This document shows positions 1-23,549 of a stretch of DNA of 23,549 nt, piece after piece. The translations under genes were made by a program, and so were the position numbers. Numbering within the stretch: position 1 is the stretch's first letter; each line of letters begins with the position of its first letter. The notes beneath the pieces are model-generated. The model was not told where the DNA came from. It saw only the letters and a list, made by a program, of their open reading frames with translations, and searched no databases. The stretch is taken from the IMG/VR virus record IMGVR_UViG_3300007640_000247, positions 1-23,549 of that record, one strand, 5' to 3'. This stretch comes from a virus.

Positions 1-1
1 A

Positions 2-64
2 AAAAAATTGCTTGACCTGCCTAACCAGGCACGTCGAGCTGTGGTGGTCGAGTCGGACCTCTAG
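2..64 (+). CDS. C-terminal end of an upstream gene (portal by position)
   Basis: An open frame enters from the left edge and stops at TAG 62-64. The visible 20 residues end in the hydrophobic-acidic tail AVVVESDL. Codon use matches the neighbouring genes and the frame ends just before a stem-loop and a terminator, as a real gene end should. Podophage gene order usually puts the portal protein directly upstream of the scaffold, so portal is the best guess, but nothing in the 20 residues proves it. The 5' end lies outside the window. Confidence 0.5.
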   Translation, partial: KKLLDLPNQARRAVVVESDL

Positions 65-75
65 TCCCGCTCGAC
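47..75 (+). other. Stem-loop overlapping the upstream stop codon
   Basis: GTCGAG (47-52) pairs with CTCGAC (70-75). Inside, after a wobble pair and one mismatch, GGAC (55-58) pairs with GTCC (64-67) around a 5-base loop. A competing arm GTCGAGC (33-39) pairs perfectly with GCTCGAC (69-75), so two mutually exclusive folds exist. No T-tract follows, so it is not a terminator by itself. It could be an RNA processing site or a stabiliser of the upstream mRNA end. The pairing is seen; the role is unknown. Confidence 0.4.
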
Positions 76-86
76 TAAATACGTGA

Positions 87-109
87 GCCGCCTTCGGGTG
101 GCTTTTTTT
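87..109 (+). terminator. Rho-independent terminator before the scaffold gene
   Basis: A 6-bp GC stem, GCCGCC (87-92) with GGTGGC (97-102) including one G-T pair, is closed by a TTCG tetraloop and followed at once by seven T (103-109). It sits between the upstream gene end and the scaffold start, so it should cut or attenuate transcription entering the head genes. Confidence 0.85.
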
Positions 110-123
110 ATGGAGCAACCCTA

Positions 124-1026
124 GTGAGTGAAGAAAACACCCAGCAAAGTGCCGAGGAAATTTGGCAACAGGAAGCAGCCAAGCTTGAGGCCGGCGACAC
201 GCCCGCCCCAGAGGTTGTGCCTGAGGTAGCTGCCCCTTCTGAAGAGGAGGTGCCGCAAGCCGAGCCGCAGCCAGAGCCGCAGCCGGAGGTTAGCGACCCA
301 CTGGATGGCTTACCCGACGCCGTCAAGGTCAAACTGGCCGAGATTGACGAGCTGAAGAAAGCCAATGCTCAATTACTGCACCACGTCAAATCGACTGAGG
401 GTCGAGTGGCTGCCATGCAGCGAGAAGCGCAGATAGCCCGTCAAGCGGCCAAAACCGCAGATGACGCGCCCACGTCTGGTCAGATAGCTGCCGCATCCAA
501 GAACCCCGAGAAGTGGGAAGCTCTCAAGCAAGATTTCCCCGAGTGGTCAGAGGCCATGGAGGAGTACGTCTCCGCCAAATTAGCCACCCAGCCCAAGACA
601 CAGCCCGCCGTCAGCGCACAGCAGATCGCCGGTTATGTCCAACAGCAAGTGGCGCAAACCCGTGCAGAGATGCAAAAAGCGTTTGAGGAATCGCGCGTCG
701 AGGATCGACACGGCGACTGGAAACAGACGGTGCAAACCCAAGACTTTGTGTCCTGGTTCCAGATGCAGTCCCCCGAAGTGCGTGCGCTGGCTCAGTCCAA
801 CGCAGCCAAAGACGCCATCCGCATGCTCGACATGTACGAACAGGCCAAGACCAAACCCGCTAAGGAAGTCAAGCAAGAGCGCAGTGCACGACTCGCGGCA
901 GCCGCGACAACCCCCCGAGGCCAGACCACACCCCCAGCCAAATCGCTGGACGACATGTCGGCCGAGGAACTCTGGAACTACGAAGCCAAGCAACGTGCCC
1001 GTACCGCGGCCGAGCGCGGCTTTTAA
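124..1026 (+). CDS. Scaffolding (capsid assembly) protein
   Basis: A 300-residue, highly charged protein expected to serve as the internal scaffold on which the capsid protein assembles and then to leave the procapsid. It lies directly upstream of the capsid gene, the standard place for a scaffold. Residues 25-58 are rich in Pro, Glu and Gln (PQPEPQPEV). A Lys/Glu helix follows around 65-115 (EIDELKKANAQLL) and a long Gln/Ala-rich helical part around 150-260. The C-terminus is short and basic/polar (LWNYEAKQRARTAAERGF), like the capsid-binding helix of known scaffolds. The start is GTG 124, preceded by GGAGC at 112-116, a good ribosome site. It begins just 14 bases after a strong terminator, so either that terminator leaks or is antiterminated, or a promoter lies very close. 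Assignment rests on composition and position, not on a family motif. Confidence 0.8.
   Translation: MSEENTQQSAEEIWQQEAAKLEAGDTPAPEVVPEVAAPSEEEVPQAEPQPEPQPEVSDPLDGLPDAVKVKLAEIDELKKANAQLLHHVKSTEGRVAAMQREAQIARQAAKTADDAPTSGQIAAASKNPEKWEALKQDFPEWSEAMEEYVSAKLATQPKTQPAVSAQQIAGYVQQQVAQTRAEMQKAFEESRVEDRHGDWKQTVQTQDFVSWFQMQSPEVRALAQSNAAKDAIRMLDMYEQAKTKPAKEVKQERSARLAAAATTPRGQTTPPAKSLDDMSAEELWNYEAKQRARTAAERGF
1004..1024 (+). terminator. Possible weak attenuator at the end of the scaffold gene
   Basis: CCGCG (1004-1008) pairs with CGCGG (1015-1019) around a 6-base loop and is followed by C and TTTT, then AACTTTT. It lies inside the last scaffold codons and across the stop. The stem is only 5 bp and the T run is short, so at most it attenuates before the capsid gene. 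It could also be chance in GC-rich coding sequence. Confidence 0.3.
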
Positions 1027-1045
1027 CTTTTAAGGAACTTTCACC

Positions 1046-2104
1046 ATGGCTATTCAAAACTATGGCACCGTTGCGTCACGGAACCTAATCCGTGCCGCAC
1101 AGGGCATGCTTGAGCATGCTCAACCCATCACCGTACTCGGTGATTTCGGCACCCAGCGGGAAATGCCCAAGAACTCCACCGACACGTTGGTGTTCCGCCG
1201 CACCCTTCCCTTTGGCGCGTCGACCTCCGGCACCACGATCGAAGGCAGCAGCCGCTACGTTGGCACCCCCAGCGTCACGGCCAGCGACTTCGTATTGGCC
1301 GAAGGCGTGACCCCGTCCAGCAACACCATCAGCTTCCAAGACGTCACCGTCCAGCTTCAACAATACGGAGTATTATTTAAATATTCTAGTAAAGCTGAAA
1401 ATCTGTACGAAGATAGTATTCCTTCAGAGATGGTCAAGCTAACGGGCGAGACCATGGCCGAAGTGATGGAGCAGGTGCGCTACGGCGTGTTGAAGGCTGG
1501 CTCGACGGTTCTGTACAGCAACGGCTCCAGCCGTGCCGCTGTCAACACCGCGATCACCTTGAACGCCCTGCGTAAGGCTGCCCGCACGCTGGAGTCCAAC
1601 CGTGCACGCCGCGTGACCTCGCGTCTCGCCCCAGGCGTTGACTTTGGGACCCGTGCTGTGCAGCCGGCCTACATCGTGTTCTGCCACACCGACGCCGTGG
1701 CCGACGTGCGCAACCTCGCAGGTTTCACCCGCGTGGAAGAGTACGGCAGCTACAAGCCCATCCACGACCGCGAGATCGGCGCCTGTGAAGACTTCCGCTT
1801 CATCAGCTCGCCGCTGCTCAAGTCGTTCGAGGCTGCTGGCTCGGGCACCCTAAACGGCATGTTGTCTGTTGGCGCTGCCAACGTCGACGTGTACCCCTTC
1901 ATCATCATTGGTGAGGACGCTTGGGGTCAGGTCGCTTTGAAGGGCATGAGCGCCGTCAAGCCGATCGTGTTGAGCGCCAACGACACCAACCATGCGAACC
2001 CCTTGGGTCAGTTTGGTTATGTCGGTGCCTCGACCTACTTCGCGACCGTGCGCCTGAACGACGCCTTTATGGCTCGTATCGAGGCCGGTGTAACCGCTCT
2101 GTAA
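1046..2104 (+). CDS. Major capsid protein, N4-gp56 family
   Basis: A 352-residue protein that forms the icosahedral shell. I recognise the N4-gp56 type from several family-typical stretches: the N-terminal MPKNSTDTLVFRRTLPF, the LAEGVTPSSNTISFQDVTV segment leading to LQQYG near 105, and the C-terminal GQFGYVGASTYFATVRLND followed by ARIE. Length and order of these motifs are normal for the family (HK97-like fold expected). The start ATG 1046 has AAGGA at 1032-1036. The gene lies 19 bases after scaffold and ends just before a hairpin. Odd: codons 108-127 (1367-1426) switch to AT-rich synonymous codons and the gene then returns to GC-rich usage (listed separately). Confidence 0.93.
   Translation: MAIQNYGTVASRNLIRAAQGMLEHAQPITVLGDFGTQREMPKNSTDTLVFRRTLPFGASTSGTTIEGSSRYVGTPSVTASDFVLAEGVTPSSNTISFQDVTVQLQQYGVLFKYSSKAENLYEDSIPSEMVKLTGETMAEVMEQVRYGVLKAGSTVLYSNGSSRAAVNTAITLNALRKAARTLESNRARRVTSRLAPGVDFGTRAVQPAYIVFCHTDAVADVRNLAGFTRVEEYGSYKPIHDREIGACEDFRFISSPLLKSFEAAGSGTLNGMLSVGAANVDVYPFIIIGEDAWGQVALKGMSAVKPIVLSANDTNHANPLGQFGYVGASTYFATVRLNDAFMARIEAGVTAL
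1367..1426 (+). other. AT-rich codon patch inside the capsid gene
   Basis: Twenty consecutive codons hold 17 G or C in 60 bases (28%), whereas flanking codons mostly end in G or C. The codons include GTA TTA TTT AAA TAT TCT AGT and GAT AGT ATT CCT TCA, nearly all the AT-ending choice. A weak inverted repeat GAGTATT/AATATTC with one G-T pair spans 1368-1386. The reading frame stays intact and the amino acids look normal for the family, so selection or recombination has acted on the nucleotides. It may be an internal promoter, a processing or start site, or a patch acquired from an AT-rich relative. Confidence 0.6.
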
Positions 2105-2109
2105 ACCAC

Positions 2110-2131
2110 GCCGGGGCTAGTCCCCGGCTTT
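2110..2131 (+). terminator. Terminator-like hairpin after the capsid gene
   Basis: A perfect 7-bp GC-rich stem, GCCGGGG (2110-2116) with CCCCGGC (2122-2128), has a 5-base loop and is followed by TTTA. The T-tract is short, so it probably terminates only part of the transcripts and may also protect the abundant capsid mRNA from 3' decay. Confidence 0.6.
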
Positions 2132-2146
2132 ACTTAAGGAAACACC

Positions 2147-2329
2147 ATGGCTGAATCAGTCGCACAGCGCGTAAGCGCGATCCCCGACGGCTTGACCGAG
2201 CAAGAGCTGCGCCAGCTACTGGCCGCCCTCGTGAATGGTCTGCAAGCCGTCATGGCAAAACTTGATGCGGATGCTGGCGTAACGGATACCGACTACGCCA
2301 CCACTCTCGCGACCTACGTAACCGATTAA
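2147..2329 (+). CDS. Small hypothetical protein between capsid and head-surface genes
   Basis: A 60-residue acidic protein with AAGGA at 2136-2140 placed 6 bases before ATG 2147. The central GLTEQELRQLLAALVNGLQAVMAKL is an amphipathic helix, and the C-terminus is Asp/Thr-rich. It has no membrane segment or signal peptide. Small helical proteins of this kind often sit right after the capsid gene in podophages, and their role is not known to me. Its strong ribosome site and place in the head cluster suggest expression with the virion genes. It ends 11 bases before the next start. Confidence 0.75.
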   Translation: MAESVAQRVSAIPDGLTEQELRQLLAALVNGLQAVMAKLDADAGVTDTDYATTLATYVTD

Positions 2330-2340
2330 GGAGCCTCGCA

Positions 2341-2781
2341 ATGAGCTACAACCTTGAGCAAGCAAACAGCGGCTACATGTCGCTGACCGCCGCCGGCCTA
2401 GCCGAAGGCACCAACTCGGCCACTTTCAAGACGGCCAACACCCTGACCTACACCAGCGACGGCGTGTTTAAGTCCAAGTCGGCCACCGATAACCTCACCT
2501 TCAGCAGCGGCCACACCGCCCTGGCAGCCTCCCAGGCTTGCTTGTTCGGCGTTTGGGCTGATGCCTCGGGCAACATCACGACGACCCAAGGTCCGATTGG
2601 TGTGGCCGGTGAGGTCTGCCCGGTCCCGGGAACGAACGCGACTGGCACGACGCTGGTTGGCCTGATTAAGGTCACCACCGACGCCAGCACCACGTTCACT
2701 GCCGGCACAACCGACCTAGGCGCCAGCGGGATCACCGATGCGTATTACGACTGCATGGTGATGCCGGGTAACGCCCTGTAA
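2341..2781 (+). CDS. Probable head decoration / minor structural protein
   Basis: A 146-residue Thr/Ser/Ala/Gly-rich protein predicted to be mostly beta strand, with no membrane segment. The pattern of short strands separated by small residues (TFKTANTLTYTSDGVFKSKS, DNLTFSSGHTAL, CLFGVWADASGNI) is what I associate with phage head-surface proteins encoded just after the capsid gene. A family name cannot be given with certainty. The start ATG 2341 has a near-perfect AAGGAG at about 2328-2333. The gene ends right at a hairpin shared with the convergent minus-strand gene. Alternative: a head fibre base or another virion protein. Confidence 0.65.
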   Translation: MSYNLEQANSGYMSLTAAGLAEGTNSATFKTANTLTYTSDGVFKSKSATDNLTFSSGHTALAASQACLFGVWADASGNITTTQGPIGVAGEVCPVPGTNATGTTLVGLIKVTTDASTTFTAGTTDLGASGITDAYYDCMVMPGNAL

Positions 2782-2782
2782 G

Positions 2783-2807
2783 AAAAAGAGCGCCCTTCGG
2801 GGCGCTC
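2783..2807 (-). terminator. Terminator between convergent genes (strong for the minus strand)
   Basis: GAGCGCCC (2788-2795) and GGGCGCTC (2800-2807) form an 8-bp stem with a TTCG loop. On the minus strand it is followed by five T (complement of A 2783-2787), so it best terminates the minus-strand gene, whose stop codon touches the stem. On the + strand only ACTTCTTT follows, so it may stop + transcripts weakly. Confidence 0.75.
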
Positions 2808-3723
2808 ACTTCTTTGGCTCAAACGGTTGACTCGGGTCTCGCCCTGACGACCAGACTTTGGGCTTTTGTTCTTCAGTGGGTTCTTCCAACGGCTCCGCAG
2901 CTTCATCCTCAACCTCTGTAACGGGAGCCTCTGTAGCTTCATCCCCAGCTTCCGCAGGCGGCGGTTCAAGCGGTTGATCTAATTCGGGGATACCAAAATA
3001 ATCAGGATCACCTGGCTCGATCGGCGATAGTAACGATTCGGGGTCTGAGGGGTCAGAGTCATCTCCGTCCGTTTTGGGGAACAAGTCGCTCAGGCGAATA
3101 TCGAGGGGGTAATCATCAATATTTGCGGTCAACTTCGCAATTGACTTGATGTCACTCGCTGCCATCCCAAGCCGACCATCATGGGGCCACCCATTAAGAA
3201 ACATCTTCCCCTTGAAACCGTGCGCTCTAGCGTAGTCCCCAAGGTATTTGCCTAATCTATATCCAGGTCCAATCTGCACATGATCAAACGTTGTCTCAAA
3301 CAATACTTCAACAAATTTAACCCTCTCAGGTCGACCGTAGGCGCCCGTTTTTCTGAATATTGTTTTTTCTGACGAAATAGTGACAAGGCTCGCTAAGTTG
3401 CTATTTAAGACCTTGTCGATCAAGTCCTCGATACTAAATTTAGTCAGCTCTGCTGTGGCCAACCACCAAACCAGGTGCACGACGATCTCAGCTTCGTCTT
3501 TAGCCTGCTGCGCATCCAGGAGTTGCCGGTTCTTCTTTTCCAGCTCCTCACGCTCAGCATCGAATGTTTTGTCTACCGACTCCCGAAGAGCCTTGTATTG
3601 CTCGTAGGACAAACCGGACCCGATTTTGGAGGGGGATGTGGCGTCGCGCGCGCGCTGTTCAAGCGCCTGCCATTCTTCGTCAGCTACCTTTTTTAGAGCC
3701 CACCACTCAGGACTTTTTTTCAT
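2806..3723 (-). CDS. Unknown minus-strand accessory protein (moron)
   Basis: A 305-residue protein that I do not recognise. Residues 1-80 are charged and helical, probably a coiled coil (EREELEKKNRQLLDAQQAKDEAE). Residues 80-205 look globular with mixed alpha/beta content (IVVHLVWWLATAEL, VKFVEVLFETTF, KGKMFLNGWPHDGRLG). Residues 218-286 form a disordered tail rich in Pro and Asp/Glu with no Lys or Arg. There is no signal peptide or clear membrane helix. The start ATG (3723-3721 on +) has GCGGGGA just upstream. It is the only gene on this strand in the window, its middle part is visibly AT-richer than its neighbours, and it is enclosed by terminators. This is the classic layout of a moron carried between head and tail genes. 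Such genes often alter the host or exclude other phages, but nothing here shows which function applies. Confidence 0.8.
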   Translation of the reverse strand: MKKSPEWWALKKVADEEWQALEQRARDATSPSKIGSGLSYEQYKALRESVDKTFDAEREELEKKNRQLLDAQQAKDEAEIVVHLVWWLATAELTKFSIEDLIDKVLNSNLASLVTISSEKTIFRKTGAYGRPERVKFVEVLFETTFDHVQIGPGYRLGKYLGDYARAHGFKGKMFLNGWPHDGRLGMAASDIKSIAKLTANIDDYPLDIRLSDLFPKTDGDDSDPSDPESLLSPIEPGDPDYFGIPELDQPLEPPPAEAGDEATEAPVTEVEDEAAEPLEEPTEEQKPKVWSSGRDPSQPFEPKK

Positions 3724-3756
3724 AACGGTCCCCGCAACAGGTAGATAAGCCGGCCA

Positions 3757-3772
3757 CGGCTTGCTGAAGCCG
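3757..3772. other. Short hairpin in the gap between divergent genes
   Basis: CGGCTT (3757-3762) pairs with AAGCCG (3767-3772) around GCTG. It lies in the upstream region of the minus-strand gene, about 35-50 bases before its start codon, with no T-tract in either direction. It could be a 5' leader structure or operator of that gene. The pairing is seen; function is unknown. I saw no convincing -35/-10 pair for the minus-strand gene in this 138-base gap. Confidence 0.3.
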
Positions 3773-3811
3773 ACTGCACCTACTGACCCGCTTTTTCCAA
3801 TTCAACCAGCC

Positions 3812-3845
3812 CCGCCAGTGAACCCTGCTGGCGGTTTCTTTTTTT
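3812..3845 (+). terminator. Strong terminator before the tail genes
   Basis: A perfect 7-bp stem, CCGCCAG (3812-3818) with CTGGCGG (3828-3834), has a 9-base loop and is followed by TTTCTTTTTTT (3835-3845). It faces the + strand although the gene just upstream is on the minus strand. It must therefore stop transcripts reading through the accessory gene from the head operon, leaving the tail operon to be insulated or separately transcribed. Confidence 0.87.
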
Positions 3846-3861
3846 AAACCGAGAGGTGATT

Positions 3862-4284
3862 ATGCCGAAACGACCTGCAATTGAAGGTGTTGAATTTTCT
3901 GACGACCAACCTGTGGTCGAGACCGTGGCCGAGTCCACTGACTTTCGTTCCATGGCAGCCAACGAAGCTTTCATGAACGAGTTGGTCACGATACTGATTC
4001 ACAGCTCCACCGACGAAAACCAGCCCCCTCAGGTCTTGGTTAACGTAAACGGCACCAACCAGCCAATCATCCGTGGCTACCCGACCAAGATCAAACGCAA
4101 GTACGTCGAGGTGCTGGCTCGGATGAAAGAGACCCGCTACAACCAAGTCACCCGTAACCCTAGCGCCCCTGACCAAGTCGACATGGTGGCGCGCCATGGA
4201 TTGGTGTACCCCTTTGACTTGGTCGAAGACCCCAATCCCAAAGGGCGGGGGTGGCTGAACAACGTGCTGGCTGAGGCTGCATGA
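3862..4284 (+). CDS. Hypothetical protein at the head of the tail operon
   Basis: A 140-residue soluble protein, starting MPKRPAIEGVEF. I chose ATG 3862 rather than the in-frame GTG at 3856 because the Shine-Dalgarno GAGGTG (3853-3858) lies directly before it. The middle (MNELVTILIHSSTDENQPPQ, LVNVNGTNQPIIRGYP) is followed by a basic helix KIKRKYVEVLARMKETRY. The gene overlaps the adaptor gene by 4 bases (ATGA), so the two are translationally coupled. Proteins of this look, encoded just before the adaptor, occur in many podophages and are usually called structural. I infer a role in the head-tail junction but no catalytic motif is visible. Confidence 0.75.
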   Translation: MPKRPAIEGVEFSDDQPVVETVAESTDFRSMAANEAFMNELVTILIHSSTDENQPPQVLVNVNGTNQPIIRGYPTKIKRKYVEVLARMKETRYNQVTRNPSAPDQVDMVARHGLVYPFDLVEDPNPKGRGWLNNVLAEAA

Positions 4285-4961
4285 CCTTCATTGAACTGGT
4301 CAACCGGCTACGCGTGGAATGCGGCGTATCCGGCCCTGCGCTATCGACCGCTCAAAACCTAACGGGTGAGAGCGCTCGCATGGCCAACTGGATTAACGCG
4401 GCCTGGACTGATATTCAGACCAGCCGCGACGATTGGCAGTGGCTGCGCGCGGAGTCGACGTTTAACACCACGGCGCAGCAGCAGTTCTACACGGCCACTG
4501 AGGCGGGTATCGGCTCGACCTTTGCCAACTGGAAGCGCGATAGCTTTCGCTGCAGCACGGTCGGCGAGAACTACGCCGATGAGCAAATCATTAATTTCCT
4601 TGACTACGCCGAATTTAGAAACCTGTACATGTACGGCAATCAGCGCACGACCTACACCCGCCCGGTGATCGTGACGGTTGCCCCCGACAAAAAGGTCGGG
4701 CTCGGCAGCACCCCTGACAAAGCCTACGTAATCGGCTTTGAGTACTACCAAAAGCCAGTGACCCTATCTGCCGATGCCGATGAGCCGGCGCTACCGACTA
4801 ACTTCCACCTAATCATCGTCTACCGAGCGATGATGTACTACGGGGGTTACGAGGCGGCCAGCGAGGTTTACCAGCGCGGCGAGGCCGAGTACCAACGCCT
4901 GTACCAGCGGCTGTTGGTTGATCAAATGCCGCCCATCACCACTGGGCCGCCGCTAGCATGA
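4281..4961 (+). CDS. Head-tail adaptor protein (tail tubular A-like, DUF6682-type)
   Basis: A 226-residue protein expected to bind below the portal as a dodecameric ring and to receive the tail nozzle. Diagnostic stretches are the N-terminal helix FIELVNRLRVECGVSG, then ARMANWINAAWTDIQTSRDDW ending in WL, KRDSFR near 85, YLEF-like EFRNLYMYGNQR, and the C-terminal YRAMMYYGGYEAASEVYQRG. This order matches the phage adaptor family I know as DUF6682. Length is normal. The ATG lies in a 4-base overlap with the previous stop, and the gene again overlaps the next gene by 4 bases, so the three genes form one coupled unit. Confidence 0.8.
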   Translation: MTFIELVNRLRVECGVSGPALSTAQNLTGESARMANWINAAWTDIQTSRDDWQWLRAESTFNTTAQQQFYTATEAGIGSTFANWKRDSFRCSTVGENYADEQIINFLDYAEFRNLYMYGNQRTTYTRPVIVTVAPDKKVGLGSTPDKAYVIGFEYYQKPVTLSADADEPALPTNFHLIIVYRAMMYYGGYEAASEVYQRGEAEYQRLYQRLLVDQMPPITTGPPLA

Positions 4962-7000
4962 GAGCCGTGCCTCCGGTCCGCTACGACCTTATTCGTTTAG
5001 GCGGCGGGCTGGATCAAGTCACTCCGGCGCTCTCACTCCCCTCGGGGATTGCTCGACGAGCTGCTAATTTTGAGTGCTCGGTCAATGGCGGCTACACCCG
5101 TATCAGTGGCTACGAGCGCTTTGATGGGCGCCCTCGCCCAAGCGATGCGATCTACACCCTGCTGGCGGTGACCTTCTCGGGCACTGTCGCGGTGGGTGAT
5201 ACGTTGGTCGGTGCCACCAGTGCCGCCTCGGGGTACGTGATTGCTGTGACCGACAGCACGATTGCGGTCACGGCGACGGTGGGTACCTATTTAGAGGGCG
5301 AAGACCTCAATGTCTCGGCTACTGCGCAAGCCAACTTGGTCCAGGTGACCGGTATTAGCTCCGACGGTCTGCTGGATGCGTCCTACAAAAACTTGGCGGC
5401 CGACTACTACCGCGCTTCCATAACGGCAATCCCCGGCTCGGGGTCGATTCTTGGGGTTTGCTACTACAACGATGTGGTATTCGCATTTCGGAACAACTCT
5501 GGGGGCACCGCGGCTGATCTTTACAAAAGCACAGCCACCGGGTGGACTCAAGTCACACTGCCGAAAGAAATATCTTTTGGAACAGGTACGGCGGAAATAA
5601 GCGACGGCGACACGGTCGACGGCGCGACAAGTGGTGCCAGCGCTACCGTTGCCCGGGTCGTATTAGAGACCGGGACGTGGGGCGCAGGTACAGCGACTGG
5701 CAGGTTAATTCTCACCGGAGTCACCGGTACTTTTCAATCTGGGGAAAACCTTCAGGTCGGCGCAGCCGTAAAAGCGGTAAGCACCAGCACCGTTACCCAA
5801 ATATCATTTCTACCGAACGGTCGGTTTGAAACCGTCATTGCCAACTTTGGCGGCGGCACAACCAACTACAAGGTCTATGGCTGCGATGGGGTAAACCGGG
5901 CGTTTGAATTCGACGGCACCACGCTGGTACCTATTAGCAGCGGGATGGCCACAGACACCCCTGAGCACATCTCGTTTCACAAGCAGCATCTGTTTTTGAG
6001 CTTTGGCGCCAGCCTGCAGTTCAGTGCCTTGGGCGACCCCTACCAGTGGACGCCCCTGCTGGGCGCCGGTGAACTGGCGATGAACGCCCCCATTACCAAT
6101 CTGCTCACCCTACCCGGTGATCAGACCTCGGGCGCTCTGGCTGTTTACACCAGGCGTGACACAAACGTGCTTTATGGCACCAGCTCGGCAGACTTCAGCC
6201 TAGCCACCCTGAACTCAGGGACTGGCGGTCTGGCCTACACGGCGCAAAACATGGACGTGGCTTACGTGCTGGACGATCGAGGCGTGATCTCCCTTGGCAC
6301 GGCGCTGAGCTTCGGAAACTTTTTACCGGCGTCGCTGACCATGAACATCAACCCGTTCGTGGCCAGCAAGCGTGCCCTGGCCTGTGCCTCATCGGTCCAA
6401 CGTGAAAAGGGTCAGTACCGGGTTTATTTCAATGACGGTACCGCCCTTTACGTGACGATCGTCAACGGCAAAGTGCTTGGCTCGATGCCGATGCAATTTG
6501 TCAGCCCGGTGCTGTGCTTTGCCGAGGGCGACTCAAGTACAGGTCAGGCGCGGCAATTCTTTGGCTCGACCGAGGGCTTCGTCTACGAGATGGATGTCGG
6601 CTCCAGTTTTGACGGCTCGCCTATCGCTGCCAACTTGAACCTTATCTACAACGCCGTGAACTCACCCCGCGTACTCAAGCGCTTCAGGCGCGCCAGCGTC
6701 GAGATGACTGGCGACAGCTACGCCGAGATTCAGTTTGCCTATGAACTGGCGTACTCAAGCGCCTACATGGAGCAGCCCAGCGAATCGGTTTACACGACCG
6801 ATTTGCGTTCAAGTTTCTGGGACGACACCACGTGGGACAACTTTGTCTTTGACGCGCAGGAGGTCAGCCCCACCGAAGTCGAGGTTGTCGGCACGGGCGA
6901 GAACATCGGCATCCGAATCTCTAGCGAATCTGACCTGTTCCGGCCATTTACGGTCAACAGCGTCATCCTCCACTACACACCCCGTAGGGGCATTCGATGA
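4958..7000 (+). CDS. Tail nozzle-type protein (tail tubular B-like) with two inserted beta domains
   Basis: A 680-residue protein likely to form the tail nozzle or stub through which DNA leaves. Support comes from position directly after the adaptor, size, and nozzle-like segments: an N-terminal GGLDQVTPALSLPSGIARRA, a central part with repeated beta blades (NYKVYGCDGVNRAFEFDG, HISFHKQHLFLSFG, FSALGDPYQWTP) and C-terminal strands ending FTVNSVILHYTPRRG. Residues 71-132 and 205-283 are two copies of an extra beta-rich module that interrupts the fold. The start ATG 4958 overlaps the adaptor stop (ATGA). Its own stop overlaps the fibre gene the same way. The family is inferred from context rather than from a single signature. 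Confidence 0.75.
   Translation: MRAVPPVRYDLIRLGGGLDQVTPALSLPSGIARRAANFECSVNGGYTRISGYERFDGRPRPSDAIYTLLAVTFSGTVAVGDTLVGATSAASGYVIAVTDSTIAVTATVGTYLEGEDLNVSATAQANLVQVTGISSDGLLDASYKNLAADYYRASITAIPGSGSILGVCYYNDVVFAFRNNSGGTAADLYKSTATGWTQVTLPKEISFGTGTAEISDGDTVDGATSGASATVARVVLETGTWGAGTATGRLILTGVTGTFQSGENLQVGAAVKAVSTSTVTQISFLPNGRFETVIANFGGGTTNYKVYGCDGVNRAFEFDGTTLVPISSGMATDTPEHISFHKQHLFLSFGASLQFSALGDPYQWTPLLGAGELAMNAPITNLLTLPGDQTSGALAVYTRRDTNVLYGTSSADFSLATLNSGTGGLAYTAQNMDVAYVLDDRGVISLGTALSFGNFLPASLTMNINPFVASKRALACASSVQREKGQYRVYFNDGTALYVTIVNGKVLGSMPMQFVSPVLCFAEGDSSTGQARQFFGSTEGFVYEMDVGSSFDGSPIAANLNLIYNAVNSPRVLKRFRRASVEMTGDSYAEIQFAYELAYSSAYMEQPSESVYTTDLRSSFWDDTTWDNFVFDAQEVSPTEVEVVGTGENIGIRISSESDLFRPFTVNSVILHYTPRRGIR
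5168..5806 (+). repeat. Two copies of a beta-rich module within the nozzle protein
   Basis: Copy A spans residues 71-132 and copy B residues 205-283. Shared positions include GDTLVGATSAASG versus GDTVDGATSGASA, and YLEGEDLNVSA versus FQSGENLQVGA. About 72 residues of the normal protein separate them. Copy B is longer and begins with AT-richer codons (around 5565-5605). Modules of this kind are common surface decorations on phage virion proteins; carbohydrate or cell-surface contact is plausible but not shown. Confidence 0.65.
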
Positions 7001-9465
7001 GCAACAGCTACTACGTCCACGCCACTTTCCCAGCACCCAACAGCCCCGGCTCCTCGGCCTCAATGCGCAACGAGCTGGAGCTGATTACCGACGGATTTGA
7101 CAAACTCCCCACGCTATCGGGTAACGGCTACAAGGTCGCCATCGTTAACGCAGGCGGCACGGCTCTGATCGCAAGCAACGCGCTGCAGGGTCTGACCATC
7201 ACCACCAGCACCCTTACCTCCAACACGCTCACTGGCAACACCATCACAGGTGGCTCAATCAACAACACCCCAATTGGGGCGAGCACAGCGTCCTCGGGTG
7301 CGTTTACGACGCTGACCGCCAGCTCCACGGTCAACTTGGGGTCCTCGGTCACACTGGGTGGTGGCGCGATCAACAACACCACAATCGGCGCCACTACCCC
7401 TTCCACCGGCGCGTTCACAACGCTGAGCGCAACTTCGGGCATAACCGGCGGTCTGACGGGCAACGTCACAGGCAATGTCACGGGCAATCTGACCGGCAAC
7501 GTCACAGGCAATGTCACGGGCGACGTGACTGGTAATGTCACCTCCAGCGGAAGCTCGACTTTTAACAACGTCACCATTACGGGTGGCTTGGACATGGACG
7601 CCGGAACCACGGCCACCATTACCAACTTAAGCGCCCCTGTGAATAACGGGGATGCTGCCACCAAGCTATACGTCGACACGGCTGACGCGACGAAGCTACC
7701 CCTAGCCGGCGGCACCATGTCGGGCGACCTGAACATGGGCAGCAATACGGTGACCGGGCTAAAAGCCCCGTCTGCCACCGACGACGCCGCTACCAAAACC
7801 TACGTCGACACGGCGGACGGCACCAAACTTTCCTTAGGTGGCGGCACCATGACCGGCGCCATCGCTATGGGCAGCAACAAGATCACCGGCCTCGGCGACC
7901 CCAATGACGCCGGTGATGCTGCCAACAAAGGCTACGTGGACACCGCGGTGCAGGGGCTGGACGCCAAAGCATCGGTTCGCGTTGCCACAACAGCCAATAT
8001 CACCCTGTCGACTGAGCAAACCATTGACGGCGTCGCGGTCGTTGCGGGTGACCGAGTCCTGGTTAAAAACCAAACAGATGCAGAGGAAAACGGTATCTAT
8101 GTTGCCTCGGCCACTGCCTGGTCGCGCGCTTCGGACGCCAATACGTGGGCCGAGTTGGTATCGGCGTTCGTATTCGTCGAGTCCGGCACCGCCGGCGGCG
8201 ACAACGGCTTTGTCTGCACGGTCGATGCTGGGGGGACGCTAGGCGCCACCGACGTCACTTGGGTGCAGTTCTCCGGCGCTGGGCAAATTACCGCTGGCGC
8301 TGGGATGACCAAGTCGGGGAACACGCTGAACGTGGCAACTGCCGACACTGGCCGGATTGTGGTGAATGCTGATTCCATCGACCTAGCTGGCAGCATTGTC
8401 ACGGCCGGTACCTACCGATCGGTCACGGTTGACGAATACGGCCGAGTCACTGCAGGGACCACCCCAACAACGATCTCCGGCTACGGCATCTCGGACGCGT
8501 ACACCAAATCCGAAGTGGATACGGCGGTCGCGACGCGGCTGGCCTTAGCCGGCGGCACCATGACCGGTGCTATCGCCATGGGCAGCAACAAAATCACCGG
8601 ACTGGGAGCGCCCGCCGCAACCGACGACGCAGCGACGAAGGGTTATGCCGACAGCTTGGTCGGCGGCTTCTTGAGCACCAGCGGTGGCACCATGAGCGGT
8701 GCAATCGCCATGGATAGCAACGCCATCACCGGTTTGCCCACCCCAACGGCAGCCGACGAAGCAGTGCGCAAGGATTACGTTGACGCTGTCGCTGGTAGCG
8801 CCACCGCCGCTGCGGCATCAGCAACCGCAGCCGCCACATCGGCAACCAATGCTGCAGCCTCTGCGACAAACGCGGCAACCTCGGAAACCAACGCCGCGTC
8901 GTCGGAGACCAATGCCGCCACCTCGGCAACCAACGCATCGAACTCGGCGTCTGCCGCGGCTACGTCGGCCTCAAACGCTTCGACCTCAGCCTCTTCGGCC
9001 AGCACCAGCGCGTCCAACGCTTCCACGTACGCATCCAACGCGTCAACGTATGCGTCCAACGCCTCGACCTCAGCAGGCAACGCGGCCACATCAGCGACCA
9101 ATGCCGCAACTTCTGAGACCAACGCTGCCTCTTCTGCGACAGCCGCTGCTAACTACCCCCGCGTCACGTCCTACACCACCAGCACCATCATTAACCCAAA
9201 CTTCGCGACGACGGACATGTACATCCTCACCGCACTGGCGAGCAACATCACGATCAATGCGGCCACAGGGATGAGCGATGGCGACAAGCTGCTGTTTCGC
9301 TTTCTCGACAACGGGACTGCTCGCACCATCACATGGAACTCGGTGTACGTCGACGCCAACGCCTCAAAACCGACTTCAACGGTAGCAACAAAAACGACCT
9401 ACGTAGGAATGGTTTACAACGCCGGGCTTTCACGTTGGGACGTGATTGCCGTTATTCAGGAGTAA
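6997..9465 (+). CDS. Tail fibre protein built from short repeats
   Basis: An 822-residue trimeric-fibre type protein for host attachment. In order: a short N-terminal part that probably docks on the tail (MSNSYYVHATFPAPN); a Thr/Ser/Asn-rich section with repeated IGAS/IGAT...GAFTTL motifs; seven GNVT-type tetrapeptides; two 37-residue GGTM repeats; a known fibre domain around 325-470 (TIDGVAVVAGDRVLVKNQTD and WVQFSGAGQITAGAGMTKSG); an SVTVDEYGRVTAG turn; two more GGTM repeats; seventeen heptads predicted as coiled coil; and a beta-rich C-terminal tip of about 100 residues (NPNFATTDMYILTAL to WDVIAVIQE). No intramolecular chaperone motif is visible. ATGA overlap joins it to the nozzle gene. 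The following gene starts 4 bases after its stop. Confidence 0.9.
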   Translation: MSNSYYVHATFPAPNSPGSSASMRNELELITDGFDKLPTLSGNGYKVAIVNAGGTALIASNALQGLTITTSTLTSNTLTGNTITGGSINNTPIGASTASSGAFTTLTASSTVNLGSSVTLGGGAINNTTIGATTPSTGAFTTLSATSGITGGLTGNVTGNVTGNLTGNVTGNVTGDVTGNVTSSGSSTFNNVTITGGLDMDAGTTATITNLSAPVNNGDAATKLYVDTADATKLPLAGGTMSGDLNMGSNTVTGLKAPSATDDAATKTYVDTADGTKLSLGGGTMTGAIAMGSNKITGLGDPNDAGDAANKGYVDTAVQGLDAKASVRVATTANITLSTEQTIDGVAVVAGDRVLVKNQTDAEENGIYVASATAWSRASDANTWAELVSAFVFVESGTAGGDNGFVCTVDAGGTLGATDVTWVQFSGAGQITAGAGMTKSGNTLNVATADTGRIVVNADSIDLAGSIVTAGTYRSVTVDEYGRVTAGTTPTTISGYGISDAYTKSEVDTAVATRLALAGGTMTGAIAMGSNKITGLGAPAATDDAATKGYADSLVGGFLSTSGGTMSGAIAMDSNAITGLPTPTAADEAVRKDYVDAVAGSATAAAASATAAATSATNAAASATNAATSETNAASSETNAATSATNASNSASAAATSASNASTSASSASTSASNASTYASNASTYASNASTSAGNAATSATNAATSETNAASSATAAANYPRVTSYTTSTIINPNFATTDMYILTALASNITINAATGMSDGDKLLFRFLDNGTARTITWNSVYVDANASKPTSTVATKTTYVGMVYNAGLSRWDVIAVIQE
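7459..7542 (+). repeat. Seven tandem 12-base units (GNVT tetrapeptide)
   Basis: Seven in-frame 12-base units encode GNVT, GNVT, GNLT, GNVT, GNVT, GDVT, GNVT. Units 1-3 and 4-6 run in parallel, pointing to an internal duplication of a 36-base block. Slippage here would change fibre length in steps of four residues. Confidence 0.9.
7699..8784 (+). repeat. Four copies of a 37-residue GGTM...YVD fibre repeat
   Basis: Copies lie at 7699-7809, 7831-7941, 8542-8652 and 8674-8784, each exactly 37 codons. The shared pattern is GGTM-x-G-x3-M-x-SN-x-[IV]TGL, then a linker with DDAATK or a variant, ending Y[VA]D. Copies 2 and 3 are most alike at the DNA level. The repeats flank a central domain on both sides, so the domain looks inserted between two duplicated pairs. 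This repeat type is common in tail and collar fibres. Confidence 0.85.
8797..9153 (+). repeat. Seventeen tandem 21-base units (heptad coiled coil)
   Basis: Exactly 17 seven-codon units follow the pattern [SY]-[AE]-[TSG]-[NAS]-A-[AS]-[ATSN], for example SATNAAT, SETNAAS and SASNAST. The small Ala at positions b and e of each unit fits a tight trimeric coiled coil, as in side-tail-fibre shafts. Units grade from SATNAAT types to SASNAST types and back, so the array has grown by local duplications. Confidence 0.9.
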
Positions 9466-9468
9466 TTT

Positions 9469-9720
9469 GTGCCCAGCATTAAATATTCAGTCGAAACCGA
9501 AGTCGGGCTATTCAACAGCACCCTCACCCTGCCCGAGGACCACACCTACACCGACGAAGAGATCGAGCAGCTCAAGCAAGCTTACGCCGACGCCTACGTT
9601 ATTGAAACGCAAATCGCCGAAAAGACCTCCGCGATCAGAAATCTGAAGCAAATCGAAGTCATGCGTCGCAACGGCGGCGAGCTTGTTGAGCCGCCAGCGC
9701 CGGAGCCTGAGGCCGAGTAA
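9469..9720 (+). CDS. Small protein between fibre and adhesin
   Basis: An 83-residue acidic protein starting at GTG 9469 with CAGGAG (9457-9462) 6 bases upstream. It begins with a beta segment (SIKYSVETEVGLFNSTLTL), then a helical segment (DEEIEQLKQAYADAYVIETQ) and ends in a Pro/Glu tail (VEPPAPEPEAE). Its TAA overlaps the next ATG by one base, so translation of the adhesin is probably coupled to it. A small helical protein between fibre and receptor-binding genes might be a fibre assembly chaperone or a linker, but I do not recognise a family. Confidence 0.75.
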   Translation: MPSIKYSVETEVGLFNSTLTLPEDHTYTDEEIEQLKQAYADAYVIETQIAEKTSAIRNLKQIEVMRRNGGELVEPPAPEPEAE

Positions 9721-12224
9721 TGGCAACGCTTTACTGGGTTCCCGGCGGCAGCGGGACATGGAGTGACTCGAATAACTGGGCATCGAGTTCAGGTGGCACA
9801 GCTGGAGTCACACCCAACGACGACGCCGACGCCTATGTGTTTGACGCAAATAGCGGCACAGGCACGGCTCAGCTCGGCCAGGATGAGTGGATTGGGTCAA
9901 TTGACTGCCGCGGTTTTACGGGGACGATAGATTTCCAGTCCTACAAATTGATTCTTTCCAACCGCATCGCTTCGGCAAATATGGTTTTCTTTCCAGCCAC
10001 CATGGCTTTTGCCGGGACTCCCGTGCTGGAAACCTCGGGCCGGCGCAGTACTGGGGGTGGTAGTAGCAGCACCATCGCCATCAACCAGGTATTGGTCGAA
10101 TCAAGCCCGCGGCTTTCGCTTCACATTGGCGAGGTAATCACGACATCCTCCAGCCGGACCTCCATATACATGTACGACTTGCGTCTAGAGGATTTGCTCA
10201 TCTACGCCCCGTACAGCGCCACCGTGGATGGGTCTGTTTACCTTCGCGCCTACAGCAGTTTGATGCAGCAGCACATTTATGGCGACTACATCAACTACAA
10301 CACGAACATTTACACCTACGCAACCACACGAGCGCGCTTCAAGACGCCCAGCGGCACAACGTCGGTGGTGAATCTTCCGTTAATGGGCAGTGGAAAATTT
10401 TCCATTCTGGAAATGGATTGCCCTGGCGGAACAGTCCAACTGCAAAGTTACGTCTCCATAACAAAGGAACTCAGTGTTTCGCCTTGCCTGCAGTGGCGCA
10501 CCGGCGGGACACTCGATCTCAACGACAACGATTTGTTGTGCTACGGACTAATCAATGGCCCGGTGAACACTGCCTCGAACACAATCGCTATGAACACGAC
10601 CTCAGGATCGATCAACTGGGGCACGAGCGGGACCAACACCATAACGGTCATGGCTGATTCTATTTACGAAAATCAGGTCGAGTACTACGACGGCAGCGGC
10701 TTTAGCTTTTCGTACGCCGACTACCCTTCAGTTGTTTGCACTAACCCTAATTTTTCGATCACTGGAACAGACCCGCGAATTATCCTAAGGACCAGTCAGG
10801 GCTTGCTTTCGGGTTCTGGCTATTACTACGTTGGAAAAGGAATCTGTCCGATCTTTGGCAACTGGCCGACCGTCACCATCGATGTTCAAGGCGGCAATGG
10901 CTTCACGTATCAGCATAAGTTCAATTGGCCGCATGGCCCACAAAGCACTTCCTCCAACACCCGGTGGTCCGCCCTCTACCCATTAGACACATCGATAAAT
11001 CACATCAAAAAGCTAAAAATCTGGTCCTACACCACCTACTCGACCGGCCCGGATTACCGGAATTTGGTCTGGGGTGGCAATTACCAAAATCAATTCATCA
11101 CGGATGCCTACGGCACGATCGATGAGGGCATCGAGGTTTACGACCCCAGTAACACCTTGTACACCCTGCAAAGCCCCAATTCAAACTACGAAACCGGTCA
11201 CGAACACAAATTGGTGACCCTTGGGACTACCAGCGGGACGTGCACGCTAACCAACCCGGTGCGGACTTACTTCCCCCTTGAGAGCCCCGCTTTTGGTGTC
11301 AGCTTCATCGTCGATAACCCCAACAACGGGACGATTCTTTTAGAAAACGATATCTCTTGCCCCTTGCACTCGGGAGCTGGCCGAACGTGGGCATATTTGA
11401 ACCGCGGAATAATCAACTTCAACGGCAAAACCTTCAGGGTCGGGAACTGCAAAACCGACACCACCGCCGTATCAGGCTACCCCACCGGCGACAAAATCAC
11501 TTTACTTTGGAATGGCGGCGAACTCCAAATCACTGGCAAAACCAATTTCCCGTATGTGTCGTTTACTTCCTGGCACGAGTTTGGGACTGTCACCAATCAC
11601 CTTATGGTGGATGACCCAGTCAACTCCACCGCACCAGGCCGAATCACGCTGTACTCAAACACCAACTTTTCTTACTCCAACAGCGGCAACATTCTCACTG
11701 CCAACCCAAACAGTGTTGGCGTCAAAGTTGGAAACGCCAATAGTCTGACGGACACCATATTTAAATTTGCAAGCAACATTGGCTCGATTAGTTGTGGCGG
11801 CACGTCGCTGACCTGCTACGCCTTTGAAATTGGCTACACCCCGACCGGTCATATCCCCTACAAGATATTTACCGACGACGGGATCGGCGCAACCACCAAT
11901 GGCTCAAAGAAGATCACCTGGATCGACTGCGATCTTGAGGCGCCAGCAGGAACGAATTGGTCGACCGGAACCTCCCAAACAAGACTAGAGGCCGACTGGT
12001 CGTCGCTGCCCAGCCAGTACCTAGTCGTAGAGCAAGCCAGCGGAGAGGTACTGCGGCGCAACACCTACAACGTCAACTGGAAAGCGAGTGGGTCTGGTGC
12101 ATCGTACAGAGCCCCGTCCAACTTTAACAACACTGAAAATTACGGGTACGTCACACTTTGGGACACCTCGATCGCGCCAATCTACTACGGAGACTTCATG
12201 CCTTGGTTCATGAGGCAGCGGTGA
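9720..12224 (+). CDS. Large beta-solenoid tail adhesin / tailspike-like protein
   Basis: An 834-residue Ser/Thr/Asn/Gly/Tyr-rich protein predicted to be almost all beta strand, probably a parallel beta-helix that touches the host surface. The N-terminus ATLYWVPGGSGTWSDSNNWA, then SSSGGTAGVTPNDDADAYVFDA, is a motif I know from many phage and bacterial surface solenoids. It is followed by repeated strand-turn units (GTIDFQSYKLILSNR, GSINWGTSGTNTITVMA, RGIINFNGKTFRVGNC). Catalytic residues of a depolymerase cannot be picked out. Codon use is more AT-rich and mixed than in the tail genes before it, a sign of recent exchange, normal for receptor-binding genes. ATG 9720 overlaps the previous stop; it ends one base before the next start. 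Confidence 0.8.
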   Translation: MATLYWVPGGSGTWSDSNNWASSSGGTAGVTPNDDADAYVFDANSGTGTAQLGQDEWIGSIDCRGFTGTIDFQSYKLILSNRIASANMVFFPATMAFAGTPVLETSGRRSTGGGSSSTIAINQVLVESSPRLSLHIGEVITTSSSRTSIYMYDLRLEDLLIYAPYSATVDGSVYLRAYSSLMQQHIYGDYINYNTNIYTYATTRARFKTPSGTTSVVNLPLMGSGKFSILEMDCPGGTVQLQSYVSITKELSVSPCLQWRTGGTLDLNDNDLLCYGLINGPVNTASNTIAMNTTSGSINWGTSGTNTITVMADSIYENQVEYYDGSGFSFSYADYPSVVCTNPNFSITGTDPRIILRTSQGLLSGSGYYYVGKGICPIFGNWPTVTIDVQGGNGFTYQHKFNWPHGPQSTSSNTRWSALYPLDTSINHIKKLKIWSYTTYSTGPDYRNLVWGGNYQNQFITDAYGTIDEGIEVYDPSNTLYTLQSPNSNYETGHEHKLVTLGTTSGTCTLTNPVRTYFPLESPAFGVSFIVDNPNNGTILLENDISCPLHSGAGRTWAYLNRGIINFNGKTFRVGNCKTDTTAVSGYPTGDKITLLWNGGELQITGKTNFPYVSFTSWHEFGTVTNHLMVDDPVNSTAPGRITLYSNTNFSYSNSGNILTANPNSVGVKVGNANSLTDTIFKFASNIGSISCGGTSLTCYAFEIGYTPTGHIPYKIFTDDGIGATTNGSKKITWIDCDLEAPAGTNWSTGTSQTRLEADWSSLPSQYLVVEQASGEVLRRNTYNVNWKASGSGASYRAPSNFNNTENYGYVTLWDTSIAPIYYGDFMPWFMRQR

Positions 12225-12225
12225 G

Positions 12226-12711
12226 ATGGACCCAGTCACTGCTTTCGCCGCGTGCCAGAGCGCCTATGCGGCGATTAAGGCTGGCATCTCGGTAGGGAAA
12301 GAGCTGGTCGAAATTGGTGGGCACCTCGGCAAATTCTTTGACGGCGTAGCAGCCATTCGGGGTGCGGAGTCAAAGGCCAAGAACCCACCGCTTTTCAAGA
12401 AGCTGGTCGCCGGTGGCTCCGTTGAGAAAGAAGCCCTTGAGCTCACGCTGCAGAGGCAAAAGCTGCTGGAGCAGGAAAAAGAGCTGCGCTCGATGCTGGT
12501 GTTGCGGTTTGGTAAAGAGGTGTATCTCGACATGATGCGCATGCGCGAGAAGCTGGCGACCGAGAGGCGCCGAGCCGAGCACCTGCAACAAGAGCGCCGC
12601 AAGGCGCTTTTTTTGAATCTGGCGTTTGCCGTCCTGATCGGCGGGATGCTTTACAGCATTTGGCTACTGATCTGGCTTGCTGTGGAGATGGCTGGTGGAA
12701 CCCCTGCCTGA
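12226..12711 (+). CDS. Membrane-anchored coiled-coil protein of the lysis region
   Basis: A 161-residue protein. The N-terminus MDPVTAFAACQSAYAAIKAG leads into an amphipathic helix. Residues 66-127 are strongly charged and coiled-coil-like (LQRQKLLEQEKELRSML, ERRRAEHLQQERRKA), and residues 128-153 form one hydrophobic transmembrane helix (LNLAFAVLIGGMLYSIWLLI), leaving a short tail. I recognise the pattern (MDPVTAF start, Lys/Glu coil, C-terminal membrane helix) from podophages of aquatic bacteria, where it sits beside the lysis genes. Its function is not established to my knowledge; a spanin-like or holin-accessory role is possible. GAGG at 12212-12215 precedes ATG 12226. Its 3' end overlaps the start of the 2-TM gene by 17 bases. 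Confidence 0.75.
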   Translation: MDPVTAFAACQSAYAAIKAGISVGKELVEIGGHLGKFFDGVAAIRGAESKAKNPPLFKKLVAGGSVEKEALELTLQRQKLLEQEKELRSMLVLRFGKEVYLDMMRMREKLATERRRAEHLQQERRKALFLNLAFAVLIGGMLYSIWLLIWLAVEMAGGTPA

Positions 12712-12901
12712 CGCTGGCGCCTACCAGGTCAACCGTCGCCGCATGTGCTGGGTCGCCCTGCTTTGCATGGTGGCCATGGTCGCGGCAATCATCGTCGACC
12801 CCGAGCGGTACGGCAAGGTCCCAGCCTTTGACATGGCCTTTTTGTCGCTGGCCGGGTTGGTCGCTGCGTACTTTGGCGCCACCGCACTGCAACGTAAATA
12901 G
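12695..12901 (+). CDS. Small two-TM protein, holin candidate
   Basis: A 68-residue protein from GTG 12695. I chose this start because GGAG (12683-12686) lies 8 bases upstream; TTG 12677 in the same frame has no such site. Two hydrophobic helices are clear, about residues 17-34 (MCWVALLCMVAMVAAIIV) and 46-64 (DMAFLSLAGLVAAYFGATA), joined by a short charged turn (DPERYGK), with a basic NRRR before the first helix and LQRK at the end. This matches a class II holin layout, which would release the endolysin across the inner membrane. It ends 7 bases before the endolysin start. Confidence 0.7.
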   Translation: MEPLPDAGAYQVNRRRMCWVALLCMVAMVAAIIVDPERYGKVPAFDMAFLSLAGLVAAYFGATALQRK

Positions 12902-12908
12902 GACCGCC

Positions 12909-13415
12909 ATGGCAATTTTTGAACCAGCCTTTGACCAAATGCTCAAAAACGAGGGTGGCTACGTGCTGCACGACGTGGCGGGCGACCGGGGCGGGATGAC
13001 CTACGCGGGGATCGCCCGCAATATGAACGCGGACTGGGCTGGCTGGGAATTGATCGACCGCAAGGAGTTCAGCTCGGAGTTGACGGCCATGGTGCGCGAC
13101 TTTTACCGAGACGCCTATTGGCGACCGATCCGGGGGGATGACCTACCCCAAGAAATCGCCGAGTCGATCTTTGACTTCGGCGTGAACTCAGGCACCCGCA
13201 CCGCAGTGAAGCTGGCCCAGTTGGTAGTAGGTTCCCAGCCCGACGGCGTGCTCGGCCCCAAAACCGTTGAAGCGCTAGCGGCCATGGACGGCGATTCGTT
13301 CAAAAAGTCCTATGCCCTTGCCAAGGTCGCCCGCTATGCGGCCATTTGCAACAGAAACCGCACCCAGTCGAAATTTCTGCTGGGCTGGATCAACCGGACC
13401 CTGAAGTCACTATGA
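12909..13415 (+). CDS. Endolysin, GH108-type N-acetylmuramidase
   Basis: A 168-residue enzyme that cuts the glycan strands of peptidoglycan. The GH108 signature is clear: NEGGY at residues 14-18 with the catalytic Glu at 15, DRGGMTYAGI shortly after, and DFYRDAYW further on. The C-terminal part (VLGPKTVEALAAM to the end) resembles the peptidoglycan-binding half typical of these enzymes, with ICNRNRTQSKFLLGWINR as its last helix. Length is typical. There is no signal peptide, so it depends on a holin. The start ATG 12909 follows AGGA at 12900-12903; the same frame is open further upstream but that part overlaps the previous genes and is not used. The stop overlaps the next start (ATGA). Confidence 0.92.
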   Translation: MAIFEPAFDQMLKNEGGYVLHDVAGDRGGMTYAGIARNMNADWAGWELIDRKEFSSELTAMVRDFYRDAYWRPIRGDDLPQEIAESIFDFGVNSGTRTAVKLAQLVVGSQPDGVLGPKTVEALAAMDGDSFKKSYALAKVARYAAICNRNRTQSKFLLGWINRTLKSL

Positions 13416-13828
13416 ACCTACTTGGCATTGGATCAATCGTTGAGTCCGTCGGCAAAGTAGCCGGTGACCTCATCACCACGGACAAGGAACGGCTGCAGCT
13501 TGCCATTGAAAACCGCAAGCTCGACCAGGCGATGGACCTCGCGCAAATCGAGGTCAACAAAGCTGAGGCGCAGCACAAGTCGGTGTTCGTCTCCGGCTGG
13601 CGCCCAGCTATCGGGTGGATTGGCGCTGCTGCCCTCGCCTATCAATTCTTGATCTATCCAATGCTTGGCTGGGTTTGGTCCCTGCTGCAAGCCAAGGGCT
13701 GGGTGCCGGCAACCCTGACACCGCCGCCGCTGGTCGATGCCGACCAACTGTGGGTGATCCTGTCGGGGATTTTGGGCATCGCTGGTATGCGCAGCTTTGA
13801 GAAGTCCAAAGGGGTGGCAGCCAAATGA
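13412..13828 (+). CDS. Holin, 3-TM family (Holin_3TMs type)
   Basis: A 138-residue membrane protein. The N-terminal half is a charged helix (TTDKERLQLAIENRKLDQAM), then the family signature SVFVSGWRPAIGWI at 58-70, hydrophobic helices about 66-92, a Pro turn (TLTPPPLVDADQL) and a last helix about 112-127 followed by MRSFEKSKG. This is the pattern of the Holin_3TMs family, also found in gene transfer agents and many proteobacterial phages. Start ATG 13412 lies in a 4-base overlap with the endolysin stop, so the two are made together. The same frame is open upstream but lies inside the endolysin gene. Confidence 0.88.
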   Translation: MNLLGIGSIVESVGKVAGDLITTDKERLQLAIENRKLDQAMDLAQIEVNKAEAQHKSVFVSGWRPAIGWIGAAALAYQFLIYPMLGWVWSLLQAKGWVPATLTPPPLVDADQLWVILSGILGIAGMRSFEKSKGVAAK

Positions 13829-14070
13829 GCGCGGCATGGAAGCGCAAAGAGGGCAAAGACCCCAAGGGCGGCCTCAACGAAAAGGGACGCCGAAGCTACG
13901 AACGCGAGAACCCGGGCTCTGACTTAAAGCGCCCACAGCCCGAGGGTGGCAAACGCCGCGACTCGTTCTGCGCCCGGATGCGCGGTATGAAAAACAAGCT
14001 GACCTCAAAGAAGGTCGCTAACGACCCCAACAGCCGAATCAATAAAGCTCTCAGAGCTTGGAGGTGTTAA
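13825..14070 (+). CDS. Small basic protein with SFCARM motif (DUF6321-type)
   Basis: An 81-residue very basic protein. The order AWKRKEGKDPKGGLNEKGR, then RRDSFCARMRGMK at about 44-56, then a C-terminal LRAWRC ending in Cys, is a pattern I recognise as DUF6321, often found in phages of aquatic bacteria. The two cysteines (49 and 81) and the Arg/Lys content suggest a nucleic-acid or metal-binding role, but no function is known to me. It starts in a 4-base overlap with the holin gene (ATGA) and is therefore coupled to the lysis genes. The strong GGAGG of the next gene overlaps its last codons. Confidence 0.8.
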   Translation: MSAAWKRKEGKDPKGGLNEKGRRSYERENPGSDLKRPQPEGGKRRDSFCARMRGMKNKLTSKKVANDPNSRINKALRAWRC

Positions 14071-14073
14071 ACA

Positions 14074-15075
14074 ATGGCCGTCGACAACAACCCATTCGAC
14101 ATCACGACCCCAACGGTCAGAAACCCGACCCTTGACGAGTCATACAAAACCAACGCCACAACCGCAACGCCCACGGTCCCTGCGGCATCCGGCACCTTCG
14201 CGAAGGCGAGCACGCCTGATACGGTCACTTCCACCGGGTACGACGCAACGACCTACAGCACCACAGACTGGAGTGACACCACAGACCAATCGGTCGCCAA
14301 CCAGCTTCAGGGGCTAATTGCGCAAAACAGCCCGCTGATGCAACAGTCAAAGACCAATGCCCTGCAGGACATGAACAAGCGGGGCTTGCTCAACAGCTCG
14401 ATGGCAATCGGCGCTGGTCAAAACGCCGTTATTGCCAACGCGCTCCCGATTGCGCAAGCCGACGCCAAAACCCGAGCGGCGCAAGCTGAATTCAACGCCA
14501 CTGCAGCAAATACTGCATCAGCGAACAACGCCTTAGCCCAAAATACCGCCGCCCAGTTCAGCGCCTCCCAGCAAAACGAGGCTGATCAGTTCAACGCTCG
14601 TCTGGCAGCCGAGACCGACCAGTTCAACGTGGGTCAGGAGAGCACGGGGATTGAAGCCAATACGCGGCGCGAGCAAGAAGCGGCGTTAGCGGAGTTCAAC
14701 ATCCAGAGCGACTTGGTGAAACAGCAGCTCGTTAACTCGTTCGATGCAGCCAAAACCAACGCGGATGCCGAGACTCGGATCGCCCTACAAAACATCGATG
14801 CCCTGACCCGAGTGGAACTGGGCCAGATCGAGTCTGACTTCAAGCAACTTATGCAGACGTCAGCCTCCGCGTCAGAGCTCTTCGCCCAGGCGCTCAAAAA
14901 CATCAACGACCTTGTCATGAATCCTGACCTGAGTACCGAAGCACTCAACAACGGCATCACCACCCAAATCCAAAACTTGCAAGGTGGTATGGCGATCCTT
15001 GACGCGCTCAACGAAAACGTCGAAGGGCTCAAAGACATCATCGCCCCCGCCGAAGAGGAAGAGGCAACAGCCTAA
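14074..15075 (+). CDS. Probable internal virion (ejection) protein, Gln/Asn-rich helical
   Basis: A 333-residue protein with a Thr-rich extended N-terminus (residues 1-75) and then long helices rich in Ala, Gln and Asn. Around 161-190 the unit QF-x9 repeats every 11 residues (QFSASQQNEAD, QFNARLAAETD, QFNVGQEST), a hendecad rod pattern. Further AEFN units flank it. The acidic C-terminus (APAEEEEATA) ends the protein. There is no membrane segment. Position after lysis and before several similar helical proteins fits the internal core or ejection proteins of podophages, but I cannot match it to T7 gp14 or gp15. GGAGG at 14060-14064 precedes ATG 14074. Confidence 0.65.
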   Translation: MAVDNNPFDITTPTVRNPTLDESYKTNATTATPTVPAASGTFAKASTPDTVTSTGYDATTYSTTDWSDTTDQSVANQLQGLIAQNSPLMQQSKTNALQDMNKRGLLNSSMAIGAGQNAVIANALPIAQADAKTRAAQAEFNATAANTASANNALAQNTAAQFSASQQNEADQFNARLAAETDQFNVGQESTGIEANTRREQEAALAEFNIQSDLVKQQLVNSFDAAKTNADAETRIALQNIDALTRVELGQIESDFKQLMQTSASASELFAQALKNINDLVMNPDLSTEALNNGITTQIQNLQGGMAILDALNENVEGLKDIIAPAEEEEATA

Positions 15076-15078
15076 GCG

Positions 15079-15456
15079 ATGCGTGAGCAGTGGCTACAGC
15101 CGGTCATCGATGCGGTGCCCGGGGCCACGGCCGTGGACTTTGCTGACTGGGAGGTCATCCCGGGTTTCTTGGATGGCAAACACGTTTGCAGCGCGGTAAT
15201 GCGCGGCAGCGAAATTCACTTTGCCGTTGTCTCCGGCTGCCGCCCGATCCTTAAGGGCCGCACACAGGATTTCTTGCAGCCCCTTTTTGACCGCAAGGGG
15301 TTTCTTACCACCCGGGTTCCTTTGAGTGCTCGCGCCGAACGCCGCTTTGTTGAGCGGCTGGGCTTTGAGCGCACATGGAGCGACCACCTGTTTGACTACT
15401 TTTTCTTGGGCGACCTGCCCTTTTCGAGGACTAAACATGCGACCAGCTTTATCTAA
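15079..15456 (+). CDS. GNAT-like acetyltransferase-fold protein, possible internal virion protein
   Basis: A 125-residue protein. The middle strand EIHFAVVSGCRPILKGRTQDFLQPLF and the C-terminal LSARAERRFVERLGFERTW resemble the end of the GNAT fold, where a helix is followed by LGF. The acetyl-CoA-binding P-loop (Q/R-x-x-G-x-G/A) is not obvious, so it may be an inactive relative. In T7-like phages a small GNAT-like protein (gp13 type) is made in the same position and is needed for the internal core; that is the likeliest role. It starts 3 bases after the previous stop and its last 20 bases overlap the next gene. Confidence 0.6.
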   Translation: MREQWLQPVIDAVPGATAVDFADWEVIPGFLDGKHVCSAVMRGSEIHFAVVSGCRPILKGRTQDFLQPLFDRKGFLTTRVPLSARAERRFVERLGFERTWSDHLFDYFFLGDLPFSRTKHATSFI

Positions 15457-16324
15457 CCGCGCTGTACACAAGCACTACCTGTCGCTGGCGGATACCCGAA
15501 CGCTGGCCACCATGGGACCAATCGGTGATCCGACTGGCGGGCCAGCCTATGGAGAGCGAAACGCCCCAGCCGCTGCCGTGATTCTGGGCGGCGCCCAGAT
15601 GTACGGTGCGTATGCCGCCGCCGGGTCATTCGCTGCAATGTCCGTAGCACAAGGGTTGGTCTTTGCCGGTGGCGCCATGCAAGCCGTCGGCGGTCTGACC
15701 GGCAACTCAGATTTGATGAAGCTTGGCGCGGTCAGCTCGCTGGCGGGCGGAATCGGTGGCTATCTGTCTGACCCAGGCAGTGGCTTTAACACCAAGGTTG
15801 CTGAGGTGTTCAGTGACGCGCCAGCCGCCCCCGCGACAACCACACCATTTGCTCAGGGCACAAACGCTTCAATGACCACACCACCGGCGAACCTGTCCCA
15901 GTCTCAACTCTCGCCCTTGGCGACCGGGTCGGTGAACCCAGCACAACCGGTTGTGCCGGTCACCGCTCCGCCACCACCAGCAGTGGCACCGGCCGCAGCG
16001 CCCGCAGCGGCTGGGGCGCAAAGCCCCGGGCTGATCGGCCAGTTCACCAGCTACGCCAAAGAAAACCCGATGGCGGCCATGATGATGTCTCAGGCCGCAG
16101 CCGGTGGCCTAGAGGCCGCTGGGAATATTTTGAGCGGTAAATCTGCGGCTGAGGCCGACGCACTCGAAGCCGACACGGACTACAAGCGCGCACTGGCGGA
16201 GAAGGCGCGGGCCGACGCACAGCTTGAAGTGCAGCGGCGTGCCAACCTCAACAACAACCTGAGCAGGTACACGCAGCCGTACAAGCTCAACCCGAACGCC
16301 GTCTTAATCCAAAACCAAGCCTGA
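15437..16324 (+). CDS. Probable internal virion protein with Gly/Ala-rich hydrophobic segment
   Basis: A 295-residue protein. Residues about 45-100 are rich in Gly and Ala and weakly hydrophobic (VILGGAQMYGAYAAAG, GLVFAGGAMQAVGGLTG), like the glycine-zipper parts of ejection proteins that insert in membranes. A Pro/Ala/Val linker follows around 165-200, then a charged helix (KSAAEADALEADTDYKRALAEKARADAQ, shown here only by its composition of Ala, Asp and Glu) and a Tyr/Asn-rich end (YTQPYKLNPN). I took ATG 15437 because GAGG (15426-15429) lies 7 bases before it; the frame is open upstream but lies inside the previous gene. A T7 gp14-like membrane role is inferred from composition and position only. 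Confidence 0.65.
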   Translation: MRPALSNRAVHKHYLSLADTRTLATMGPIGDPTGGPAYGERNAPAAAVILGGAQMYGAYAAAGSFAAMSVAQGLVFAGGAMQAVGGLTGNSDLMKLGAVSSLAGGIGGYLSDPGSGFNTKVAEVFSDAPAAPATTTPFAQGTNASMTTPPANLSQSQLSPLATGSVNPAQPVVPVTAPPPPAVAPAAAPAAAGAQSPGLIGQFTSYAKENPMAAMMMSQAAAGGLEAAGNILSGKSAAEADALEADTDYKRALAEKARADAQLEVQRRANLNNNLSRYTQPYKLNPNAVLIQNQA

Positions 16325-16331
16325 GGTCCAC

Positions 16332-16784
16332 ATGGCACTACTTAATGACCAAATGCCCATCACCCCCGAGTCAGTCGCCGAGGGGATTGAAGTACCCGCA
16401 GATGTGAAAGAAGCCTACGACCGGGTCGTGCTCGCTGGCATGAAACTCATGTTTGGCGATAAGACCCACCAAATGGCTCTGAGCCAACTCAAGGGCGAAG
16501 GACCGCTGTCCGTTCGACTAGGCCGCGCCATTGCCAACATGGTCGTGACCTTTTTTAACGAGTCAAACAACACCATCCCGCCCAGCGTGTTGATCCCCGC
16601 CGGCACCTACCTGATTGCGCAAGCCGCTGACTTCCTGCGCCAAGCGCAAATGGATGAGGTCAGCAACAAAGCCATTGCCGATGCGATGCAGGTGATGGTG
16701 GAAGAAGTGGTGCGCAAAGTCGGCGGCAACACCCAAAAGATGTACCAACTGCTAAACCAGTACGGAGCACCCCGCAATGGCTAA
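16332..16784 (+). CDS. Helical virion-associated protein, unknown
   Basis: A 150-residue soluble, mostly helical protein with no membrane segment. Visible features are an acidic N-terminus (ITPESVAEGIEVPADVKEAY), a moderately hydrophobic helix (GRAIANMVVTFFNESNN), and a long C-terminal helix (ADAMQVMVEEVVRKVGGNTQ). GAGG (16323-16326) overlaps the previous stop and precedes ATG 16332. Its last 8 bases overlap the next gene. Lying between two probable internal virion proteins, it is likely a virion component or an assembly factor. I do not recognise a family. Confidence 0.65.
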   Translation: MALLNDQMPITPESVAEGIEVPADVKEAYDRVVLAGMKLMFGDKTHQMALSQLKGEGPLSVRLGRAIANMVVTFFNESNNTIPPSVLIPAGTYLIAQAADFLRQAQMDEVSNKAIADAMQVMVEEVVRKVGGNTQKMYQLLNQYGAPRNG

Positions 16785-17664
16785 CTCGCTCGGACTCATT
16801 GGCGCTGCAATAGCCAAAACCCTACAGGGTGGCGCTCAGGCAGCGTCCGAAGCAAGCAAAGGGCTTTATGAAAAAAAGCTCAAAGTGGACTTGGCTGCTG
16901 AGCTGGCCAAGATCGACGAGGCAAAACAAAACCGCTTAGCCGACGCTGCGGTCGACCGCGACATAAACGCGGTTCCACGGAGAGCACTAGCGCGCCTTGG
17001 TGCAGCCCCCACGGTCGGTGCGGCTGTTGCAGCAGAAGAAGAGCCAGCAGCTTTGGCGAGAGCGGCGCGCGAGAAGACGGGATACCAAGAACGCGCCGCG
17101 TTTGACCTAACGCAAATCCCACTCAAGGAAGCCGCCACCACACAGGCCACGATCACCCGGATCAATACGCCGGGGTATTTGGAAGGGCTTGAGCGGGAAA
17201 ATGCGGCTAAGCAGTCTCCAACGGCAAAGCTTGAGTTCAACAGCAAATCCGCCATTGAAGCGCTTAAGACTGAACTATCCAACACGACGGACGCCGCGAC
17301 ACGGCAGCAGCTTCAGCGCAAGATTCGCGATCTCTCGGGCAAGTCCACCCTGTCTGCAACCGAGGCGGCGACGCTGGCTAAAACCTATGGCTCGGTTGCT
17401 CAATCGCTGCTGCGTCAGGCGCAGACATTACGCAACTCTGGCATGGAAGAAGACGCAGCAAAAGCCAAGGAGCTGGAAGAGCAGGCTCAGGCATTCCTCA
17501 GTCAATTTCAAGCTCTGGAGCAGCAACTGGGTCTGGGTTCGTCACAACCGCCCCGAAGCAGAGCGCCTAACCCGGGAGGCGGCAGCCCCAACCCACCGAG
17601 TGGCGGCGCTACTCCCCGACCCAGTGCCGCTGACTTTGCAACACGCTCTAACCCGAATCGCTAA
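16777..17664 (+). CDS. Coiled-coil internal virion protein, unknown family
   Basis: A 295-residue helical protein. The N-terminus MANSLGLIGAAIAKTLQGGA is a small Gly/Ala amphipathic segment, followed by a Lys/Glu helix (KKLKVDLAAELAKIDEAKQN). Most of residues 85-255 is predicted coiled coil (RQQLQRKIRDLSGKSTL, AKAKELEEQAQAFLSQFQAL). The C-terminus is a disordered Pro/Gly/Ser/Asn tail (RAPNPGGGSPNPPSGGATP). GGAG at 16764-16767 precedes ATG 16777. It is followed without a single base of gap by the giant gene (TAAATG), so the two are translated from one message. A role as an ejection-apparatus subunit is inferred. Confidence 0.65.
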   Translation: MANSLGLIGAAIAKTLQGGAQAASEASKGLYEKKLKVDLAAELAKIDEAKQNRLADAAVDRDINAVPRRALARLGAAPTVGAAVAAEEEPAALARAAREKTGYQERAAFDLTQIPLKEAATTQATITRINTPGYLEGLERENAAKQSPTAKLEFNSKSAIEALKTELSNTTDAATRQQLQRKIRDLSGKSTLSATEAATLAKTYGSVAQSLLRQAQTLRNSGMEEDAAKAKELEEQAQAFLSQFQALEQQLGLGSSQPPRSRAPNPGGGSPNPPSGGATPRPSAADFATRSNPNR

Positions 17665-20600
17665 ATGAAATACGACCTTGCTGGTGCGCTTGCCGCTGGT
17701 GTGAGCAAGCGAGATATTGCCGACTATTTAGCTGGTAACGCTTACTACGACCTGGACGGCGCCCGCGCTGCTGGGGTTTCGGACGACGACATCATTGCGT
17801 TCCTGATGAAGCCCGAAGAGCCCAGCTTGATGGACCGGGCAAAGCAAGGGGTTGCCGATACCGCTACAGCCGGGAAACTGACGTTTAGCCAAGACCCAGC
17901 AGAAGTCGCACGTATCGTGGCAGAGGCTGAGCGTAATAGCTTGCCTCTTACCGACACCCAGAGGCGAATGGCCGCGGAGATCGCACCTTACCAGCAGCAG
18001 TACCAAGCAACCAAGTCAAAGCTACCCGAGGACAACGTACCGGGTTCGTGGAGCCCCGTCTCATCTCAGGAAGAAATCGCTCACGTACTTTCTGGCGCTT
18101 CACTGCTTGCCAAACGTATCAGTCAGTTCATCGAAAACCCAAATGAAGCCGCCGGCCTGGTCGTACAAAATCTTCCGAACTCGGCGCCCGGGATGGTCGG
18201 CACAGTCGCCGGTGGACTGATTGGCGGGCGACTTGCGGGCTTACCTGGCGCGGCTGGTGGCTCTATTCTGGGCGGATGGGGCGGCGGGACTGTAGTTGAG
18301 GCCGGTGCTGCGCTTCGCGATCAAATTGTTAAAGAGGCTCAAACGCGAGGTATTGACCCGAGAAACGCTGAAGCATTAACGCCGCTGGTACAAGAAAAAT
18401 GGGGTGAGTTTGTAAAACGCGCTCGCCTCAAGGCATTGGGAACCGCTGGAACCGACGCCGTTTTGAATACGTTGACACTTGGAGTTGCAGGTGCTGGTGA
18501 ACGCTTCATTGCCAAACAATTTGATGATTTAACTAAAGCAACCCAAGCCGGACGCATCGCACCCGATTCTGCGAAAAAAGCTCTCGACACGCTCAACGAT
18601 CAGGTTAAAGGATCGCGGTCAATTAAAGGGCGTTTAAAGCGAGGAGCCGGCGTGGTCGTCGCCGAGCCATTTGGCGAAGGCGTCAGTGAGGCTGCGGGTC
18701 AGCAGTTGGCATACGGCGAAATCGACCCGCTCGACGTCATCGACGAAGCTATCTTGGGTCTTGGGCAAGGTGTGGCCATGGCATCAGGCCGAGGTGCACT
18801 GACCCGACTGGCTGGTGTCAGCGATGTCCAACGCACCGACCAGGCGATGTCCGCTGCACGCGAGGCGCTTAAATCAGCGACATCCGCCGGAGAGGCAGTG
18901 GCCGCAGCCGACACCATGGCTGGGAGCCTCGATGACATCTTGGCGACGACGGTCCAGAGTGATTTAACTCCAGCCGTCACCGCTACGTTGCAGCCAACAC
19001 CACCGCGCTCTGCCCCTGCTCCAGTGGCTGCTGCAGCCCCGGAACCCCAAGCCGAGCTGCCGACCCTGCAGCCGGTGCGCCCCACTCTTGCCCAGCAACA
19101 GCGCGCCGTTGATCTCGATGTCCAGGCGGGCATGCAACCCACCGCCTTTGATACAAGCAATCTCCAAGCTCAGGCGCAAGTGGCTCGGGGTGAACCTCTA
19201 CAGCCGGCTGGTTATATTGATCTCAAGCCAATGGGCGAACGAGAGGCGAATCAGCGGGCTGCGGTCATTCGCGATCAAACAGCAATTGCTGGGGGCAACG
19301 CGTTGGCCATCGCGGTTGTACCCCACCCCACCACCGCTGGGTCGTTTGCCATTGGGCTGCGAGAACTCCCCGACCTGCGGATTGAACCCCCCGAGGTCAC
19401 CCCAGCCCAAGCGCAGCAGCGCATCGAAGCTGCTGCACTGACCGGCCAAATCGCTGAGCGGCAAGCCGAAGATGCCCCACGTCAGATCATCGTTGACCAG
19501 GCACTGCGTCGGGTCGAAGCCCGAGGCGGTGTAGCAAGCCCTGCAGAGGCTGCCATATTCGCCGAAGCTGGGGTCGGTACTCCATATGACCGGGTCGACC
19601 CAACCTTAGCGCCCCCGCTCACGACAGATCAACGACTCACTCAAGCGACTGGCATCTCGCTCGATCCACCTGCGCGCTTATCCAACACTGGCGAGTCAAC
19701 TCGCGTTGGGCGACTCGAAGCCGCAAACACCCAAGCGCAAGCTGAATATCAAGCACAACGGGCTGGCACCATGGCCCAAGCAGACCGCCTCGTTGCCGAG
19801 ACTGCAGCCGCCAGCACCATTAACCAAGCCCCAGCCCTTGCCGATGTGGTGCAAGTGCTGCGTATTCCCGGGGCGCAGCGCACCAGTGCGCAGGTCCGAG
19901 CTGTCCAGCGCGCACGGGCGCGCCTCTCCCCCGAAGATTTCGCGCTGGCTGAGCGTGCAGCCACGATGCCGGCTGGTCTGACCAAGGCTGAGCGTGATCG
20001 CATCGGCGGCTCAATCCCCACGGTGCAAATGTCAACGACCCGCAGTGACGGGGGTACGGTTGACTTAAACGGCGTGGCGCACGACTACCGCATCGTCTCC
20101 CCCCGCACCGGCATGTCGCAGCTCATCAATCAGCTCGCGCGGCTTTTCGGCAAAGAGGTGGTCTATTTCCAAACCGCCACACTACCCGCCGACGGGTTTG
20201 TGATGCCTGAGAACAATCGGCAGGTATTCATCAACGCCGACTCGGCCATGTCGCCGTTGGCGGTTTTCGGCCATGAGCTGCTGCACTTGCTCAAGCGCGA
20301 CAACCCGGTGGCTTACCAAGCCATCGAGGCGGTGGTGATGCGGCGTATGTCCGAAGGGACCATGGAGGCATTCCGCCGGGACTACGGCGAGACCGCCAAC
20401 ATTGAGGAGTTGAGTGCCGACCTGATGGGCAACGCCTTCTCTGACCCGACCTTCCTGGCCGATGTGTTCAACGAGATCGCGGCCATGGCGCCGACCGAGG
20501 CGCAGAGCATCATCGCCCGCTTGGCTGCTGCGATCCAAAAAGCGATTCGCGCCGCCCGCGCCATCATCGATCGGATGCCACCAGCCGCTCGCGGCTTTCA

Positions 20601-23549
20601 AGCCGACACGCTAGTGCAGAACTTGGAAGAGATACGGGCTGCCCTGCGCAGCGCATTGGTCGACTACGCCAATCAGCAGCAACTCCCAGCACGGCAGCTT
20701 GAGGCAGCGCGGGCGCGTGCCGAGGCGCAGGTTTCCTTGGACGCTGGGACGCGAGCAGCGCCCGAAGCGCAGCCAGTTACCGCCTCCAACAGGCGCCCTG
20801 ACACGTGGAAAGCCACGCCCGAAGACCGGCGCTTGGCGGAAGAGTATTTCGAGATCAACGGTATCTATCCGTACCTGAGCGAAGGCAACCGCGAGGTCAA
20901 GGTCGAAGGTGCGAGCTTCAGCGTCAAACGCGTTGGCAAATACGGTGACCACCCGGTGCTGGGTATCCCAGTCAATAAGAACGGAACGGTTACGGTGTAC
21001 TACCCCACCACGGCTGCCGACGCACGTCGCATTGCCCGCGATAAGACGCTAGCCGCCGCTGACGACAACAACCGAATCTATGTGACCAACGAATCGGCTG
21101 GATGGCGAGCCATGGAGGAGATGGGCAACATCCCCCAAGATACCGACGGCTCGGTGATCGCGCTACAAGTCAACCCAGACGACCTGCAAATCGACCGGGA
21201 GTACCCCGACGGTCGCAAAGACTTCTTCATCCCCACCAAAGAGGGTCAGTACTTTGACCAAAAGATGTCACGGCTTTGGGCGTTGCGTGCATCACGCCGC
21301 CAAGCCATCGATGAGGCTGTAACCAACCGGGTGCTAAAAGACCGCGTCGCTCAGACGCTGGCCGAGTACCTGGCCATGACACCCAAAGAGCAGCGTGCCG
21401 CCAGCTCGGCCGCCAAGCAACGTCTCGAAGAGCAGCACAACGTCACCACGCTGTTGGGTGAGAACGGCAAGCTGGAGAAGACTCGGGTCAACGATCTCGG
21501 GCTGACGTACGACGGCAACCCTGTGGCTAGCCTTGGGCTGGGCATGGCCTCAGCGCAGAAGATCAACAACCGCCTCTCGACCTGCCCCAATAGCGCGGCG
21601 TGCGAGGGGTTGTGCCTGGGCGATACCGCTGGACAAAACCGTCTATACGGTGGTGCGGCCACCCAGTCGGTTGCCGGCCGCTACGAGAAGCAAGACTTCC
21701 GGGCTGGCCCCCGCCTATCTCAGTACCTAAAAACCGAGGCATTTGTTGCCAGCACCGGTGAATTGACGATCCGGCTGCACGAAGAGATCAACCGCTTTGA
21801 AGAATGGTGCGAGGCGAACGGGTACCAGCCGGCAATCCGCCTCAACGTCACCAGCGACATCAGCCCAGACATCTGGCAGCCGCTTATCGAGGCGCACCCC
21901 AACGTCTATTTCTACGACTACACCAAGCTCAACAGCAAGCCGGTAGCCCCCAACCACCACCTTACCTACAGCTCGACTGGGGCATCCCAGATCATCGACG
22001 GCAAACTATTGGTCAACCCGCAGAGTAACTGGGACAAGATGGTGCGCAAACTCCAGGCCGGGTCCAACGTGGCCATGGCCTTCACCGACCGCAAGTCGAT
22101 GCCCAAATTCGTGGTGGACGCCAAGACCGGCGAGCAGTTTGAGGTGTGGGACGGCGATAACTACGACGCCCGTTTCCTCGACCCTGTCCGCGAGGATGGC
22201 CGTGGGCTAATCATCGGCCTCACGAATAAAGACAAAACCGGGCGTACCGAAGACGCCGCGGTCAGGAACGACGGGTTTTTCATTGATTACGTTCCAAAAC
22301 GTGACGGCGACACCGTCACCATTCCCGATCAGTCGCAGATCGGGGGTCGGCAAACGATCCCCATCGCTGCGTCAACCCGTCGCCCTGAATTCACCAGTGC
22401 CCTTACGAGTGGGCTTACTGCGGCAAAAACCAACAGCGCACCGGCATCGGCTTGGAAGCAGGTCATCAAGGGCATGGTCAACAAAGGGGCGGTCAAGGCT
22501 GAAGAGGTTGAGTGGTCGTCGATTAATGACTTCCTCGACCTGCAGCAAGGCAAGGTCACCAAACAAGAGCTGCTGGACTACGTTGCCAAGAACGGCGTCA
22601 AGGTCTATGTGACCGTGCTCGGGGATTCCGGACTCGACTTAGTCGGCGACCTTTATGTTGACCAAGTCCGTGATGGTGAATGGGCTATCTTCGATCAGCG
22701 CGATGAGCCAATTGGAGGCACATACGACAGCTTTTGGGCCGCGCAGGATGGGGCGGACGATATGGCTGCGAGCGACCCCACCCGGTACTCTAGCTACACC
22801 CTACCCGGCGGGAAGAACTACCGGGAGACGCTTCTCACCCTTCCCGAGGGCGAAGACATGCGGCGTGTCGACGGGATGATTTGGCGAATCAGCGACGACC
22901 TCGCCGACGATATTCTGGTTGACCTTTCAGCGGCCGGATTGGATCGATACGACTACGGTAGGGTTGAGACCACTGGCGGCGCTGCCAATATTGAGTTTAA
23001 AAATTTACCGGTGCAGGTGTGGGAGACCGTCCAACGGATTGGTCGTAGCTATGACCTCACCAGCGTCCACGTCCGAAAGCTCAAAGAGACTGGCACGAAC
23101 AACGATAAGGATGTTCGCTCACCCCACTGGGACCAAAGCAACGTCATCGCCCACATCCGCACGACCGAGCGAACTCAAGAAGATGGCGACGCCAAGATTC
23201 TGTTTGTTGAAGAACTCCAAAGCGACTGGGCGCAGAACGCGCGAAAGCGTGGTTTCAAAGACCAAATTGGTGGCCGGGTATTTAAGTCGGAAGAAGGCAT
23301 CACGCTGGACGTAGACCCTGACTCACCAATCAACCCCACCGACTCGACAACCTCGTTTGAATTTGAGCCAGACGATCCGTGGGCAGTGGAGTGGGCAGAT
23401 GGCACGTATTCCTACGGATTCACCAGCGAAGCTGAGGCTGAGCTTGCTGTGCGTAACCGTCAAGCAAATGCGGCCGAGCGTGGGCCATTCATCGGGACCA
23501 CGGACGCGTGGCTAAATTTGGCGCTCAAGCAAGTCATTAAGCAAGCGGT
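17665..23549 (+). CDS. Giant multi-domain polyvalent protein (3' end outside window)
   Basis: One open frame of 1,961 full codons with no stop, continuing past the edge. ATG 17665 abuts the previous TAA and has no clear Shine-Dalgarno, implying reinitiation. Visible parts: tandem 25-residue repeat (3-47); Gly-rich membrane-prone segment (173-215); Pro/Ala linker (about 440-475); Gln/Ala-rich helices; metallopeptidase-like domain with HELLH at 870-874 and IEELSAD at 913-919, the latter supplying the likely third zinc ligand (gluzincin pattern); possible ADP-ribosyltransferase-like segment (1105-1198); three-cysteine domain starting CPNSAACEGLC at 1307-1317 and including FYDYTK; LPD-like helix block (about 1603-1655); and FVEELQSDW at 1847-1855 opening another LPD-type domain that runs off the edge. 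This matches the phage 'polyvalent proteins' delivered with DNA. It may also serve as the large ejection protein. No function is proven. Confidence 0.88.
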   Translation, partial: MKYDLAGALAAGVSKRDIADYLAGNAYYDLDGARAAGVSDDDIIAFLMKPEEPSLMDRAKQGVADTATAGKLTFSQDPAEVARIVAEAERNSLPLTDTQRRMAAEIAPYQQQYQATKSKLPEDNVPGSWSPVSSQEEIAHVLSGASLLAKRISQFIENPNEAAGLVVQNLPNSAPGMVGTVAGGLIGGRLAGLPGAAGGSILGGWGGGTVVEAGAALRDQIVKEAQTRGIDPRNAEALTPLVQEKWGEFVKRARLKALGTAGTDAVLNTLTLGVAGAGERFIAKQFDDLTKATQAGRIAPDSAKKALDTLNDQVKGSRSIKGRLKRGAGVVVAEPFGEGVSEAAGQQLAYGEIDPLDVIDEAILGLGQGVAMASGRGALTRLAGVSDVQRTDQAMSAAREALKSATSAGEAVAAADTMAGSLDDILATTVQSDLTPAVTATLQPTPPRSAPAPVAAAAPEPQAELPTLQPVRPTLAQQQRAVDLDVQAGMQPTAFDTSNLQAQAQVARGEPLQPAGYIDLKPMGEREANQRAAVIRDQTAIAGGNALAIAVVPHPTTAGSFAIGLRELPDLRIEPPEVTPAQAQQRIEAAALTGQIAERQAEDAPRQIIVDQALRRVEARGGVASPAEAAIFAEAGVGTPYDRVDPTLAPPLTTDQRLTQATGISLDPPARLSNTGESTRVGRLEAANTQAQAEYQAQRAGTMAQADRLVAETAAASTINQAPALADVVQVLRIPGAQRTSAQVRAVQRARARLSPEDFALAERAATMPAGLTKAERDRIGGSIPTVQMSTTRSDGGTVDLNGVAHDYRIVSPRTGMSQLINQLARLFGKEVVYFQTATLPADGFVMPENNRQVFINADSAMSPLAVFGHELLHLLKRDNPVAYQAIEAVVMRRMSEGTMEAFRRDYGETANIEELSADLMGNAFSDPTFLADVFNEIAAMAPTEAQSIIARLAAAIQKAIRAARAIIDRMPPAARGFQADTLVQNLEEIRAALRSALVDYANQQQLPARQLEAARARAEAQVSLDAGTRAAPEAQPVTASNRRPDTWKATPEDRRLAEEYFEINGIYPYLSEGNREVKVEGASFSVKRVGKYGDHPVLGIPVNKNGTVTVYYPTTAADARRIARDKTLAAADDNNRIYVTNESAGWRAMEEMGNIPQDTDGSVIALQVNPDDLQIDREYPDGRKDFFIPTKEGQYFDQKMSRLWALRASRRQAIDEAVTNRVLKDRVAQTLAEYLAMTPKEQRAASSAAKQRLEEQHNVTTLLGENGKLEKTRVNDLGLTYDGNPVASLGLGMASAQKINNRLSTCPNSAACEGLCLGDTAGQNRLYGGAATQSVAGRYEKQDFRAGPRLSQYLKTEAFVASTGELTIRLHEEINRFEEWCEANGYQPAIRLNVTSDISPDIWQPLIEAHPNVYFYDYTKLNSKPVAPNHHLTYSSTGASQIIDGKLLVNPQSNWDKMVRKLQAGSNVAMAFTDRKSMPKFVVDAKTGEQFEVWDGDNYDARFLDPVREDGRGLIIGLTNKDKTGRTEDAAVRNDGFFIDYVPKRDGDTVTIPDQSQIGGRQTIPIAASTRRPEFTSALTSGLTAAKTNSAPASAWKQVIKGMVNKGAVKAEEVEWSSINDFLDLQQGKVTKQELLDYVAKNGVKVYVTVLGDSGLDLVGDLYVDQVRDGEWAIFDQRDEPIGGTYDSFWAAQDGADDMAASDPTRYSSYTLPGGKNYRETLLTLPEGEDMRRVDGMIWRISDDLADDILVDLSAAGLDRYDYGRVETTGGAANIEFKNLPVQVWETVQRIGRSYDLTSVHVRKLKETGTNNDKDVRSPHWDQSNVIAHIRTTERTQEDGDAKILFVEELQSDWAQNARKRGFKDQIGGRVFKSEEGITLDVDPDSPINPTDSTTSFEFEPDDPWAVEWADGTYSYGFTSEAEAELAVRNRQANAAERGPFIGTTDAWLNLALKQVIKQA
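17671..17805 (+). repeat. Two tandem copies of a 25-residue helical unit at the giant protein N-terminus
   Basis: Residues 3-22 (YDLAGALAAGVSKRDIADYL) and 28-47 (YDLDGARAAGVSDDDIIAFL) align with 11-12 identities over 20 positions, offset 25 residues. The shared core YDL-x-GA-x-AAGVS-x3-I is a helix-turn-helix-like unit seen at the ends of many large phage internal proteins. It may be a virion-docking or packaging tag; that is inference. Confidence 0.75.

Follow-up and report, generated by a model that had tools for sequence, protein, structure and literature searches.

A shared GP88 core in giant phage proteins suggests a possible weapon that enters the cell with the DNA

Introduction

What is the giant protein whose open frame fills the right end of this virus record, and at which stage of infection does it act? 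An earlier note on this DNA read it as a polyvalent protein encoded in the ejection-gene cluster of a podophage. Polyvalent proteins that combine ARTs and LPDs with a metallopeptidase hub have been described before (Iyer et al. 2017, PMC5512222). Here we report that the protein also contains GP88 (PF17338), a family that is widespread in phages and for which we found no assigned function; a literature search for PF17338, with subscription journals mostly beyond its reach, returned no paper. GP88 and an ART-like domain that precedes it (referred to as X) form a core shared by the giant proteins of many phages and, as judged from sequence comparison, this shared core suggests a weapon that may be delivered together with the DNA.

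Results

The giant open frame

The window, by which we mean the whole stretch of DNA that was analysed, makes up one whole virus record, a single contig of 23,549 bases. The frame at 17665-23547 (+) has 1,961 codons without a stop and is interrupted by the 3′ end of the contig. The longest plus-strand open frame in 200 shuffled copies of the window was 331 codons, which bears out the previous description of a protein of more than 1,960 codons. In the related contig L185 the orthologue is complete and 2,748 aa long, and the visible frame is best explained as roughly the first two thirds of a late gene whose product is a giant polyvalent protein. No sequence with the absent 3′ part of the gene was found when it was searched for. 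The ATG at 17665 follows the TAA of the preceding gene (17662-17664) with zero gap, so the TAAATG junction described earlier is genuine, but in L185 a few bases separate the orthologue from the preceding gene, and TAAATG is thus nothing special.

The motifs that had been named in the protein were all present and occurred once each: HELLH (aa 870-874, at 20272), EELSAD (aa 914-919, at 20404), the cysteine cluster CPNSAACEGLC (aa 1307-1317, at 21583) and FVEELQSDW (aa 1847-1855, at 23203). Judging from the conservation of HExxH, EE and the Cys residues among relatives, they are not due to chance. The proposed membrane-prone segments, on the other hand, were not recovered. No 19-residue segment in the visible part was TM-like (maximum hydropathy 1.35); in the complete orthologue a single segment, close to the C terminus, was. 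Sequence searches of Pfam, PHROG, NCBIfam and the PDB with the whole protein returned nothing beyond GP88. Exact peptide patterns for the whole protein or the peptidase region found no close relatives, and a scan of cellular genomes found no prophage relatives of the giant.

Gene neighbourhood

The giant gene stands in a virion-gene setting that is marked by capsid, adaptor and fibre genes and by a syntenic upstream cluster. The major capsid protein (Phage_capsid_4; 1046-2104, +), which marks the structural cluster, is 87% identical to that of L185, and the gene at 4281-4961 (+) encodes an SU10-type head-tail adaptor, consistent with a podophage. This identity also fits the presence of a holin and an endolysin and the absence of a recognised tape-measure gene, as far as gene content can tell. 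A 305-aa frame on the opposite strand (2806-3723, −) lies within the structural cluster and has no Pfam match.

The L185 contig (54.8 kb) matches the capsid, adaptor, fibre and other structural genes of the window, and the five small genes upstream of its giant match those of the window in the same order. In the window these genes, all on the plus strand, lie at 14074-15075 (E 2e-81), 15079-15456 (125 aa; E 7e-39), 15326-16324 (E 4e-44), 16332-16784 (150 aa; E 5e-49) and, immediately upstream of the giant, 16777-17664 (295 aa; E 2.5e-14). The third of them probably starts at 15437 or later, because its listed GTG falls within the preceding gene. The giant of L185 is 51% identical to that of the window over aa 781-1568 and 42% identical in an N-terminal region (18592-19662, +; aa 310-666), and residues 1-309 have no match in it.

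A gene shortly upstream of the giant matched PHROG 4287 ("DNA ejection protein") in four other relatives (L195, L193, L175 and L017). A PHROG search with the small upstream genes of the window itself gave no informative match to any family, the ejection PHROG included, and the label of an ejection cluster for the window therefore rests on these relatives and on the synteny with L185. On that basis, the earlier placement of the giant in an ejection-type cluster holds. At several loci the giant closes a rightward gene block and is followed by leftward genes. A separate arrangement was seen in L096 (2-8987), where the capsid module is related to that of the window and a giant with the LPDe domain (see below) lies upstream of the capsid gene, not downstream.

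A metallopeptidase-like domain

The peptidase-like segment suggested before was recovered as a conserved domain, a zincin-type metallopeptidase-like domain (MPT) at 20113-20676 (+; aa 817-1004) that contains HELLH (20272-20286) and EELSAD (20404-20421). Across 32 aligned relatives HExxH did not vary, and the EE of EExxAD hardly did. The zincin-like MPTase of polyvalent proteins has been defined by HExxH with a downstream Glu and by an N-terminal helix, three strands and two C-terminal helices (PMC5512222). Both the motifs and the AlphaFold2 model of MPT (pLDDT 81) agree with this definition: a helix (38-48) is followed by three strands (52-58, 65-68 and 71-78), the HExxH helix (85-100) and, further on, the Glu helix (134-145). 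Foldseek comparison of the model with the PDB gave no peptidase and just weak, mostly helix-rich matches. This outcome is probably due to the dominance of the long helices in the model. A few relatives gave weak profile matches to Peptidase_M48, M13 and BSP.

A peptidase encoded in a late structural cluster could also act during assembly. The giant would then not be ejected; MPT would process virion proteins, and the remaining domains would be assembly factors. DdrB of P1 is indeed cut before packaging (PMC5512222). However, the ART-PolyVal, ParB-like and GP88 domains of this family are poorly explained as assembly factors, GP88 is elsewhere an early gene, and the neighbours of the giant are of the ejection type in the four relatives mentioned above. 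We regard this explanation as very unlikely.

An ART-like domain and GP88

The possible ART-like segment proposed previously corresponds to a second conserved domain, X (20794-21324, +; aa 1044-1220), which is predicted to have an ART-like fold. In a Foldseek search of the PDB, the match of best probability was the Agrobacterium 6b protein (3aq2), which we take to be an ART-fold protein; the match covered about 100 columns with a probability of 0.96 but an E-value of 0.13. In an alignment of 29 members, the Tyr of strand 2 and the Asp were nearly invariant, and both are kept in the window. The position of the catalytic His in strand 1 was occupied by His in 10 members and by Pro in 18. The window is among the latter (YYPTT at 20998), and its X thus lacks the strand-1 His of the H-Y-D clade. 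X is probably an ART-derived domain and, because the His position is occupied by Pro, catalysis has probably been lost in the protein of the window.

Downstream of X lies GP88 (PF17338, PHROG 1617; 21442-22299, +; aa 1260-1545), which was detected by Pfam as a complete domain with E 4.2e-18 and a profile score of 66.5 bits against a curated cut-off of 24.4. The note had reported a three-cysteine segment in this region. The segment is real, but its identity as a named family, and as the most constant part of the giant family, had been missed. The three Cys (21583-21615) were invariant in 90 of 90 sequences, and other invariant GP88 positions are also kept in the window, including RLNVTSD (21838), FYDYTK (21910) and HHLTYS (21955). 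The conservation of RLN-TSD and FYDYTK is partly a matter of ascertainment because both peptides, unlike the Cys residues, served as scan patterns.

An AlphaFold2 model of X-GP88 built with 90 aligned sequences reached pLDDT 87 and pTM 0.82. In the GP88 part of the model, the Cys loop lies between strand 1 and the first long helix, and the strands after this helix carry RLN, FYDYTK, HLTYS and VAMAF. This predicted order of elements resembles that of radical-SAM barrels. Foldseek returned TIM-barrel matches for GP88, weak ones only, and among the Pfam families other than GP88 itself there was no meaningful match. A profile comparison with DUF5131, a cysteine-rich phage family, was not significant (P 0.05), and its best local alignment paired the expected motifs. 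The CX3CX2C motif of radical SAM enzymes is absent from GP88 of the window, where the spacing is CX5CX3C. Non-canonical cysteine spacings occur elsewhere in the radical SAM superfamily.

The Pro at the catalytic position of X, found in 18 of the 29 members, raises the question of whether the enzyme-like domains are decayed passengers, inactive on the host, in a protein whose role is chiefly structural, in ejection or in the internal core. The gp16-like position of the gene, beside genes that match a DNA ejection family in four relatives, would suit such a protein. Decayed domains, however, would not retain the conservation observed here: X-GP88 is the best conserved part of the giant, in which other phages are 51-56% identical to the window, the three Cys and further polar residues of GP88 are invariant, and so is HExxH. 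We therefore consider decay improbable.

Architecture of the family

To describe the family, viral contigs were scanned with the GP88 alignment, which yielded stand-alone copies, mid-sized fusions (for example ART with GP88 in L020 and L023) as well as complete giants, 2,529-3,453 aa long. A further scan with the X segment, between the peptidase and GP88, yielded 49 loci, and architectures were read with profiles built from these scan alignments. About 41 distinct phage proteins of up to ~3,700 aa share the X-GP88 core. GP88 followed 35-68 residues downstream of X in 53 of 55 X-bearing frames; one of the two exceptions runs off its contig and the other is a partial X match only. Of the 41 length-distinct cores, 34 have MPT before X, 31 include ART, and 27 are closed by LPD38. 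The cassettes that follow the core are swappable and comprise ART-PolyVal, ParB-like and LPDe domains. Pfam detected GP88 together with ART-PolyVal in L014, L016 and L021, and LPD38 in L016 and L021. With these Pfam-recognised relatives, and with MPT, X, GP88 and LPDe encoded by a single frame, the reading of the protein as a polyvalent-type giant is upheld.

LPDe (22384-23547, +; aa 1574-1961; truncated by the contig end) accounts for the LPD-type segment reported earlier. It is an unnamed conserved domain, common to many giant phage proteins, and carries PGGxNYRE and FVEELQSDW (23203-23229). No Pfam family matched LPDe in the giant of the window or in the other LPDe-bearing proteins scanned. 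The suggestion that this combination and order of domains may be undescribed does not hold as worded, given two other contigs: L200 has the order MPT-X-GP88-LPDe-ART-LPD38, and L195 has the same order with a ParB-like domain before LPDe. The arrangement is rare but not unique. Directly after GP88, L185 carries ART-PolyVal and the window carries LPDe, indicating that cassettes are exchanged at this point between otherwise syntenic phages.

Two further observations concern LPDe. In L029 (2894-8915) and L170 (3421-8259), GP88-bearing and LPDe-bearing proteins are encoded by adjoining genes, as if the protein of the window had fused two genes that are otherwise adjacent. In L105, L103, L119 and L158, the open frames that contain LPDe exceed 4,100 codons.

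Stand-alone GP88

In phage records, stand-alone GP88 is a protein of ~245 aa. In seven linear T7-like or Pelagibacter phage records the gene lies within the first 2.6 kb, in the early region, and it can occupy the extreme left end (505-1239 in L005, 1734-2552 in L006 and 800-1528 in L011). The left end of these genomes is the region that enters the cell first. GP88 thus occurs in two settings: in giants from ejection-type clusters it is the fixed core, next to a constant ART-like partner, and in T7-like phages it is encoded by an early gene that enters first. For these reasons it probably acts at the very start of infection.

The neighbours of some stand-alone copies hint at a nucleic-acid-related role. 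In Caulobacter phage Sansa (L009, 60-3699) the GP88 gene comes right after two methyltransferase genes, and in HTVC134P it lies near DNA methylase genes. GP88 might accordingly modify nucleic acid rather than a host protein, in DNA protection or anti-restriction or on tRNA or other RNA, and the injected giant would shield the incoming genome. The EELQSDW-bearing giant of L097, which has helicase and methylase-like segments, and the ParB-like domain of some cores would fit this explanation. Few neighbourhoods were examined, however; most stand-alone GP88 genes sit among unnamed early genes, and the X-GP88 module showed no signature of nucleic-acid binding. We consider a nucleic-acid target possible but doubtful.

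Discussion

We think it fairly probable that the giant is a late-made polyvalent protein that is packaged and ejected with X-GP88 as its payload. In the course of events that we infer, the giant would be synthesised late alongside the virion proteins, enter the particle together with the ejection proteins and reach the cell along with the phage DNA. MPT may cut the chain before or after delivery, releasing its parts. The constant pair X-GP88 would be the main enzymatic payload, in which GP88 is a predicted barrel-type enzyme whose three invariant Cys may coordinate a metal or an Fe-S centre, much as radical SAM proteins do. Within minutes of the start of infection it would modify its target, either a host molecule or the DNA that is coming in. 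In T7-like phages the same need would be served by an early GP88 gene that enters first. The domains that follow GP88 may be exchangeable effectors acting on varying targets, and LPD38, at the C terminus, probably has a role in packaging or ejection.

A broader and more speculative proposal is that many phages inject pre-made GP88, as a radical-SAM-like or other Fe-S enzyme, with an ART-derived partner at the core of a self-cleaving giant, and that T7-like phages express the same enzyme early, so that one host-takeover reaction is reached by two routes. We put this forward tentatively. For testing the role of GP88 at the start of infection, X-GP88 offers a defined, expressible module of ~520 residues.

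Comparison with known systems

The assignment of the gene to the position of T7 gp16 stands in part. The giant shares with T7 gp16 and P22-type ejection proteins a late position beside ejection-type genes (in relatives), but the resemblance is positional only: the visible frame has neither a transglycosylase domain nor a sequence relationship to gp16, and in L175 the transglycosylase is a separate gene immediately before the giant.

Like the GP88 family in general (PF17338, PHROG 1617), the copy in the window has all three Cys, RLN-TSD, FYDYTK, H-LT-S and DGD-D-R. Unlike the stand-alone protein, an early gene product in T7-like phages, it is fused into a giant of the virion cluster and has an N-terminal extension (HNV..LLGENGKLEKTR...) and X as a partner. 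The same X-GP88 fold is found in UniProt/BFVD entries from uncultured Caudovirales phage (such as A0A6J5RS77 and A0A6J5SA55), with 45% identity over 561 columns for the best of them. Such entries are named just "uncharacterized" or "Gene product 88 domain-containing protein" and give no function or architecture.

The closest parallel is with the published polyvalent proteins (PMC5512222), which likewise join disparate domains in one chain, with a zincin-type metallopeptidase hub, ART domains and a late virion-gene setting, and with a C-terminal LPD38 that is found in relatives of the giant described here. A search of the main text of that paper turned up neither Gp88 nor radical SAM, and the constant core of the present family differs in being X-GP88. 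Polyvalent proteins thereby gain a new type of core: as far as the aligned sequences indicate, what is new is a polyvalent family in which an ART-like domain and GP88 are fixed and the cassettes are exchangeable.
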